Origin: Shinella sp. SUS2
Lineage (GTDB): Bacteria > Pseudomonadota > Alphaproteobacteria > Rhizobiales > Rhizobiaceae
Direction of reading: 5' to 3'
Length of the DNA stretch: 64,000 bases
Assembly (NCBI RefSeq): GCF_001262505.1
Contig: NZ_KQ410733.1
Location: 1 to 64,000, forward strand
The position numbers and the translations under genes were made by a program. Every line of letters starts with the position of its first letter. Within the stretch, counting starts at the first letter, position 1. The notes under the pieces were generated by a model. It was not told the origin of the DNA, searched no databases, and saw nothing but the letters and a program-made list of their open reading frames with translations. Of this stretch, positions 1 to 64,000 are shown piece by piece.

Positions 1-10
1 CCATCGATCT

Positions 11-35
11 TTCGATTTGAAAGCAAGGAACGGAG
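11..35 (+). promoter_or_regulatory. Ada operator box 1 (upstream of ogt-type gene)
   Basis: A 25-bp sequence differing at only three positions each from boxes on the minus strand at 2117-2141 and 4675-4699. The shared parts are CGATTTGA and CAAGGAWCGGAG. The core fits GAT-N6-GCAA, close to the E. coli Ada operator AAT-N6-GCAA. It ends 60 bp before the AGT start codon. Binding by methylated Ada is inferred from the repetition in front of three alkylation-repair units. Confidence 0.75.
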
Positions 36-95
36 AGAGGCCCGTCGTGCCGGCGTCTATGTTCGACCGATACCGAACCGGGAAGGCAACAGACG

Positions 96-605
96 ATGCA
101 CGAGACCATCCGCTTTGCTTGGGGGATCAGCTCCCTTGGCGACTTCTTGCTCGCCGTATCCGAGAAGGGCATCGTGGCCCTCGAATTCAGCTCCGCGCGC
201 ATGGCGACGGAGGACGCCTTGCGCATGCGATTCCCGCAGGCGGTGCTGGAACGCAGCGATGAGGGAATCGCAAGCATGACGGCGATCGTGGCCGGGCTCG
301 TTGATGATCCTGCCGCCGGCTGCAACCTGCCGCTCGACTTGCGCGGAACGCCCTATGAGAAACAGGTCTGGCAGTTGTTGCGCGAGATCCCGGCAGGACA
401 GACCACCAGCTACGGGGCTTTGGCGGGAAGGCTCGGCACGCGCGATGCGCGGGTGGTGACGGCTGCGATCGCCAGCAATCCAGTCGCCGTAATCGTGCCG
501 TGCCACCGCGTCATCAAGAAGGACGGCTCGATATCGGGCTATCGGTGGGGCGTCTGCCGCAAGCACGTTCTTCTGGCGCGAGAGCGGCAGCCGGTAGCCC
601 CCTGA
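96..605 (+). CDS. ogt: Methylated-DNA--protein-cysteine methyltransferase (Ogt/AdaB type)
   Basis: A 169-aa suicide methyltransferase that moves the alkyl group from O6-alkylguanine (or O4-alkylthymine) in DNA onto its own cysteine. The PCHRV active-site motif places the acceptor at Cys136. The upstream YGALA and helix-turn-helix region and the downstream SGYRWG match the MGMT C-terminal domain (PF01035), and the length is usual for Ogt. The ATG lies 60 bp after an Ada-type box, so it is probably Ada-induced. It is monocistronic and followed by a strong hairpin terminator. It is one of three AGT domains within 4.6 kb; Ada carries another. Confidence 0.93.
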   Translation: MHETIRFAWGISSLGDFLLAVSEKGIVALEFSSARMATEDALRMRFPQAVLERSDEGIASMTAIVAGLVDDPAAGCNLPLDLRGTPYEKQVWQLLREIPAGQTTSYGALAGRLGTRDARVVTAAIASNPVAVIVPCHRVIKKDGSISGYRWGVCRKHVLLARERQPVAP

Positions 606-629
606 AAAGCGGATAGAAAATCGTTGCGG

Positions 630-662
630 ACGCCGCGCCGGGTCTCCGGCGCGGCGTTGTTG
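630..662 (+). terminator. Intrinsic terminator after ogt
   Basis: A perfect 12-bp GC-rich stem (630-641 with 646-657) around a 4-nt loop, followed by TGTTGTG. It ends the ogt transcript and also lies just beyond the end of the convergent 2OG-oxygenase gene, so it may serve both directions. Confidence 0.75.
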
Positions 663-743
663 TGTGCGCTGTGGACCTGGCAGGAAAGCCCGCCGCGCAT
701 TGCGCGACGGGCGGGCAGAGGGTGGGAAATCCAGGCTGCGCCG

Positions 744-1493
744 TCAGCGGGCGTCGTGGAAAATGATGCCAACCGTGTGGCGCAGGCCGGAGCGGACGCG
801 GCTGACGCCATGGCGCAGGTTGACGCGGTAGCTGCCTTTCGTGCCCTGGACCGGGCGATTGTGGACGGCGAAGGCGACGGCATCGCCCTGGCGCAGCGGC
901 ACGACCTCGACACGGCTTTGCATGCGCGGCCGCTGTTCGGTGAGCACGAATTCGCCGCCGGTGAAGTCGCGGCCGGGCTCGGAAAGCAGGATCGCCACCT
1001 GGATCGGGAATGAGAGATCGCCGTAGAGGTCCTGATGGAGGCAGTTGAAGTCGCCGGGTACATATTGCAGCAGGAGCGGCGTCGGCCGGGTCTGGCCGGC
1101 CGCATGGCATTGATTCAGGAACGCCGCGTGTGCTTCGGGAAACTGCCGGTCCAGCCCCATTCGCCCGTTCCAATCGTTGGCGATGCCGGCAAGGCGTGGG
1201 TAGAGCGCGGTGCGAAGGCCGCCGATCAGGCCGGGAAGCGGGTATTTGAAGTAGCGATATTCGCCCCTTCCAAAGCCGTGCCGCGCCATGACGATGTGGC
1301 TGCGGAAATGGGTTTCGTCGGTATAGAGTGCGGCGAGGTTGCGGCATTCCTCCGGGGCGAGAAGCCCCGGAAGGACGGCGCAGCCATAGCGGTCGAGGTC
1401 GCTGGCAAGCGCCGTCCAGTCGCAGGTAGCGACCCGTGCCTCCGCGGACATCTCCGCGAAGGTCGGGAGGATATCGATTGCAGCGCCGTTCAT
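744..1493 (-). CDS. 2OG-Fe(II) oxygenase, Ada-regulon member
   Basis: A 249-aa non-haem iron dioxygenase of the prolyl-4-hydroxylase-like fold, distinct from AlkB. The metal triad is visible as His153-x-Asp155 (HQD) and His228, with Arg238 as the likely 2-oxoglutarate-binding arginine. It resembles the COG3826 type of uncharacterised 2OG oxygenases. The start overlaps the stop of the upstream AGT gene by ATGA, so the two are translationally coupled and share the Ada-type box at 2117-2141. The context suggests oxidative removal of alkyl damage from nucleic acid, nucleotide or protein. That role is inference; the substrate is unknown. Confidence 0.85.
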   Translation of the reverse strand: MNGAAIDILPTFAEMSAEARVATCDWTALASDLDRYGCAVLPGLLAPEECRNLAALYTDETHFRSHIVMARHGFGRGEYRYFKYPLPGLIGGLRTALYPRLAGIANDWNGRMGLDRQFPEAHAAFLNQCHAAGQTRPTPLLLQYVPGDFNCLHQDLYGDLSFPIQVAILLSEPGRDFTGGEFVLTEQRPRMQSRVEVVPLRQGDAVAFAVHNRPVQGTKGSYRVNLRHGVSRVRSGLRHTVGIIFHDAR

Positions 1494-2056
1494 GCCGTGG
1501 CTTCCTTCTCGATGAGGGCGCGTTTGCGCTCGAGGCCCCAGCGATAGCCGGCCAGTTCGCCCGTTCCACGCACGACGCGGTGGCAGGGGACGGCGAGCGC
1601 GATGGGATTGGCGGCGCAGGCGCTGCCGACGGCACGGGGGTTGGCAAGCGGACTGATCCAGCCGGCCAGCTCCCGGTAGCTCACCGTCTTGCCGACGGGG
1701 ATGGTCTGCAGTTTTTCCCAGACGCGGCGCTGGAACGGCGTGCCGCGCATATCCAGCGCGAGATGGAGCCCGCGTGCGGGTATTGCCATGTAGCGCTGCA
1801 CCTTCGCGATGTCGTCTTTCACGCTCTCCCCGTCCTCAACCAGCGTGGACCGGGGGAAACGGGCGGCAAGGTCTGCCGAAAGGTCTTCGGCGCAGTCACC
1901 GAGCAGGATCGCGCAGACGCCCTTTCCGCTGCGCGCGACCAGCACCTTGCCGAAGGCGCTGGCGGCGATCGCATAGGAAAGCATGTCGACGGGTGCCGAG
2001 GAGGATTTTACCTGCAGCCTGGGCCGCAGCGTCTTCGTTCTGATCATCAGGTTCAT
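1490..2056 (-). CDS. ogt: Second methylated-DNA--protein-cysteine methyltransferase
   Basis: A 188-aa O6-alkylguanine-DNA alkyltransferase paralogue with a PCHRV motif (acceptor near Cys158) and the FQRRVWEKLQTIPVGKTVSY region typical of the family. The ATG at 2056 is chosen over an in-frame GTG at 2065 because AAGGAG lies 8 nt before the ATG. An Ada-type box sits about 60 bp upstream on the same strand. It heads a two-gene operon with the 2OG-Fe(II) oxygenase, joined by an ATGA overlap. The N-terminal half resembles the AGT moiety of the neighbouring Ada (AILLGD, RGTxFQRRVW), suggesting local duplication. Confidence 0.92.
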   Translation of the reverse strand: MNLMIRTKTLRPRLQVKSSSAPVDMLSYAIAASAFGKVLVARSGKGVCAILLGDCAEDLSADLAARFPRSTLVEDGESVKDDIAKVQRYMAIPARGLHLALDMRGTPFQRRVWEKLQTIPVGKTVSYRELAGWISPLANPRAVGSACAANPIALAVPCHRVVRGTGELAGYRWGLERKRALIEKEATA

Positions 2057-2116
2057 CACCGTCACTCCTTGTTCTGGGCTGATGATCGAACCTATCGCCC
2101 GTGCCGCACCACCAAA

Positions 2117-2141
2117 CTCCGATCCTTGTTTTCAAATCGGA
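2117..2141 (-). promoter_or_regulatory. Ada operator box 2
   Basis: The reverse complement matches box 1 at 22 of 25 positions: CGATTTGA, then AAA, then CAAGGATCGGAG. It lies about 60 bp upstream of the second AGT start. The GCAA core is ACAA here. Inferred Ada-binding site for the AGT plus 2OG-oxygenase operon. Confidence 0.75.
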
Positions 2142-2160
2142 GAAACCGCCTGGCTGGGAG

Positions 2161-2811
2161 CTACAGGGCGCCGCGAAACGTGAGGTTTATGCGCATGCGC
2201 CCGACGGTCTCGTGCATGCCGTCCTTCAGTTCGGGCACACCGTGATAGAAGAGCCGCGACGGGCCGCCCCAGACCGCGACATCGCCGTGCCGGAGAGCGA
2301 ATTTCTTCACGGGGTCGGTGCGCTTCAGCCCGCCGAACTGAAAGGTCGCCGGCAAGCCGAGCGAGACCGAGACGATCGGGTTGGCAAAGTCGCGCTCGTT
2401 CCTGTCCTGGTGGAGAGACAGACGGGCACCGGGCTCGTAGCGGTTGATCAGGCAGGCGTCGGGACGGAAGCCGGGATAGCCGGCGGCCGCCGCGGCCTCT
2501 ACGGAAAGGGCGAGGAAACATTCCGGCATGCCGGGCCAGGGGCGGCCGGTTTGCGGATCGTTGCGGTCGTAGCGGTAGCCCGTGCGGTCCGTAACCCACC
2601 CCGCCGCGCCGCAATTCGTCATCGCGACGGACATGGTGAAGCCGCCCGGCGTGACCATGTGGCGGAACGGGGACCGGGCGGTGATGTCGCCGAGCGCAGC
2701 AAGAAGATCCGTTTCATAGGCGAGCGCAGTGCCGCGCAGCAGCATGGCGCCCTCGGCCATGGCCTCGGCTGCGGGCATCGGCGGGACGAGTGCGTCGAAC
2801 AGATCGTGCAT
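2161..2811 (-). CDS. alkB: Alpha-ketoglutarate-dependent DNA repair dioxygenase AlkB
   Basis: Oxidatively demethylates N1-methyladenine and N3-methylcytosine in DNA or RNA using Fe(II) and 2-oxoglutarate. The protein is 216 aa, the same length as E. coli AlkB. Visible are NRYEPGA, the iron ligands His134 and Asp136 (LHQD) and His190 (FYHGV), and the C-terminal RMRINLTFR arginines. The ATG at 2811 is preferred to an upstream in-frame codon because GAAAGG precedes it and the encoded start MHDLF fits AlkB length. It is the last gene of ada-alkA-alkB, 51 bp after alkA. Confidence 0.95.
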   Translation of the reverse strand: MHDLFDALVPPMPAAEAMAEGAMLLRGTALAYETDLLAALGDITARSPFRHMVTPGGFTMSVAMTNCGAAGWVTDRTGYRYDRNDPQTGRPWPGMPECFLALSVEAAAAAGYPGFRPDACLINRYEPGARLSLHQDRNERDFANPIVSVSLGLPATFQFGGLKRTDPVKKFALRHGDVAVWGGPSRLFYHGVPELKDGMHETVGRMRINLTFRGAL

Positions 2812-2862
2812 CCTGCGGCCTTTCGGGTTCGGGTGATCGTTGGGAGAACGCCTGCCCGGCAT

Positions 2863-3504
2863 TCAGGACAGCACGTTTCCGCGTTCGCGCGGGATGTGCC
2901 AGAGATACCAGGCGGCCACCGTGCGATGCGGCGCCCACGCCTGCGAAATCTCGCGCAACACCCGGGGCTTCGGCTGTTCGGGCAGCGATTTCAGCACGCG
3001 ATATCCTTCGCGGACACCGAAATCGTCGACCGGCAGCACGTCCATCCGCTCCAGCGAGTACATCAGCAGCATCTCGACCGTCCAACGGCCTATGCCCTTG
3101 ATGCCGGTCATGCGCGCGATCAGCGTCTCGTCGTCCATGGCGGTGGCAAGGGCACGCGTCGGAACCAGGCCGTCCAGGGCGCCCTGCGCGACCGCCTTGA
3201 TGGTGGCGATCTTGCTGGCCGAGAAGCCGCAGGCCCGCAACAGGTCGAAATTGGCCTCGACAAGATCTTCCGGGCCTGGAAAGTCGCGCCCCTCGAAGCG
3301 GTCCCTGAGACGGCCGATGATCGCGTCGCCGGCTCTTGCGGTCAGCTGCTGATAGGCGACGGCCCGCACCAGCGCTTCATACGGTTCGCGGGCGGCCTTG
3401 GGATCGTGCCGGCAGGGACCGACCAGGTCGATCAGCCGCGCCCAGTCCTCGTCGTGCCGGGACAGGAAGGCGACCGATTGATCGTAGCGGGAAAGGAGGT
3501 TCAT
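2863..3504 (-). CDS. alkA: DNA-3-methyladenine glycosylase II (AlkA-type)
   Basis: Excises 3-methyladenine and related alkylated bases. It is 213 aa, the short AlkA/HhH-GPD form without the E. coli N-terminal domain. The helix-hairpin-helix is GIKGIGRWTVEM, followed by LPVDD with the expected catalytic aspartate at residue 161. The frame stays open upstream into ada, but the ATG at 3504 follows GGAGAA and yields the normal family N-terminus. It lies 16 bp downstream of ada, so it is co-transcribed with it and should be induced by methylation damage. Confidence 0.92.
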   Translation of the reverse strand: MNLLSRYDQSVAFLSRHDEDWARLIDLVGPCRHDPKAAREPYEALVRAVAYQQLTARAGDAIIGRLRDRFEGRDFPGPEDLVEANFDLLRACGFSASKIATIKAVAQGALDGLVPTRALATAMDDETLIARMTGIKGIGRWTVEMLLMYSLERMDVLPVDDFGVREGYRVLKSLPEQPKPRVLREISQAWAPHRTVAAWYLWHIPRERGNVLS

Positions 3505-3520
3505 TCGCAGTTCTCCGGCT

Positions 3521-4618
3521 TCAGGCGATCCGTGCGTCTTCGCGCGCGAGCAGTGCGCGCTTGCGATCGACACCCCAGGCGTAACCGGAGAGCGCACCGT
3601 CGTTGCGCACCACGCGATGACAGGGAATGGCGACGGCGATATTGTTGGCGGCACAGGCGCCGGCGACCGCCCGGGTGGCCTTGGGCGATCCGATCCGGCG
3701 GGCGACATCCGCATAGGACATGCGCGCGCCGGCCGGAATCTCCTGCAGCGCCTGCCAGACGCGGCGCTGGAATGCGGTGCCGCGGACATCGAGCGGGAGA
3801 TCAAGCCCGATGCCGGGGTCCTCGACGAAGCCGACGACGCAGGCGACCAGCTCCTCATAGTCGCGATCCATGCCGATGAGGCGCGCCCTCGGGAAACGGT
3901 CCTGCAGATTGCGCACCAGCGCCTCCGGATCGTCGCCGAGAAGAATGGCGGCAACGCCTCTCGTACTGGAGGCGACCAGAATCGCGCCGAGGGAAGCCTC
4001 GCCGACGGCGAACCTGATCTCCTCGTTTGCGCCGCCCGCGCGATAGCGGGTCGGTGTCATGCCGAGCAGGCCGGTCGATTTCTCGTAGAAGCGGCCGCTC
4101 GAATTGAAGCCCGCACCGTAGATCGCTGCGGTGACGCTGTTGCCGGTCGCAAGGCCTTCGCGCACCTTCTTCGCGCGGTCGGCGGCGGCATAGGCCTTCG
4201 GTGTCAGGCCCGTCGATGCCTTGAACAGGCGGTGAAAGTAGCTCGGGCTGCGCTCGACGGCTGCTGCCAGTTCCTCCAGCGAGGGCTCCTCTTCGCTGCC
4301 CTCGATGAGGCGACAGGCTCTGGCGACCAGGGCCGCGTTCTCGCATTCGAGCGTGGGGCGGTCGGGATTGCAGCGCCGGCAGGGGCGAAAACCCGTCGCC
4401 CGGGCAGCATCGATCGTGTCATGCAGGGTGACGTTCTTCGGGTTCGCCGTGCGCGAGGGACAGGAGGGGCGGCAGTAAACGCCGGTCGTCGAGACGGAAT
4501 ACCAGAGCTGACCGTCGGCGGTCTTGTCGCGGCTGACGATACGCGCCCAGCGAGGATCCTCCGTGACGGGCAGGGAGGCTAGGCGAAGGGCAGGGGTCTG
4601 TTGCGCGGCGGTCGTCAT
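3521..4618 (-). CDS. ada: Bifunctional transcriptional activator and DNA repair protein Ada
   Basis: A 365-aa sensor and activator of the adaptive response. The N-terminal zinc domain has Cys49, Cys53, Cys80 and Cys83 (YCRPSC, CRRC); the first is expected to accept methyl from phosphotriesters. An AraC-type helix-turn-helix follows (about 95-185), then an AGT domain ending in PCHRV near residue 334. The length is close to E. coli Ada (354). It heads ada-alkA-alkB and has an Ada-type box 57 bp upstream, which suggests positive autoregulation. It probably controls the other two boxed units in this window. Confidence 0.95.
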   Translation of the reverse strand: MTTAAQQTPALRLASLPVTEDPRWARIVSRDKTADGQLWYSVSTTGVYCRPSCPSRTANPKNVTLHDTIDAARATGFRPCRRCNPDRPTLECENAALVARACRLIEGSEEEPSLEELAAAVERSPSYFHRLFKASTGLTPKAYAAADRAKKVREGLATGNSVTAAIYGAGFNSSGRFYEKSTGLLGMTPTRYRAGGANEEIRFAVGEASLGAILVASSTRGVAAILLGDDPEALVRNLQDRFPRARLIGMDRDYEELVACVVGFVEDPGIGLDLPLDVRGTAFQRRVWQALQEIPAGARMSYADVARRIGSPKATRAVAGACAANNIAVAIPCHRVVRNDGALSGYAWGVDRKRALLAREDARIA

Positions 4619-4674
4619 CGTTGTCTTCCCGTATCGGTCCAGCCCGACCATGCTCCCGTTCCGTCGCGGCCACA

Positions 4675-4699
4675 CTCCGATCCTTGCGCTCAAATCGAA
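4675..4699 (-). promoter_or_regulatory. Ada operator box 3 (ada promoter)
   Basis: The reverse complement has CGATTTGAGCGCAAGGATC and continues CGGAG, matching box 1 at 22 of 25 positions. AGCGCAAG is identical to part of the E. coli ada operator. It lies 57 bp upstream of the ada ATG. Confidence 0.8.
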
Positions 4700-4835
4700 T
4701 GGGCGCCCACCCGATTCTTGCCGAGGTGCGTGGGCAGGGAGACGGAAGATTTCGGAATGGTTCGCAACACCGGTCCTCGCGTCCGAAATCTGATGGTAAG
4801 GTTCCACGGAGGCGCTTTCAGGGAGGACGAGACAG

Positions 4836-4889
4836 ATGGATGCGGAGACAACGAAGCGGCATCAGGCCTGGCAGGAGGGCGGGACATGA
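4836..4889 (+). CDS. Possible 17-codon leader ORF coupled to DapA-family gene
   Basis: A short reading frame, MDAETTKRHQAWQEGGT, preceded by GGGAGG about 9 nt upstream. Its TGA overlaps the next ATG as ATGA (4886-4889), and the next gene's Shine-Dalgarno lies inside it. The arrangement fits a leader ORF for translational coupling. The peptide is unrecognised and expression is unproven. Confidence 0.3.
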   Translation: MDAETTKRHQAWQEGGT

Positions 4890-5812
4890 CATTGGATACG
4901 CGATCCCGCGGCGTCTATGCGATCGCCACCACGCCGTTCTTCGATGACGGCTCGATCGACTTCGACTCGATCGACAGGTTGACGGATTTCTATGTGGAGA
5001 GCGGATGCACGGGCATCACAATTCTCGGCATCATGGGGGAGGCACCGAAGCTGGAGCCGGATGAAAGCCGTGCCATCGTCCGCCGCGTCGTGTCGCGCGC
5101 CGCGGTTCCCGTCATCGTGGGCGTCTCGGCGCCGGGTTTTGCTGCCATGCGTTCGCTGGCGCGTGAATCGATGGAGATCGGCGCGGCCGGCGTGATGATC
5201 GCGCCACCGCCGGCCCTGCGCACGGACGACCAGATCGTCAACTACTTCGCCGGTGCCGTCGAAGCGGTGGGCGAGGATGTTCCGTGGGTGCTGCAGGATT
5301 ACCCGCTCACCCTCACCGTCGTGATGACGCCGGGAGTGATCGCAAGGATCATGAGCGACCATCCGTCGTGCCAAATGTTGAAGCATGAGGACTGGCCGGG
5401 CCTCGAGAAGGTCTCGAAGCTTCGCGCCATGCAGAAGGCCGGCACGCTTCGGGATTTCTCGATCCTTTGCGGCAATGGCGGCTTGTTCCTGGATTTCGAG
5501 CCGGAACGCGGGGCCGACGGCGCGATGACCGGTTACGGCTTTCCGGACATGTTGTGTGAGCTCGTCGATCTCTTCGCGGCCGGCAGGCGTGACGAGGCGC
5601 ACGACCTGTTCGATGCCCATTTGCCGCTGATCCGCTACGAGCAGCAGCTCGGCATCGGCCTTGCTATCCGGAAGCACGTTCTGAAGCGGCGCGGCGTCCT
5701 GTCCTCCGACGCGCAGCGCAAGCCGGCCCAGCTGCTCTCCGCGACGGCGAAGGCGGAGGTCGACTACCTCCTCGCGCGTATCGCCAGATACGACAGGCGG
5801 GCCGCCGTGTAA
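4886..5812 (+). CDS. Dihydrodipicolinate synthase (DapA) family lyase/dehydratase
   Basis: A 308-aa TIM-barrel protein of the DHDPS/N-acetylneuraminate lyase family, which form a Schiff base with pyruvate or another 2-keto acid. The likely Schiff-base lysine is in QMLKHED and the partner tyrosine in LQDYPLT. The glycine-rich substrate-loop region reads GIMGEAPKL, where family members have a GTTGE-like sequence. It starts at ATG 4886 after AGGAGG. It is unlikely to be the housekeeping dapA, since it lies in a catabolic neighbourhood and the motif residues deviate. Possible roles are a 2-keto-3-deoxy acid aldolase or dehydratase. The substrate cannot be told from sequence. Confidence 0.85.
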   Translation: MTLDTRSRGVYAIATTPFFDDGSIDFDSIDRLTDFYVESGCTGITILGIMGEAPKLEPDESRAIVRRVVSRAAVPVIVGVSAPGFAAMRSLARESMEIGAAGVMIAPPPALRTDDQIVNYFAGAVEAVGEDVPWVLQDYPLTLTVVMTPGVIARIMSDHPSCQMLKHEDWPGLEKVSKLRAMQKAGTLRDFSILCGNGGLFLDFEPERGADGAMTGYGFPDMLCELVDLFAAGRRDEAHDLFDAHLPLIRYEQQLGIGLAIRKHVLKRRGVLSSDAQRKPAQLLSATAKAEVDYLLARIARYDRRAAV

Positions 5813-5956
5813 GCCGCAGCCTGAAATCCTTCTCTCGTTCCGCTCCTCCGCGTACACGGATGGAGGGGCTTGGCGTTGCCTGGCCGGATAGTCCAGCGGC
5901 GAACCAGGCCGTCCGTGCGTGTTTCAGAAGATTCGCCGTTGACGAAGAAAGTTTTC

Positions 5957-5977
5957 GTGACTAAAAAATTTACTCAG
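5957..5977. promoter_or_regulatory. Candidate TetR operator upstream of APC permease
   Basis: Lies in the 310-bp gap 5813-6122, which otherwise shows no gene. A 21-bp imperfect palindrome has arms GTGACTAAAA and ATTTACTCAG around one base, and contains the perfect 13-mer TTTACTCAGTAAA (5968-5980). It matches the palindrome at 8319-8339 beside the tetR gene in layout and half-site (GTGAC...AAA). The region is AT-rich, with a -10-like TATAGATTAT at 5995-6004. Control by the neighbouring TetR is inference. Confidence 0.5.
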
Positions 5978-6122
5978 TAAAAGTTTTAATCGGCTATAGA
6001 TTATTGGGCCTTTCATGGCGTGTTCGATCGGAGGGATCGAGCCCGCCCTATGACGTGGTGGACGTCGGGCCGAGGGATAGACGGTCGCATCCATGCCGGA
6101 TGCAAAGAGGGGGGAGTGAGCG

Positions 6123-7514
6123 ATGTCATCGACAAAAGTGATGGAAGGATCCGGGCAAAGCTCGGAGTTTGAAGGGGCCGATGGAGAGGCGCATACGCTT
6201 CGGCGGCGGCTCCAGGTGTCGCATGTGGTGTGCCTGGCCATGGCCGACGCCTCGCCGGCCATGGCTGTGCTGCTGCTGACGGCGGGCGTCTTCCAGGTGG
6301 GCGGAACCTTTGGCGTCGGGGCGATGCTGATCCTCAGCGTCGTCGTGGTCCTGATCGCGATGTGCCTCGGCGAACTCGCCTCGACCTACCCGTCGACGGG
6401 CGGTTCTTATTCGATGGTGCGCAGTGCCCTGCCGGAACCGCTGGCCTGGATCACGCTTTTCAACTTCGTGACGCAGGGTATCGTGATCCCGGCCTCGCTG
6501 CTGCTGGGCATTCCGATCTTCCTGAAGAACCTGCTGCCGTGGATTACCGTGCCCAATGAGGTGATCGCTTTCCTGCTGCTGGCCATTTCTGGCGCCATCG
6601 CCATCACGAAGGTCGAAATCGGCGCGAAGGTGAACATCGCCATTCTCCTGGTGCAGCTCGTCGTGGTCGGGCTCATCGTGCTGGCGGCGATCGTCGCTCC
6701 GGTCCAGGACCCTGTCGATATCGTGTTTCATCCTGTCGTTTTGGAGAACGGCCAGCTCGTGCCGCTGACGCTTGGTATCGCACTGGCGACGCTGGCTCCG
6801 GCCTTCAACGTCCTCAACGGCTACGATGCGGTCTGCGGCTTCGTCGAGGAGCTTGTCGGCGGTGCGCGCGATGTCGGCCGGGCCGTCATCTATGCCGCGA
6901 TCCTCGCCTCGATCCTCATTACGATCCCGCTCTTTGCCGGCGTCATCGCCGCGCCGGATCTCGTCGCCTTCCTGCAGTCGGATGCGCCGATCGTTTCCGC
7001 TGTGGAAAGCGCGCTCGGCCCCTGGGCCAGCACGATCGTCAACATCGGCGTCATCGCGGCACTCTTCAATGCGGCGCTCACGCTCCAGATGTATTTTGCC
7101 CGTGGTGTCTTCGCCTCGGCGCGTGACGGTCTCTGGCCGCCGGCGATCGGCAACAGGCTTGCCGAACTGAACCGCTTCCGCTCGCCCGGCTGGGGTGTCG
7201 CCGCGCTGCTCGTTCCCTCGGTCTTCCTGATCATGATGTCCAGCCTCGACTGGCTCATCATGTTCGCGGGAACCATGATCGCGACCGTCTATTTCTTCGT
7301 CGGGATCGCCGCCTTCTGGAGCCGCATCTCCCAGAAGCATGTCCACCGGCCCTTCAGAATGCCGTTCTGGCCGCTTCCGCCCGTCATCGTCGTCGCTTTC
7401 ACCGGCTATGCTCTCGTGACCCAGACCACCGACTTCCTGATCGGCGAACTGGTGCTGGCCGGTATTGCCGTCGGCCTCTGGGCTCTCTCGAAGCTCTGGC
7501 GCAAGACGGCCTGA
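6123..7514 (+). CDS. APC-family amino acid/polyamine permease
   Basis: A 463-aa inner-membrane secondary transporter of the amino acid-polyamine-organocation superfamily. A hydrophilic N-terminus of about 30 residues is followed by about 12 predicted membrane helices. The family signature region includes ADASPAMAVLL and ELASTYPSTGGSYSMVRSALP (helices 1-2). It is transcribed alone, with an operator-like palindrome about 145 bp upstream and a terminator hairpin downstream. Position beside a TetR gene and a ureohydrolase operon suggests uptake of an amine, amino acid or guanidino compound. The substrate is not determinable. Confidence 0.88.
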   Translation: MSSTKVMEGSGQSSEFEGADGEAHTLRRRLQVSHVVCLAMADASPAMAVLLLTAGVFQVGGTFGVGAMLILSVVVVLIAMCLGELASTYPSTGGSYSMVRSALPEPLAWITLFNFVTQGIVIPASLLLGIPIFLKNLLPWITVPNEVIAFLLLAISGAIAITKVEIGAKVNIAILLVQLVVVGLIVLAAIVAPVQDPVDIVFHPVVLENGQLVPLTLGIALATLAPAFNVLNGYDAVCGFVEELVGGARDVGRAVIYAAILASILITIPLFAGVIAAPDLVAFLQSDAPIVSAVESALGPWASTIVNIGVIAALFNAALTLQMYFARGVFASARDGLWPPAIGNRLAELNRFRSPGWGVAALLVPSVFLIMMSSLDWLIMFAGTMIATVYFFVGIAAFWSRISQKHVHRPFRMPFWPLPPVIVVAFTGYALVTQTTDFLIGELVLAGIAVGLWALSKLWRKTA

Positions 7515-7541
7515 CGGCCGGCGCATCTAAGAACCGTTCAG

Positions 7542-7571
7542 CCCGTCGCATCGTCCGATGCGGCGGGTTTT
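7542..7571 (+). terminator. Terminator after APC permease
   Basis: A 12-bp stem with one G-T pair (7542-7553 with 7556-7567), a 2-nt loop and a TTTT run. It lies between convergent APC and tetR genes and probably stops the permease transcript. Confidence 0.75.
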
Positions 7572-7612
7572 ACACGGCCAGACGGCAGCATGGGGCAGGC
7601 CGGTCGGGATGT

Positions 7613-8236
7613 TTATCGTGCGGAGAACAGCCCCTTGAGGGCGGTGAGGTCGCTGCGCAGGCGGCGGTCGATTTCCGCATCGTCGCTGTTGTCGTCGGCA
7701 ATGAACTGGAAGAAACGGATGTTCTGCAGGGAGAACAAACAATCGGCCAGCGCCTCGCTGTCCACGCTCTCCGCGATCAGGCCACGCTTCTGGAACGCGA
7801 GGATCATCGCGCGCATCAGCTCGATGAGAATGCGGTCGAGTTCCAGATAGGTCCGGCCGAAGTCGCTGCTGCCCTCCTGGATGCTGGCCGAAAGCACCTC
7901 GCGCCAGGTCGACTTCTCCAGGTAGCGCATGGCGTGGCGACGCAGGATCTGGCCGAAGGTCGCGACGGCGTCGATGATATCCGTCGGCTCGCGCGCGATC
8001 ATCGTTTTCAGCTGGCGGATCAGCAGCTGGTCGCTCTCACCGACCAGCGCGAGGAGAAGCCCGGCCTTCGTGTCGAAATAATTGTAGACGGTGACGGCGG
8101 AGACGTCGGCATCCTTGGCGATCATTTCGATCGTCGTCGGCGCGTAGCCATCCGTCTGGAAGCGCGCCTTTGCGACTTCCAGGATGCGCTCGCGGCGGTT
8201 TGCCTTCTGCCGTTCTCTCAGTCCCATCAAGGCCAT
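7613..8236 (-). CDS. TetR/AcrR family repressor
   Basis: A 207-aa one-component regulator. The N-terminal helix-turn-helix lies at about residues 10-56 (ERILEVAKARF, then DADVSAVTVYNYFDTKAGL). The rest is a helical ligand-binding and dimerisation domain with no recognisable ligand signature. It is divergent from the ureohydrolase operon and convergent with the APC permease. A 21-bp palindrome lies about 80 bp before its start, in the shared intergenic region, and a similar one precedes the permease. It probably represses both units and itself. Confidence 0.9.
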   Translation of the reverse strand: MALMGLRERQKANRRERILEVAKARFQTDGYAPTTIEMIAKDADVSAVTVYNYFDTKAGLLLALVGESDQLLIRQLKTMIAREPTDIIDAVATFGQILRRHAMRYLEKSTWREVLSASIQEGSSDFGRTYLELDRILIELMRAMILAFQKRGLIAESVDSEALADCLFSLQNIRFFQFIADDNSDDAEIDRRLRSDLTALKGLFSAR

Positions 8237-8302
8237 ATCACCCGTCTGCCTCTCTCAATGGCTTTTGCCTGCGATTTCCTTGATGTGCAACCAAAATTGG
8301 TG

Positions 8303-8339
8303 TTGACAAGAATTTTTAGTGACATAAAGTTTTTATCAC
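8303..8339. promoter_or_regulatory. Promoter plus TetR-type palindrome for ureohydrolase operon
   Basis: A perfect -35 TTGACA (8303-8308) with a weak TAAAGT -10 at 16-bp spacing (8325-8330). A 21-bp palindrome covers the -10 (8319-8339; arms GTGACATAAA and TTTTTATCAC, 8 of 10 pairs). This layout suits repression by the adjacent TetR. Confidence 0.55.
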
Positions 8340-8361
8340 ATAAAGGTTAGGAGGAGCCGGC

Positions 8362-8391
8362 ATGTGCATTTCCCGACATTCCCTGCGCTAG
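8362..8391 (+). CDS. Possible 9-aa leader peptide (uORF)
   Basis: The frame encodes MCISRHSLR and stops with TAG. A strong Shine-Dalgarno, AGGAGGAG, precedes it at ideal spacing. It begins about 25 nt after the predicted transcription start and 150 nt before the ureohydrolase, ahead of a GC-rich stretch able to fold. A leader-peptide role is possible but unproven. Confidence 0.35.
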   Translation: MCISRHSLR

Positions 8392-8539
8392 CGAGGGCGC
8401 TGCCCGACCGGGGCGGCAGGAGCCGGCAGCCGGCCATTTCGTGTGCGGTTTCCCTGAGATCCGCCGCCCCGAACGACGCGGAGCCGGAAGGCGCGCGCAA
8501 CCTTCAAACTGATTGTCATCCACCTGAAACGGAACGACC

Positions 8540-9511
8540 ATGACCAGCAATTCCTATGAGACCGGCCGCCTGAACCTGCCATTCGTCGGCATCTGCACCT
8601 TCGGCAAATACCCCTACCAGCCGGATTGGAACGCCATCAACGCCGATGTCGCGATCCTCGGCGCGCCCTTCGACGGCGGCACCCAGTGGCGTGCCGGCAC
8701 CCGCTTCGGGCCGCGCTCCATCCGCGAGGCCTCCACGTTGTTCTCCTTCGGCCATGGCGGCGCCTACGACCACGAGGACGACGTCAGCTATCTTCCGAGC
8801 GGCGAGGTCTCCATCGTCGACATCGGCGACGCCGATATCGTGCACACCGACACGATGAAGAGCCACGCGAACATTGAATTCGGGGTGCGCAAGATCCTTG
8901 AGGCCGGTGCGCTGCCGGTGGTGCTGGGCGGCGACCATTCCGTCAACATCCCCTGCATCAATGCCTTTGCTGAGGACTGCGCCAAAAACGGCCCGATCCA
9001 TATCGTGCAGATCGATGCCCATCTCGATTTCGTCGACGAGCGCCATGGCGTGCGCTACGGCCACGGCAACCCGATGCGCCGCGCGGCGGAAAAACCCTAT
9101 GTCAGCGGCCTCTCGCAACTCGGCATCCGCAACGTCTCCTCGACGGCCAAGGAGGGCTACGAGGATGCGCGGAACATGGGCTCCGATATCCTCTCTGTTC
9201 GCCAGATCCGGGCGCTCGGCACGGATGCGGTGATAGAGCGCATCCCGGCTGGCGTGCGCTACTACGTGACGATCGACATCGACGGTTTCGATCCCTCGAT
9301 CGCGCCGGGCACGGGCACACCCTCGCATGGCGGCTTCATCTACTACGAGGTGCTGGAAATCCTGTCGGCGCTCGCCGAGCGCGGCGACATCGTCGGCATC
9401 GACCTCGTCGAGGTTGCCCCCGACTACGACCATACCGGCGGCACGGCCATCCTCGCCGCCCAGGTTCTCATGAACCTCATCGGACGCATCATGCACGCAA
9501 GGAAGGGCTGA
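8540..9511 (+). CDS. Ureohydrolase (agmatinase/guanidino-acid hydrolase family)
   Basis: A 323-aa binuclear manganese enzyme of the arginase superfamily that releases urea from a guanidino compound. The expected metal ligands are all present: His133 (GGDHS), Asp159, His161 and Asp163 (DAHLD), Asp246 and Asp248 (DIDGFD). The sequence is nearer to agmatinase and guanidinobutyrase/guanidinopropionase groups than to arginase. It is the first gene of a four-gene operon with two SDRs and a deacetylase, so the substrate may be a hydroxylated guanidino compound. Specificity is open. Confidence 0.88.
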   Translation: MTSNSYETGRLNLPFVGICTFGKYPYQPDWNAINADVAILGAPFDGGTQWRAGTRFGPRSIREASTLFSFGHGGAYDHEDDVSYLPSGEVSIVDIGDADIVHTDTMKSHANIEFGVRKILEAGALPVVLGGDHSVNIPCINAFAEDCAKNGPIHIVQIDAHLDFVDERHGVRYGHGNPMRRAAEKPYVSGLSQLGIRNVSSTAKEGYEDARNMGSDILSVRQIRALGTDAVIERIPAGVRYYVTIDIDGFDPSIAPGTGTPSHGGFIYYEVLEILSALAERGDIVGIDLVEVAPDYDHTGGTAILAAQVLMNLIGRIMHARKG

Positions 9512-9514
9512 TCC

Positions 9515-10297
9515 ATGGGACGACTTCATTACGATTTCTCCGGCGAGCATGTGCTCGTCACGGGGGCGAGCCGGGGCATCGGCCGGGCTGTGGCGGAAGG
9601 TTTTGCCGCCGCTGGCGCCGATGTCACGATCCTTTCCTCCGGTTCGGGCATCCATGAAACGGCCGGGGAAATGTCGGCCCGTTTCGGCCGTAAGGTCGCG
9701 GCGATCGAATGCGACATCACCGACAGCGCCGCTGTGAAGGCCGCGCTTGCGCCGCTCGGCCGTATCGACGTGCTCGTCAACAATGCGGGGCTGGAGCGCA
9801 TCACGCCGCTGCTCGATCCCGATCCGTCGATCGAGGATACGTTCCGCCGCATCACCGACATCAACACAAACGGCACGTTCTACGTGACCCGCAATGCCGT
9901 GCCGCATATGGTGGAGGGAGGCCGCATCATCGTGACAGCCTCGATCTGGAGCCGTGTCGCGGTGCCGGAATTTGCCGCCTACATCACCTCAAAGCACGCC
10001 AATCTCGGCTTCACGCGCGTGATGGCGAAGGAGCTCGGCCCGAAGGGCATTCGCGTCAACGCCGTCTGCCCCGGCTGGGTGCGCACGGAAGCGGCCATGC
10101 TGTCGCTGAAGAACATGTCGCTGCGCACCGGCCGCAGCGAGGAGGACCTGCTGGCCGAAATCGTCGGCGCGCAGGTTCTGCCCGGCCTGCTGGAACCGGA
10201 AGACCTTGCCGCGCCCTATCTCTTCCTTTCCTCCGACGGGGCGAAGGACATGACGGGTCAGGGTCTGATGCTCGATCGCGGCGAGGTGATGGCATGA
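9515..10297 (+). CDS. Short-chain dehydrogenase/reductase (first of pair)
   Basis: A 260-aa classical SDR oxidoreductase. The cofactor motif TGASRGIG is at residues 16-23, NNAG follows, and the YITSK catalytic Tyr-x3-Lys is preceded by the VTAS serine. The adenosine-binding loop carries ECDITD. It begins 3 bp after the ureohydrolase stop and overlaps the next SDR as ATGA. It presumably oxidises or reduces a hydroxyl or keto group on the operon's substrate or product. No substrate signature is visible. Confidence 0.9.
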   Translation: MGRLHYDFSGEHVLVTGASRGIGRAVAEGFAAAGADVTILSSGSGIHETAGEMSARFGRKVAAIECDITDSAAVKAALAPLGRIDVLVNNAGLERITPLLDPDPSIEDTFRRITDINTNGTFYVTRNAVPHMVEGGRIIVTASIWSRVAVPEFAAYITSKHANLGFTRVMAKELGPKGIRVNAVCPGWVRTEAAMLSLKNMSLRTGRSEEDLLAEIVGAQVLPGLLEPEDLAAPYLFLSSDGAKDMTGQGLMLDRGEVMA

Positions 10298-11031
10298 GCC
10301 GGCGCGTTCTCGTCACGGGGGCCTATCGCGGCATTGGCGCAGCCTGTGCCCTTGCCTTTGCCGGAACCGGTGCGCGTGTCGCGCTCGCCGATATCCGCAT
10401 GCCCGATGAAACCGCCGCGGCGGCCATGAAGGCCGGCGCAGCGGAAACGCTGGCGCTCGCCTGCGACATCTCCGACGAAGCTGCGGTCCTTGCGGTCGGC
10501 GATGCGGTGAAGGAAAGGTTCGGCGGACTGGATGTCGTCGTGCACTGTGCGGGCGTCATCCATGAGGCGCCGCTGCTCGAAACACCGGTCGCCGATTTCG
10601 ACCGGGTGATCGCCATCAACCTGCGGGGTAGTTTCCTCGTCGGCAAGATGGTGATCGGACTGATGGAGGGAACGGTGGAAGCGCCGGCCCGGGTGATCCT
10701 GATTGCCTCGGACATGGCCTATTACGGCCGCGAGACCTTCTCGCCCTATGTCGCCTCCAAGCACGGCGTGCTCGGCCTCACCCGCTCCTGGGCGAAGGAA
10801 TTCGCGCCGCGCATCCTCGTCAACGCCATCTGCCCCGGCCCGATCGATACGGAAATGCTCGGTGCGGCCAATATGAGCGCCGAATGGCGGGCGCGGGAAC
10901 TTGCTATTCCGCTTGCCCGCTTCGGTCAGCCGGAGGAGATCGGCGAGCTCGCGCTGTTCCTCGCCGGTCCCGGCGGGCGGTACTTCACCGGACAGGGTGT
11001 CGGCAGCAACGGCGGGAGCATCATGCCGTGA
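10294..11031 (+). CDS. Short-chain dehydrogenase/reductase (second of pair)
   Basis: A 245-aa classical SDR with TGAYRGIG at residues 8-15, a HCAG variant of NNAG, and the YVASK catalytic motif. The ATG at 10294 overlaps the preceding stop (ATGA). The stop in turn overlaps the GTG of the deacetylase (GTGA). The open frame extends upstream, but that part is out-of-frame shadow of the first SDR. Tandem SDRs of different sequence in one operon suggest two consecutive redox steps. Confidence 0.9.
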   Translation: MSRRVLVTGAYRGIGAACALAFAGTGARVALADIRMPDETAAAAMKAGAAETLALACDISDEAAVLAVGDAVKERFGGLDVVVHCAGVIHEAPLLETPVADFDRVIAINLRGSFLVGKMVIGLMEGTVEAPARVILIASDMAYYGRETFSPYVASKHGVLGLTRSWAKEFAPRILVNAICPGPIDTEMLGAANMSAEWRARELAIPLARFGQPEEIGELALFLAGPGGRYFTGQGVGSNGGSIMP

Positions 11032-11918
11032 TCAGAAATCCCATTCCCTGGCCGAACGGTGCGAAATGTGCCGCCTGCATCACCTTCGACATGGATGCGG
11101 ACAGCCTCATCCATATCGCCCACCCGGAGGATGGCCACAGCCGCGTCGCCGGCATCTCCATGCTGCAATACGGGCCGAAGGTGGCGATCCCGCGCATTGT
11201 CGAAAGCTATCGCCGGCTCGGCATCCGGCAGACCTTCTTCGTGCCGGCCTGGTGCATCGAGCGCTATCCGGAGGCCATTGAGGCCATTCTGGAAGGCGGC
11301 CACGAGCTTGCCCATCACGGCTTCCTGCACGAGCATCCGCGCGAGCTTTCCGACGATGACGAGGCCTACTGGCTGGACCGCGGTATCGAGGTGATCGTCA
11401 AGGCGAGCGGCAGGCGACCGCGCGGCTGGCGGGCGCCGCTCTACAACTTCTCGCACCGTTCGGCCGACCTTCTGGTCTCGCGCGGCTTCGAGTACGACGC
11501 CTCGCTGATGGGCGACGACATTCCCTATCTTCTGGAATGCGAGGCCGGGCGGCTGGTCGAGCTGCCCTCGCACTGGGGGCTCGACGATTGGCCGCAATAT
11601 GTCCAGTCGATGGATCTCGACTACATGATGCCGATCCGCGCGCCAGAACAGGGCTTTGCCGCCTTCGCACAGGAGTTCGAGGCTGCTCGGCGGTATGGCG
11701 CGCTTTGGGTGCCGGTCGTGCATCCCTTTGCCACGGGCCGCCTTGCGCGCTGGGACGTGGTGCACCGTTTCCTCGAACAGGTTCTTGCGCAGGGGGACGT
11801 CTGGTTCGCGCCCATGGAGGAAATCGCGGCACATGTACGCTCTGTCGTCGACAAGGGGCTGTGGTCGCCCCGGATCGACCGGCTGCCCTACTATGCCGAG
11901 CCTGTCCGGGTGCGGTGA
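11028..11918 (+). CDS. Polysaccharide-deacetylase (NodB/PuuE-like) family hydrolase
   Basis: A 296-aa metal-dependent deacetylase-fold protein. The metal motif TFDMDAD (Asp21, Asp23, Asp25) is followed by His97-x3-His101 (HHGFLH). A RAPLYNFS segment matches the family's catalytic arginine motif. The length and lack of a signal peptide point to the cytosolic PuuE/HpPgdA-like group, some of which open cyclic amides such as allantoin rather than act on polysaccharide. It starts with GTG in a GTGA overlap. As the last gene of the ureohydrolase operon it probably hydrolyses a small C-N compound. Confidence 0.85.
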   Translation: MIRNPIPWPNGAKCAACITFDMDADSLIHIAHPEDGHSRVAGISMLQYGPKVAIPRIVESYRRLGIRQTFFVPAWCIERYPEAIEAILEGGHELAHHGFLHEHPRELSDDDEAYWLDRGIEVIVKASGRRPRGWRAPLYNFSHRSADLLVSRGFEYDASLMGDDIPYLLECEAGRLVELPSHWGLDDWPQYVQSMDLDYMMPIRAPEQGFAAFAQEFEAARRYGALWVPVVHPFATGRLARWDVVHRFLEQVLAQGDVWFAPMEEIAAHVRSVVDKGLWSPRIDRLPYYAEPVRVR

Positions 11919-12014
11919 CGAGGCCGGCGGCATGTTCGCCGCCCTGCGGAGTGCCTTCATGTCCTGGACGAAGGCTGTGCCTGGTCCTGGCCTGCCGGGG
12001 CCGGGCGGAAAACA

Positions 12015-12947
12015 TCAGTGCGCCTTGCGTACGCTCGCGGTGATCGCTTCGGCCAGCGTTTCGGCAGCGCGGGAGGGTTTGTTGCGCGGATAGGCGATGT
12101 GGAACATGTCCTCGAAGCGCATGCGCTCGGGCGAAAGCACGCGCAGGCGGTTGGTGCGAACCCATTCCTCGGCATAGTGGTCGGGCAGGAAACCGATATA
12201 GGCGCCCGATAGCAGAAGAAGCAGCGTGCCCTCCATATGCGGCGTCGCAGCGGACCAGGTAAAGTTCACGCCGCAGATCGTCTCATTCGGCATATAGGTG
12301 CGGCCGGCGAAGGACTGCGCTGCCAGCACCTCGTCGGTCAGTTCCGCATCGGGGCAGGCGAAGAGTGGATGACCCTCGGCGCAATAGAGCTTCTGGACCT
12401 CGGAGAAGACTGGCTGGCTGCGAAAATGCGGCATGACGCTGCCGACGAAGGGCATCAGCACGATCTGGTAGGAACCGTTGAGCAGGCCCTGATGCAGCAC
12501 CTGCGGCGCGGCGACGTCGATTTCCAGGTGTACGCGCGGAGCCGCGCGGTGAAAGGCGGCGAGGGCGCCCTGAAGGTCGAGGCCGCGGTTGGTGATCATG
12601 GCGTCGACCGTGCCGAAGCTGAGGCTGCCCGTCAGTTCCCCCTGTGCCTCCCCGATGCGGCTCTGGAATTTTTCCAGCGAGCCGAAAAGCTCAAGCGTCG
12701 CCTCGTAGACGAGCCGCCCTTCGTCGGTCAGCTGGAAACCGCCGCGGCCGCGGCTGCACAGGCGAAGGGCGAGCCGCTCCTCCAGATGGCGCATATGGGT
12801 GGAGATCGTCGCCTGCGTCATGCCGAGCGCCGACTGTGCGGCGGAAAAGCCGCCATGCTGCACAACGGAGGCGAAAACGCGCAGCAGCCTGAGTTCTGCA
12901 TCGCCAAGCGAGAGATTGAGAATGCGGTGCCGGACCTTGTTGATCAT
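12015..12947 (-). CDS. LysR-family transcriptional regulator
   Basis: A 310-aa LTTR. The winged helix-turn-helix lies at about residues 17-75 (LRLLRVFASVVQHGGFSAAQSALGMTQATISTHMRHLEERL), followed by a periplasmic-binding-like effector domain. It diverges from the aldehyde dehydrogenase gene across a 307-bp region holding a perfect inverted repeat. It converges on the deacetylase gene. It most likely controls the aldehyde dehydrogenase, NCS1 and GMC genes; the effector is unknown. Confidence 0.9.
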   Translation of the reverse strand: MINKVRHRILNLSLGDAELRLLRVFASVVQHGGFSAAQSALGMTQATISTHMRHLEERLALRLCSRGRGGFQLTDEGRLVYEATLELFGSLEKFQSRIGEAQGELTGSLSFGTVDAMITNRGLDLQGALAAFHRAAPRVHLEIDVAAPQVLHQGLLNGSYQIVLMPFVGSVMPHFRSQPVFSEVQKLYCAEGHPLFACPDAELTDEVLAAQSFAGRTYMPNETICGVNFTWSAATPHMEGTLLLLLSGAYIGFLPDHYAEEWVRTNRLRVLSPERMRFEDMFHIAYPRNKPSRAAETLAEAITASVRKAH

Positions 12948-12981
12948 TCATTGATTAATGCACAAGTGAACATGCAATCAT

Positions 12982-13001
12982 AGATACTTTTAAACGTATC
13001 T
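12982..13001. promoter_or_regulatory. Candidate LysR binding site
   Basis: A perfect inverted repeat AGATAC-N8-GTATCT with an AT-rich centre, 34 bp upstream of the LysR start, between that gene and the aldehyde dehydrogenase. Position and dyad shape fit an autoregulatory LTTR site; this is inference. Confidence 0.45.
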
Positions 13002-13039
13002 TTCTTTGGCACACTCCCTTCACCGTTGGAGGAGGGGAC

Positions 13040-13198
13040 GTGGCCAGCAAATCCCGTGCGACCGAATGCGTAACCCTGCCGTTCACCGGCGTGGATCTCG
13101 TCGGGATCGCTGCCGCCAGCGACGCATTCACCCGGGTGGCACGGGTTTCCATGACCTTCACCGGACACATCCCGCACGCATGGGCGCGGCGGCGCTGA
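13040..13198 (+). CDS. Possible 52-aa ORF upstream of aldehyde dehydrogenase
   Basis: Begins with GTG 6 nt after a strong GGAGGAGGGG and runs 52 codons, ending 56 bp before the aldehyde dehydrogenase. The product is unrecognised, with no clear membrane helix. Codon third positions are mostly G or C, as in neighbours, but the frame is too short to judge. It may be a leader ORF or chance. Confidence 0.3.
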   Translation: MASKSRATECVTLPFTGVDLVGIAAASDAFTRVARVSMTFTGHIPHAWARRR

Positions 13199-13254
13199 CT
13201 GAACAACAGGGCAAGACCGGCATGTCCGGGCGGCCGGCTGAGGAGGAACAGCAC

Positions 13255-14763
13255 ATGGACGAAAGCGTCCGAAACTATCTCGATCACTACGGCGTCAGCG
13301 ATGCAACGCGGCGTTTTCTCGCCAAGCCCCAGAAGATGTTCATCGACGGGGCGTGGGTCGATAGCGGCAACGGTGTGACCTTCGATGTTTTCGAACCGTC
13401 CACTGGCGGGCGGATCACCAGCGCGCCGTCCGGCACGACGGAGGATCTCGACCAGGCTGTTGCAGCCGCGCGCCGCCAGTTTGACGGCGGAGAGTGGCGC
13501 CGCCTCAAGCCACTCGAGCGCGAGCGCCTGCTGCACCGCCTTGCCGACCTCATCGAAACGCATGGCAACGAGCTGGCGGAAATCGAAGCCGTCGACATGG
13601 GCAAGTCCGTGAGCTTCGCCCGGGACATTGACATCCAGGGCACGGTCGACACGTTCCGCTATTTTGCCGGCTGGCCCTCCAAGCTGCACGGACGCATCGT
13701 CGAGCCGTCCATTCCCGGCAACTACCTCGCCTATACCCGCAAGGAGCCGCTGGGTGTGGTTGCCGCCATCGTGCCGTGGAATTTTCCGCTGCAGACCATG
13801 GCCTGGAAGCTTGCGGCCGCCCTTGCCGCCGGCTGCACTGTCATCGTCAAGCCGGCCGAGCTGACCTCGCTTTCCACCCTGCGCTTTGCCGAGCTGGTGC
13901 AGGAGGCCGGCATTCCCGACGGCGTGGTCAACATCGTCACGGGCCGCGGCAGCGTCATCGGCGCGGCCATGTCCACGCATCCGGGCATCGACAAGGTTAC
14001 CTTCACCGGCTCGACGCCTGTCGGGAAGGACGTCGGCCGCGCCGCAGTCGGCAGTCTCAAGCATGTCACGCTGGAGCTCGGCGGCAAGTCGCCGGTGCTC
14101 GTTCTCGACGATGCCGATCTGCCGAGCGCCGCGCTCGCGGTGGCGAACGGCGTGTTCTTCAATTCCGGCCAGGTCTGCGACGCCGGCACCCGGGTCTATG
14201 TCCAGCGCGCGGTGCACGATGCCTTCCTCGACGAACTCGTCAAGGTCACCCGCACGCTCAAGATCGCGCCCGGCCTCGACCGGGACTGCTACATCGGCCC
14301 CATGGTCTCGGCGCAGCAGAAAGCAGTCGTTGCCGGCTACATCGAGGCCGGTCGCCGCGAAGGGGCGGAGCTGGTGCATGGCGGCGCAAGCCTCGACGGA
14401 CCGGGCCATTTCATCGAACCCACCATCTTCGCCCATTGCAAGCCGGAGATGCGCATCGTGCGTGAGGAGATCTTCGGGCCGGTGCTGGTGACGAGCCCCT
14501 TCGATACGCTCGACGAGGCGGTTTTTCTGGCGAACGACACGCCCTTCGGCCTCGCCGCCGCGATCTATTCGAACGACCTCGCGCGCGTGCACGGCCTCAT
14601 TCCGCGCCTTCATGCCGGTTCCGTCTATGTCAACGCGCACAGCACGATCGACCCGTCCATGCCCTTCGGCGGCTTCAAGGATTCCGGCTTCGGCAAGGAC
14701 CTCGGGCCCGAGCAGCTCGACTATCTGATGGAGACCAAGGCGGTGTGGATCACCCTGCCATGA
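13255..14763 (+). CDS. Aldehyde dehydrogenase family protein
   Basis: A 502-aa NAD(P)-dependent aldehyde dehydrogenase. Visible are the PWNFPLQ substrate/cofactor loop, the FTGSTPVGK cofactor motif, the general base Glu274 (LELGGKSP) and the nucleophile Cys308 (GQVCDAG). The length is standard, and it resembles betaine-aldehyde and related amine-derived aldehyde dehydrogenases. It starts at ATG 13255 after AGGAGGA. It is followed by a terminator-like hairpin and then the NCS1 and GMC genes. A GMC alcohol oxidase plus an ALDH suggests stepwise alcohol to aldehyde to acid oxidation. Confidence 0.92.
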   Translation: MDESVRNYLDHYGVSDATRRFLAKPQKMFIDGAWVDSGNGVTFDVFEPSTGGRITSAPSGTTEDLDQAVAAARRQFDGGEWRRLKPLERERLLHRLADLIETHGNELAEIEAVDMGKSVSFARDIDIQGTVDTFRYFAGWPSKLHGRIVEPSIPGNYLAYTRKEPLGVVAAIVPWNFPLQTMAWKLAAALAAGCTVIVKPAELTSLSTLRFAELVQEAGIPDGVVNIVTGRGSVIGAAMSTHPGIDKVTFTGSTPVGKDVGRAAVGSLKHVTLELGGKSPVLVLDDADLPSAALAVANGVFFNSGQVCDAGTRVYVQRAVHDAFLDELVKVTRTLKIAPGLDRDCYIGPMVSAQQKAVVAGYIEAGRREGAELVHGGASLDGPGHFIEPTIFAHCKPEMRIVREEIFGPVLVTSPFDTLDEAVFLANDTPFGLAAAIYSNDLARVHGLIPRLHAGSVYVNAHSTIDPSMPFGGFKDSGFGKDLGPEQLDYLMETKAVWITLP

Positions 14764-14769
14764 CATCCG

Positions 14770-14800
14770 CCGGCCGCCATCCATCGGCGGCCGGTATCTT
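14770..14800 (+). terminator. Terminator-like hairpin after aldehyde dehydrogenase
   Basis: A perfect 9-bp stem CCGGCCGCC / GGCGGCCGG around a 7-nt loop, followed by TATCTTC. It lies immediately after the aldehyde dehydrogenase stop. The U-run is short, so partial read-through into the next genes is possible. Confidence 0.6.
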
Positions 14801-14897
14801 CACCGTGGGCGCTTTGCGCGTCCGCATGATCGGCGGCTGATGGAGCCGTATGCATCGCGGAAAGACGCCGAAGGCGCGACGCGAAAGGGGAGCGACA

Positions 14898-15065
14898 ATG
14901 GAAAACGATATTGCCTGGCAAAACGAACTGGCGCGCCGTGCCCGCATCTATGAGGGCATTGAAGCGGAACACCGCTTCGAGGGCGCCATGTCCGTCATCG
15001 ACTATGCCTGCATGAGCGCGCTCACGCTCGCCCTGGTCGCGGGCTTCTGGATCTGGGGGGCGTGA
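14898..15065 (+). CDS. Small single-helix membrane protein paired with NCS1 permease
   Basis: A 55-aa protein with a charged N-terminal half (about residues 1-30, probably amphipathic helix) and one C-terminal hydrophobic segment at about 33-53 (SVIDYACMSALTLALVAGFW). ATG 14898 follows AAAGGGGAG. Its stop is one base before the permease ATG, so translation is probably coupled. No family is recognised. The arrangement resembles small accessory subunits next to transporters; whether it is a subunit is inference. Confidence 0.7.
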   Translation: MENDIAWQNELARRARIYEGIEAEHRFEGAMSVIDYACMSALTLALVAGFWIWGA

Positions 15066-15066
15066 G

Positions 15067-16530
15067 ATGACTGATCATGTCACCCACGGCGGCTTTGCCG
15101 CCATCGAAACGGAACAGGCTGAGGCCGAGCGCAACCGCGCCGCCGCCGAACGCGGCGACGCGCCGCTGCTGCCCTCCGAGCGGCTCTGGGGCTTCTGGGA
15201 GTTCACCTACGCCAATTCGGCGCTTGCCATCGCCACCTGGGCCTTCCTGATCGGCGGCGCGGTGGGCCTCTTCGTCGGGCCGAAGGAGGGCATTGCCGCC
15301 ATCGTCATCGGCAACATTGTCGGCGTGATGCTGACGGCGCTCGCCACGACGCCGCTGTCCGGCCGCTACGGCATCGAGCAGTTCGTCGCGCTGCGCAGCC
15401 AGTTCGGCTACAACGGCAGCCGCGTCGTCTACGTGCTGGCCGTGGTCGTGCTCACCATGGGCTGGCTTGCGGTGCTTGCCATGATGTTCGGCCGGTCGAT
15501 CGACGGCCTTGCGGCGCTCAGTGCCGGGGAAGCCGCCAATCCCACCGGCATCAAGATGATCATCGCCGCTGTCGGCGCGATCCTCGTCACCTGGTTCATC
15601 GTCGCCAGGGGGCCGACATCGATCAAGTTCTTTAACATGGTCGTCTCGCCCGCGCTGGTGATCCTGATGATCGTGATGCTCTATCTGATCCTCCAGCACC
15701 GCTCCTTCTCCGAGCTTCTGGCGATGCCGGCGCTTTCCCCGCCCTTCGAGGACAACACGCTCAACTTCATCATCGCCGTCGAGGTGAACCTTGCGGCCGG
15801 TTTCTCCTGGTGGCCCTATATCGGCAACCTCGCGCGCCTGACGAAGAACGAACGCACCGCCTTCTGGCCGAACGTCATCGGCATCTTCGGCGCCGCCACG
15901 CTCGGCGAGATCGTCGGCCTGCTTGCCGCCGTCGCCCTCGGAGATTCCGACCCGACCATCTGGATGACCAAGATCGCCGGCCCCGTCATCGGCATCATCG
16001 CGCTGCTCTTCGTCGCCTTCGCCAACATGACCTCGATGGCGAACATCCTCTACACCTCTATCGTCGGCCTCCGGCAGGTGGGAACAGCGTCCATCCGCGC
16101 CATTTCCTGGGGCACGATCCTGTTCCTCTTCTGCCTCATCCCGCTCGGCCTCGTCGTCTTCTATCCGCAAATGTACGACGGCTTCTTCATCTTCCTCGTC
16201 TGGACCTCGGCGCTCAATTCCGCGCTCGCCGGCATCGGCATCGCCGACTATTTCTTCCTGCGCCGCCAGAAGCTCGACATGCGCAGCCTGCACGGCCCAC
16301 AGGAAAACGGTCCCTACCGTTTCTGGGGTGGCTTCAACCCGATCGGGCTCTTCGCCCTGGCTGTCGGCTTCGGCGTCTATGTTCTGGTCTTCAATCCGCA
16401 GACGCTCGCGAGCCTGCCGGCCTTCAAGTATCTCACCGCCTCCGTGCCATCCTGCCTTGCGGCTGGCGCGGTCCACTATGTCCTGACCCGGCTCTTTGCC
16501 CGCGGGCGGGGCTGGGGCCTCTACCCGTAA
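15067..16530 (+). CDS. NCS1-family (cytosine/purine/allantoin-type) permease
   Basis: A 487-aa inner-membrane symporter of the nucleobase-cation-symport-1 family with about 12 membrane helices. The first helices carry [18 protein letters not shown] and a [11 protein letters not shown] segment like cytosine permeases. A 40-residue hydrophilic N-terminus precedes them. It is coupled to the small membrane protein upstream and 16 bp before the GMC oxidoreductase. It probably imports the substrate of the local oxidative pathway, a nitrogen heterocycle or ureide-like molecule by family precedent. Confidence 0.86.
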
Positions 16531-16546
16531 CCTCTGGATATCAGCC

Positions 16547-18232
16547 ATGACCGAGACCTACGACTACATCATCATCGGCGCCGGATCGGCCGGCTGCGTG
16601 CTCGCCAATCGCCTGTCAGAAGATCCGGCCGTAAAAGTCCTGGTCCTCGAATATGGCGGCAGCGACAAGTCGATCTTCATCCAGATGCCGACGGCGCTGT
16701 CCATTCCGATGAACGGCACCAAGTACAACTGGAAATACATGACCCTGCCGGAACCCGGCCTCGACGGGCGCCGGGTGCATTGCCCGCGTGGCAAGGTCAT
16801 CGGCGGCTCCTCCTCGATCAACGGGCTCGTCTATATGCGCGGCCATGCCCGCGATTTCGACGAATGGGAGGAGCAGGGGGCACGCGGCTGGCGATATGCC
16901 AATTGCCTGCCCTACTTCCAGCGTGCCGAAAGCTGGCAGGATGGAGGCGACGCCTATCGCGGCGCCTCCGGCCCTCTCGCCACCAATGCCGGCAACAGGA
17001 TGAAGAACCCGCTCTACAGGGCCTTCGTCGATGCCGGCCGGGAGGCGGGCTACATCACCACGGAGGACCCGAACGGCCACATGCAGGAGGGGTTCGGCCC
17101 CATGCACATGACCGTCAAGGACGGCGTGCGCTGGTCGACGGCGAACGCCTATCTCAAGCCGGCGATGAGTCGGCCGAACCTTTCCGTCGTCACCCATGCC
17201 ATGACACGGCGCGTGCTCATGGAAGGCAAGCGCGCCGCCGGTGTCGAATATGAACTCGGCGGCCGCCGCCTCGTGGCGAAGGCCACCCGCGAGGTGCTGA
17301 TCTCCTCTGGCCCGATCGGCTCGCCGCATCTTCTGCAGCGCTCCGGCATCGGTCCGGCCGCTGTGCTGCAGAAGGCGGGTGTCGAGGTGCTGCATGACCT
17401 GCCGGGCGTCGGCGAGAACCTGCAGGACCATTCGGAAGTCTACATCCAGTATGCCTGCAAGGAGCCGATCACGCTGAACGGCAAGATGGGGCTTTTGAGC
17501 CGCGCCCTGATCGGCGCGGAGTGGCTTTTGTTCAAGAAGGGTCTTTCGGTCACCAACCATTTCGAGAGCGGCGGGTTCATCCGTTCCGACGCATCGCTGC
17601 AATGGCCGGATATCCAGTTCCATTTCCTGCCTGCCGCCATGCGCTACGACGGCAAGAAGCCGCTCGATGGCCACGGTTTCATGGTGCTGACCGGGCCGAA
17701 CAAGCCGAAGAGCCGCGGCTATGTGCGCCTGCGCTCGCCGGAGGCGCACGAGCAGCCCAACATCCTCTTCAACTACCTCGACCGAGAAGAGGACCGCGAG
17801 GGCTTCCGCCGCTGTCTGCGCCTCACCCGCGAGATCGTCGGCCAGCCGGCCTTCGACCGGTTCCGTGGCGAGGAGATGGCACCCGGCAAGGACGTGCGCA
17901 GCGACGACGAGATCGACGCCTTCGTGCGCGAGACGATGGAAAGCACCTACCATCCCTGCGGGTCCTGCCGCATGGGCGAGGATGCGATGGCGGTCGTCGA
18001 CAGCGACCTCAAGGTGCGTGGCCTGACGGGGCTGCGCGTCATCGACAGTTCCGTCTTCCCGACCGAGCCGAATGCCAATCTCAACGCGCCGACGATCATG
18101 CTGGCCGAACGCGCTTCGGACATCGTGCGCGGCAAGCCGCTGCTTGCGGCCTCCAATGCGGAGGTGGGCGTCGCTCCCGGCGTCGGCACGACCCAGCGCA
18201 GCGGCACGCCGCTCCGGTCCATCAGTTGGTAG
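16547..18232 (+). CDS. GMC-family FAD-dependent oxidoreductase (choline dehydrogenase-like)
   Basis: A 561-aa flavoprotein that oxidises an alcohol to an aldehyde. The FAD dinucleotide fold [12 protein letters not shown] is at the N-terminus. GMC signature 1 ([14 protein letters not shown]) and signature 2 ([17 protein letters not shown]) are both present. The catalytic pair appears as His469 (HPCGSCRMG) and Asn513 (NANLNAPT). The length is typical of BetA-like proteins. It starts at ATG 16547, last of the aldehyde dehydrogenase-NCS1-GMC group. A choline-like role is not implied: no betaine genes are near. Confidence 0.92.
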
Positions 18233-18443
18233 AAGAGGAACCCTATCCGCCGGTATCGACGGTCTGCCGGCGGAAAGTCCCGGCCTCTGCGGCTGCCGAT
18301 CGGCACGATCGCCCGCCGGATCCGACGGGAAGTCAGGCGATATAGGGTGCCGCATTCCTTGCGGCGTCACATAACACCCTGGGGTTATTGGCTTTGGCCG
18401 GCTCTTCCCCGACCCTTCCGCGGATTACCTGGAGGAGGGGAAC

Positions 18444-19775
18444 ATGACACAGACGATCAAACTCGACCGGACACTTGGCCTGTGGTCCGTCGTATTGTTT
18501 GGCCTTGCCTATATGACGCCGATGATCGTGTTCGGCACGTTCGGCGCCCTGGCATCGGCAAGCCAGGGAACCACGGCAATGGCCTATTTCATCGCGGCCC
18601 TCGCGATTTTTCTGACCGCGGCGAGCTACGGCGTAATGGCGAGGGTCTACCCGGTTGCCGGATCCGCCTATACCTATGCTCGCAGGTCGCTGAATTCCGG
18701 CGTCGGCTTCCTCGTCGGCTGGGCGGTGTTGCTCGACTACTTCTTCCTTCCGATGGTGATCTGGCTGATCGGCGCGGCCTATCTCACCGCCGCCTTCCCG
18801 GCGGTGCCGGCCTGGATGTGGATCGTCGGCTTCATCGTGCTGACCACGGCCATCAATGTGATCGGCATCGCCTTTGCGAACCGGGTCAATGTCGTGCTGA
18901 TGCTGGTGCAGCTTTCGGTGCTGGTGGCCTTCGTGGCGCTTGCGGCCCGTTATGTCGCCGCGCTGAACGGCGCGGGCGGGCTTGCCTCGGTTCGCCCGTT
19001 CTTCGAGGCCGGTGTGCCCTTCAGCGCATCCGTCGCCGGTGCGGCCATCGCGGCCTATTCGTTCCTCGGTTTCGATGCCGTCTCGACGCTGACGGAGGAA
19101 ACACGCGAACCCACCCGCACCATGCCGAAGGCGATCATGATCATCGCCGTGATCGGCGGCCTGCTCTTCACCGGTTCGGCCTACATCACGCAGCTTGCCC
19201 ATCCGGGCGGCACCTTCGCTTCGGTCGATTCCGCTGCATCGGAAATCGCACTGATGATCGGCGGAGACCTTTTCGTCACGGTCTTCCTCGCAACGCTCGT
19301 CGTGGCGCAGTTCACCTCCGGCCTTGCTGCGCAGGCAAGCGTCGGCCGGTTGCTCTTCGCCATGGGCCGTGACGGCGTCCTGCCCGCCGGCCTCTTCGGC
19401 AAGCTGCATGAGACGTGGCGCACGCCGGTGCTCAACCTCGTCTTCGTCGGCGTCGTTGGCCTGCTTGCGCTGACGCTTGATGTGACGACGTCGACATCGT
19501 TCATCAATTTCGGCGCGTTCCTTGCTTTCACTGCAGTCAATGTCTCGGTCATCGCGCTTTATTTGAAGGGTAACGCCACCGTGCGGCCGCTCGGCCCTGT
19601 ACTCGGGTTGGCCGTCCCTGCGGCGGGCGCGCTGTGCGACCTGTTCCTGCTGTGGAATCTCGACAGCCATGCCAAGCTGCTCGGCGTGCTCTGGCTTGCC
19701 ATCGGCATCGCCTATCTTGCCTATCTCACCCGTTTCTTCCAGCTTACCCCGCCGGAGGTGGAGTTCGTCGAATAG
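18444..19775 (+). CDS. APC-family permease (second)
   Basis: A 443-aa amino acid-polyamine-organocation transporter with about 12 helices. The N-terminal LGLWSVVLFGLAYMTPMIVFGTFG and ARVYPVAGSAYTYARR segments match the group containing putrescine importer PuuP. SFLGFDAVSTLTEE marks helix 6. A good GGAGGAGGGG precedes ATG 18444; the 211-bp gap before it holds no gene I can see. Its stop abuts the stop of the convergent LuxR-type gene. Together with the downstream amidase it suggests amine or amide uptake. Confidence 0.88.
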   Translation: MTQTIKLDRTLGLWSVVLFGLAYMTPMIVFGTFGALASASQGTTAMAYFIAALAIFLTAASYGVMARVYPVAGSAYTYARRSLNSGVGFLVGWAVLLDYFFLPMVIWLIGAAYLTAAFPAVPAWMWIVGFIVLTTAINVIGIAFANRVNVVLMLVQLSVLVAFVALAARYVAALNGAGGLASVRPFFEAGVPFSASVAGAAIAAYSFLGFDAVSTLTEETREPTRTMPKAIMIIAVIGGLLFTGSAYITQLAHPGGTFASVDSAASEIALMIGGDLFVTVFLATLVVAQFTSGLAAQASVGRLLFAMGRDGVLPAGLFGKLHETWRTPVLNLVFVGVVGLLALTLDVTTSTSFINFGAFLAFTAVNVSVIALYLKGNATVRPLGPVLGLAVPAAGALCDLFLLWNLDSHAKLLGVLWLAIGIAYLAYLTRFFQLTPPEVEFVE

Positions 19776-20591
19776 TCAGTTACGGCTTAGGAAGAGATGG
19801 AAGAGTTCTGCCTGGCTGGAAATGGTGAGCTTGGCATAGGCCTGGCGCCGGTGCACCTTCACGGTGTTCGGCGAGAGGCCGAGCGTGGCGGCGATGGAGT
19901 AGGTGGAGTGTCCCTTGAGGATGAGGGTTACGATTTCCAGCTCCCGCTTCGACAGGAGCGGGTGGCTGATCGCCGCGGCCGCCTTCGCGTCTTCATCCGG
20001 CGGCGTGAAACGACCGTGCCAATGCCGCTCGGCAAGCGCGCGCACGACGGGTGCCGCGCTTTCCAGCCGGGTGATGTCGCGGCGGGAGAATGCCGTCACC
20101 GTACCGATGCGCGACAGCGACAGAACCGCATCGGCATGGCGCAGTTTCAGGACGAAGCCGATCTCGTCGACAATGCCCGTCGCCTGGTAGTGGCGGCGGT
20201 AGTACTCCGTCTCCGTAAACCGGTCGGGGGCAAGCCGCCGCATGATAAGGACGCCCTGGTGCGGGCTGTTGCGGACCGCATCGTAGAACGGGTCGAGAAT
20301 GTAGGCGCCGGCAAGATAATGATCGACGATGGTGGTGCGGTCGCCGACGATGCGGTCGTTGTCGAGGTCGAAGGCCTTGCCGCCCGGCGCATAGGCAAAG
20401 CCGTTCATCATCTCGAAGGCGACGAGGTGGCGGAGTGCCTGTTCCAGCGCCGCGGGAAAACCCGGCTCACCGAGCACCGCAACAGCCGCGGCAAGGCTGG
20501 CGTTCCACTGGTCGATATAGGCCTGTGCCCCTGCTGCCACGATCCTTCCCCGCTCATCGAAGCCAAGACCTAGCACGGAGTCCGCCGTCAT
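19776..20591 (-). CDS. LuxR-type transcriptional regulator
   Basis: A 271-aa regulator with a C-terminal LuxR/FixJ helix-turn-helix at about residues 205-262 (LSKRELEIVTLILKGHSTYSIAATLGLSPNTVKVHRRQAYAKL). The N-terminal 200 residues are an unrecognised sensor, not a response-regulator receiver and not clearly an AHL-binding domain. Its ATG shares bases with the ATG of the divergent amidase (CATG at 20589-20592), so promoters must lie inside neighbouring coding sequence or transcripts are leaderless. It probably controls the amidase and APC permease. Confidence 0.85.
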   Translation of the reverse strand: MTADSVLGLGFDERGRIVAAGAQAYIDQWNASLAAAVAVLGEPGFPAALEQALRHLVAFEMMNGFAYAPGGKAFDLDNDRIVGDRTTIVDHYLAGAYILDPFYDAVRNSPHQGVLIMRRLAPDRFTETEYYRRHYQATGIVDEIGFVLKLRHADAVLSLSRIGTVTAFSRRDITRLESAAPVVRALAERHWHGRFTPPDEDAKAAAAISHPLLSKRELEIVTLILKGHSTYSIAATLGLSPNTVKVHRRQAYAKLTISSQAELFHLFLSRN

Positions 20592-22026
20592 GCAGACAGT
20601 TTCTCACCGCCATCCGCTCGACCTGCCGGCAACGGACATCGCCTCCGGCATCCGTGCTGGGCATTTTTCGGCCGAGACGGTGGTTGTCGAATCCCTTCGG
20701 CGCGCAAGGAGCGTCAATGCGGCGCTGAACGCCTTCACACTGCTGCGCGAGGAGGCGGCATTCGCTGCCGCGCGCGCCGCGGACCGGCAGAGGGCCGCGG
20801 GCGGGTTGCTGCCGCCCCTTCTCGGCGTGCCCTTTGCCGCTAAGGACCTGACGCCGACCAGGGGCGACCTCACGACGCTCGGCTCCTGGACGCGCGGGGA
20901 CTGGGTGCCCGGAGAAAGCGCCGTCTGCATCGCGCGGCTGGAGGCGGCCGGCGCGATCCTCATCGGCAAGACGACGACACCGGAATTCGCCCATTCCAGC
21001 TTCACCGCCAGCCCCCGCTGGGGCGTCACACGCAATCCCTGGGACCCGGCGCGCACCTCCGGCGGCTCTTCCGGCGGTTCGGCGGTCGCCGTCGCCGCCG
21101 GCGTCGTTCCCTTCGCCGAGGGCACGGACATGGGCGGCTCGGTGCGTATCCCGGCTGCCTTCACGGGTACGGTCGGTCTCAAGCCGAGCCTCGGGCGCAT
21201 TCCCATGACCATCCTGCCCAGCATGTTCGACAGCATTTCGCATTTCGGCCCGCTTGCCCGCACGACCGGTGATGCCGTTGCCTTCATGGCCGCGGCGGCG
21301 GGGCCTGACGACGCGGATATCTTCTCGCTGCCTCTCTCCTTCTCTGTGGAAAAGGCGCAAGCCCGCCCGCTGGAAGGTCGCCGCTTCGCCTTCTCGCTGG
21401 ACCTTGGCTACTACAGCGTCGATGCGCCGGTGCGGGCGGTGATCCTTTCGACGATCGATGCGCTGCGGGCGGAGGGGGCCGTGGTCGAGCCCGTCGAGCT
21501 TGGCTGGACGCGGGTCGTCAACGACCAATGGTACGATCTCTGGTGCGTGTTCATGGCGGCCTTCTTCGGCGAGGCGCTGGAGGACTATCGCGCGCGGATG
21601 GATCCGATCGTCGTGGAACTTATCGAGCGTGGCCAGACCTTGAATGCTGTGGCGTACAAGCGGGTGGAACTGCTGCGCACGCGGATGTGGCAGGATCTCT
21701 CCGCAGTGCTTTCCCGGTATGACGGACTGCTCTGCCCGACCTGTGCCGTCACGGCTCCCGCGGCAGATGCCGACGACAACGACTATATCGCGGACCTGCC
21801 GGACGGGCGTTTCCGCGGTCTCGACATGACCTGTCCGTTCAATCTCCTGCCGCAATGCCCGGCCCTGTCGCTGCCGGCCGGGCTGGCGGACGATGGCATG
21901 CCGGTCGGCCTTCAGCTCATCGGCCGGCGCTATGCCGACGAAGACGTCCTGTCGATGGGTGGCGCGATCGAGCGGGTGTTGCGAACAGCCGGCGCGACGG
22001 CCGCCCGGCCACGCGACTGGTTCTGA
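20590..22026 (+). CDS. Amidase-signature family amidase
   Basis: A 478-aa amide hydrolase of the AS family. The Ser-cisSer-Lys triad is readable as Lys85 (AAKD), Ser160 (TSGGSSGGS) and Ser184 (DMGGSVR). The length is standard, and there is no GatB partner or signal peptide, so it is a catabolic amidase in the cytosol rather than GatA. Its start codon overlaps that of the divergent LuxR gene. The substrate is unknown. Confidence 0.92.
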   Translation: MQTVSHRHPLDLPATDIASGIRAGHFSAETVVVESLRRARSVNAALNAFTLLREEAAFAAARAADRQRAAGGLLPPLLGVPFAAKDLTPTRGDLTTLGSWTRGDWVPGESAVCIARLEAAGAILIGKTTTPEFAHSSFTASPRWGVTRNPWDPARTSGGSSGGSAVAVAAGVVPFAEGTDMGGSVRIPAAFTGTVGLKPSLGRIPMTILPSMFDSISHFGPLARTTGDAVAFMAAAAGPDDADIFSLPLSFSVEKAQARPLEGRRFAFSLDLGYYSVDAPVRAVILSTIDALRAEGAVVEPVELGWTRVVNDQWYDLWCVFMAAFFGEALEDYRARMDPIVVELIERGQTLNAVAYKRVELLRTRMWQDLSAVLSRYDGLLCPTCAVTAPAADADDNDYIADLPDGRFRGLDMTCPFNLLPQCPALSLPAGLADDGMPVGLQLIGRRYADEDVLSMGGAIERVLRTAGATAARPRDWF

Positions 22027-22119
22027 ACGTCACGCGTCCAGCGGGACGGCATTGGGGGGTAATTCCTCGCCTCAAAGCAAATCCGAACTCAAAATCGCTG
22101 GGCGTTCTTGCCGGGATTT

Positions 22120-22842
22120 TTAGAGGTTCGACAGCCACTCCTGGAGGTCGGCCTCGGCCTTCTCCAGTGCGCTGTAGTTCAGGAGCTTGCGCAGGAGCGC
22201 CGTGGTGACGGCGCGGGTGCGCAGGTTGAAGCGGGCGTCCTCGCTGTCCTCGCCGGTCGACTGGTAGACGTCGAGCTTGTCGTAGAGCTGCTGCAGACGG
22301 TTCTGCACGCTGCGGAGCGAGAGGTTGCGGCGGCGGGCGATGGCCCTATCCGTCAGGCCGAGGGCGATATCGATAAGGATCTCGTATTCGGAATCGGTGA
22401 AGCCGTTCGTCTGGCCGAGGCTCTTTTGCTGCACGCCACGGATTTCGCGGTCGATCACGCACTGGCTTTCGACGAAGATCGAGCGCAACGCCAGCTTCAG
22501 CCGCTCGTCGGAGGCGGATTTGAGCACGTAGCCATAGGCGGCGCCGTCGGGCACGATGCGCGAGACGCCGCGCACATAGGCTTCGTCGGAATAGTTCGAC
22601 CAGAAGAGGATGCGCGTTTCCGGCCGCTCCTTCCAGATCGTGCGCGCCGCCTCGATGCCGTTGCGGGTCGTCATCTGGAGGTCCATGACGATATGCGCGG
22701 ACTTGTGGTCGCGCGCGAGCTTTTCGCCGGAAAGACCGTTCTCCGCCTCGATGACGGTCTCGCATTCCGGCAGCGCCGAGCACACCGCCTCGTGCAGGTA
22801 GGAACGATGCAGCGGATCATCCTCCACGATCAGGACTTTCAT
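22120..22842 (-). CDS. NarL/FixJ-type response regulator
   Basis: A 240-aa response regulator. The receiver domain (residues 1-120) has acidic residues EDD and phosphoacceptor Asp54 (VMDLQM), with conserved Lys in YVLKSAS. A LuxR-like helix-turn-helix follows at about 150-195 (FTDSEYEILIDIALGLTDRAIARRRNLSLRSVQNRLQQLYDKL). ATG 22842 is chosen because AAGGAGG sits about 8 nt upstream; a longer GTG form is less likely. It overlaps the kinase gene by 26 bp and diverges from the ABC operon it probably regulates. Confidence 0.9.
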   Translation of the reverse strand: MKVLIVEDDPLHRSYLHEAVCSALPECETVIEAENGLSGEKLARDHKSAHIVMDLQMTTRNGIEAARTIWKERPETRILFWSNYSDEAYVRGVSRIVPDGAAYGYVLKSASDERLKLALRSIFVESQCVIDREIRGVQQKSLGQTNGFTDSEYEILIDIALGLTDRAIARRRNLSLRSVQNRLQQLYDKLDVYQSTGEDSEDARFNLRTRAVTTALLRKLLNYSALEKAEADLQEWLSNL

Positions 22843-24094
22843 CACCCGTTCCTCCTTCACATGGGGCTCCCGCGCCGCGTTCCGGGGCGAGGGGAAGCCG
22901 GACCGTTACGGTCGTGCCGCCGTTGTTGCGCCCCGTGCCGATCGTGCAGGTCGCCGAGATCAGCCGGGCACGCGTCTTCATGTTCTCGACGCCGCTGCCG
23001 ATGCGTCCGCGCGGGCGCACGACGCCGCTGCCATCGTCCGTCACGTCGAGCACGAGACTTTCGGCCTCGACGCGCAGGCGTACGGCGAGTGTCGCCGGCC
23101 GGGCGTGCCGGACGGCATTGTTGATCGCCTCCTGCGCGATGCGGAAGAGGGCGACGCTGACGGTCGGCTCCAGCCTGTCGAGTGCGCCGGTCGTCTCGTC
23201 GGCGAGCGCCCAGCGGATCGGCATGCCGCTGTCGCGCACTGAACGGTCGAGGTGGTTCTCGACGGCCTGCGCAAGGCCGAAGAGCTGGAGGACGGAGGGT
23301 TTCGCCTGCTCGATGATCTGGCGGAGATCATGCATGCAATGCTGCAACGAGCGCGACACCGGCTCCAGGGCGTCGGGGCCGATTTCGCCGCTCAGCGAAA
23401 GCTGCTCGACGCGGCGGGCGAGGCGGGTGAGATCGGCGAGGGTCTGATCGTGCAGGTCCATGCCGATGCGTTGCCGTTCCTGTTCGAGCGCCTCCGTCAG
23501 CCGCAGCGCGCCGAGGCGCAGGCCCTCTTCCCGCGCGCGGGCCTCCGCCTCGACGATGGCGGAGCGCTGCGCCTGTTCGGCGGCGCGCAGCGCGAAGAAA
23601 TAGGGCGTCAGCAGGTCGGCGATGACGCGGGCGTGCTCGACGTCGTCGAGCGAATAAAGCCCGGCCGTTCGCGACGAACAGGAGAGGGCGGCGATGATCG
23701 CGCCTTCCACCTTCATCGGCACATGGATGCGGCTGCGCAGCGACTGTTCGTCGATCGGCGCGCGGAAGGCGCCCTCGAAGCGGAAGCGCGGATCGACGGT
23801 GGCGTCGTCGCTGAGAAGGTAATCGACCTCGTTCCAGAGCAGGGAGCGGATGGGGCTGTAGACGACGGGCGCGCCTTCGAGGTCGCCCCAGGCGGTGTCG
23901 ATGCCGGTCTCGTAGGCCGTATGGTAGTTGCCGTCCTCCACCAGCACGCAGACGTCGAGATGATCGTGCGGGATGATATGCGCGACCTCGTTGGCGACGG
24001 AACGGATGGCCGAGCGGAAATCGAGTTGGCCCGCGAGCAGCCGCGAAATGCCGAGATAGTGCTCGAAAAGCGCGGCAGGCGCGAGTTGCAGCAT
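22817..24094 (-). CDS. GAF-domain histidine kinase (NarX/DegS-type)
   Basis: A 425-aa soluble sensor kinase. An N-terminal GAF domain (about 20-175) is followed by a coiled linker and a HisKA_3 dimerisation domain with phosphoacceptor His215 (MDLHDQ). An HATPase domain contains NNAVRHARP and DDGSGV. No membrane helix is seen, so it senses a cytosolic signal. The ATG at 24094 follows GGGAGGA; the frame stays open far upstream, but that is not coding. It overlaps its response regulator and is divergent from the periplasmic-binding-protein gene. Confidence 0.92.
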   Translation of the reverse strand: MLQLAPAALFEHYLGISRLLAGQLDFRSAIRSVANEVAHIIPHDHLDVCVLVEDGNYHTAYETGIDTAWGDLEGAPVVYSPIRSLLWNEVDYLLSDDATVDPRFRFEGAFRAPIDEQSLRSRIHVPMKVEGAIIAALSCSSRTAGLYSLDDVEHARVIADLLTPYFFALRAAEQAQRSAIVEAEARAREEGLRLGALRLTEALEQERQRIGMDLHDQTLADLTRLARRVEQLSLSGEIGPDALEPVSRSLQHCMHDLRQIIEQAKPSVLQLFGLAQAVENHLDRSVRDSGMPIRWALADETTGALDRLEPTVSVALFRIAQEAINNAVRHARPATLAVRLRVEAESLVLDVTDDGSGVVRPRGRIGSGVENMKTRARLISATCTIGTGRNNGGTTVTVRLPLAPERGAGAPCEGGTGDESPDRGG

Positions 24095-24170
24095 GGGCGA
24101 AAATCCTCCCGGCGGCGGCCTCCCATGCCGTCGCCGCCCTCCAGTAAGCGCCGACAAGCATAGCCGCGTC

Positions 24171-24209
24171 TTGCGGAAACCCGCAACTTCTCGCGCAAAT
24201 CCCGCAAAT
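24171..24209. promoter_or_regulatory. Repeat cluster, candidate response-regulator site
   Basis: In the 237-bp divergent region 24095-24331, a palindrome TTGCGG-N4-CCGCAA (24171-24186) is followed by two direct copies of CGCAAAT (24194-24200, 24203-24209). Clustered short repeats are usual for NarL-type regulators. The assignment is inferred from position. Confidence 0.4.
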
Positions 24210-24331
24210 GTCTTGCCGAACCGCGCCTGTACAGCCCCCTCGTTCTCCCGCATCCTGCCTTTGCTGAGAGGAGGAAGCTCAGCGGACAACGATTTCGATC
24301 CGGCCAACTGGATCCTGAGGGAGAGAGACAG

Positions 24332-25348
24332 ATGGGAATTCGTAAGATGCTTCTGGCATCGGCCGTCGCCGCGTGCGTCGCCATGCCCGTTTCCGCCTTC
24401 GCCGACACGTCGGGCAAGAAGATCGCCCTTTCCAACAACTATGCCGGCAATTCCTGGCGTCAGGCCATGCTGACGAGCTGGGACAAGGTGACGGGCGAGG
24501 CCGTGAAGGCTGGCGCGGTTGCCGCCGCCGATCCGTTCACCACCGCCGAGAATCAGGCGACCGAGCAGGCCGCGCAGATCCAGAACATGATCTTGCAGGG
24601 CTATGACGCCATCGTGGTCAACGCCGCCTCGCCGACGGCGCTGAACGGCGCGGTCAAGGAAGCCTGCGATGCCGGCATCACCGTCGTCTCCTTCGACGGC
24701 ATCGTGACGGAGCCCTGCGCCTGGCGCATCGCCGTCGACTTCAAGGAAATGGGCCGCAGCCAGGTCGAATATCTCTCGAAGAAGCTGCCCGAGGGCGGCA
24801 ATCTGCTCGAAATCCGCGGTCTTGCCGGCGTCTTCGTCGATGACGAGATCTCGGCGGGCATCCATGAGGGCGTAAAGCAGTTCCCGCAGTTCAAGGTCGT
24901 CGGCTCGGTGCATGGCGACTGGGCGCAGGACGTCGCGCAGAAGGCCGTCGCGGGCATTCTGCCGAGCCTGCCCGAGATCGCCGGCGTCGTCACGCAGGGC
25001 GGTGACGGTTATGGCGCGGCGCAGGCGATTGCCGCGGCCAAGCGGCCGATGCCGGTCATCGTCATGGGCAACCGCGAGGACGAGCTGAAGTGGTGGAAGG
25101 AACAGAAGGACGCGGGCGGCTACGAAACCATGTCCGTCTCCATCGCGCCCGGTGTTTCGACGCTCGCCTTCTGGGTCGCCCAGCAGATCCTTGACGGCAA
25201 GGAGGTCAAGAAAGACCTCGTCGTGCCGTTCCTGCGCATCGACCAGGACAACCTCGAAGCCAACCTCGCGAACACCCAGGCGGGCGGCGTCGCGAATGTG
25301 GAATATTCGCAGGCCGACGCCATCAAGGTCATCGAAGCCGCCAAGTAA
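24332..25348 (+). CDS. Ribose-type ABC transporter substrate-binding protein
   Basis: A 338-aa periplasmic protein with a signal peptide (residues 1-24, cleavage after AFA). The Peripla_BP_4 fold is marked by ALSNNYAGNSWRQ and by TAENQATEQAAQIQNMILQGYDAIVVNA near 65-95. This is the RbsB/XylF-like class, usually for sugars or sugar-like ligands. It is the first gene of an SBP-ATPase-permease-permease-lactonase operon. A hairpin after its stop may keep it more abundant than the rest. The ligand is unknown. Confidence 0.92.
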   Translation: MGIRKMLLASAVAACVAMPVSAFADTSGKKIALSNNYAGNSWRQAMLTSWDKVTGEAVKAGAVAAADPFTTAENQATEQAAQIQNMILQGYDAIVVNAASPTALNGAVKEACDAGITVVSFDGIVTEPCAWRIAVDFKEMGRSQVEYLSKKLPEGGNLLEIRGLAGVFVDDEISAGIHEGVKQFPQFKVVGSVHGDWAQDVAQKAVAGILPSLPEIAGVVTQGGDGYGAAQAIAAAKRPMPVIVMGNREDELKWWKEQKDAGGYETMSVSIAPGVSTLAFWVAQQILDGKEVKKDLVVPFLRIDQDNLEANLANTQAGGVANVEYSQADAIKVIEAAK

Positions 25349-25360
25349 GGCCTCCCGGCG

Positions 25361-25391
25361 CCGCGCGGTCGCCCTGGCCGCGCGGTCTTTT
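25361..25391 (+). terminator. Attenuator-like hairpin between SBP and ATPase genes
   Basis: Two CCGCGCGG octamers (25361-25368, 25378-25385) can pair around a 9-nt loop and are followed by TCTTTT. Such partial terminators after the binding-protein gene are common and lower downstream expression. Confidence 0.6.
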
Positions 25392-25412
25392 CCAGCACAG
25401 AAGCGATGGCCA

Positions 25413-26867
25413 ATGACGGGTGAAAAGCGGAAACCGGTGATCGCGGTCACCGAGGCCCGGGTGAGTTTCGGGGCGGTCAAGGCGCTCGACGGCGTGACGC
25501 TGTCGATCCTGCCGGGCGAATGCGTCGGTCTCGTCGGCCACAACGGTGCCGGCAAGTCGACGATCGTCAGCGTCATCAACGGTGGCCTGACGCCGCACGA
25601 TGGCGGCGTTGCGGGCGAGGACGGGGCGATCGTGCGCTACGGCATCACCGCGGCGCGCGCCCGCGGTGTCCGGTGCGTCTTCCAGGAACTGTCTCTGTGC
25701 CCCAACCTCACCATCGTCGAAAATGTCCGGCTGGTGCACCGTTCGCTCGGTGGCTTCGGTTGGCGGCGGCGGGCGCGGGCGGTCATCGAGGCGAGCCTTG
25801 CCACGATCTTCCCCGGCCACGGCATTGCGAGCGACCGCACGGTCGGCGAACTCTCCATCGCCGAGCGGCAGATGGTCGAGATCGCCATGGCCTTTTCCGA
25901 TGCGGGCGTCGCGCCACGTCTCGTCATCCTCGATGAGCCGACCTCTTCGCTCGATGCCAGTCTTGCCGAACAGATGCTCGTCCATGTCCGCCGCTTCGTC
26001 GCGGGCGGCGGGTCGGTGATCTTCATCTCGCACATCCTGAACGAAATTCTTTCGACCGCGGACCGGATCGTCGTGATGAAGGACGGCCGCATCGTCGCGG
26101 AGCGGCCGGCAGCGGATTTCTCCGAACGCAGCCTCGTCGAGGCTATGGGCAGCGTGGTGAAGGGCGAGGCCCATCGTCGCGCTGCGCGCGATCTTGCCGG
26201 TGCGCCCGTCGTGCTGGAGGAGAGCGGGCGCGGCCTGCCGCTCGTTGCGCGGACCGGCGAGATCGTCGGGCTTGCGGGCCTCGCCGGCCATGGCCAGACC
26301 GAGATGCTGATGACGCTGCATGCGGCGCGAAGCGGCGCCTGGCTGCCGGCACGCGATCCCGCCGTCACCTTCGTCGCCGGCGACCGCCGCCTCAACGGCG
26401 TGTTCGAGCTCTGGAGCATCCTGCGCAATTTTTCCATCGCCTCGCTCGGTGACATGACGCGCAACGGTCTGGTGCGGACCGGCGAGGAGGACGCGCGCGG
26501 GGCGGACTGGAAGAAGCGCATCGAGATCCGCACGCCGGATATGGGCAACCGCATCCTGTCGCTTTCCGGCGGCAACCAGCAGAAGGTGCTGTTCGCCCGG
26601 GCGCTTGTCACCCGCGCGCCGGTCGTGCTGATGGACGATCCGATGCGTGGCGTCGATGTCGGCACCAAGCAGGAGGTCTACGAGATCGTGCGCCAGGAGG
26701 CCGCAAACGGCCGCACCTTCGTCTGGTATTCGACGGAGATGGAGGAGGTCTGCCTCTGCGACCGCGTCTATGTTTTCCGTGAGGGCAAAATCGTCGCCGA
26801 ACTCTCGGGCGACGCCGTCAGCGAAGCCAACATCCTCGCCGCCTCCTTCGAGGGAGTGGCCGCATGA
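25413..26867 (+). CDS. Ribose-type ABC transporter ATPase (two-NBD)
   Basis: A 484-aa duplicated ATPase of the RbsA/MglA type. NBD1 has Walker A GHNGAGKST, signature LSIAERQ and Walker B LVILDEP. NBD2 has the degenerate Walker A GLAGHGQTE usual for the second half, signature LSGGNQQK and VVLMDDPMRGVD. NBD2 appears somewhat short: total length is slightly under the usual 495-515. ATG 25413 was chosen. It overlaps the next permease gene as ATGA. Confidence 0.92.
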   Translation: MTGEKRKPVIAVTEARVSFGAVKALDGVTLSILPGECVGLVGHNGAGKSTIVSVINGGLTPHDGGVAGEDGAIVRYGITAARARGVRCVFQELSLCPNLTIVENVRLVHRSLGGFGWRRRARAVIEASLATIFPGHGIASDRTVGELSIAERQMVEIAMAFSDAGVAPRLVILDEPTSSLDASLAEQMLVHVRRFVAGGGSVIFISHILNEILSTADRIVVMKDGRIVAERPAADFSERSLVEAMGSVVKGEAHRRAARDLAGAPVVLEESGRGLPLVARTGEIVGLAGLAGHGQTEMLMTLHAARSGAWLPARDPAVTFVAGDRRLNGVFELWSILRNFSIASLGDMTRNGLVRTGEEDARGADWKKRIEIRTPDMGNRILSLSGGNQQKVLFARALVTRAPVVLMDDPMRGVDVGTKQEVYEIVRQEAANGRTFVWYSTEMEEVCLCDRVYVFREGKIVAELSGDAVSEANILAASFEGVAA

Positions 26868-27805
26868 GGTTGTCCAATGATGCACTGCGCCTTCTCATTC
26901 CGGCGCTCTCCCTGACCGTTCTTCTCGCCGCCGTCTTCTGGCTTCAGCCGCGGGCGATGAGCTATGTCGGCCTCAACCTCCTGTTCAATCTCGCGGTTCC
27001 GATCGCGCTCGCCACCATCGCGCAGATGCTGATCATGGCGGTCAACGATCTCGACCTCTCCATGGGCGCCTTCGTCAGCTTCGTCGCCTGCGTGACCGCC
27101 ACCTTCCTGCGCGATGCGCCGCTCCTCGGCGTTCTCATCCTCGCTGGGGCTGTCTCAGTCTACGCGCTGATCGGCGTCGTCATCCACCTGCGCAACCTGC
27201 CGTCCATCGTCGTCACGCTCGGCATGAGTTTTGTCTGGGCGGGCCTTGCCGTGCTGCTGCTGCCGGCGCCGGGCGGGCAGGCGCCGGACTGGGTGCGCGC
27301 GCTGATGACGATGAAGCCGCCGGTCGCGCCGATGGCGATCGTCGCCAGCATCGTCATCGCCGTTGTTGCCCATCTCCTCGTCATGCGCTCCTCGCTCGGC
27401 GTGCTCATGCGCGGCGTCGGCGGCAACCAGCGCTCCATCGAGCGTGCCGGCTGGTCGGTGATTGCTGCCCGGGCGGCGGCCTATGGGCTTGCCGGTCTTT
27501 TTGCCGTGCTTGCCGGCATCGCGCTCGTCGGGCTCACCACCTCGGCGGACGCCAACATTGCGCTGCGCTATACGTTGCTCTCGATTGCCGGCGTCATCCT
27601 CGGCGGCGGTGAATTCATCGGCGGTCGCGTCTCCCCGGTCGGCGCCGTCATCGGCGCGTTGACGCTGACGCTGGCCGGCTCGTTCCTCTCGTTCCTGCGC
27701 ATCTCGCCCGATTGGCAGATCGGCGCACAGGGCGCGATCCTCATCGTCGTGCTGGCGCTTCGCCTCGTCCTCAACCGCATCGAGGTGAGGGAGACGCGGC
27801 GATGA
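26864..27805 (+). CDS. Ribose-type ABC transporter permease 1
   Basis: A 313-aa inner-membrane permease of the BPD_transp_2 (RbsC-like) family with about 9-10 helices. NDLDLSMGAFVSF corresponds to the family's GxIDLSVG motif, with Asn replacing Gly. GVGGNQRSIERAG is the cytoplasmic coupling loop. ATGA overlaps on both sides join it to the ATPase and to the second permease, with which it presumably forms a heterodimer. Confidence 0.92.
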   Translation: MRLSNDALRLLIPALSLTVLLAAVFWLQPRAMSYVGLNLLFNLAVPIALATIAQMLIMAVNDLDLSMGAFVSFVACVTATFLRDAPLLGVLILAGAVSVYALIGVVIHLRNLPSIVVTLGMSFVWAGLAVLLLPAPGGQAPDWVRALMTMKPPVAPMAIVASIVIAVVAHLLVMRSSLGVLMRGVGGNQRSIERAGWSVIAARAAAYGLAGLFAVLAGIALVGLTTSADANIALRYTLLSIAGVILGGGEFIGGRVSPVGAVIGALTLTLAGSFLSFLRISPDWQIGAQGAILIVVLALRLVLNRIEVRETRR

Positions 27806-28752
27806 CCCTTTTTCACCGACTTGCGCAAAAAAGCTGGATCTGGTCGTGGATCGCCGCCTTCGTCGTCTGGCTCGCGACGATCTCCGTGACGGGCGGCGCG
27901 AGTGCCATCGGGCTCACCCAGGCCGCGCTCACCTTCGCCGCCTTCTCCATCATCGTCGGCATCGGCCAGATGTTCGTCATCACGCTCGGGCCGGGCAATA
28001 TCGACCTCTCCGTGCCCGCCACCATGACGCTTGCCGGCACGGTGGCGCTGAAGCTGATGAATGTCGAGAACGGCATGATCCTGCCGGGCCTCTTCGTCGC
28101 CATCCTCATCGGCGTCGCCGTCGGTATCGGCAACTATGCGCTCATCAAGACGCTGCGCATCCCGCCGATCATCGCGACGCTGTCGATGAGTTTCATCGTG
28201 CAGTCGACGGCGATCTGGACGAACCGGGGCCTACGCATCAAGCCGCCGCCCTTCCTTGCCGAGTTCACCACGGCCAGCACCCTCGGCGTGCCCAATGTGG
28301 CGCTCATCGCGCTTGTTCTCTCGCTTGCCGCCTGGCTGCTCCTCGAAAAGACGCTGTACGGCCGCTGGATTTCCGCCATCGGCCAGAGCATGCCGGCGGC
28401 GCGCATGGCCGGTATTCCCGTCGATGGCACGCGCTTCGTCACCTATGTCTTATGCGCGGTGCTCGCTGCGCTTGCCGGCTACCTGCTCGCCTGCTTTTCC
28501 GGCGGCGCGGCGCTCAACATGGGCTCGGAATATCTTTTGATGTCGATCGCCGTCGTGGTCATCGGCGGCACGGCGGTGGCGGGCGGCGATTCCAACGTGC
28601 CGGGCATCTGGGGCGCCTCGCTCTTCATGTTCCTCGTCGTGTCCATGCTCAACACCTACGGTCTCGGCGCCGGCGTGCGCCTCATCATGACCGGTCTCAT
28701 CATCATCAGCGTCATCATGCTTGCGGGCGGCCGCCGACCCGGCGCCCGGTAA
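27802..28752 (+). CDS. Ribose-type ABC transporter permease 2
   Basis: A 316-aa RbsC-like permease with about 9-10 helices. PGNIDLSVPATMTLAG is the family motif, and AIGQSMPAARMAGI is the coupling loop. The ATG at 27802 lies in an ATGA overlap with permease 1. The frame continues upstream without a stop, but that is permease 1 in another frame. It ends 15 bp before the SMP-30 gene. Confidence 0.92.
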   Translation: MTLFHRLAQKSWIWSWIAAFVVWLATISVTGGASAIGLTQAALTFAAFSIIVGIGQMFVITLGPGNIDLSVPATMTLAGTVALKLMNVENGMILPGLFVAILIGVAVGIGNYALIKTLRIPPIIATLSMSFIVQSTAIWTNRGLRIKPPPFLAEFTTASTLGVPNVALIALVLSLAAWLLLEKTLYGRWISAIGQSMPAARMAGIPVDGTRFVTYVLCAVLAALAGYLLACFSGGAALNMGSEYLLMSIAVVVIGGTAVAGGDSNVPGIWGASLFMFLVVSMLNTYGLGAGVRLIMTGLIIISVIMLAGGRRPGAR

Positions 28753-28767
28753 TCCAGGAACCCAGCC

Positions 28768-29682
28768 ATGGCCTCCGATTCCCCTTTTGAAATCCACGAT
28801 CCGCGCTTCCTGCACCTGATCGTCAGCAGCGCGCGGCTGGAAGAGCTTCATACCGGCTGCCGCTGGGCGGAAGGCCCGGTCTGGTTCAGCGACGCCAACC
28901 AGCTCCTGTGGAGCGATATCCCCAACCAGCGCATCCTGCGCTGGACGCCGGAGGGCGGCGTCTCCGTCTACCGACAGCCCTCGAATTTCGCCAACGGCCA
29001 CACCCGTGACCCGCAGGGCCGCCTCGTCTCCTGCGAACACGGCCTGCGCCGCGTCACGCGCACGGAGATCGACGGTTCGGTCACCGTGCTTGCCGATAGC
29101 CATCAGGGAAAACGCCTCAATTCCCCCAACGACGTCGTGGTGAAATCGGACGGCTCCGTCTGGTTCACCGACCCGACCTACGGCATCCTCTCGGACTACG
29201 AGGGCTACCGGGCCGAGCCGGAGCAGGCGGCGCGCAACGTCTATCGCCTCGACCCGGAAACCGGTGCAATCGAGGCCGTCGTCAGCGATTTCGCCCAGCC
29301 CAACGGCCTCGCCTTCTCGCCGGACGAGCGAACGCTCTACGTCGCCGATTCCGCCGCGAGCCACGACCCCGCGCTGCCCCGCCATATCCGCGCCTTCGAC
29401 GTGATCGATGGTCGTCGCCTTCAGAACAGCCGCGTCTTCTGCCACATTGATGCCGGCATTCCCGACGGCATCCGCACCGATATTCTAGGCAATCTCTGGT
29501 CCAGCGCCGGCGACGGCGTGCATTGCTTCGACCCGGCAGGAAAACTCGTCGGCAAGATCCGCGTTCCCCAGACCGTCGCCAACCTGACCTTCGGCGGCCC
29601 GCGGCGCAACCGGCTCTTCATCACCGCGACCGCCTCGCTCTATTCGGTCTACCTCGCCGTGTCGGGTAGCCAACCCCCCTGA
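28768..29682 (+). CDS. SMP-30/gluconolactonase family lactonase
   Basis: A 304-aa six-bladed beta-propeller hydrolase that opens sugar lactones. Metal-site residues are visible in GCRWAEGPVWF (Glu), RLNSPNDVVV (Asn-Asp) and YVADSA (Asp). As the last gene of the ABC operon it implies that the imported compound is oxidised to a lactone, or is itself one. A sugar or sugar acid is the likely substrate; the matching dehydrogenase is not in the operon. Confidence 0.9.
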   Translation: MASDSPFEIHDPRFLHLIVSSARLEELHTGCRWAEGPVWFSDANQLLWSDIPNQRILRWTPEGGVSVYRQPSNFANGHTRDPQGRLVSCEHGLRRVTRTEIDGSVTVLADSHQGKRLNSPNDVVVKSDGSVWFTDPTYGILSDYEGYRAEPEQAARNVYRLDPETGAIEAVVSDFAQPNGLAFSPDERTLYVADSAASHDPALPRHIRAFDVIDGRRLQNSRVFCHIDAGIPDGIRTDILGNLWSSAGDGVHCFDPAGKLVGKIRVPQTVANLTFGGPRRNRLFITATASLYSVYLAVSGSQPP

Positions 29683-29723
29683 AGGACCTTGCCGCAGCGC
29701 CAGCGGTTCTCTTCCCGATCGTG

Positions 29724-30656
29724 TCATCCGGGAACGGGCGAATCCGGCGCAGCTTTCGGCTCCCGCTGCTCGCTTGTAAAATCGAGGAAGGCGGCGACGA
29801 AATGGTCGAACACCGCCGCGACCCGCGCCACGGACCTCAGATCTTCATGGGCGACGATCCAGATGTCCATGGACGCCGCCACCATATCGGGAAAGAGGCG
29901 GTGCAGGCCCGGATCCTTCGATCCGACGGCGATCTGCATGATGGTGATGCCGAGCCCCGCCCGAACGGCGGCGATCCGTGCCGGGTGGCAGTCCGTACGC
30001 AGCGCGTAGCCGGCCGGGCTGATGTCAGGCACTGCTGCCTTGCCGAGCTGCAGGTCGCTGGCCGTGCGATCGGGGCCGACGATGTCGTGGCCGGCAAGGT
30101 CGGCGATCGTCTGCGGCCAGCCCCGCCGTTCCAGATAGTCGCTGCTTGCGAAGAAACCGAGCGGCATCGCTCCGACCTTCCGGGCGATCAAGGCGTCCTG
30201 CTCCGGGGCGAAGGCCCGTATGGCGATATCGACCTCCTGGCCGAGAAGATCGGCCGGCCTGTTCGACACCTGCAGTTCGACGGTAAGGGCAGGATAGGCC
30301 CGACGCAGGGCGACGAGCATCGGCGGCACCACCTCAAGCCCCATCGTCTCCGATACGCTGACCTTGACAGCGCCGGCGATCTCGCCCGGCGGGGCGCTGG
30401 CCCGGCGAACGAACACATCCGAGGCGAGTGACATTGCGCGCGCCGGCGCGACGAGTGCGCGCGCCCCGTCGGTCGGGATCAGGCCGTTCACCGAGCGGCT
30501 GAACAGCCGCGTGTCCAGCGCTGCCTCCAAGCCGGCGATCCAGCCGCGAACGGTGGGTTGCGATACGCCGAGCCGCCGGGCGGCGCCGGAAAGACTACCC
30601 TCTTCGATCACGGCCAGAAAAGCCCGCTGATGATCCCAGGAAACGATCGTGCTCAT
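29724..30656 (-). CDS. LysR-family transcriptional regulator
   Basis: A 310-aa LTTR with a helix-turn-helix at about residues 8-66 (RAFLAVIEEGSLSGAARRLGVSQPTVRGWIAGLEAAL) and a substrate-binding-like C-terminal domain. It diverges from the DUF2306 gene across about 100 bp of AT-richer DNA. Divergent layout suggests it regulates that gene, but no clear dyad was seen. Confidence 0.9.
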   Translation of the reverse strand: MSTIVSWDHQRAFLAVIEEGSLSGAARRLGVSQPTVRGWIAGLEAALDTRLFSRSVNGLIPTDGARALVAPARAMSLASDVFVRRASAPPGEIAGAVKVSVSETMGLEVVPPMLVALRRAYPALTVELQVSNRPADLLGQEVDIAIRAFAPEQDALIARKVGAMPLGFFASSDYLERRGWPQTIADLAGHDIVGPDRTASDLQLGKAAVPDISPAGYALRTDCHPARIAAVRAGLGITIMQIAVGSKDPGLHRLFPDMVAASMDIWIVAHEDLRSVARVAAVFDHFVAAFLDFTSEQREPKAAPDSPVPG

Positions 30657-30759
30657 AAGAAAGATACTAGCAGCTCAAGGAAATCTGGCAATTTTATTCA
30701 GGTTGCCGGTGATGGCATGGTGCTCCGCAGCCAACAACAGCGCCCTTCGGAGCAAGACC

Positions 30760-31449
30760 ATGTCCGTCAGCCGATCCTCTGGCACCCCGCTTCCACTTTC
30801 CCTCAACCGCCGTTGGGGGTGGGGCCTCGTCGCGGCTGCGGCGATTGCCGTCGGCCTCTATGCCGTTCCGCCCTATCTTCTGCTCGATCCGCTGTCGAGC
30901 CGCATACCGCTCAACCTGGCCTTCCCCTCGCACCTGAGCTGGCTGTTCCTCCATGCCGCCTCCGGCGGCCTCGCCCTGTTGATCGGTCCGTTCCAGTTTC
31001 ATCCGGCCCTGCGCGCGCGCTGGCCACAGCTGCATCGGCTGGGCGGCAGGGTCTACCTCGCCTGCATCCTGGTAGGCGGGATCGCGGCCGTTCCCGTCAC
31101 GGTCATGACCACGGCGGGGTTTGCCGCGCAGGTCGGGTTCGGCCTTCTCGTCGTCGCCTGGCTCTATTCGGCCTTCCATGCCTATCGGGCGGTGCGCGAG
31201 CGCCGCTTCGCCGATCATCGCATCTGGATGATCCGGAACTATGCGCTGACCTTCGCGGCCGTGCTGCTGCGTGTGATCCTGATCGCGGGCATGGTCGCCA
31301 TGCCGTTCGTTCCGTCGCTCTCGTTCGAGCAGATCTACATCGTCAGTATCTGGGGCTCGATCACCGTTTCGGCGCTCGCCGCCGAATGGTTCATCATTAC
31401 CACCGCAAGGGGCGGAGCATCGTTCACGGCGCGTCCAGAAACTCCATGA
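30760..31449 (+). CDS. DUF2306 membrane protein
   Basis: A 229-aa integral membrane protein with about 6-7 hydrophobic segments. The HRLGGRVYLACIL and DHRIWMIRNYALTFAAVLLR segments are characteristic of the uncharacterised DUF2306 family. ATG 30760 follows GGAG. No function is known. Its last 26 bp overlap the end of the convergent alpha/beta hydrolase gene. Confidence 0.85.
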   Translation: MSVSRSSGTPLPLSLNRRWGWGLVAAAAIAVGLYAVPPYLLLDPLSSRIPLNLAFPSHLSWLFLHAASGGLALLIGPFQFHPALRARWPQLHRLGGRVYLACILVGGIAAVPVTVMTTAGFAAQVGFGLLVVAWLYSAFHAYRAVRERRFADHRIWMIRNYALTFAAVLLRVILIAGMVAMPFVPSLSFEQIYIVSIWGSITVSALAAEWFIITTARGGASFTARPETP

Positions 31450-32281
31450 TGATGCCGGTTGTATAGTCGGCAAGCCTGCTGCCCGGCCTTGCGGCCAGCA
31501 CCTCGCCGAGATAGCCGCCGTGCCCGCCCGGCAGGACGACGAGCTGGGATCCGTGAATGGCCTTGCTGAGGGCGGCGATGTGCTCGACCGGCGCGACATC
31601 CTGGTTGGCTTGCAGGATCATCGTGGGAGCCTTGATGGTGGCGAGGTTCGCCTCGGTCCACCCCTCGAACGAGAGGATGTTGCGCATCAGCTTCGGCGTC
31701 AGTTCGGCAAGGGCGTCGGGGTCTGGCGCGACGGCGAGATAGGCATTGCGATAGACCTCTGGCATATCCGCCGCGTTCGCCGTCCTGAAGGACCGCAGCA
31801 GTTCGGGATGGATGCCGTCGCGGCGATAGTAGACCGACGCCACCACCAGGCGCCGGACGAGACCCGGATGGCGCATCGCCATTTCCATGGCAATGCTGCC
31901 GCCGTTGCTGAACCCGAGTACATCCACCGGACCAACGCCGAGCTTGCGGACAAGGGCGGCCGTGTCGTCCGCCATCTGCCGGAAGGATAGCGGCCGGTCC
32001 ACGTCTGCCGTGTGGCCGTGCCCCTGCTGCTCCGGGGCGATCACGGTATGGTTCTTCGCAAGCGCCGGGAGGATGGCGCCGAAGGTGGTCCGGATGGTGG
32101 ACCCGCCGCCATGCAGGATCAGCAGGGGCCTGCCGTTACCATGCACCTCGTAGTACATCCTGAGCGGACCGATCCGGGCATAGCTGCTCTCGGCCCTTGC
32201 GGCGTAGCCTGCCGTGGAAAGCGCGGCAAAGGCGAGGAACAGGTAGGCGGCGCTCCGCCTGGCCGCGCACTCAATGCGCAT
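31424..32281 (-). CDS. Exported alpha/beta hydrolase
   Basis: A 285-aa alpha/beta-hydrolase with a signal peptide (residues 1-30, AARA cleavage). The oxyanion segment is LHGGGS, the nucleophile elbow GFSNGGS, the late acid NQDVAP and the catalytic histidine GGHGG. The family covers esterases, lipases and lactonases. The start overlaps the SRPBCC gene by 11 bp, so it is the third gene of the ArsR operon. The exported location sets it apart from typical cytosolic members. Confidence 0.87.
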   Translation of the reverse strand: MRIECAARRSAAYLFLAFAALSTAGYAARAESSYARIGPLRMYYEVHGNGRPLLILHGGGSTIRTTFGAILPALAKNHTVIAPEQQGHGHTADVDRPLSFRQMADDTAALVRKLGVGPVDVLGFSNGGSIAMEMAMRHPGLVRRLVVASVYYRRDGIHPELLRSFRTANAADMPEVYRNAYLAVAPDPDALAELTPKLMRNILSFEGWTEANLATIKAPTMILQANQDVAPVEHIAALSKAIHGSQLVVLPGGHGGYLGEVLAARPGSRLADYTTGIIMEFLDAP

Positions 32282-32744
32282 GGACCGTTTCCCGTTCGAC
32301 GGCGGCGACGAGCCGGTCGTAGCCTTCCTCCGTGCCCTGGATACGCTGTTCGCGGGTGCCGCCGGTCAGGAAGGCCGCCTGCTCGGTGACGGTGGCACGC
32401 GTGGCCGCGCCGAGCGGCTTCAGCTCCACGGTGACGAGGGACGCCGAGAGCCTTTGCCCGCCAAAGGTCATTTCATAGGCATAGATGATCCGCCGGCCGG
32501 GTTCGATGTCGAGATAGAAGGCCTGGAACGTCAGGTCCTTGCCCTCGGGCGTGCGCCAGTGCTTGCGCTCTGCGCCGCCGACCCGGAAGTCGAATGCTTC
32601 CTCCAGCACCGTCCAGTCGGCATGGCAGGCGTTCCAGAGGGCCTTGAGCCGCGGATCCGCCCAGAACCGGAAGGCGTGGGCGGGGCTGCCGGGCAGGTCG
32701 CGCTCGATCGTGAATGTCGTATGTTCCAGCTCGGTCGGGATCAT
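32271..32744 (-). CDS. SRPBCC/AHSA1-domain protein
   Basis: A 157-aa START/Bet v1-like protein of the AHSA1 family (FTIERDLPGSPAHAFRFWADPRLKALW). These are small hydrophobic-ligand-binding proteins of mostly unknown function, commonly encoded directly after an ArsR repressor, as here. The ATG overlaps the arsR-type stop (ATGA). It is co-regulated with the exported hydrolase. Confidence 0.88.
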   Translation of the reverse strand: MIPTELEHTTFTIERDLPGSPAHAFRFWADPRLKALWNACHADWTVLEEAFDFRVGGAERKHWRTPEGKDLTFQAFYLDIEPGRRIIYAYEMTFGGQRLSASLVTVELKPLGAATRATVTEQAAFLTGGTREQRIQGTEEGYDRLVAAVERETVHAH

Positions 32745-33079
32745 GATTGTCTCTCCTCTTCGTCGATTTCCTGCATGGCCGCGGCAAGGCGATCAAAGGC
32801 GGCATGCCAGGCCGCCTCCCGGCTGTGGGCCCATTCGCTGATGGTCCTCATGGCCTCGACCTGCAGGCGGAAGGTTCGCTCGCGGCCACGCTTGCGCGAG
32901 GCGACGAGCCCGCCTTCCTCCAGCACTTTCAGATGCTTGACGGCCGAGGGCAGGCGCATGCCCAGGGGCTCGGCAAGCTGCTTCACCGTCGCCGGCCGGA
33001 GACTGAGGCGTTCCACCATGGCCCGGCGCCCGGGGTCCGACAGCGCCAGGAACATGCGATCGAGCGTGGGTTGCAGCAT
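32741..33079 (-). CDS. ArsR-family repressor
   Basis: A 112-aa winged-helix regulator (LSDPGRRAMVERLSLRPATVKQLAEPLGMRLPSAVKHLKVLEEGGLV). No metal-binding ELCVCDL motif is seen, consistent with the AHSA1-associated ArsR group rather than arsenic sensing. ATG 33079 gives the normal N-terminus; the upstream open frame runs through the operator and is not expected to be coding. Two perfect palindromes precede it. Confidence 0.9.
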   Translation of the reverse strand: MLQPTLDRMFLALSDPGRRAMVERLSLRPATVKQLAEPLGMRLPSAVKHLKVLEEGGLVASRKRGRERTFRLQVEAMRTISEWAHSREAAWHAAFDRLAAAMQEIDEEERQS

Positions 33080-33097
33080 CTGGCATTTCCTGCATTG

Positions 33098-33161
33098 GTT
33101 TCCTGTTGTGGAAACTATCAGGGCGAGCTCTCCTGTCAAGACTGTTTCCTTGATGGGAAAC
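33098..33161 (-). promoter_or_regulatory. Two ArsR operator palindromes and promoter
   Basis: Two perfect copies of GTTTCC-N6-GGAAAC, at 33098-33115 and 33144-33161, both followed by TAT, with centres 46 bp apart. A minus-strand -35 TTGACA (33139-33134) lies between them and one copy covers the -10 area. This is a strong candidate for autoregulation by the adjacent ArsR. Confidence 0.7.
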
Positions 33162-33226
33162 TATTTGTGTGTTCTGTTTTCGGAAGGGCCATTTTCCAGG
33201 GCATCAGGCCCGTCGCGGGCTGGCAC

Positions 33227-33261
33227 TTGACAGGTCGCAACGAATAAACTTAACATGTTAA
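33227..33261 (+). promoter_or_regulatory. TRAP operon promoter with palindrome
   Basis: A perfect -35 TTGACA (33227-33232) and a TAACAT -10 at 18-bp spacing (33251-33256). The -10 sits inside the perfect palindrome TTAACATGTTAA (33250-33261), a plausible repressor site. The cognate regulator is not evident. Confidence 0.5.
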
Positions 33262-33379
33262 TGGATTGGCGCCCTGATGAGGAGAGACGGGCGCTTCATC
33301 GGACCAGGCGTGGCCGGCGCCGCCGGAAGTATGGGCTTGCGGGGCGGGTCGACATCGGATTGACAGGGAGGAGATTACG

Positions 33380-34432
33380 ATGCTGAGCAGACGGAACTTG
33401 ATGAAGACCGGCGGTGCGCTGCTTGCGGCGCCCTTCATCCTCGGTGCGGGAAGCGGCCGGGCCCAGAGCGCAGTGACGCTGAAGCTGCACCATTTCCTCC
33501 CGCCGGCGTCCAATGTCCATCAGCGGCTTCTGATGCCCTGGGCCAAGGCCCTGGAGGAACAGAGCGGCGGTGCTCTGAAGGTCGATATCTTCCCGGCCAT
33601 GCAGCTGGGTGGAAAGCCGCCGCAGCTTTACGACCAGGCGGCCAACGGTGTTGTCGATATCGTCTGGACCCTGCCGGGTAACACGCCCGGGCGGTTCCCG
33701 TCTACCGAAGTGTTCGAGCTTCCCTTCCTTGCCGCAAGAGAAGCAACCGTCAATGCGCAGGCCTGCCAGGAATACGGCCAGACCCATGTCCTGAAGGAGG
33801 CGGGCGACACCCAGCTTCTGTGCTTCTGGGCGCATGATCACGGGCTTATCCACACCAACAAGGAGATCAAGTCCGGTGCCGATCTGGCCGGCCTGAAGCT
33901 CAGAAACCCGACGCGCCTTGCCGGCGAGGCGCTGGCCGCGCTTGGTGCGACCCCGGTCGGAATGCCTGTGCCGCAGGTGCCGGAAGCGCTGGCCCAGCGG
34001 GCGATCGACGGCTGCGTCATCCCATGGGAGGTCGTGCCCTCCATCAAGGTGAACGAGCTCACCAAGTTCCACACCGAAATCCCCGGCTCGCCGACGCTCT
34101 ACACCGCGACGTTCTTCCTGGCGATGAACAAGGGCAAGTACGAGGGCCTGCCGGCTGACCTGAAGGCGGTTCTGGATGCCAACAGCGGCATGACCTTCGC
34201 AAAGAAGGCGGGCGAGATGTGGGACACCGTCGGCGCCGAAGTGCGCGCTTCCATCGAGTCTTCCGGCTCGGGCACGATCGGCACCATCAGCGAGGAGGAG
34301 AAGGCGAAATGGGTGGCGGCAACGCAGCCCGTCCACGGTAAGTGGATCGAGGACATGAAGGCCAAGGATCTTGATGGCAAGGCCCTGATTGACGCTGCGC
34401 AGGCGCTCGTCAAGAAATACTCGAGCGCCTGA
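33380..34432 (+). CDS. TRAP transporter substrate-binding protein DctP
   Basis: A 350-aa periplasmic solute receptor for a tripartite ATP-independent transporter. A twin-arginine-like signal (SRRNLMKTGGALLAAPFILG) precedes a DctP domain with HHFLPPAS and the conserved arginine region KLRNPTRLAGEALAALGATPV. ATG 33380 follows GGGAGGAG. It is first in the dctP-Q-M order. TRAP ligands are usually organic acids; no enzyme gene accompanies the set. Confidence 0.92.
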   Translation: MLSRRNLMKTGGALLAAPFILGAGSGRAQSAVTLKLHHFLPPASNVHQRLLMPWAKALEEQSGGALKVDIFPAMQLGGKPPQLYDQAANGVVDIVWTLPGNTPGRFPSTEVFELPFLAAREATVNAQACQEYGQTHVLKEAGDTQLLCFWAHDHGLIHTNKEIKSGADLAGLKLRNPTRLAGEALAALGATPVGMPVPQVPEALAQRAIDGCVIPWEVVPSIKVNELTKFHTEIPGSPTLYTATFFLAMNKGKYEGLPADLKAVLDANSGMTFAKKAGEMWDTVGAEVRASIESSGSGTIGTISEEEKAKWVAATQPVHGKWIEDMKAKDLDGKALIDAAQALVKKYSSA

Positions 34433-34495
34433 CGGCGCCGTCTGTCCTGTGCGCGCCCGGACCGGCGCCATCGCAACTCAAGACCTGGGGCCGGA

Positions 34496-35014
34496 ATGAC
34501 GGAAGACATGGGAAACGAGGGCGCGGTGGCCGCTGCGCCGCTGCGCCGCGGGATCGAGCGGCTGGCTGGCTGCCTCGCCTTTATCGGCGGCGTGCTGCTC
34601 TGCCTTGCCGCGGGGCTTGTGACGGTCAGCGTGCTCGGGCGGTGGCTTTTCAATCGGCCGGTGCCTGCCGACTATGAACTGGTGGAGGTCGCGATCGGCG
34701 TCGCGGCCTTCTCGTTCCTCGGATACACGCAGGCCCGCAACGGGCACATTGCCGTCGATACCTTCACCCTGGCCCTGCCGGGGCGTGTCACGCGGCGCAT
34801 CGATGGCCTGTGGGACCTGTTGCTGGCCGCATGCCTGGCCTTCTTCGCCTGGGGGCTCTTCACCGGTGGTCTGGAGGCGCGGCAGTACGGAACCACGCTC
34901 ATCCAGCTGCCCTGGCCGATCTGGCCCGTCTATCTGGTCTGCGCCGTGCTGGCGGGGCTTGCATCCGTCATTGGCTTGTCCGTCGCCCTGTTGAAGATCG
35001 GAGCTGGCCGATGA
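34496..35014 (+). CDS. TRAP transporter small permease DctQ
   Basis: A 172-aa membrane protein with four predicted helices (about 25-50, 60-80, 100-125 and 140-165). It matches DctQ size and layout, including the FLGYTQARNGHIAVD loop. It overlaps dctM as ATGA, so DctQ and DctM are made in fixed ratio. Confidence 0.88.
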   Translation: MTEDMGNEGAVAAAPLRRGIERLAGCLAFIGGVLLCLAAGLVTVSVLGRWLFNRPVPADYELVEVAIGVAAFSFLGYTQARNGHIAVDTFTLALPGRVTRRIDGLWDLLLAACLAFFAWGLFTGGLEARQYGTTLIQLPWPIWPVYLVCAVLAGLASVIGLSVALLKIGAGR

Positions 35015-36453
35015 GCGGCTTTGCCATTGCCTTTGTCGGTTTCGCGGCCATGCTGGTCCTGATCGCCGTCAGGATGCCGATCGCCCTTGCCATGCTCGCG
35101 GTGGGTGCCGCCGGTTATGCCTATCTCTCCGGCCCGCATGCGCTGGTCTATTATCTGCAGACCAACACCTACAGCCAGTTTGCCAGCTACACGCTGTCCG
35201 TCATCCCGCTCTTCATCCTGATGGGCGCGCTCGCCGAACAATCCGGGATCGCGGCGACCCTGTTCCGGGTGGCGGAGCGCGGGCTCGGGCGGTTCAAGGG
35301 TGGCATGCCGATGGCGGTGATCGCGGCCTGCACGGGGTTCGGCGCCATCTGCGGCTCGTCGGTCGCAACCACCGCGACCTTCGGACGGGCCGCGCTGCCG
35401 GAGCTGCGCCGCGCACGGGTCGATGCCGGTTTCGGTACCGGGACGATCGCTGCCGGCGGTACGCTCGGCATCCTCATTCCTCCTTCGGTCATCCTCGTGA
35501 TCTATGCCATCACGGCCGAGCAGAATATCGCCAAGCTGTTCCAGGCGGCCCTCGTGCCGGGCTTGCTGGCGGCAGCCTTCTATATAATCGCGATTGCGGT
35601 GGTCGTCCGGCGCAAGCCGCACGTCGCCCCGCCGGTGAGCGTGGCCGATGTCGCAGCGACGCCCCGGCCGTTCTGGGCCCGGCCGGCTGGTGCGGTCGTG
35701 CTCGTCGGCGGTCTTGCCGGCTGGATGGTGGGTGCGCTCGGCACGGTCGGCGGGATTCTGCTGGCCATCTTCGGGTTGCTCCTGCTTGTCGCGGATTTTG
35801 CGATCGTGCCCGCCGCCGTCATTGCCGTCACGGTTGTCGGCGGCATCTATGGCGAGGTGTTTACCCCCACGGAGGGCGCCGCGGTCGGTGCCGCGGTCAC
35901 GCTGGTGATCGGCCTCCTGCAGCGCACGCTGAGCCTTGGCGCGCTCAAGAACGCGTTGCTTCAGACGGCGGAAACCAGCGGGATGATCTTCCTGATCCTG
36001 CTTGGCGCAGAGGTCTTCGGCGCCTTCCTCGCCCTCACCCAGATGCCGGCGATGCTTGCCGCCATGGTCGGGCAATCGGGTCTGCCGCCCTATGCGGTCA
36101 TCTGCGTCATGCTTCTGACCTATATCGTCCTCGGCGCGGTGATGGATGAGCTGGCGATGATCCTGCTGACGCTGCCCGTCTTCATCCCCATCGTGATGAC
36201 GCTCGACTTCGGCATGCCGCCGGACGACGTCGCCATCTGGTTCGGCATCCTCGTTCTCATCGTCGTCGGCATCGGCCTGTCCGCCCCACCGATCGGGCTC
36301 AACGTCTTCATCATCAACAAGCTGGCCTCCGACGTTCCGATCGTGCAGACCTACCGGGGCGTGATGCCGTTCGTGATTTCCGATCTGGTGCGGCTGGCCA
36401 TCGTCACGCTGTCGCCGGGCGTTGCGCTGACGCTCGTGCGGCTGCTCAATTAG
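35011..36453 (+). CDS. TRAP transporter large permease DctM
   Basis: A 480-aa permease of the DctM family with more than 12 helices. GGTLGILIPPSVILVIYAI and IYGEVFTPTEGAAVGA are conserved. It is about 50 aa longer than the usual 425-435. The extra part is about residues 225-285, two additional hydrophobic segments just before IYGEVFTPTE. ATG 35011 overlaps dctQ. Confidence 0.9.
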   Translation: MSGFAIAFVGFAAMLVLIAVRMPIALAMLAVGAAGYAYLSGPHALVYYLQTNTYSQFASYTLSVIPLFILMGALAEQSGIAATLFRVAERGLGRFKGGMPMAVIAACTGFGAICGSSVATTATFGRAALPELRRARVDAGFGTGTIAAGGTLGILIPPSVILVIYAITAEQNIAKLFQAALVPGLLAAAFYIIAIAVVVRRKPHVAPPVSVADVAATPRPFWARPAGAVVLVGGLAGWMVGALGTVGGILLAIFGLLLLVADFAIVPAAVIAVTVVGGIYGEVFTPTEGAAVGAAVTLVIGLLQRTLSLGALKNALLQTAETSGMIFLILLGAEVFGAFLALTQMPAMLAAMVGQSGLPPYAVICVMLLTYIVLGAVMDELAMILLTLPVFIPIVMTLDFGMPPDDVAIWFGILVLIVVGIGLSAPPIGLNVFIINKLASDVPIVQTYRGVMPFVISDLVRLAIVTLSPGVALTLVRLLN

Positions 36454-36565
36454 GTAGGGAGGCTCCTTTAACCCACTGCGTTGCAGGAGCAACGAGGGCG
36501 AGCGCGGCCGTCCTTGCCGTGGCTGCAGTTTCAGCAGACGCCGCGCGCGAGGCGGCCCTGTCGCT

Positions 36566-37182
36566 TCACCGTGTGGGCTGGGGCAGACGCACCTGCGTCA
36601 GCGCCTTGATCCTGCCGGGGCGGAGCGCTTTCAGCCGCGTCAACAGATCCTTGGCGGCTGCATTGCCATAGGCACGGCGGCTGATGCCGAAGAGCATGAC
36701 GCCCGGTTTGCCGCCGGCATCGCTGTAGCGGGCATAGCGATAGGCGTTCCACTCGACGATGTATTGTCCGTCGGCATCCTTGCTGCTGAGGATGAAATCG
36801 AGCAGTGCCTCGCCTGCTGGGGTGTTCTGGATGACCTCCATGTTGACGAGGGGGTCCGTCGCCTTGCGCTGGTGTTCAGCATTGCTGCCTGGACGCGGAC
36901 GGCATCCATGACCGTGATGCCGCTCGTGACGGTTTCGACCAGGATCATCTGTTCATATCGCTCGGCGTGCTGTCCGGCCGGAAGATATTCCTGCTTGATG
37001 TAGGTTGCTGAGGGCTGTGCGCTCCAGACGAGCCTGTAGGCGTCGCCTTCGAAATCGATCGGGCCCGGTATGCCGAGAACGTCGGTAGCCTGTGCAAGGG
37101 CGGGTGCGGTCGTCAGCACGAGTGCGAGAAGCGCGGCGCCGAGATGGCGAGCGAGGCGCCGGATCGAAGGGATGGCTGACAT
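36566..37182 (-). pseudogene. Frameshifted gene for an exported hypothetical protein
   Basis: Two adjacent frames form one apparent gene of about 205 codons. The first frame (from 37182) has a signal peptide (ALVLTTAPALAQA) and reads sensibly to about residue 105 (VQAAMLN, near 36867). Sense then continues in another frame with QRKATDPLVNMEVIQ to 36566. A one-base deletion near 36860-36870 explains the change. It may be a true pseudogene or a sequencing error. It lies downstream of the flotillin gene, after a hairpin. Confidence 0.6.
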
Positions 37183-37208
37183 GGCTTGTCTCCTTCCATC
37201 AGAGCGAC

Positions 37209-37236
37209 AAGGCCGCCGGGTTCATCCGGCGGCCTT
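37209..37236 (-). terminator. Strong hairpin downstream of yqiK
   Basis: A perfect 11-bp stem AAGGCCGCCGG / CCGGCGGCCTT around a 6-nt loop, between the flotillin gene and the frameshifted gene. No long U-run follows. It probably ends or attenuates the pspA-yqiJ-yqiK transcript. Confidence 0.65.
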
Positions 37237-37251
37237 GCATTCATCAGATAC

Positions 37252-38946
37252 TCAATCGGCGTCCCGGTCCTTGGCGCGGTCGGCGGGCACCCTTGCCGCC
37301 GCGTTGCCGACCGAGGCGGCCAGCAGGGCCTGTGTCGGATCCGTGCCTTTGAAGCCGGCCTGTGCGAGGATCTCGTCGAGGATGGGTTTCTGCGCGGTGA
37401 AGCTCAGAAGCTGGCTGCTGAGGTCACCGACGGGATTTCCTGCGCCGTCGCCGCCATTGCCGGCCAGCGCACCGGCGAGGCCCCCGGCGCTGAAGATGCG
37501 GATGTCCGAGATCTTCTCGATCGGCTTCATGGCCTGTTCCAGCGCCTCGGGTATGATGGCAACGCGGGCGCGGGCAAGCTCGAACTCGATGATGCTGGCC
37601 GAAAGGGCGTTGCGGGCTTCGTTGAGCGCGCGCTCGGCCTGAGCTTCGGCCTGACCGAGCTCGACAACGCCGGTCGCCTTGATCTTGGCAGCTTCCGCAT
37701 CGGCCTGCGCCTGGATTTTCGTCGCGGCGGCGAGGTTTTCTGCAGCCTGCCGCTCGGCCTCGGCCTTCACGGTGATGGCGGTCGCGGCCTGTTCGGCTTC
37801 CTTGCGCGCATCGAGCACGGCGATGCGCTTGGCGCGCTCGGCGATCTCGACTTCCCGCGCGGTCGTTACCTGTTCTTCGGCGGTGATGGCCGAGGCCTTG
37901 GCTTCGTCCGCCTTGGCGCGGGCGGCCTGCTCCTGCTCGCTCTTCTCCGCCACGGCAATCGCGGCGTCGATACGGGCGGTTTCCGTCACCCGGCGGGCCT
38001 CGGCTTCCCGTTCCGCAATGCCGCGCTCGGCGTCGATGCGGGCGGTTTCCTTGGCCTGGCGCGCCTGGGAGTCGCGCTCGGCAATGCCCTTTTCGGTATC
38101 GAGCCGGGCGGTTTCCTCGCTGAGACGCGCAAGCTGTTCGGCCCTTGCTGCCTCCGCGCGCGTCTCGGCGGTCTTGTTGGCGATATCGCGTTCCTGCGTC
38201 AGCTCGGCGTCACGCTGTTCGCGCTCGATGGTGAGGCGGCGCAGCGAGGCTTCCCGGTCCTTGGTGGCAATCTCCACCTCGTTGTCGCGGACGATCTGGT
38301 TGCGCTCGCGCTTGCGCTCCTCGGTGATCTTGGTGAGCGCGGTCAGGCCCTCGGCGTCGAAGCTGTTGTTCGGGTTGAAATGCTTGATGTCGGTCTGGTC
38401 GAGACGGGTCAGCGACACGGACTCCAGCTCTAGGCCGTTCGACTGCAGATCGTGTGCGACCGCGGCCTGCACCGACTTGACGAATTCGGCGCGCTGCTCC
38501 TGCAGGTCGCGCAGCGACATGGTGGCGGCGACCGAGCGCAGGCCGTCGACGAACTTCGCCTCGACCAGCGTCTTCAGCGCATCCGCGTCGTTCGTGCGAT
38601 CGCCGAGCGTCTGGGCGGCAAGGGCGATGTTTTCCGAATCCGGCTTCACGCGGACATAGAATTCCGCGGTGATGTCGGCGCGCATGCGGTCCTTGGTGAT
38701 CAGCGATTCGTTCTCGGCGCGCTTGACCTCCAGCCGCAGCGTGCTGAGCGACACCCAGGAATAGGAGTGGAAGATCGGCAGGATGACCGACCCGCCGTCG
38801 AGCACGACCTTCTTGCCGCCGAGGCCCGTGCGCACATAGGCCTTGTCGCGCGTGGCGCGGGTATAGAGCGAGGTCATGATGATGCCGATGACGACGACCG
38901 CCGTCACGATGACCCCGGCGATGATTCCTACCGAGAGGAAGTCCAT
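37252..38946 (-). CDS. yqiK: Flotillin-family protein (YqiK-like)
   Basis: A 564-aa SPFH membrane scaffold, close in length to E. coli YqiK (553). One N-terminal membrane helix (about 7-28) is followed by the SPFH domain (about 35-205) and a long Ala/Glu-rich coiled coil (about 215-455, with repeats such as ETARIDAERGIAEREAEARR). The C-terminus is variable. It organises membrane microdomains by family precedent. It lies 6 bp downstream of yqiJ in the pspA-yqiJ-yqiK operon, an arrangement fitting envelope stress protection. Confidence 0.92.
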   Translation of the reverse strand: MDFLSVGIIAGVIVTAVVVIGIIMTSLYTRATRDKAYVRTGLGGKKVVLDGGSVILPIFHSYSWVSLSTLRLEVKRAENESLITKDRMRADITAEFYVRVKPDSENIALAAQTLGDRTNDADALKTLVEAKFVDGLRSVAATMSLRDLQEQRAEFVKSVQAAVAHDLQSNGLELESVSLTRLDQTDIKHFNPNNSFDAEGLTALTKITEERKRERNQIVRDNEVEIATKDREASLRRLTIEREQRDAELTQERDIANKTAETRAEAARAEQLARLSEETARLDTEKGIAERDSQARQAKETARIDAERGIAEREAEARRVTETARIDAAIAVAEKSEQEQAARAKADEAKASAITAEEQVTTAREVEIAERAKRIAVLDARKEAEQAATAITVKAEAERQAAENLAAATKIQAQADAEAAKIKATGVVELGQAEAQAERALNEARNALSASIIEFELARARVAIIPEALEQAMKPIEKISDIRIFSAGGLAGALAGNGGDGAGNPVGDLSSQLLSFTAQKPILDEILAQAGFKGTDPTQALLAASVGNAAARVPADRAKDRDAD

Positions 38947-38952
38947 GATCGT

Positions 38953-39609
38953 TTACCCTCCGTTGTTGGGATAGTGGCTGTCTTCGAGCACCGCGGGGGC
39001 GGGGATGGCTTCGAAGAGGCCGTCCTTCCCGTCGACGATGAGCACGGACGCGCCCGTCTCGATCACGTGCCCGGGCACGGCCCGGGCACGCAGTGTGTGG
39101 ATGTTGTCGTAGCGATCCTTGATCCGGACTGTGCCGGGATGGCCCTGATCGAGCGGCCCGAGCGTCACCGTGCCGACGAGACCGATGAAATCGGCCTGTT
39201 CCTGCACGCTGGTCTCGTCGCGCGGGATGATCCGTGCCAGCCCGCGCGATGACCAGCGGGTGACGGGAATGGCAACGGCGAGCGCGCCGGTGACGGCGGC
39301 ATAAAGCGGCAGCGGTTCGTGGAACTGCGAGATGACCGCCTGCAGGGCGAAGCCGGCAGCGGAAAAGGCGGAGAGCAGGATGACGGCGAGCACGAGGATC
39401 GGTACGCCGCCGGCATTGAGCCAGGACATCCACCCGCCGAGAAGACCCGATTCCGCATCACCCGGCCCGTTGAAGTCGAGGCCGTCCTCGATCAGTCCGG
39501 AGGCGGACGCGCCGAGCAGCACCGAGACCAGCTCGACGATGCCGAGGCCCGCCACCGTCAGAAGCGCGATCCAGAAGGGAGCGGTGCCCGGGTGGACGAT
39601 GGAATCCAT
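38953..39609 (-). CDS. yqiJ: YqiJ-like OB-fold membrane protein
   Basis: A 218-aa membrane protein with about three helices in the first 115 residues and a soluble OB-fold (NfeD-like) domain after it (FIGLVGTVTLGPLDQGHPGTVRIKD). It matches E. coli YqiJ (209 aa) in size and position next to YqiK. NfeD-type domains partner flotillins. The start overlaps the pspA-like stop by one base (TGATG). Confidence 0.88.
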   Translation of the reverse strand: MDSIVHPGTAPFWIALLTVAGLGIVELVSVLLGASASGLIEDGLDFNGPGDAESGLLGGWMSWLNAGGVPILVLAVILLSAFSAAGFALQAVISQFHEPLPLYAAVTGALAVAIPVTRWSSRGLARIIPRDETSVQEQADFIGLVGTVTLGPLDQGHPGTVRIKDRYDNIHTLRARAVPGHVIETGASVLIVDGKDGLFEAIPAPAVLEDSHYPNNGG

Positions 39610-40253
39610 CAGCGCTCACCGTGCTTGAAGGCGGCCAGGCGTGCCTCGATCGCCTTCTGGCGTTGCAGGCGTCCCAGTTCCTCCACCTCCGCCGTGCCTT
39701 CCATGGCCGGCTTGGACGGAACGCCGGTGACGCGTTCGACGGCCTCCAGCGCATCGGCAAGGCGCCGGTCGTTGCGCTGGGAGGGCGTGGCGGTCGGTGG
39801 GACGGCGCGCTCTGCGCGGCGTGCATCCTCCAGCCGTTTCATCGCATCGGCGCGGGCCGAGGCGATGCTGCGCAGCGTCGCTTCGGCCTCGGCAATCTCG
39901 CCGGCATTTTCCAGGATGGCCTTGGAGAGGGCGTCTCGCTGGGCTTCGAGGTCGATCTGGACGCCGGTGGCGGCACGGGCGAGGTCTTCCCGGCCGCTTT
40001 CCAGCCCGACCTTGATCTTCTCGTCGAGGTCGCGGATCTCCGCGTCGAGGTCGTCGGCCTTGGCTTTCAGCCGGTGGCCGGCGGCCATGGCGACGCCGAG
40101 CGCGGCGCGGGCCTCCTCCGCGATCGTGCCGATCTCGCGGACGGCCTGCTGTGCCACGGCGACCGGGTTCGATGCCTCGGCGGCATCGACTGCGGTGTTG
40201 ACGACGCCGGCGATGACGCGCCCGAGGCGGGCGAGGATACCTTCGTTGGACAT
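39609..40253 (-). CDS. PspA/IM30-family protein
   Basis: A 214-aa helical coiled-coil protein of the phage-shock/IM30 family (ESCRT-III-like), closer to YjfJ than PspA. NEGILARLGRVIAGVVNTAVDAAE is the N-terminal amphipathic helix that binds membranes. ATG 40253 has a strong GAAGGAGG 8 nt upstream, so it can be made independently. However, the frame is open through the upstream TnpB-like segment, so a 369-aa fusion could also be produced. It heads the yqiJ-yqiK pair. Confidence 0.87.
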   Translation of the reverse strand: MSNEGILARLGRVIAGVVNTAVDAAEASNPVAVAQQAVREIGTIAEEARAALGVAMAAGHRLKAKADDLDAEIRDLDEKIKVGLESGREDLARAATGVQIDLEAQRDALSKAILENAGEIAEAEATLRSIASARADAMKRLEDARRAERAVPPTATPSQRNDRRLADALEAVERVTGVPSKPAMEGTAEVEELGRLQRQKAIEARLAAFKHGER

Positions 40254-40718
40254 GGAAGCCTCCTTCTTCGAATGGATGCCGGCCTGGATGCCGGCATAGA
40301 GACAGATGGACGACCCGGAAAAGACGAGCCGCGCTTCGGCAAAATCCCCCCAGCCGTCGCGATAACCGCTTGCCGCATAGGGCAAGACGATGCGCCCGCC
40401 GAGCGTTGCAATGCTCACGCTGTCCGGGCCCTTGACCGCGAAGAGCTTGGAATCGAGCGGGACGTCCGCGACGATCTCTCCTGGCTTGCGGCGGCCGTGG
40501 TCGCGCAATGCGAGTGTCACGAGGCGGGCGGGAAGCCCTGTCGCGGTGCGGATGTCTTCATAGGCCGCCTGATGCAGTGCCACGACATTGGCGCCCTTGG
40601 TCCGGTCCAGGATTGCCATGGCCTGCTGGTAGGCCGCCAGCGTCTCGGACAGTGCTCGGCGCATGTCCGGGGTGGGCTGAAGGTCGAGCCTGAGGCTGGA
40701 TGTGAACTTCGTTGCCAT
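40254..40718 (-). CDS. TnpB-like N-terminal lobe segment, open in frame into pspA
   Basis: About 155 codons resembling only the N-terminal part of IS200/IS605-type TnpB (OrfB). LRLDLQPTPDMRRALSETL matches the family's opening beta strand and helix. ATGLPARLVTLALRD matches the GLPAQ helix, and FAVKGPDSVSIATLGGRIVLPY matches the FKGxDxVSLxTLxGRxxxP region. The RuvC nuclease domain and zinc ribbon are absent, and the frame runs into the PspA gene without a stop. It may be a domesticated fragment, an IS remnant or part of a fusion protein. The start at 40718 is uncertain; no Shine-Dalgarno is present. Confidence 0.6.
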
Positions 40719-40725
40719 AGCTAAA

Positions 40726-40754
40726 TATATAAAGCACTTCATTGGTGCTTTCAA
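40726..40754 (-). promoter_or_regulatory. Promoter with perfect dyad in front of TnpB-like/pspA operon
   Basis: Minus-strand -35 TTGAAA (40754-40749), 17-bp spacer, -10 TATATA (40731-40726). The spacer holds the perfect dyad AAAGCAC-N7-GTGCTTT (40731-40751). The predicted transcription start falls on or next to the ATG at 40718, suggesting a leaderless message. The dyad may be an operator or, less likely, a leftover transposon-end hairpin. Confidence 0.55.
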
Positions 40755-41038
40755 GGCCGATTTCGCTTCGACTGCCTATTCAACGGATGAGGTCGGCAGT
40801 CTCTTCGGTGGGGCAGGCGTTGTTTTTCGTCCCGCCCGCGAGCGACACGATGCCATCTTGCCTGACCGTCTGCCGGAACCGCGAGCATGAAGACCGGCGG
40901 CTCGCCTGACCGTTGCCGAAAACGAAGAGCGAGATCCATTCCGGTCTTGAATTTGAAATAAGCCGGTTATGTTGATCGTCTTATCTGGGTCGCGCCCGCG
41001 ACCGGCAAAGCCGTTCGATATCGTCAAGAAGTGTCCTC

Positions 41039-44000
41039 ATGCAGCTTTCCCTCCGTATCGTTCTCTCCCTCGTCCTTTTCATCTTCCTCGCCATGCCGGC
41101 TTCTGCAAAGGCCCCGACGCAGGCGGCCATCGCGCGGTCGGACGTCATCGCGGCGGAGATGAAGGCGCTTGCGGAGGGCGGCGACCTGAAGGGCGCGCGC
41201 CGCAAGGCGGAGGCGGCGAGCGCCCAGTTCAAAACGGAGGGAGAGACCTGGCTTGCCGCAAGCTATGCGGTCTCGGCGGCCGATTATGCGATGCGCATGG
41301 GCGATGCGGCGCGCGTCGATGCCGACTACTATCCGCGCATGGGGGAACTGCTCGCAACGCTCGAGCCGGTGGAGGAAACCCGGGCCAATCTCCTGCTTGA
41401 ACTTCTGATGGACGCGAAAGGCCGGCTCGGCGACAAGGACCGGCAGGATGCGCTGGCGGAACTCTACGAAGAGCGGATTCGCAAGGCCCATGGCAGGGAC
41501 AGCGCGGAGGACGTCGACGCCCGGGTGCGCACCGCCTACAGCCTGCTGGAGAGCCAGCGCCTGGAGGAGGGCCGCAAAAGGCTGCGCGCTGCGCTGGCCG
41601 CTTCGGCGAGGACGGAGCTGCATGCCGTGACGTTGCGGCACTATACGCAGGCCGCACGCAGCTTCCAGGCGAGCGGCCTCAACGACGACGCAGCGGAGCT
41701 CTTCCGGGAGGCGGAGCAAACAACCGCCATCCGCGCCGAGGTGAAGGAGCTTGCGGACTTCTACCTTGCCTATGCGGAGTTCCGCACCGCAGTGCCCGAC
41801 AGTGGACAGCATTTCGTGCCGCTCTACTCCATGGCGACCAATCTCTATGCGCGTTTCTACGGCCATGAATCCTCGGAGCTGATCCATGCAACCGACAAGC
41901 TGGCAAGCGCACTGTCGGAAGTCGGGCAGTATGGCACGGCAATCGATCTCGAACGGCGCAACTACGAAATCGCGCAGAAGTCGCTTGGCGACGACGATAC
42001 CATCACGTGGCGCATCGCCAACAATCTCGCCGACATGCTGCGCGGCATGGGCTCGCCTTCCCGGGCGCTGGAATACGACCTGAAGGTGCTGGAAAACCGC
42101 ACCCGCCACTACGGCCAGAACCATTTCAACACGCTGGTGAGTGCCAACAACACCGCGCAGAACTATCTCGATCTCGGCGATTATGCCGAGGCGCGTCGCT
42201 ACTTCGCGCTGTGCCTGGAGATATCGCAGGCGCTTGGCGATCCCGTGACGATTGCCGGCATGGAGGCCTGGCTTGCCTATACCGATCTGCTCTCGGGCGC
42301 CCGACCGATGGATGCGGCGGCGCTCGGGCGTATCGAGGCGCTCGTCACCGATTCCAACTATCCGGCGATCCTCAGCATGAAGGCGGCCAATTTGCTGGCG
42401 GATCATTTTGCCAAGGCAGGCAACGTGGAACGGCAGATCAAGCACCTGCAGCAGGCCTACAGCATTGCCGGGGGCGAGATGAGCACCGGTCACCCGCTCG
42501 CCGTTGCCGGGCGCATCGCCCTTGCCAATGCGAAGGCCGCGACGGACCCCGCCACGGCTGCGGAGGAATTCGCCGCTATCGACCAGGACATGCTGCGCTG
42601 GGTGCACTTGCAGGTCTCCGTGGCGGGCGGTCGGGAGGTCGGCGAGGCGGTGCGCGCCATGGCGGACGACATGCTCTACGATTATGCGCGCTTTGCCGAA
42701 CAGCACACCTCCGCCGTACCCGCCTTTGCCGATGCCGCCCGGCGCTGGCCCTCGCTCGCCACTGCCGATGCGGACAATGCGCTGAAAGTTGCCCGCATGG
42801 TTGATCGCTCGGATACCGAGACAGTGCGCCTGCTTGACCGCATCACGCGCCTGTCGCGCATTGCACGTGAAATCTTCGCCGCCGATGTCGAGCAGGATCT
42901 CGCCTATGCCTATCTCTCCGACACCAAGGCGCTGGAGCAGCAGCTGCATGAGCGTATCGTTGCGCGCTACCAGCTGGATCGAGAAAAGGTTCTGAACCAG
43001 CCGTTGCCGACCCCGGGTGATCTCCTGGGCAGGGATCAGGTGCTCGTCCAGTATTTCACGACCCGCAAGTGGCGCGTGGACCGTGAAAGCGCCGATCCGA
43101 TCGCAGATGCGCGGCTTTACGCCATCGTCTGGCGCAAGGGTGCGGCGCCGGTCCTGCGGGGGCTCGGCGATCCGCGCAGATTGCTGGTGGGCGGCGAGGA
43201 TATGGTGGCCGCGCTCCAGACGCGCGATCGCAGCACGGGGGAGGGCAGGGGGCTGTTGGTGCAGGCGAGCAAGCGCGCCTTTTCCCGGCTGCATGACGGG
43301 CTGATCGCGCCGATCGACGCCGACATTGCCGGTGCCAAGACCGTCTTCATCGTGCCGGATGGACAATTGTTTGCCTTGCCCTTCTCCCTGCTCGAGGATC
43401 CTGCGGGCAGGTTGCTCGAAGAGCGCTTCACGCTCAGGCTGCTGACCGAGCCGGAAGCGCTATACCGGGCTGTCGAGGACCGTGCGCTGCCCTCCGAGGG
43501 CCGGGTCGTGCTGGCGGGCGGCATCGACTACGCAAAGGGCGAGGAGGCGGGTGCCATGCCGCTGCCGGGCACGCTGCGCGAGGTGGAGGCGATCGGCAAA
43601 GTCCTGTCCGGCCCGGGCTTGAGGATCGAGACCCTTTCGGGAGCTGCTGTTGGCGAGGCGGCACTGCGCGAGCGCATGACGGGGGCGACCGTCGCCCATC
43701 TGGCGACGCACGGCGCCTATGGCAGCGCGAAGAATGGCGGTGCCAGCAATGTCGATACGCTGTGGCAGAGCGAGGTCATCCTCGCCCGGTCGGGCGATAC
43801 GCGCGCCATGCGTCGCGACGAGAAGGACGGGCGGCTCTACGCCTTCGAACTGATGGGCTGGGATCTCTCCGGCCTCGATCTGCTGGTACTCTCGGCCTGC
43901 GAAACCGGGCGCGGCGACGAGGCGTTCGTCGGGGGGCTGCGCGGCCTGCCGACCGCGGCAAATCTCGCCGGTGCCAGGCGCTCCCTGCTGACGCTCTGGC

Positions 44001-44173
44001 CCGTCGCCGACGATGGCACCGCCGATTTCATGGTGCGCTTCTACGAGCACCTGAAGGACGGGCAAGCCTATGCCGAAGCGTTGCGCAGCACCCGGCGCGA
44101 CGCCATCGAAGGCCGCATACCCACGGCGCAGGACCCGCTTGTCTGGGCCGCCTTCGTGCTGTTCGAAAACTGA
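41039..44173 (+). CDS. Exported TPR-CHAT domain protein
   Basis: A 1044-aa protein with a signal peptide (1-24, cleavage after ASA), a long region of tetratricopeptide-like helical repeats (about 30-620), and a C-terminal CHAT domain (about 690-1044). The CHAT caspase-like dyad is intact: His891 (ATHGAYG) and Cys954 (LSACETG). CHAT proteins are cysteine peptidases such as the craspase TPR-CHAT or HetF-like proteins; an exported one acts in the periplasm. It diverges from the TnpB-like/pspA/flotillin operon across 320 bp. The target is unknown. Confidence 0.9.
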   Translation: MQLSLRIVLSLVLFIFLAMPASAKAPTQAAIARSDVIAAEMKALAEGGDLKGARRKAEAASAQFKTEGETWLAASYAVSAADYAMRMGDAARVDADYYPRMGELLATLEPVEETRANLLLELLMDAKGRLGDKDRQDALAELYEERIRKAHGRDSAEDVDARVRTAYSLLESQRLEEGRKRLRAALAASARTELHAVTLRHYTQAARSFQASGLNDDAAELFREAEQTTAIRAEVKELADFYLAYAEFRTAVPDSGQHFVPLYSMATNLYARFYGHESSELIHATDKLASALSEVGQYGTAIDLERRNYEIAQKSLGDDDTITWRIANNLADMLRGMGSPSRALEYDLKVLENRTRHYGQNHFNTLVSANNTAQNYLDLGDYAEARRYFALCLEISQALGDPVTIAGMEAWLAYTDLLSGARPMDAAALGRIEALVTDSNYPAILSMKAANLLADHFAKAGNVERQIKHLQQAYSIAGGEMSTGHPLAVAGRIALANAKAATDPATAAEEFAAIDQDMLRWVHLQVSVAGGREVGEAVRAMADDMLYDYARFAEQHTSAVPAFADAARRWPSLATADADNALKVARMVDRSDTETVRLLDRITRLSRIAREIFAADVEQDLAYAYLSDTKALEQQLHERIVARYQLDREKVLNQPLPTPGDLLGRDQVLVQYFTTRKWRVDRESADPIADARLYAIVWRKGAAPVLRGLGDPRRLLVGGEDMVAALQTRDRSTGEGRGLLVQASKRAFSRLHDGLIAPIDADIAGAKTVFIVPDGQLFALPFSLLEDPAGRLLEERFTLRLLTEPEALYRAVEDRALPSEGRVVLAGGIDYAKGEEAGAMPLPGTLREVEAIGKVLSGPGLRIETLSGAAVGEAALRERMTGATVAHLATHGAYGSAKNGGASNVDTLWQSEVILARSGDTRAMRRDEKDGRLYAFELMGWDLSGLDLLVLSACETGRGDEAFVGGLRGLPTAANLAGARRSLLTLWPVADDGTADFMVRFYEHLKDGQAYAEALRSTRRDAIEGRIPTAQDPLVWAAFVLFEN

Positions 44174-44204
44174 GCGTGGGATCGGCCGATACCGGGAGGG
44201 TGCC

Positions 44205-44333
44205 ATGCGCAAGTTTCTATGGACGCTGACGGCGCGAAACGGTAAACAGTCGCCAGCGCCTGCAGGGCTTCGGCTGGGACGACCCGGCCGTGACGACACG
44301 ATCGGGGACGGCCCCTTAGAAGGTCGCTGGTAA
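44205..44333 (+). CDS. Small 42-aa ORF coupled to chaA
   Basis: A 42-codon frame starting MRKFLWTLTARNGK, with a good GGGAGG 4-5 nt before its ATG. Its TAA overlaps the ATG of chaA as TAATG, which has no strong Shine-Dalgarno of its own. The overlap implies translational coupling and supports expression. The product is basic and unrecognised, and may act only as a leader. Confidence 0.45.
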   Translation: MRKFLWTLTARNGKQSPAPAGLRLGRPGRDDTIGDGPLEGRW

Positions 44334-45478
44334 TGCCCTCCCTCTCCGTTCCCAAGAACACCATTTTCAAGATCGTCGTGGCCTGGCTGGTCGTCGCCGC
44401 CTTCCAGCTCGGTGGCAAGGCCTGGCTTTCGCCCGACATGACGCCGGTCGTGGCCGGCATCTGCTTTCTGGTGCTGTTTGCCACAATCCTCATGGCTGCC
44501 TTCGGTGTCGTCGGCGAGGCCGATGAATTGGCGCACAGCCTCGGCGAGCCCTACGGCACGCTCATCCTGACGCTCTCCATCGTCTCCATCGAGGTCATCC
44601 TGATCGCCGCCGTGATGATGGGGCCGAACGAGGCGCCGACGATCGGCCGCGATTCCATCTTCGCCGTCATGATGATCATCCTCAACCTCGTGACCGGCAT
44701 ATGCCTCGTCGTCGGGGGGCTGCGCTATGGTGAGCAGGAATACAATGCGCAGGGGGCTCTGGCCTTCATCTCGATGACCGTCGTGCTCGTCGGAACAGCC
44801 CTGCTTCTGCCTAACACGCTGAGCACCGGCGACGGAACCTTCTGGCCCTCGCAGGCCATTGCTCTCTCGGTGTTCACGGTCCTGCTCTATGGTGCATTCC
44901 TGCTGCTGCAGATGGGGCGCTACCGCAGCTATTTCATGCAGCCGGAGGCGGGCGCGCTTTCCATCCGTCTGTCGCCGGCGCGGGGCCTTCCCGCCGAGCC
45001 TGCTCCCGGCGATGCCGCCGACCGCCGTCAGAACATGGTGCATGCGGTGCTGCTCATCGCCCTGATGGTGCCCATCGTGCTTCTCGCCCATGACCTTGCC
45101 GTTGTCATCGACTACGGCGTGGCAAGCGCGGGTGCGCCGGTCGCGGTCGGCGGAGTGCTCATCGCCATCATCGTGTTCACGCCGGAATCGATCACGGCGG
45201 TCAAGGCCGCGTTCAACAACGAGACCCAACGTGCGATCAACCTGTGCCTCGGGGCGTTCGTCTCGACGGTCGGCCTGACCGTGCCTGCGGTGCTGACCGT
45301 GGGGCTAGTCGCCGGCAAGACCGTCGTGCTCGGCATCACTCCGACGGAAACGGTACTCCTCGCCCTGACGCTGGTTCTGACGCTGCTGACCTATCTCGGC
45401 CAGCGTACCTCGGCCATGCAGGGCTTCATGCACCTCACCCTGTTCGGCGTGTTCTCGCTGCTGCTGTTCACGAACTGA
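44333..45478 (+). CDS. chaA: Calcium/sodium:proton antiporter ChaA-like
   Basis: A 381-aa cation/H+ antiporter of the CaCA superfamily. The two alpha repeats are readable: LGEPYGTLILTLSIVSIEVILIAAVM and FTPESITAVKAAFNN, each holding the acidic residue that binds the cation. About 11 helices are predicted. The length fits E. coli ChaA (366). It lies downstream of the CHAT gene and small ORF, which suggests a shared transcript and a link to ion or envelope stress. Confidence 0.9.
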   Translation: MPSLSVPKNTIFKIVVAWLVVAAFQLGGKAWLSPDMTPVVAGICFLVLFATILMAAFGVVGEADELAHSLGEPYGTLILTLSIVSIEVILIAAVMMGPNEAPTIGRDSIFAVMMIILNLVTGICLVVGGLRYGEQEYNAQGALAFISMTVVLVGTALLLPNTLSTGDGTFWPSQAIALSVFTVLLYGAFLLLQMGRYRSYFMQPEAGALSIRLSPARGLPAEPAPGDAADRRQNMVHAVLLIALMVPIVLLAHDLAVVIDYGVASAGAPVAVGGVLIAIIVFTPESITAVKAAFNNETQRAINLCLGAFVSTVGLTVPAVLTVGLVAGKTVVLGITPTETVLLALTLVLTLLTYLGQRTSAMQGFMHLTLFGVFSLLLFTN

Positions 45479-45612
45479 CGCCGAAGCGTGGAGGCCGGAC
45501 GCTCGTTCGGCCTTCCGTGCGGCGGAATGGCCCCGCCCACTGGCCTGCCCGATTACTATAAATGCTATCTTTCCTTAATCCTCGCTCAAGCAGCACCTGA
45601 CACTGTAAGAGG

Positions 45613-47400
45613 ATGCGGATAACCACAATCACCAATTGGGCTTACGGCATCACCGTCATCCTGACGGCGCTGTCCGGTGCGTCGTTCATCATGTCGTCGC
45701 GCAGCGCGCTTCAGGAGCGCGCGGCGGCCGAGGAGCATCTCGTGCTCGATACGCTGGCCGAAGAACTGGCGCTCGGTGCGGAGGTCAGGAGCGACGAGGC
45801 GCGGCTTTATGTGATGCGTGGCGAGGAGCGCCACCTGCAGGCGTTTCATGCGGAAGAACAGGCCGAGCGACGGCGGGAGACGGCGGCGTCGAAGCTTGCC
45901 GCCCGGACATTGACGGCGGCCGAGGCGCAGGCCCTGCTGGCGGTCGATGCGAATGCCGAGGCACTGGACAAGATCGAGTCGGCGGCGGTCGAGGCGTTCC
46001 AGCGCGGTGACAAGGCGGCGGCCCAGACGGCCCTGTTCGGCCCGGAGCACGAGCGGGTCCAGGGAGAGCTGCTCCAGATGGTCGCCCATTTTCGCGATCT
46101 GACGGCGACGCGGACGGCATCCGAGCTCGAAGCCGCCCGTTTGCGCAGCAATTGGTGGAGCCTTGTCGCCAAGATCATGCTGGCCTTGACAGGCGCGCTG
46201 TTCGTCGCGGTGCTCTATTTCGTCCTGCGGCGACGGGTGGCAATGCCCCTGCGGCGAATGACGGGGATCGTGAGCCGGCTCGCCAGGCAGGACTACAGCG
46301 TCGAGGTTCCAATCGACCGCCGTGCGGATGAAATTGGCGAGATGAACGAAGCCATCGAGGTCTTCCGCACGAACCTGATCGAGCGGGAAAGGCTCGATGC
46401 CGAACGGCGGGCGGACCAGCATACCAAGGACCTGATCCTGCAGATGATGCACCGCGTGCAGGCCTGCCAGAACCAGGAGGAGCTGACGGACGTGATCGTC
46501 CGCTTCGCGCCACAGATCTTTCCCAGGCTTGCAGGCGGGCTCTACATTCTCAGCGATGAAGATGCCTCCCTGATGCGCGTGGGGGCCTGGCTCGACCCTG
46601 AGCATTCGGCGGCGGTATTTCCTGCCGCCGAATGCTGGGGGCTGCGCCGTGGACGGGCGCATCACAGCAATGACAGCGGCTCGGACGTTCCCTGCCAGCA
46701 TGTCGCCCCTCCCGGTGTGACGGCCCTTTGCGTTCCGCTGACCGCATTGGGTGAAATGATCGGGCTGCTCTATCTGGAGGAGCCGGGTGGGGAGGTTCTC
46801 GGTGCGATGGGGCCGCGGCTCTATCTCGAACTCATCGCCGAGAATGTCGGCCTGGCGATCGCGAACCTTCAGTTGCGGGAGAAGCTGACAAGGCTTGCGA
46901 TCCGCGATCCGCTCACCGGGCTCTTCAACCGCCGCTTTCTGGAGGAAACGCTGCATCGGCATGCCCGGAAGCACGGTGGCGAACGACTTGCCTGCCTGAT
47001 GATCGACATCGACCACTTCAAACGCTTCAACGACCAGTACGGCCATGATGCGGGAGATCTCGTCATGCAGTTCGTCGGGCAGACGCTGCGCGATACCTGT
47101 GCGCCTGTCGGCGATGCCTTTCGCTTCGGCGGAGAGGAGTTCACCACCCTCCTGCCGTCGCTCGGCGAACAGCAGGGTATCGAGCTTGCGGAGATGCTGC
47201 GGCAAAAGATCAGCAGTGTCGCGCTGTCCCATGCGGGTCATATCCTCGGAAAGGTTTCCGTCTCGATCGGTGTGGCGGCGTCGCCCGAGGGCGGCTCGGT
47301 CGAGACACTCGTGACACGGGCCGATGCCGCGCTGCTGGCGGCGAAGGCCGCTGGCCGCGACAGGACGATCGCCGCAAGCGGTGTCGCGCGGTCAGCCTAG
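45613..47400 (+). CDS. Membrane diguanylate cyclase with HAMP and GAF-like domains
   Basis: A 595-aa c-di-GMP synthase. A periplasmic sensor segment lies between two membrane helices (about 7-27 and 184-207). A HAMP domain (about 208-265) follows, then a GAF-like region (about 275-420) with a CWGLRRG motif, and a GGDEF domain (about 430-590). The active loop is GGEEF (FRFGGEEF), so activity is expected. No upstream RxxD inhibitory site is seen. AAGAGG abuts the ATG, closer than usual. Confidence 0.9.
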   Translation: MRITTITNWAYGITVILTALSGASFIMSSRSALQERAAAEEHLVLDTLAEELALGAEVRSDEARLYVMRGEERHLQAFHAEEQAERRRETAASKLAARTLTAAEAQALLAVDANAEALDKIESAAVEAFQRGDKAAAQTALFGPEHERVQGELLQMVAHFRDLTATRTASELEAARLRSNWWSLVAKIMLALTGALFVAVLYFVLRRRVAMPLRRMTGIVSRLARQDYSVEVPIDRRADEIGEMNEAIEVFRTNLIERERLDAERRADQHTKDLILQMMHRVQACQNQEELTDVIVRFAPQIFPRLAGGLYILSDEDASLMRVGAWLDPEHSAAVFPAAECWGLRRGRAHHSNDSGSDVPCQHVAPPGVTALCVPLTALGEMIGLLYLEEPGGEVLGAMGPRLYLELIAENVGLAIANLQLREKLTRLAIRDPLTGLFNRRFLEETLHRHARKHGGERLACLMIDIDHFKRFNDQYGHDAGDLVMQFVGQTLRDTCAPVGDAFRFGGEEFTTLLPSLGEQQGIELAEMLRQKISSVALSHAGHILGKVSVSIGVAASPEGGSVETLVTRADAALLAAKAAGRDRTIAASGVARSA

Positions 47401-47498
47401 GGGATCTCGCCCGAAGCGGTGCTCCCGTGTTGGACGATGTGACCGACGAGCCATAATGGCGTCTGCAGCGATGCCGCGGCATTCACGCATGGACGGCG

Positions 47499-48578
47499 TC
47501 AGGTTTCCTTGCGAGCAAAACTGGCATTGCCGAGCCCGGTACCGATCGTCACGGCCGCCCAGCGCGCCACATCCGTCATTCGTGGTACTGCCGACAGGCC
47601 CTGCACGACGGCATCGTTGTGCATGATGACGAAGGTCGGCTGGCCGGCGATATCCGGGATTGCCTTGCGCAGGGCTTCTGGAAGATTGAAATGCGTACTC
47701 TCCCAATTGCCGCCCGGCAGGTTCTGGCCACCCCGCGCGATCGACCCGTCGGCGGCGATAATGCCGGGGCAGCCGATGCCGATGACCGGCGCGAGGGCAA
47801 GCTTGGCCTTCGCCGCCTTGGCGATGAGCGCTTCGATCATCCGCACGAGATATTCGATGGTCGCGGTGCGGCGGGGTTCGTCGTCGGCGTGCCGCCACAG
47901 TTCCGATTTCCAGACCCTGGCCTTGGAGAAATCCGGCTGGTCGTCGAGATTGAGCTTGATGATGCCGGCCCGGATGTTGGTGCCGCCGATATCCACGGCG
48001 AGGATCGCATCATGGCCCTTCAGCATCCAGGAAGGGATGAGGTGCACGGCGCCGATAAGCCCGGCTTCATCAGGATGATGCGCGATCGGCACGAGATTGA
48101 CTTTCAGCCCCTCGGCCTTGAGCCGGATCTGGGCACGGGCAATCGCCATGAGGCCCGCCTTGCTGTCCTTGAAGCCGCCGCCGACCACGATCCGCTCCGT
48201 GCCTTTCCAGGCCTCCTCCCTGAGATAGCGCGCAAGAATGCCGGCAAGTTCCGTCGCAAAGTCGTCGATTGCCGCCAGCACCAGGGAAGCGGCCTCCGTT
48301 TCTCCCTCTTCAAGCAGCGCGTCGATCTCCTTCTTGGAAAGACCGTCCGTCGGCACGTCGCCCAGCGGATCCGGGCCGCCGGTGCGGACCCGTTTGCGCC
48401 ACGCCTCGATCGTGTTGCGGAAGGCGGCCTTGTTGGCCTTGTCGCCGATGAAGCCGTCCTTGTCGCGCAGTTCGAGATTGTAGCTCGTCACCCTGACGAC
48501 CGGCAGGTCATCGGCTCCATGAGCGACGGGGGCGCTGTTTTCTTCGATCGGTCGCGGCTTCTTCTTCTGATTGTTCAT
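47499..48578 (-). CDS. ROK-family sugar kinase with circularly permuted domain order
   Basis: A 359-aa protein. The phosphate loop VDIGGTNIR, normally at the N-terminus of ROK kinases, starts near residue 195. It is followed in order by GIGCPG, the NDA catalytic-aspartate motif and IGTGLG, where the protein ends. Residues about 90-185 carry what is usually the C-terminal half: EAASLVLAAIDDFATELAG, IVVGGGF and HHPDEAGLIGAVHL. The zinc-binding CGC loop is absent. It probably phosphorylates glucose or a related sugar; divergent neighbour otsB yields trehalose, a glucose source. Confidence 0.8.
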   Translation of the reverse strand: MNNQKKKPRPIEENSAPVAHGADDLPVVRVTSYNLELRDKDGFIGDKANKAAFRNTIEAWRKRVRTGGPDPLGDVPTDGLSKKEIDALLEEGETEAASLVLAAIDDFATELAGILARYLREEAWKGTERIVVGGGFKDSKAGLMAIARAQIRLKAEGLKVNLVPIAHHPDEAGLIGAVHLIPSWMLKGHDAILAVDIGGTNIRAGIIKLNLDDQPDFSKARVWKSELWRHADDEPRRTATIEYLVRMIEALIAKAAKAKLALAPVIGIGCPGIIAADGSIARGGQNLPGGNWESTHFNLPEALRKAIPDIAGQPTFVIMHNDAVVQGLSAVPRMTDVARWAAVTIGTGLGNASFARKET

Positions 48579-48690
48579 GTCGGCTCCTCTGCCCGGTGCG
48601 AAGGCACAATGCGCCGGGGAAAGACTTGTTCCGGTCGCCGTTTCGGCGTCAGCCCTTGCCTCGCGGCGGTTGCGATCTACTTGCTTGCCG

Positions 48691-49506
48691 ATGAACGAAC
48701 TGGAGAAATTGCGGCCTTCGGATGCCGCAGCCCGTCATCTTGTCCGCCGCCTCATCGACGAGCCCGAGCGCTGGGCGCTTTTCCTCGATATTGACGGGAC
48801 GCTGCTCGACCTTGCCGCGACACCCGATGCCATTCAGGTCCCCCTGTCGCTGCCGGCGGACCTTGATGCCGTATCCGCCCGCCTTGGCGGCGCGCTGGCG
48901 CTGGTTACCGGGCGAAGTCTTCCCTTCGCCGATGGATTGTTTGCCCCCTTTCGCTTTCCCATCGCCGGCCTGCATGGTGCGGAGTTCAGAGGCGCGGACG
49001 GAGCGACGTCGGTCGTCTCCGCGACACCGGCCTTCGCTGCGCTGAAGCAACGTCTCATCGAGCAGACGGCGTGGATGGAGGGCGTGCTCATCGAGGACAA
49101 GGGCGCTGCCGTCGCGGCCCATTACCGGCTTGCGCCGGCCTATGACACGGCGCTCGAGAGGATCATGCGCGACTTTGCCGAGGAGGCGGGTTGCGCCTGG
49201 GTGCTGCAGCCCGGCAAGATGGTCTTCGAGATCCGCCCTTCGCGTGCCGACAAGGGAGAAGCTGTTGCCAGCTACCTGGAACAGCCTGCCTTTGCGGGGC
49301 GCCTGCCGATCGCGATCGGCGACGATCTCACGGATGAGAGCATGTTCGCGCTTGCCAATGCCCGTGGGGGCCAGTCGATCCGCGTCGGCTCGCTCGCCAC
49401 GGCCACCTGTGCGCTGGCAAAGGCATCGTCGCCATCGGCCATCCGCTCGGCGCTGACCACCATTGCCGGTGCAGGCAGGGACCGCAAGGCGGCGGCCACC
49501 TCCTGA
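48691..49506 (+). CDS. otsB: Trehalose-6-phosphate phosphatase
   Basis: A 271-aa HAD-family phosphatase that dephosphorylates trehalose 6-phosphate. Asp33 and Asp35 (FLDIDGTLLD) are the nucleophile and acid; GRSLP, KGEAV and IGDDLTDESMF are later motifs. The ATG at 48691 fits the family N-terminus; the frame is open further upstream without coding character. otsA is not adjacent. It is divergent from the ROK-type kinase, which could use glucose from trehalose. Confidence 0.92.
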   Translation: MNELEKLRPSDAAARHLVRRLIDEPERWALFLDIDGTLLDLAATPDAIQVPLSLPADLDAVSARLGGALALVTGRSLPFADGLFAPFRFPIAGLHGAEFRGADGATSVVSATPAFAALKQRLIEQTAWMEGVLIEDKGAAVAAHYRLAPAYDTALERIMRDFAEEAGCAWVLQPGKMVFEIRPSRADKGEAVASYLEQPAFAGRLPIAIGDDLTDESMFALANARGGQSIRVGSLATATCALAKASSPSAIRSALTTIAGAGRDRKAAATS

Positions 49507-49674
49507 CCGTGCAGAAGGCAAGGGCGCTTCGGGCTGAATGTGGCGGGGGACGATGATGACGAACTTCCGGCGAAGGATGTCGGCAGGCAGCTGCGTTTGA
49601 AGCAAGGCATGCCGCTCATCTGGCACGCTATGGGCGCAAATCGGTATCCCGGCACGGCCTGGGTGGTTATATCG

Positions 49675-49689
49675 ACTCAACTGTTGAGT
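49675..49689. promoter_or_regulatory. Perfect 15-bp palindrome upstream of LysR gene
   Basis: ACTCAA-CTG-TTGAGT, in the 310-bp gap 49507-49816, which has no gene I can support. It is 127 bp before the LysR start, in an AT-richer stretch. Candidate autoregulatory site. Confidence 0.4.
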
Positions 49690-49816
49690 GAGATATTCAT
49701 AAATAAGGAATAAATCCTGCAAAACATCTGTGAAGCTCTGTTCCTCTATTGTCGGAGGGCGTATCCCGGATAGTTTTCTCCTTCGTTAGGTGGGCGAGGG
49801 GAGAGCGGGTTCGCGG

Positions 49817-50671
49817 ATGCACTACAATATTCGGTCGTTGCAGGTGTTCGAATGTGTCTACCGGCATGCCTCGCTGGCGGGCGCGGCACGGGAGCTGGGC
49901 ATAACCTCGAGTGCGATCAGCCATCAGCTGCGCAGTCTCAGGGAGCAGATCGGCGAGGAGCTTTTCGTCAAGCAGGGCCGCAGCATCGCCTTCACCGATC
50001 GGGGGCGGCAGATCGCCGAAAGCCTGAAATATGCTTTCTCGGAGATCGATTCTTCCGTCCGAAACGGTATTGCAGCTTCCAGTCGCTTCCTGCGGGTCAC
50101 CATGTGCAGCTGCTTCGGGCTCGGCTGGTTCATTCCGCGGCTGGAGGGCTCGGCACAGGCCGGCTGGCGCAACCATCTGCGGGTCAAGATGGATGCGGAA
50201 GACATGGATCTCAGCGACCGCATCGCGGACGTGTTCTTTTCGACCACTCCGCTGAAATCGGGTTACTGGTCCTGCAAGCTGTTTGACGAGACGCTGATCG
50301 CGGTTTCCCCCGAGCACGGGAGAGGAAGTCAGCTCATCACGCATGATGTCGAGGAGGCGGTCTTTGGAGACGACTGGCTGGCCTTTTCCCGCACGGCCGG
50401 CAATCTCTGGCCGACACCCGTGGATCGATCCACGTTCATCGGCTCCAGCCACTATGTCTTCGGGCTGGAAATGGCGATGGCCGGGGTTGGTAGCGCGCTG
50501 GTTCCGGATTTTCTCGCGGAACGGGCACTGGAAAAGGGACGGGTCGTGCTCGCCTCCCGCCACCGCATGCCCTCGGGACGGGCCTATTACATGAACATCA
50601 AACACGCCCGGCGTCATGAGCCGCTGATCGACGGGTTTTGCTCCTGGGTTCTCAAGACTGCACGCCGGTAG
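49817..50671 (+). CDS. LysR-family regulator (GcvA-like)
   Basis: A 284-aa LTTR with an N-terminal helix-turn-helix (RSLQVFECVYRHASLAGAARELGITSSAISHQLRSLREQIGEELF) followed by an effector domain of GcvA-like type. ATG 49817 is preferred to one 27 bp upstream because it gives the usual family start. No adjacent metabolic gene is divergent from it, so its targets are not evident. Confidence 0.87.
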   Translation: MHYNIRSLQVFECVYRHASLAGAARELGITSSAISHQLRSLREQIGEELFVKQGRSIAFTDRGRQIAESLKYAFSEIDSSVRNGIAASSRFLRVTMCSCFGLGWFIPRLEGSAQAGWRNHLRVKMDAEDMDLSDRIADVFFSTTPLKSGYWSCKLFDETLIAVSPEHGRGSQLITHDVEEAVFGDDWLAFSRTAGNLWPTPVDRSTFIGSSHYVFGLEMAMAGVGSALVPDFLAERALEKGRVVLASRHRMPSGRAYYMNIKHARRHEPLIDGFCSWVLKTARR

Positions 50672-51115
50672 CGTCCCCACTCTGTATTCCCTGTAGAGGC
50701 GCGGTTGATACCCTTCATTCCCTCTTTTCGGGAATATGAGGTCGACTTTGATCGCATTGGTAGTGGAAACGGACAGAATACGTGTATTTTTATAATAATG
50801 CAATCTTAGGAAGTAAATTGCTGTTCTATACCGGTGAATTTGGTTCAGGTGAATGAGATAAACTCAATGTTCAATGAGATGTACAGTTAAATTTTTGCAA
50901 TCTATGGTATTTTCCGAGTAATATTTCCTGTTTAAGCCCGAATTAACAAATGGATGTAATATTTTTCCTAGTCGATTACCCCATCTGCTCAGTCGGAGTT
51001 CCACATTTCCCGAAAACAATGTGGCATTGGTTGCCTGCCCGCGATGGGCCGGGCGGCTCGTTGATGCGCGGATGAGGCGGTTGCACCACCGTTTTTCCAT
51101 CCTCGCGAGGCACTC
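50672..51115. other. AT-rich 444-bp intergenic region before chemoreceptor gene
   Basis: No gene is supported here. GC is far below the flanks between about 50740 and 50990. It holds a hairpin ATTCCC-N7-GGGAAT (50717-50734) just after the LysR gene, and two copies of AATGAGAT (50852-50859, 50873-50880) exactly 21 bp apart, two helical turns. It probably contains the chemoreceptor promoter; a flagellar sigma-28 match was not seen. Confidence 0.5.
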
Positions 51116-53044
51116 ATGTCCTTTCTGCAGAATGCCAAGATCATAACGAAAGTGCTGGTTCCAGTCGTCGCGCTAAGCGCGATCGTCATTGCCAGCATTG
51201 CTTACCTGTCCTGGAGTTACCATCGCGCCGATGAGAGTTACAGCGCGTTTGTCTCGAGCGACAACCGTGCGACCCTGCTCCTGTCGCGGGCCAATACGAG
51301 TGTGCACACCGCGGCCTATGTCGCCTACAAGGTCCTCGCTTACGATGCGAAGGCACCGGAAATGCAGCAACTCCTCGGCAGTTTTGCAGACAGTTCGAAG
51401 CAGGCGATCGAGCGCTTCGAGGCAGCCAAGCAGCGCCTGCCGGAAGCGGCGACCGCTATTGATGGCATGATTGGCAAGGCTCAGGCGATTTTTGCAGAGT
51501 TGAGCAAGGCCGTTGAGTTCGGTTCGCGCAATGAGAATGACGCGGCCCGCCCCATCCTCGCCCAGCAGGACGTCGCGATTATCGAGCTTCGCAAGATGCT
51601 CGGCACATTCATCGATGAGAACACCGCATCCATCGATGCGCAGACCGAAGTCCTGGCGAATGGAACGGATTTCACGATCAAGTCGTCGCTCATAGCGCTC
51701 GGTTTCGTCCTGGTGGCCGCACTGGCCGCATCGCTCGCAATAACCATCTACGGCATTACCCGGCCGGTGGATGCCCTTCGTCAGCGCATGCTGGGCCTTG
51801 CCGACGGAGAAACGGAAGCGCCGGTTTCGGGACTTGGCCGCAAGGACGAAGTCGGCCAGATGGCCGCCGCCGTTGCGGTGTTCCGCGACAACGCCGTCGA
51901 GCGCATCCGGCTTGAGCAGGAAGCGGCATCGAACCGCAGCCTCTCGGAAAACGAGCGGCTGGAGCGCGAGGCCCAGAAGGCACGCGAGGCCGCCGCCATC
52001 CAGGCCGCCGTGGACGCGCTCGCCACGGGCCTCGAACAGCTGTCCAACGGCAATCTGACCCACCGCGCCCACGAGCCCTTCGGTCTCAATCTCGATGGCT
52101 TGCGCACCAACTTCAACGACTCGATGGTCAAGCTGCAGAACACCTTGAAGCGGGTCGAGGAAAGCACCCGCAGCATCAATGCCGGTGCAAACGAGATGCG
52201 CTCGGGCGCGGACGATCTCGCCCGCCGGACTGAACAGCAGGCCGCATCCGTCGAGGAGACGGCGGCCGCGCTGGAGGAAATCACGACCGCGGTGAAGGAT
52301 TCGGCCCGTCGAGCGGAAGAGGCCGGCACACTCGTGGCCCGCACCCGGGAAGGGGCGGAGCGCTCCGCCATCGTGGTGCGCGACGCGATCGAGGCGATGC
52401 AGCTGATCGAGAAATCCTCCGGCGAGATCACCAACATCATCAGCGTGATCGACGAGATCGCCTTCCAGACGAACCTCCTGGCGCTCAATGCCGGCGTCGA
52501 GGCTGCCCGAGCCGGGGAAGCCGGCAAGGGCTTTGCAGTGGTCGCGCAGGAAGTGCGTGAACTCGCCCAGCGTTCGGCGGCGGCCGCCAAGGATATCAAG
52601 AACCTCATTGGCGCTTCCAGCCAGCAGGTGCAGGCTGGCGTGCAGAAGGTCCGCGAAACGGGTGCCGCGCTTGGCACGATCGCGACGGAGGTACAGGAAA
52701 TCAACCGCAATGTCGTCGCCATCGTCGAGGCGGCGCGTGAGCAGTCGATCGGACTTTCGGAAATCAACACGGCCGTCAATTCCATGGACCAGGGCACGCA
52801 GCAGAATGCGGCCATGGTTGAACAGACGACGGCGGCAACGCACAGCCTCTCCAGCGATGTCACTGCTCTTTCTCAGCTGTTGGCCCAGTTCAAGCTGCAC
52901 GAGCGGGAGCATGCTCCGGTTGCCGTCGTTCCCTCTTCCGGGAGTTCTCCCGTCCGGGCGCTGACCCGCAAGGTCGCAAGTGCGTTCTCCGGCTCTGCCG
53001 CCCTCGCCCATGCTCCACAGGGCGATCAGTGGCAGGAGTTCTGA
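51116..53044 (+). CDS. Methyl-accepting chemotaxis protein
   Basis: A 642-aa transmembrane chemoreceptor. Helices at about 11-33 and 186-208 flank a helical periplasmic domain. HAMP follows (about 210-265, GITRPVDALRQRM), with a second HAMP-like segment near 300-345. The signalling domain has the hairpin tip EIAFQTNLLALNAGVEAARAGEAGKGFAVVAQEVR. The C-terminal QWQEF resembles the CheR/CheB docking pentapeptide. The ligand is unknown. Confidence 0.94.
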   Translation: MSFLQNAKIITKVLVPVVALSAIVIASIAYLSWSYHRADESYSAFVSSDNRATLLLSRANTSVHTAAYVAYKVLAYDAKAPEMQQLLGSFADSSKQAIERFEAAKQRLPEAATAIDGMIGKAQAIFAELSKAVEFGSRNENDAARPILAQQDVAIIELRKMLGTFIDENTASIDAQTEVLANGTDFTIKSSLIALGFVLVAALAASLAITIYGITRPVDALRQRMLGLADGETEAPVSGLGRKDEVGQMAAAVAVFRDNAVERIRLEQEAASNRSLSENERLEREAQKAREAAAIQAAVDALATGLEQLSNGNLTHRAHEPFGLNLDGLRTNFNDSMVKLQNTLKRVEESTRSINAGANEMRSGADDLARRTEQQAASVEETAAALEEITTAVKDSARRAEEAGTLVARTREGAERSAIVVRDAIEAMQLIEKSSGEITNIISVIDEIAFQTNLLALNAGVEAARAGEAGKGFAVVAQEVRELAQRSAAAAKDIKNLIGASSQQVQAGVQKVRETGAALGTIATEVQEINRNVVAIVEAAREQSIGLSEINTAVNSMDQGTQQNAAMVEQTTAATHSLSSDVTALSQLLAQFKLHEREHAPVAVVPSSGSSPVRALTRKVASAFSGSAALAHAPQGDQWQEF

Positions 53045-53049
53045 GATAT

Positions 53050-53086
53050 CCGGGACCGGCAAGCCCGAAAGGGATGCCGGTCCCGG
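53050..53086 (+). terminator. Terminator after chemoreceptor gene
   Basis: A perfect 12-bp stem CCGGGACCGGCA / TGCCGGTCCCGG around a 13-nt loop, immediately after the stop. The U-run is poor (GCTTCGTT). Confidence 0.6.
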
Positions 53087-53164
53087 GCTTCGTTGCAGGC
53101 CGCATCAGGCAGCGGATTGCCGGTTGGTGTCACCTCGAGCATGCACAGGATGGAGTTTTAGCGA

Positions 53165-55582
53165 ATGTTGACGGTATATGGCTGCCTCGTGAACGAGCAC
53201 GATCTGCGGCTCGTGCTCCTCGCCGGGCTGGTTTGCACCCTGGCCTCCTTCGCTGCGATCAGCCTCCTGCACCATGTGCTGCGTACGCAGGGGCCGCTTC
53301 GGACGATCTGGCTGTGGGTTGCCGCGACGGCGACGGGTTTCGGCATCTGGGCCACGCACTTCATCGCAATGCTCGCCTTCTCCCCGGCCATGCCGACCGG
53401 CTATAACATCGCACTCACGGCGGTCTCGCTGCTGGATGCGATCCTGCTGACGCGCCTCGGGCTTTCGGTCGCGCTGGCCCGTATCCGGTTTGCACGCTGG
53501 CTGGGTGGGGCAGTTGTCGGCGGCGGCATCGCGGTGATGCACTACACGGGCATGGCCGCCTTCGAAATTCCCGGCCGCATCGAGTGGGACCCGGTGCTGG
53601 TCGCCGCCTCAATCATACTCGGTACGGTGATCGGCGCCTGTGCCCTGCCGGTCGGTCTGCGCGAGCGCAGCAAGGCGGCACTCGCCGGGGGAGCGTTGTT
53701 GTTGACCCTTGCCATCGTCAGCCATCATTTCACGGCCATGGGCGCGGCGGCGATCGTTCCCGATCCACGCTATCAAGTCTCCCCGCTGGCTATCCCGACG
53801 GGCTGGCTGGCCGTGCTGGTCTCGATCGCGGCGTTCACCATCCTGCTTCTGACCTTCGCCGCGCTGGCGCTCGACATTCGCGACCGCCGGCTTGCCGAGC
53901 GGGAATCGGAGCGCATGCGGGCACTGGCCAATGCCGCCTTCGAGGGCCTTCTGGTCTGCCGGCAGGGGGTGGTCGTTTCGGCCAATGCCAGCTTCGAGAC
54001 ACTCGTCGCCTGCCCGCAGGAGCAGGTGATCGGCGCCGCGCTTGCGACATTCCTGCCCGATGCGGCGGCCCGTCGCCAGCTCGCGGACAGGCCGAACACG
54101 GCTTTCGAAACGCGGCTGCGCGCGATTGACGGGGCAATGATCGATGTCGAGGTGGTTTCCCGGCCGATCGGCTTTGCCAACGCGCCGCACAGCGCCATCG
54201 CCGTCAGGGACCTGCGTGCCCGCAAGAAGGCCGAAAACAACATCCACTTCCTTGCCCACCACGATACCCTGACGGGCCTTGCCAACCGAAACAGCTTCAA
54301 CAGCGAGCTCGACGAGCAGATCGCCGCCCATCAGCCGAACGGGCGTCTGGGCGGGTCGCATCTGGCGGTGCTCTGCCTTGATCTCGATCGCTTCAAGGAG
54401 GTCAACGACCTCTTCGGCCATGCCGCTGGCGACAAGCTGCTTCAGAAGGTGGCGCTGTCGGCTTCAAGGGTCCTGCGCAAGGGCCAGCTGATGGCAAGGC
54501 TTGGCGGTGACGAATTCGCCATCATCGCGCCTGGTCTGAGCAATCCCATGCAGGCGGGGCGGATCGCCGAGAGCGTGCTTGATGCATTGCGGACGGAAAA
54601 TGAGAATGCTTCCGCCACGGACGGCCTGATCTCGACGAGCATCGGCATCGCGCTCTTTCCGGCGGACGCGGCCGACCGGACGTCGCTCATGAGCCATGCC
54701 GACACTGCGCTCTATCGCGCAAAGGCGGACGGGCGCGGCATCTACCGTTTCTTCGAGAGCGCCATGGGCGAGCAGGTGCGCGAACGTCGCCGCATCGAAC
54801 ACGACCTGCGGCACGCCATCGTGCGGCGCGAGCTCTCTCTCGTCTACCAGCCGCAGGCCCGTACCGCGGACCGGGAGGTCGTCGGCTTCGAGGCGCTGCT
54901 GCGCTGGAACAGCCGCGAGCGGGGTCGTATCGGACCGGACGTGTTCATTCCCATCGCGGAGGAATGCGGGCTCATCCTGCCGATCGGCGAATGGGTGCTG
55001 CGTGAGGCCTGCCGGGAGGCGGCGGGCTGGGCGCATCCGCTCGGCATTGCCGTCAATGTCTCGCCGATCCAGCTCCACAGTGCCCATTTCGCCCAGCTGG
55101 TGCACGAAACGCTGCTCCAGACAGGCCTTGCGCCCCATCGCCTCGAACTGGAAATCACTGAGACCGCTCTCATCCGTGACTTCAACCGGGCCCTTGCGAC
55201 GCTACGCCAGTTGAAGGCTCTCGGGGTCCGGATCGCCATGGACGATTTCGGAACTGGCTATTCCTCGCTTTCCAACCTGCGGGCGTTTCCCTTCGACAAG
55301 ATCAAGATCGATGCATCGTTCATCCGCTCGGTCGACGGAAACGGGCAGGCGGCGGCGATCGTGAAGGCCGTGCTCGGCCTTGGCCGCGGCCTCGAATTGC
55401 CGGTCCTTGCGGAAGGCGTGGAGACGGCGGAAGAACTCGCCTTCCTCAGCGCCGAAGATTGCCAGGAGGTGCAGGGCTATCTCGTCGGCCGGCCGCGACC
55501 GATCGGCGAATTCTCCAAGCATACCGGCTCTATGCCGGCCGTGCGCGGGCCTGCCTATGCCGAAAAAGGTGCAAACACCTGA
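53165..55582 (+). CDS. MHYT-GGDEF-EAL bifunctional c-di-GMP protein
   Basis: An 805-aa membrane protein. The N-terminal MHYT sensor (about 1-245, seven helices) has three metal-type motifs: THFIAM, MHYTGM and HHFTAM. A PAS-like segment follows (about 250-365), then GGDEF (about 370-530, intact GGDEF) and EAL (about 545-795). EAL residues are present: EALLRW, ELEITETAL, DDFGTGYSSL and KIDASFI. Both activities are possible. MHYT domains are thought to sense diatomic gases through copper. Confidence 0.93.
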   Translation: MLTVYGCLVNEHDLRLVLLAGLVCTLASFAAISLLHHVLRTQGPLRTIWLWVAATATGFGIWATHFIAMLAFSPAMPTGYNIALTAVSLLDAILLTRLGLSVALARIRFARWLGGAVVGGGIAVMHYTGMAAFEIPGRIEWDPVLVAASIILGTVIGACALPVGLRERSKAALAGGALLLTLAIVSHHFTAMGAAAIVPDPRYQVSPLAIPTGWLAVLVSIAAFTILLLTFAALALDIRDRRLAERESERMRALANAAFEGLLVCRQGVVVSANASFETLVACPQEQVIGAALATFLPDAAARRQLADRPNTAFETRLRAIDGAMIDVEVVSRPIGFANAPHSAIAVRDLRARKKAENNIHFLAHHDTLTGLANRNSFNSELDEQIAAHQPNGRLGGSHLAVLCLDLDRFKEVNDLFGHAAGDKLLQKVALSASRVLRKGQLMARLGGDEFAIIAPGLSNPMQAGRIAESVLDALRTENENASATDGLISTSIGIALFPADAADRTSLMSHADTALYRAKADGRGIYRFFESAMGEQVRERRRIEHDLRHAIVRRELSLVYQPQARTADREVVGFEALLRWNSRERGRIGPDVFIPIAEECGLILPIGEWVLREACREAAGWAHPLGIAVNVSPIQLHSAHFAQLVHETLLQTGLAPHRLELEITETALIRDFNRALATLRQLKALGVRIAMDDFGTGYSSLSNLRAFPFDKIKIDASFIRSVDGNGQAAAIVKAVLGLGRGLELPVLAEGVETAEELAFLSAEDCQEVQGYLVGRPRPIGEFSKHTGSMPAVRGPAYAEKGANT

Positions 55583-55648
55583 CGAGGCCGTCTATTGAGA
55601 CAATTGTCCACTTGGACAGAGCAGGGCGACATCGGCACCCGGCCCTGC

Positions 55649-56782
55649 TCAGGCGGCCGCTGCCTGCTGTTCCCGCAGGAAGGTCGAGATGCGTTTCAGC
55701 CCTTCCGCCAGCACCGTGCCGTTGTTGGTGAAGCCGATCCGTACATAACCTTCCATGTCCATGGCGCTTCCGGGCGTCAGCATCACGCCGGTGCGCGCCA
55801 GCAGCCCTTCACAGAACTCCACGGAGGAGAGAGGCAGGTGGTACTTCAGGAGCGCGGTTGTGCCGGATTTCGGCTTGATCCAGGAGACCAGCGGCTCGCC
55901 GTCGACCCAGGCCGCAAGTGTTGCGAGGTTGCTGCGGGTGATGGCGCGGCTGCGGGCAAGGATCTTGTCGCGGTTCTCCAGCGCGATGGCGGCGAAGTGG
56001 TCGTCCAGCATCCCGACGCTGATCGTGTTGTAGTCGCGGTGGATCGAGACGGCGTGCAGCAGGTCTACCGGTCCGGCGATCCAGCCGAGACGCAGACCTG
56101 CAAGCGCGAAGGTCTTCGACATGCTGGCAGTGCTGATGCCCTTTTCGTAGAGATCGGCGATCGAGGCGGTCATGCCGTCGCCCTCCTGGTCCGTGCCGCG
56201 ATAGACCTCGTCACAGAGGATCCAGGCGCCGGCGGCCCGGGCGATCTCGACGACCTTCTCCAGATAGGCGCGATCCATCAGTGCGCCGGTGGGATTGTTG
56301 GGGTTGTTGATGGCGATGAGCTTCGTGCCCGGCGTCGCCAGCCGCTTCAGTTCCTCAAGATCGGGTAGGAAACCGGTCGCCTCCGTCAGCCGGAGGATCT
56401 GCACGTCGGCGCCGATGCTCTCCGGGATGGAGTAATGCTGCTGGTAGGTCGGCAGCACGGAGATGACGCGGTCGCCGCGCTCGACGAGCGTGCCGTGCAC
56501 CAACGCGTTCGCGCCGATCGCACCATGCGTGATGACGACGTTTTCCACCGCCTGCTTCTCGTAGAGGGCGGCGACCAGCTTGCGCAGGCGCTCGCTGCCC
56601 TCGATCGCCCCGTAGGTCAGCTTTATCGGCAGAAGCTCGGAGAGGATCGTGTCGGTCTTGCCCGCCATCTCCAGGAGCTCGGCGACGGTCAGAGATTCGA
56701 CACAGGTCTCGGCGATGTTCAGTTCGCAATTGTTTTCATAGCGGTTCATCCAGATTTCAACGCCGAAATCACGAATCTTCAT
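55649..56782 (-). CDS. Class I/II PLP aminotransferase
   Basis: A 377-aa fold-type I aminotransferase. The motifs NNPNNPTGALM and CDEVYRG (Asp-x-x-Tyr) and the PLP lysine in SMSKTFALAGLRLGW are all present. ATG 56782 gives the typical N-terminus. It resembles aspartate-aminotransferase-like enzymes of unassigned substrate. It is transcribed from its own promoter, which has an 18-bp palindrome in the spacer. It lies downstream of the ABC-PLP-PfkB genes on the same strand. Confidence 0.9.
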   Translation of the reverse strand: MKIRDFGVEIWMNRYENNCELNIAETCVESLTVAELLEMAGKTDTILSELLPIKLTYGAIEGSERLRKLVAALYEKQAVENVVITHGAIGANALVHGTLVERGDRVISVLPTYQQHYSIPESIGADVQILRLTEATGFLPDLEELKRLATPGTKLIAINNPNNPTGALMDRAYLEKVVEIARAAGAWILCDEVYRGTDQEGDGMTASIADLYEKGISTASMSKTFALAGLRLGWIAGPVDLLHAVSIHRDYNTISVGMLDDHFAAIALENRDKILARSRAITRSNLATLAAWVDGEPLVSWIKPKSGTTALLKYHLPLSSVEFCEGLLARTGVMLTPGSAMDMEGYVRIGFTNNGTVLAEGLKRISTFLREQQAAAA

Positions 56783-56871
56783 GGGGCAACTCCTTTGGTG
56801 TCTCGGACATCGGCAGCAGGCGATGGAGAGCGTGCGGTTTGCTGTCTTCAGGACAGGGATGATTGCACAGG

Positions 56872-56900
56872 ATGCTATGAGCAATATATTGCTCAGTCAA
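56872..56900 (-). promoter_or_regulatory. Aminotransferase promoter with operator in the spacer
   Basis: Minus-strand -35 TTGACT (56900-56895), exactly 17 bp spacing, -10 TAGCAT (56877-56872). The spacer is filled by the perfect palindrome TGAGCAATATATTGCTCA (56878-56895). A repressor bound here would block polymerase. The rest of gap 56783-57059 shows no gene. Confidence 0.65.
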
Positions 56901-57059
56901 GGAGGCCCGATGTCTTCGCCCCGTTTCAGGCGCCCGGCTTTGGTCGCGAGCCATCCTCTATCGGGACGGACCGGCACCGCCGCGCGCGAGCATCCTTGGC
57001 AGGTCGTACCCGCCTGCGGCCTTTTCTTGGAAAAGGTCACGTCTGTCGGAAAACCTGGA

Positions 57060-57992
57060 TCAGCGCGCCATCAGCTGCAAGGCGTCCTGAAGGCACGGCA
57101 TGGCGATGCCTGCGCCCTTGCGCGTCACGGCGACGGCGCCGAAGGCGTTGGCGAGGCGGCAGCAGTCGGGGCCGTTGAGGCCGGTGAGGCTGCCGTGGAT
57201 ATGGCCGGCGGCGAAGGCATCGCCGGCGCCGGTCGTGTCCACTGCCGCGGTGGAAAACCACGGGGCACTGTCGGTGCCTTCGCGTCGGCAGAGGCGTGAT
57301 GCGGCTCCATCCCCCTTGAGCGCGATGCGTCGCACGCCACCCGCCAGCAGCGCGGCGAGCATCGGCTCAAGGTCGCTCCCCTGCGGCCGATGCAGGAGGC
57401 GGGGAAGGTCGGCGCCGTCGAGCAGGATCATCTCCAGCTTCGGCAGAAGGCTCAGCACCTTGCCGGCGATTGTCGAGGCGACGCCGCCGGGCACGTCGAG
57501 GCTGACGGGGATGCTCCGCGCTGCTGCAATATCGATGGCGCGGCAGGCGGCCTGCGATTGGGGGGCTTGAAGCAGCGCATAGCCGGAGAGATGGAACAGC
57601 GCGGCGCCTTCGAAGGCGCTTTCGGCAATGTCGTCCGGCACGAGATGGGCATTGGCGCCACGATAGGCGAACATGGTGCGTTCGCCGCTCGCACCCACCG
57701 TCACCACGTTGATCTGCGTCGGCTCGGCCGGATCCTCGCCGATCCAGCGGGTCGCAACGCCGGCTCCGACAAGATCCGAAAGCGCCTGCCGGCCCCAGGC
57801 ATCCGCACCGATACGCCCGATCAGGCGGGCCTCGTGGCCGGAGCGGGCAAGGGCAATCGCCGTGTTGGTGGCCGAACCGCCGAGTGCCACGGTCTGGTGC
57901 GTGGCGATGCCTTCCCCGCCCTCGGGCGGGTAGAAGGGAATATCGAGCACGAGGTCGATATTGATATCGCCGAGCAGGACGACCGCGGCCAT
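57060..57992 (-). CDS. PfkB-family carbohydrate kinase
   Basis: A 310-aa ribokinase-fold kinase. LGGSATNTAIALARSG is the N-terminal PfkB signature and VDTTGAGDAFAAGHIHG the C-terminal one with the catalytic aspartate. The family covers ribokinase, fructokinase, 2-keto-3-deoxygluconate kinase and nucleoside kinases. It lies 9 bp downstream of the trans-sulfuration-type gene, last in the ABC operon, implying that the imported or processed compound carries a sugar-like hydroxyl to phosphorylate. Confidence 0.9.
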   Translation of the reverse strand: MAAVVLLGDINIDLVLDIPFYPPEGGEGIATHQTVALGGSATNTAIALARSGHEARLIGRIGADAWGRQALSDLVGAGVATRWIGEDPAEPTQINVVTVGASGERTMFAYRGANAHLVPDDIAESAFEGAALFHLSGYALLQAPQSQAACRAIDIAAARSIPVSLDVPGGVASTIAGKVLSLLPKLEMILLDGADLPRLLHRPQGSDLEPMLAALLAGGVRRIALKGDGAASRLCRREGTDSAPWFSTAAVDTTGAGDAFAAGHIHGSLTGLNGPDCCRLANAFGAVAVTRKGAGIAMPCLQDALQLMAR

Positions 57993-58001
57993 CGGGCGGC
58001 C

Positions 58002-59204
58002 TCAGAGATCGACGTGCATCAACGCGATCGCCTGATCCACATCGGCGATGATGTCGTCGATATGTTCGATGCCGACCGAGAAGCGCACCAGGCCGTCGAC
58101 CACGCCCATCGCCTCGCGTTCCTGGCTTGGAATGTCGAGGAAGGCCATGGTGGCGGGAACCTGCGTGGTGGTGCGAAGGCCGCCGAGGCTGGCTGCGAAG
58201 GAGCACAGTTTCAGCCGCTTGAGGAGGCGTGCGCCGGAGGCTTCGTCGGCCACCTGGAAGGAGAGCATCGCACCGCCGCCCTGCAACTGCTCGCTGGCTG
58301 CAGCGTAGTTCGGATGCGAGGGCAGGCCGGGATAGAAGACACGCTTGACGCGCGGATGAGCCTCCAGGTGCTTTGCCAGCGCCAGCGCGTTGGCGCATTG
58401 CTTTTCGAGGCGCAGCGACAGGGTCTGGGCGCCGCGCAGAAGCAGCCAGGCGTTGAAGGGAGAGAGCGGCGCGCCGAGCTTGTTCAGCGTGTTCCAGCGC
58501 ACATCCTCCAGCCAGTCGGTGGGCAGGATGTCCGATTTCAGTGTGATGACGCCGCCGACGGCATCGTTGTGGCCGCCGATGAACTTGGTGGCGCTTTCGA
58601 CGACGACGTCGACGCCGAATTCATGCGGGCGGCAGACGGCGGGGGAGGCGAAGGTGTTGTCGCAGATGACGACGATGCCGCGGGCATGGGCGATCTCGAC
58701 CAGCTTTCTGAGCGGCGGCACCTTCATCGTCGGGTTGGCGATGGCCTCGACATAGAGGACCTTGGTTTCGGCGGTGAAGGCGTTCTCGACGGCACGCACA
58801 TCCGTGCAATCGACGAGGCTGACCTTCAGGCCGAAATCCTGGGCGCGGTGGTCGAAGAATTCATGGGTCGAGGAATAGGTGGTGAGGTCGGCGACGATAT
58901 GATCGCCGGCCTTCAGGATGCCGAAGAGCGCATGCGAGATCGCTGCCATGCCGGATGCCGTGGCAAGGCAGCCGGTGCCGCCTGTGAGCTGCGCGATATG
59001 CTCTTCGAACTTGTACTCTGTCGGATTGCCGCAGCGCGAATAGATGTTCACTTCCTTGCGCGCGCCGGCCACGATCTGGTCGTAGATGTCGCCGGCATAC
59101 TGGAAGTTCGCCGACATGTAGATCGGGTAGCTGATCGACTGGGAGTGTTCCTCAGGCTCGTAGAAGACGGCGCGGCTGGCGAACTGGTAATCCTTGGCAG
59201 ACAT
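58002..59204 (-). CDS. Trans-sulfuration family PLP enzyme (CGS/CGL/MGL-like)
   Basis: A 400-aa Cys/Met-metabolism PLP-dependent enzyme. IYSRCGNPTEYKFE, ATASGMAAI, DNTFASPAVCRP and the PLP-lysine motif VESATKFIGGHND are visible. The family includes cystathionine synthases and lyases, methionine gamma-lyase and O-acylhomoserine sulfhydrylases. It starts 4 bp after the permease stop, inside a sugar-type ABC operon, an unusual setting. That suggests gamma- or beta-elimination of an unusual amino acid or thio compound, which is inference. Confidence 0.88.
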   Translation of the reverse strand: MSAKDYQFASRAVFYEPEEHSQSISYPIYMSANFQYAGDIYDQIVAGARKEVNIYSRCGNPTEYKFEEHIAQLTGGTGCLATASGMAAISHALFGILKAGDHIVADLTTYSSTHEFFDHRAQDFGLKVSLVDCTDVRAVENAFTAETKVLYVEAIANPTMKVPPLRKLVEIAHARGIVVICDNTFASPAVCRPHEFGVDVVVESATKFIGGHNDAVGGVITLKSDILPTDWLEDVRWNTLNKLGAPLSPFNAWLLLRGAQTLSLRLEKQCANALALAKHLEAHPRVKRVFYPGLPSHPNYAAASEQLQGGGAMLSFQVADEASGARLLKRLKLCSFAASLGGLRTTTQVPATMAFLDIPSQEREAMGVVDGLVRFSVGIEHIDDIIADVDQAIALMHVDL

Positions 59205-59208
59205 TGTG

Positions 59209-60048
59209 TTACTCCTTCACGGCGCCGCCGATGAGGGCGGCCGTGATCTGGCGTTCGAAATAGACAAAGAGGATGAGCGGGGCGATGGCCGCGATCAGGA
59301 TAGCCGCCAGCATCGCCGGATAGTTGGTGATGTGCTCGCCGACGAAATCGGTAAGGCCGACGGGCAGGGTCTTGCGCGCCGGATTGTTGATGAAGACGAC
59401 GGGGAAGAGGAAGTCGTTCCACACCCAGATCATGTTGACGATGGCGACGGTGAACATGGCCGGCCTTGCGATGGGCAGGGCGACTTTGCGAAAGATCTGC
59501 CATTCGGAAGCGCCGTCGACGCGGCCGGCGTCGAAGAGTTCGCGCGGCAGCGTGTTGAAGAAGGCCTGCATGATGAAGATCGATACGGGCACGTTGAAGG
59601 CCGCTGTCGGCAGGATGACGCCGAGATGGGTGTCCAGCAGGCCGGCTCCGCGCAGCATCACGACGAGCGGCACCAGCGCCACATAGGCGGGGATCGCCAT
59701 GGCGGCGGTGAGGGACAGTTCCACCGCCGGCATCCAGCGGGGCCGGTAGATGGCGAGCGCGTAGCCCGCGAGCGTTGAGACGAGGACGGTGATCAGTGTC
59801 GCGCCGGCCATGACGATCAGCGAATTGACGGCGTAGCCGCCGAGCGCCCCGCCGCTCCACGCCCCGATGTAGGCGTCGAAATTGAGGCTGGTCGGGAAGG
59901 ACCAGACGGAGCGCATGAATTCCTTGTTCGTCTTGAAGGTGCTGTAGATCATCCAGATGAAGGGGAAGATCACCATCAGCACATGCAGGGTGAGGAGCGC
60001 GAGCACGACGCTGTTCGTGCGGTTCCAGCGGTGGACGACCGTCGTCAT
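59209..60048 (-). CDS. MalG-type ABC transporter permease
   Basis: A 279-aa inner-membrane permease of the carbohydrate-uptake-1 family with six helices. The EAA-like loop is ELFDAGRVDGASEWQIFRKVALPIARP. ATG 60048 overlaps the preceding permease as ATGA. The frame is open well upstream, but that is permease 1 in another frame. Confidence 0.92.
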   Translation of the reverse strand: MTTVVHRWNRTNSVVLALLTLHVLMVIFPFIWMIYSTFKTNKEFMRSVWSFPTSLNFDAYIGAWSGGALGGYAVNSLIVMAGATLITVLVSTLAGYALAIYRPRWMPAVELSLTAAMAIPAYVALVPLVVMLRGAGLLDTHLGVILPTAAFNVPVSIFIMQAFFNTLPRELFDAGRVDGASEWQIFRKVALPIARPAMFTVAIVNMIWVWNDFLFPVVFINNPARKTLPVGLTDFVGEHITNYPAMLAAILIAAIAPLILFVYFERQITAALIGGAVKE

Positions 60049-60941
60049 GCGTCCCCCTTGCGCTTCATGTAGCGGAAGATGATCCAGGCGGCGAGGGCCG
60101 TCAGCACCATCTGGGCGAAGCCGATGGTTGCGGCATAGCCCATCTCGAAGCTGCCGAAGCCCATCTTGTAGAGATAGGTGGAAATGACCTCGCTGGCGTG
60201 GCTCGGCCCGCCATTGGTGAGCACGAACACCAGAGAGAAGGTTTTGAGCGAGCCGATGATGGCGAGCAGCGAGTTGGCGCGCACGGCATCCCAGACCATC
60301 GGGATGGTGATCGAGACGAACTTGCGCCGATGGCCCGCGCCGTCGATCTCCGCCGCCTCGTAGACGCTTTCCGGCACGGAACGCACGGCCGCGGTGAAGA
60401 GCAGCACATAGAGCCCGAGATAGGTGAAGCTCATGACCACGACGACGGCGAGGAAGGCGGTGTCGGATTCGCCGAGCCAGCCGCGCTTCAGGCTGTCGAG
60501 GCCCACCACTTTCAACGCCGCGTTCACCAGCCCGAAATAGGGATTGTACATGAAGCGCCAGAGCAGGCCGATGCAGATCTCGCTGACCATGACGGGCACG
60601 AGATAGAAGAACAGGAAGATGCGGCTGAAGGCCGGCACGATGCGCACCAGGCAATAGGCGATGACCAGCGCCAGAAAGACCTGGAAGACGATGGCCGAGA
60701 GCGCGACGAGCAGGTTGCGGCCGAGTGAGGCCCAGAAGATCGGGTCGGCGGCAAGCCTGAGGACATTGCCGGCGCCGACGAAGAGCGGCGGGGAGGCGCC
60801 GTCCCACTGGAACATCGACAACCAGCCGGCATAGACGACGGGATAGGCGACGAAGGCGAAGACGAAGACGAGAGCCGGCGCCAGGAAGACCAGCGCCGCC
60901 CGATTGTGTCTCTTCGCAAAGCCGATGTCAGCGCGCATCAT
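60045..60941 (-). CDS. MalF-type ABC transporter permease
   Basis: A 298-aa permease of the same family with six helices. The EAA loop is SVYEAAEIDGAGHRRKFVSITIPMVWD, and LTNGGPSHASEVISTYLY is the characteristic later loop. It pairs with the MalG-type partner. It lies 59 bp downstream of the substrate-binding-protein gene. Confidence 0.92.
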   Translation of the reverse strand: MMRADIGFAKRHNRAALVFLAPALVFVFAFVAYPVVYAGWLSMFQWDGASPPLFVGAGNVLRLAADPIFWASLGRNLLVALSAIVFQVFLALVIAYCLVRIVPAFSRIFLFFYLVPVMVSEICIGLLWRFMYNPYFGLVNAALKVVGLDSLKRGWLGESDTAFLAVVVVMSFTYLGLYVLLFTAAVRSVPESVYEAAEIDGAGHRRKFVSITIPMVWDAVRANSLLAIIGSLKTFSLVFVLTNGGPSHASEVISTYLYKMGFGSFEMGYAATIGFAQMVLTALAAWIIFRYMKRKGDA

Positions 60942-61000
60942 CCCGCCGGTTTCCTGGAGGTATCGGCCCGCCCACGTTGAAGCGCCGGCGGGCTGTTTTC

Positions 61001-62254
61001 CTACTTGTTCGCCTTCAGCGCGTCTTCGAGACGCTTGGCACCGTCGGCGGGCGCAACGGAACCGTCGAGCACGCCCTGCAGCGTCGTGTAGTAGATGTTC
61101 GTCGCAGCCGGCGGCATGGCCGTATCGTAGAAGGAATCGAGATGGCCGGCGGCGTTCATCAGGTCGTTGCTGATGCCGTAGAGCACGGGACCGGCAGCGG
61201 CCTCGGTGGTGGCGCCCTTGACGGTCACCATCGTCTTGCGCAGCTCGACATACTTGGTCATCACCTCGGGCGAGGAGAGGAACTTCAACAGCGTGACCGC
61301 GTCGGCCTTGTTGTCCGTCTTCTCCGAAATGCCGAAGGAGGCGGCAACGCCAGCCAGTACGTCCGTCTGGTCTCCCGCGCCGCCGGAAACGCTCGGGAAG
61401 GCGAAGTAGCCAAGCTCGAAACCCTCGGGTGCATCGGCCGATGCGCCGATCTGCCAGGTACCGTTGAGCAGCATGGCGGCCTGGCCGTTGAGGAAGAGCA
61501 TGTTGGCTTCCTGGTCGCTCATGCCGTTGAAGCCGATCGGGAAATACTCCTTCTTGGCGATCTCGGCGACCGTCTGGAAGGCCTTTTCGCCCTCTGCGCC
61601 GAGCGTCGCAGCGGCGTCGCCATTGACGAAGGACGCGACGACACCGGAGCCCTTCAGGCGCATTTCCATGTACTGGAACCAGAAGGTGGCCGGCCAGGAA
61701 TCCTTGTTGCCGAGCGAGAAGGGCACGAGGCCCTCTCCCTTGACCTTCTCGGCGAGCGCCATCAGCTCGTCATAGGTCTTCGGAACGGTCCAGCCCTTTT
61801 CGGCGAACAGCGCCTTGTCGTACCAGAAGACGACGGAATCGACGTCGACGGGCACCGCATAGGTCTTGCCGTCCTTGCTGGTCTGGGCGATGGCGCTTTC
61901 CAGGAAGCTGTCGCGCCAGCCGTCCTTGGCAAGATCGGCATCGAGCGCATACATCTGGCCGCCCTTGACGAAGGCATTCAGGAAGCCGCCGGGCAGGGTG
62001 TAGAAGACGTCCGGCGGGTTGCCGGACGCCATGGCGGTGTTGAGCTTCGTCTTGTAGGCCGATTGCTCGGCCGCGACGACATCCAGCGTAATGTCGGGAT
62101 GTTTCTTGGCGAATTCGTCGAGCGCGAAGGTGATGAAATCGATCTTGTCCTGCTGCCCGGCATAGGCATGCCAGAAGGAAAGCTCGCCGGCCGCGGCCGG
62201 AAGTGCGGTGAGCGCAAGCGCGGCGCCGGCAATGAGAAGACGTTTCAGCTTCAC
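61001..62254 (-). CDS. Sugar-type ABC transporter substrate-binding protein
   Basis: A 417-aa extracellular binding protein family 1 (MalE/UgpB-like) with a signal peptide (about residues 1-22, PAAAG). It starts with GTG 62254, after GGGAGGA; no ATG fits. ELSFWHAYAGQQDK and NGTWQIGA are family-typical. It is first in an operon with two permeases, a trans-sulfuration-type enzyme and a PfkB kinase. No ATPase gene of this transporter is in the window. Confidence 0.92.
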   Translation of the reverse strand: MKLKRLLIAGAALALTALPAAAGELSFWHAYAGQQDKIDFITFALDEFAKKHPDITLDVVAAEQSAYKTKLNTAMASGNPPDVFYTLPGGFLNAFVKGGQMYALDADLAKDGWRDSFLESAIAQTSKDGKTYAVPVDVDSVVFWYDKALFAEKGWTVPKTYDELMALAEKVKGEGLVPFSLGNKDSWPATFWFQYMEMRLKGSGVVASFVNGDAAATLGAEGEKAFQTVAEIAKKEYFPIGFNGMSDQEANMLFLNGQAAMLLNGTWQIGASADAPEGFELGYFAFPSVSGGAGDQTDVLAGVAASFGISEKTDNKADAVTLLKFLSSPEVMTKYVELRKTMVTVKGATTEAAAGPVLYGISNDLMNAAGHLDSFYDTAMPPAATNIYYTTLQGVLDGSVAPADGAKRLEDALKANK

Positions 62255-62300
62255 GATATCCTCCCGAAACGATGGGGCAGCGCCCTCCGCCGCCATATGA

Positions 62301-62346
62301 AGTGATGCCACAACAAAAACTAGCTGTCCATAGTGACACCACAACA
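62301..62346. promoter_or_regulatory. Direct-repeat operator between SBP and RpiR genes
   Basis: Two copies of a 15-mer, AGTGATGCCACAACA (62301-62315) and AGTGACACCACAACA (62332-62346), match at 13 of 15 positions. They are 31 bp apart, three helical turns. Located in the divergent promoter region, this is a good candidate RpiR-family site. Confidence 0.55.
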
Positions 62347-62399
62347 TGCCCATGCTAGCGTCACCGCTATCGACCGTGTCAGACCGCGAAAGAGCCGCC

Positions 62400-63254
62400 A
62401 TGACCGTTGACCTGCGTGGTCCGTCCAATCCCGCGAGCAGCCGGCTGCGCAGCGTGCTGCCGAAACTGTCGGACTCCGAGCGTCGCGTTGCGCTCTGGGT
62501 GCTCGACAATGTCGAGGCGACCATCCGCAATTCCATGTCGGCCATCGCCCAGGCGGTGGACGTCAGCGACACGACCGTGCTGCGCATGTGTCGCACCGCC
62601 GGCTTCGAGGGCTTCACCGATCTCAAGCTGGCCTTGGTCCAGGAGCCGCGCCAGAGCCAGGACACGAACGCCAGCGAGCCCCATGCGAGCGACCTTCAGG
62701 CTGCCGGCCGCTTGTTCCGCGCCGTGGCGCAGGCGATCAACGATACGCAGGGCGTGCTTTCCGAGGCGACCTTTGCCGGCGCGCTCGATCTCATCGCCGG
62801 CGCGCGCCATATCCTTGTCGGCGGCGTCGGCGGATCGGGCATCGTCGCGCAGGCTCTCTATCAGCGCTGCATCCGGCTCGGTCTCCGGTGCGATGCACCC
62901 GTCGATTCCCAGTTGCAGATCATGCATTCGGCGCTGACCGGGCCGGAAGACCTCGTCGTCGTCATCTCCTACTCTGGCATCACCAGCGATCCGGTGCTCG
63001 TGCTTCAGGAAGCGAAGTCGCGCGGGGCAAAGACGCTCTGCATCACCGGCAACAGCGCCTCGCCGCTGGCGCGGCTTGCCGATGTCGTCCTCGTCAGCGT
63101 CTCGCACGAGCAGGGCAGCGAGCCGATGGCCGCACAGATCGCCCAGATGGCGCTGATCGACGCGCTCTATTCCGCCCTCGTCGCGCGCAATGCCGAGCGG
63201 GCCCAGCTCACCGAGGAGCGGATGGTCAACGCCATCCTTCCCAAGTCCATCTAG
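62400..63254 (+). CDS. RpiR-family (MurR/RpiR) transcriptional regulator
   Basis: A 284-aa regulator with an N-terminal HTH_6 (residues 15-85, LPKLSDSERRVALWVLDNVEATIRNSMSAIAQAVDVSDTTVLRMCRTAGFEGFTDLK) and a C-terminal SIS sugar-phosphate domain (about 115-260, GGVGGSGIVAQ, SYSGITSD). ATG 62400 is preferred over one at 62346, which would sit inside the operator repeat. It diverges from the ABC operon and is likely to repress it, responding to a phosphorylated sugar made by the PfkB kinase. Confidence 0.9.
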   Translation: MTVDLRGPSNPASSRLRSVLPKLSDSERRVALWVLDNVEATIRNSMSAIAQAVDVSDTTVLRMCRTAGFEGFTDLKLALVQEPRQSQDTNASEPHASDLQAAGRLFRAVAQAINDTQGVLSEATFAGALDLIAGARHILVGGVGGSGIVAQALYQRCIRLGLRCDAPVDSQLQIMHSALTGPEDLVVVISYSGITSDPVLVLQEAKSRGAKTLCITGNSASPLARLADVVLVSVSHEQGSEPMAAQIAQMALIDALYSALVARNAERAQLTEERMVNAILPKSI

Positions 63255-63273
63255 TTCCAAGACAGGGAATGCC

Positions 63274-63951
63274 GTGAAAATTCAGATCTACACCATGCAG
63301 ACCGTTTCCGAGGCGATCGCCGCGGCAGAGGCGGGCGTCGACTATCTCGGCCTGACCCCCTCCAATCGCGGCCTGCCGGGCGAAATCAGCTTCGCGACGG
63401 CGCGCGAGATCGCCGATGCACTGAAGGGCCGGGCGTCGCGCGTCGCGCTGTCGGTGGAGAGCGATCTTGGCGCCATCGCCGACATGGTCGCCGCCGTCCG
63501 GCCGGACGTGCTGCATCTGTGCGGCGACATCACGCTTGTGACGCCGGATCATGTGCGCCAGCTCCGCGAAACCCTGCTGCCGCTCTATCCGGACCTCGGC
63601 ATCCTGCAGGCCATCCCGATGACCGGGCCGGAAGCGCTTGATCATGCTGCTGCCTTCGAGCCCTATTGCGACAGCTTCATCCTGGATTCCGTCGCCGCCC
63701 ATATCGGCGGCATCGGTGCGGCGGGCGTCACCCATGACTGGTCGCTGAGCCGCGCGATCGTCGAGCGCAGCAAGCTGCCGGTCATTCTTGCCGGGGGGCT
63801 CGGACCGGACAATGTCGCGGCCGCCATCGCCGCCGTCAAACCCTGGGCCGTGGATTCGCTGACCCACACCAACAAGCCGCTGCCCGAAGGTGGCTTCCGC
63901 AAGGACCTCGACAAGATCAAGGCCTTCGTGACGGCTGCAAGGGCGGCCTGA
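63274..63951 (+). CDS. TrpF-like (phosphoribosylanthranilate isomerase family) TIM-barrel protein lacking catalytic Cys
   Basis: A 225-aa TIM-barrel protein related to PRAI. The later motifs are kept: FILDSVA (catalytic Asp region), GGIGAAGVTHDWSL and ILAGGLGPDN. The KICGI cysteine motif is replaced by KIQIY, so the general base Cys is missing. It starts with GTG 63274 after AGGGA, 19 bp after the RpiR gene. It is therefore unlikely to serve tryptophan synthesis, and probably acts on another phosphorylated sugar or amine in this catabolic locus. Confidence 0.82.
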   Translation: MKIQIYTMQTVSEAIAAAEAGVDYLGLTPSNRGLPGEISFATAREIADALKGRASRVALSVESDLGAIADMVAAVRPDVLHLCGDITLVTPDHVRQLRETLLPLYPDLGILQAIPMTGPEALDHAAAFEPYCDSFILDSVAAHIGGIGAAGVTHDWSLSRAIVERSKLPVILAGGLGPDNVAAAIAAVKPWAVDSLTHTNKPLPEGGFRKDLDKIKAFVTAARAA

Positions 63952-64000
63952 GCGGTATCCTTTAAGGAAGAAAAGGGGCGGTACCATTGGTGTCGCCCTT

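What the first reader, a model, noticed from the sequence alone, without database searches (positions are those of the whole stretch)
39609..40754. TnpB N-terminal lobe joined in frame to a PspA gene at a flotillin locus
About 155 codons upstream of pspA align by eye with only the N-terminal (WED/REC-type) lobe of IS605-family TnpB. The RuvC nuclease part is missing. The segment has its own promoter, no stop before PspA, and no remaining transposon parts. Exapted TnpB proteins are known as RNA-guided repressors, but those keep most of the protein; a lobe fused or coupled to a membrane-stress gene would be new. A simple decaying IS fragment is the main alternative.
Basis: partly seen in the sequence, partly recalled or inferred. 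Interest (0 to 1): 0.68.

Follow-up and report, generated by a model that had tools for sequence, protein, structure and literature searches.

The report
Domesticated TnpB lobe fused to PspA
In a group of soil bacteria, the DNA-recognising half of a jumping-gene nuclease (the ancestor of CRISPR-Cas12) has been kept without its cutting half and welded to a membrane-stress protein, probably to act as a stress-controlled switch for its own genes.

Summary
Window 40254-40718 (minus strand) encodes a TnpB recognition lobe (WED+REC) and nothing of RuvC, in frame with a PspA gene; yqiJ and a flotillin gene follow. Sequence (hhalign to a full TnpB, E 1.6e-12) and predicted structure (Z 12-13 to Cas12f and TnpB lobes) agree. 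It is not a decaying IS fragment: all 25 loci compared, across Alphaproteobacteria, keep the lobe fused in frame to PspA, dN/dS of the lobe is about 0.1 in Shinella, and the lobes separate from nine TnpBs (support 1.0). All 25 keep a Shine-Dalgarno at the internal pspA ATG, so fusion and PspA alone are probably both made. All 25 carry a 21-bp palindrome just upstream; its exact form is in 8 of 8 related genomes with the fusion, one copy each, and in 1 of 93 without. Ten sister operons lacking the lobe carry a ribbon-helix-helix-like gene in that slot. Best explanation: a guide-free TnpB lobe acting as DNA-binding domain of a PspA-based membrane-stress autorepressor. Fusion, conservation and palindrome are shown; DNA binding, repression and stress release are inferred.

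The parts
40254..40718 (-). TnpB-type recognition lobe (WED strand, three REC helices, WED barrel), residues 1-155 of the fusion
39609..40253 (-). PspA/IM30 moiety (214 aa), also an internal in-frame start
   Evidence: 31.8 bits, below the cut-off of 33.9; 35.2 bits, over it
39609..40718 (-). whole fusion gene, 369 aa
   Evidence: annotated as one CDS in the four plasmid relatives opened
40259..40263 (-). internal Shine-Dalgarno GGAGG in front of the pspA ATG at 40253-40251
   Evidence: GGAG kept in 25 of 25 loci vs 1 of 103 other internal Met codons
40731..40751 (-). 21-bp palindrome AAAGCAC-N7-GTGCTTT, presumed operator
40727..40755 (-). promoter-like CTTGAA-N17-TTATAT with the palindrome across the spacer; ATG 8 nt further on (probable leaderless start)
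   Evidence: rhizobial consensus from passages of PMC2873474; the E. coli-type scan found no promoter
38953..39609 (-). yqiJ membrane protein gene; its ATG shares a base with the stop of the fusion gene (TGATG)
37252..38946 (-). yqiK-like flotillin gene (Band 7 + Flot)

Best explanation
A TnpB lost its nuclease half, apparently once, in an alphaproteobacterial ancestor, and its recognition lobe was fused to the front of PspA in the pspA-yqiJ-flotillin operon (fusion shown; single origin suggested by the tree). The lobe kept the TAM-reading cleft of WED and REC and, as a dimer or oligomer held together by PspA, binds without a guide RNA to the palindrome AAAGCAC-N7-GTGCTTT that lies between the -35 and -10 of its own promoter, and represses it (inferred). 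The PspA part senses membrane stress by going to the damaged membrane; this pulls the repressor off the DNA, the operon is induced, and the internal start adds PspA without the lobe for membrane repair together with YqiJ and flotillin (inferred; the internal start is supported by conservation). It is thus a one-protein version of the PspA-PspF switch.
For: Homology and fold. Fusion and conservation: 25 of 25 loci, class-wide spread, purifying selection, lobes separate from TnpBs. Palindrome: 25 of 25 loci with 5 to 7 of 7 arm pairs at fixed 21-bp geometry, against 1.9% (5 or more) and 0.03% (7) of 10,000 shuffles; exact form in 8 of 8 fusion genomes, always once and at this promoter, and in 1 of 93 others, Fisher p 4.5e-11 (that p ignores shared ancestry); in operons without the lobe 1 of 10 reaches 5 of 7, none more. 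Most distant members change both arms together (AAAGTA/TACTTT in L035, AAAGGA/TCCTTT in L036 and L037, AAAACAC/GTGTTTT in L080; L038 keeps only 5 of 7 pairs). Four loci have a third half-site as a direct repeat. In those 10 operons the slot holds a gene with a ribbon-helix-helix-like N terminus (profile comparison prob 86, E 5e-6). In TnpB the TAM duplex is held by WED and REC, the retained parts (PMC10097598 passages). Internal ribosome site 25 of 25.
Against: No binding, transcription or protein data. Guide-free specific DNA binding by a TnpB lobe is, as far as I recall, unreported. The sequence could not be aligned to ISDra2 TnpB, so the known TAM residues could not be mapped; ISDra2 REC has four helices, the model here three. 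The palindrome could be read by an unlinked regulator or act as RNA; 5 of the 8 imperfect loci differ by T-G, which RNA would tolerate. A clear promoter around it is seen in 17 of 25 loci (9 or more of 12), weak in the other 8, and none in the window by E. coli criteria. L035 has no in-frame ATG at the expected place. The RHH-like nature of the sister gene is not seen by Pfam, NCBIfam, PHROGs or PDB sequence profiles. The R-to-Q change at residue 65 coincides with the half-site change but on one clade only.
Confidence: 0.55

Rival explanations
1. The lobe has lost nucleic-acid binding and is a protein-interaction or assembly domain of PspA; the palindrome is read by an unlinked regulator.
For: PspA operons recruit several chaperone-like partners, among them CesT/Tir next to YqiJ and flotillin (PMC11237479 passages). 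No contact residue of the lobe is tested.
Against: An unlinked regulator would have to follow the fusion through 8 of 8 genomes with a single exact target each, and differ in specificity in step with the lobe's distant clade.
Confidence: 0.2
2. Autogenous RNA control: the palindrome is a hairpin in the 5' leader of the mRNA and the lobe (the OB-fold WED binds RNA in TnpB) binds it to block translation.
For: Arms covary; 5 of 8 imperfect loci differ by T-G pairs; the window stretch can form the stem; WED binds a stem of the guide RNA in TnpB; a terminator scan flags the stem.
Against: In 17 of 25 loci promoter hexamers flank the palindrome, and in 16 of these an ATG lies 7-9 nt after the -10, so it would not be transcribed; a direct-repeat third half-site in four loci; folding no better than shuffles in the window (z -0.51) and only somewhat better in L019 (z -1.74) (the L038 stretch given there missed the palindrome).
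Confidence: 0.12
3. RNA-guided repressor of TldR type, with a guide RNA encoded elsewhere.
For: TnpB exaptation as repressor is known (PMC13418256 passages).
Against: No RuvC lobe, which with WED holds the guide RNA in TnpB; in 39500-41200 no Rfam match near a gathering score; upstream of the promoter, by eye, only a short stretch is shared by the window, L012, L013 and L014 and not by L015 and L016.
Confidence: 0.03
4. Decaying IS605 fragment caught next to pspA.
For: RuvC is missing.
Against: 25 of 25 loci fused and open, dN/dS about 0.1 in Shinella, internal ribosome site kept.
Confidence: 0.01

Closest known systems
TnpB of IS200/IS605 elements (RNA-guided nuclease)
   Same: WED+REC lobe in sequence and predicted fold
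   Different: no RuvC or zinc finger, no guide RNA found, fused to PspA, conserved in a stress operon
TldR (TnpB-like nuclease-dead repressors)
   Same: TnpB-derived, here predicted to repress transcription
   Different: TldRs inactivate RuvC by mutation but keep guide RNA and DNA binding (PMC13418256 passages); here the lobe is absent and a palindromic site takes the place of a guide match
PspA-PspF switch of enterobacteria
   Same: PspA couples membrane stress to transcription (its inhibition of PspF is recalled)
   Different: there the regulator is a separate AAA+ protein with a Fis-type HTH; here a TnpB lobe is fused to PspA itself
CesT/Tir-PspA-YqiJ-flotillin operons (Ravi et al. 2024, PMC11237479)
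   Same: PspA with YqiJ and flotillin genes (passages)
   Different: here PspA carries a TnpB lobe; a word search of that paper's main text gave 0 for 'tnpb'

Membership tests
TnpB | REC/WED recognition lobe | tested here: met
   hhalign 141 columns E 1.6e-12; VIA-align Z 12.4, rmsd 2.7 over 135 residues to 8ex9
TnpB | RuvC nuclease lobe with zinc finger | tested here: not met
   homology ends before the RuvC motif; PspA follows
TnpB | reRNA/guide RNA encoded with it | tested here: inconclusive
   three weak Rfam matches, all far below gathering scores; unknown guides would be missed
TldR | TnpB with mutated but present RuvC lobe | tested here: not met
   lobe absent
TldR | guide RNA whose guide matches the target promoter | tested here: inconclusive
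   no RNA data
PspA/IM30 | PspA_IM30 domain | tested here: met
   31.8 bits alone, below the cut-off of 33.9; 35.2 bits, over it, in the genome search; long helices in the model
sequence-specific autorepressor | palindromic site overlapping its own promoter, coinherited with the gene | tested here: met
   clear promoter hexamers in 17 of 25
sequence-specific autorepressor | the protein binds the operator | not testable with these tools
   needs gel shift or ChIP

The most novel reading that the evidence does not exclude
The WED/REC lobe of TnpB, freed of nuclease and guide RNA, has become a stand-alone sequence-specific DNA-binding domain, and, fused to PspA, makes a one-component membrane-stress sensor and repressor: a new class of transcription factor born from a CRISPR-Cas12 ancestor.
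Probability: 0.5. Interest if true: 0.88.

Novelty: new variant of a known kind. Interest (0 to 1): 0.77.

Why it matters
The domestications of TnpB that I know of (Cas12, TldR) keep the RNA-guided two-lobe machine. Here selection kept only the half that reads the TAM and attached it to a stress protein. If it binds DNA alone, the TAM-reading cleft of Cas12-type proteins is a transcription-factor fold in its own right, and how a PspA operon without a nearby PspF is regulated becomes testable with one gel shift and one reporter.

Tried and rejected
Single-sequence searches of Pfam, NCBIfam, PHROGs and PDB found no TnpB; a 13-row profile against PDB sequences found none, and Pfam scans of its members gave HTH_OrfB_IS605 at E 0.22 in 1 of 13 and FGase at 0.05 in 1 of 13. 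Mapping TAM residues onto ISDra2 by sequence failed (prob 0.3, 20 columns). Palindromes with up to 2 mismatches in the own genome (1 exact place and 15 with two mismatches; 6 for the control pattern) were not followed. L011 (G057, E 9.7e-4) was dropped as a chance match: by eye it lies inside a transhydrogenase-like gene in another reading; so 8, not 9, of 101 relatives carry the lobe. G067 has the palindrome without the lobe, between unrelated genes. The upstream gene of the sister operons was not recognised as RHH by Pfam, NCBIfam, PHROGs or PDB (DUF6290 at E 0.012 in 1 of 9); only the profile comparison supports it (24 of the 29 RHH places used; 5 dropped because the cut did not translate cleanly or was not held), where hmmsearch put 3 of 9 members over the inclusion threshold.

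Dropped before the count of 25 loci: the genome search copies of the named Shinella loci (L004-L008), other fetches of places already counted (L001, L010, L022, L033, L059, L058 and so on), plasmid hits H2-H8 (not fetched), and L093 (fetched, not counted).

Papers: search listings and passages of PMC11237479, PMC8987985, PMC11844463, PMC10097598, PMC13418256, PMC2873474; none read whole. 'Not in print' rests (terms PspA and TnpB: 5 papers, none on this by title and start of abstract), and; Wiegand 2024 was not held.

Full report
What is there. On the minus strand of the window, 39609-40718 is one open frame of 369 codons plus stop. Residues 1-155 (40254-40718) are followed without a stop by a 214-aa PspA (39609-40253), then yqiJ, whose ATG shares a base with the stop, and a flotillin gene.

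Is it TnpB? Alone, the sequence matches nothing significant in Pfam, NCBIfam, PHROGs or PDB. Its relatives settle it. The Labrys copy hits an annotated RNA-guided endonuclease TnpB of Rhodovastum at E 1e-8, 35% identity over 72% of the query. The 13-row profile aligns to that TnpB from residue 2 to 156 with prob 97.7, E 1.6e-12, and a 16-row profile retrieves a full-length TnpB from another genome of the phylum at E 2.5e-11. The AlphaFold model (mean pLDDT 82.8, pTM 0.78) has ISDra2 TnpB 8bf8 as top Foldseek hit with probability 1.00, though E is only 2.9e-3. Realignment gives Z 13.0, rmsd 2.3 over 140 residues to AsCas12f 7wju chain B, and Z 12.4, rmsd 2.7 over 135 to TnpB 8ex9; all 50 entries shown (of 85 chains with Z 2 or more) are TnpB, Fanzor, TranC or Cas12 proteins. 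The match ends where RuvC begins in TnpB (motif at residue 165 of the Rhodovastum protein). Against a perfect lobe: ISDra2 TnpB has four REC helices, the model three, and a direct profile comparison with the ISDra2 lobe failed.

Is it alive? Yes. In 25 loci, namely the window, L012-L021, L027-L029, L009, L034-L038 and L076-L080, lobe and PspA are in one frame in 25 of 25; identity to the window's lobe falls to 33% among the 16 aligned. Named carriers include Shinella, Rhizobium, Ciceribacter, Labrys, Bosea and Agrobacterium. The four plasmid records that I opened give it as a single CDS of 362-385 aa, three named PspA/IM30 and one hypothetical. Median pairwise dN/dS in Shinella is 0.10 for the lobe and 0.07 for PspA (15 pairs each), in Labrys/Bosea 0.26 and 0.16 (3 pairs each). 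Spread: 8 of 101 relatives (one spurious match dropped), 6 of 385 genomes of the class, 9 of 398 of the phylum plus one true TnpB; all counts include the own genome. A FastTree of 25 lobes and 9 TnpBs separates the two with support 1.0, which fits one origin (unrooted, so it does not prove it). The IS-fragment reading is rejected.

Two products. The ATG of pspA is preceded by GGAG at ribosome-site distance in 25 of 25 loci, against 1 of 103 other internal Met codons of the same frames (p 1e-25, not corrected for relatedness). Fusion and PspA alone are probably both made. The stretch around the junction has low model confidence (residues 147-181 under 50).

The palindrome. Directly upstream is AAAGCAC-N7-GTGCTTT (40731-40751). 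The exact form occurs once in the 7.0-Mb genome. In 101 related genomes it is in 9: once each in the 8 fusion carriers, at that promoter, and once in G067, in an unrelated place. All 25 loci have a 21-bp dyad with AAA and TTT ends and 5-7 of 7 paired arm positions (17 loci with 7, 7 with 6, 1 with 5). In 10,000 shuffles 5 or more is reached in 1.9%, 7 in 0.03%. Distant members change the arms together, except L038, where two pairs are broken. In 17 of 25 loci it lies between hexamers matching the rhizobial consensus CTTGAC-N17-CTATAT in 9 or more of 12 positions (spacers of 16 or 17); in 16 of these 17 the first in-frame ATG is 7-9 nt after the second hexamer, and L035 has none there. In the other 8 the hexamers are weak. 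An E. coli-type scan finds no promoter in the window stretch and flags the dyad as terminator-like. This is the layout of a repressor site with a nearly leaderless start, but no transcript was measured.

The sister operons. Of 385 genomes of the class 24 have YqiJ. Six carry the fusion; ten have a pspA without lobe; the other eight showed no PspA match at E 0.01 in the stretch held. In all ten lobe-free pspA loci the gene before pspA starts, by eye, with an S[VI]R...S[ED]K.R pattern. Nine of the ten (L047 left out) were aligned; their first 52 residues match a profile of 24 ribbon-helix-helix domains from related genomes with prob 86%, E 5e-6, against 0.2% for the TnpB lobe as control; single-member scores are weak (3 of 9 over threshold). 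Curated libraries and PDB profiles did not recognise it. In the 500-840 bases searched before pspA these loci lack the dyad: one of ten scores 5, the rest 4 or less. So the lobe sits where relatives keep a likely DNA-binding protein.

Mechanism. In ISDra2 TnpB the TAM duplex is bound in the cleft of WED and REC, with the listed base contacts from these two domains, whereas the guide RNA is held mainly by WED and RuvC (passages of PMC10097598). The retained half is therefore the TAM-reading half. Together with the coinherited palindrome and the slot shared with a likely RHH regulator, the simplest reading is a guide-free DNA-binding autorepressor, with PspA as sensor and oligomer. Shown: fold (by prediction), fusion, selection, palindrome, conserved internal start. 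Inferred: binding, repression, release by membrane stress. Residue 65, which by alignment with close TnpBs lies in the third helix, is R in 21 loci and Q in 4 (L035-L038); the Q loci have no C at arm position 5, the R loci have C in 40 of 42 arms (counted). This is one clade, so suggestive only.

The genome has a second, ordinary PspA (C8:234476-235138), so the fusion is a paralogue. Novelty: I found no paper joining PspA and TnpB in this sense (and those listed under Tried and rejected). The PspA survey of 2024 reports that more than 98% of PspA homologues vary little, most having only the PspA domain, and under 2% tandem repeats or fusions, of which the passage names NlpC/P60 and PspAA.

Noticed in passing
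L031:2381-2911 (Thermobacillus composti plasmid, THECO_RS19725): Another RuvC-less TnpB recognition lobe: a 176-aa 'hypothetical protein' that is only the lobe, with an S-layer homology gene next; a Paenibacillus plasmid has a 54%-identical stretch under a 'hypothetical protein' whose length I did not check.
   Followed up: partly
L034, L076, L077, L078: The palindrome is followed by a third half-site as direct repeat (GGTGCTTTAGTGCTTT, in L077 with a changed last base) before the ATG.
   Followed up: partly
L039-L045, L047, L048, L052: pspA-yqiJ operons with an uncharacterised RHH-like gene in first position; three of the six listed (L040, L044, L045) have TGCATAC-type repeats upstream.
   Followed up: partly
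window 41039-44173: Divergent gene beside the operon encodes a TPR-CHAT protein, Pfam CHAT E 5e-53; not among the annotated neighbours in the four plasmid relatives opened.
   Followed up: no
G000:C8:234476-235138 (L090): A second, ordinary PspA (open frame 229 aa) in the same genome.
   Followed up: no
L070 (G067), around 1501: Exact copy of the palindrome in a genome without the lobe, inside a longer perfect palindrome (TAAAGCACTTTTAAAGTGCTTTA) between unrelated genes.
   Followed up: partly
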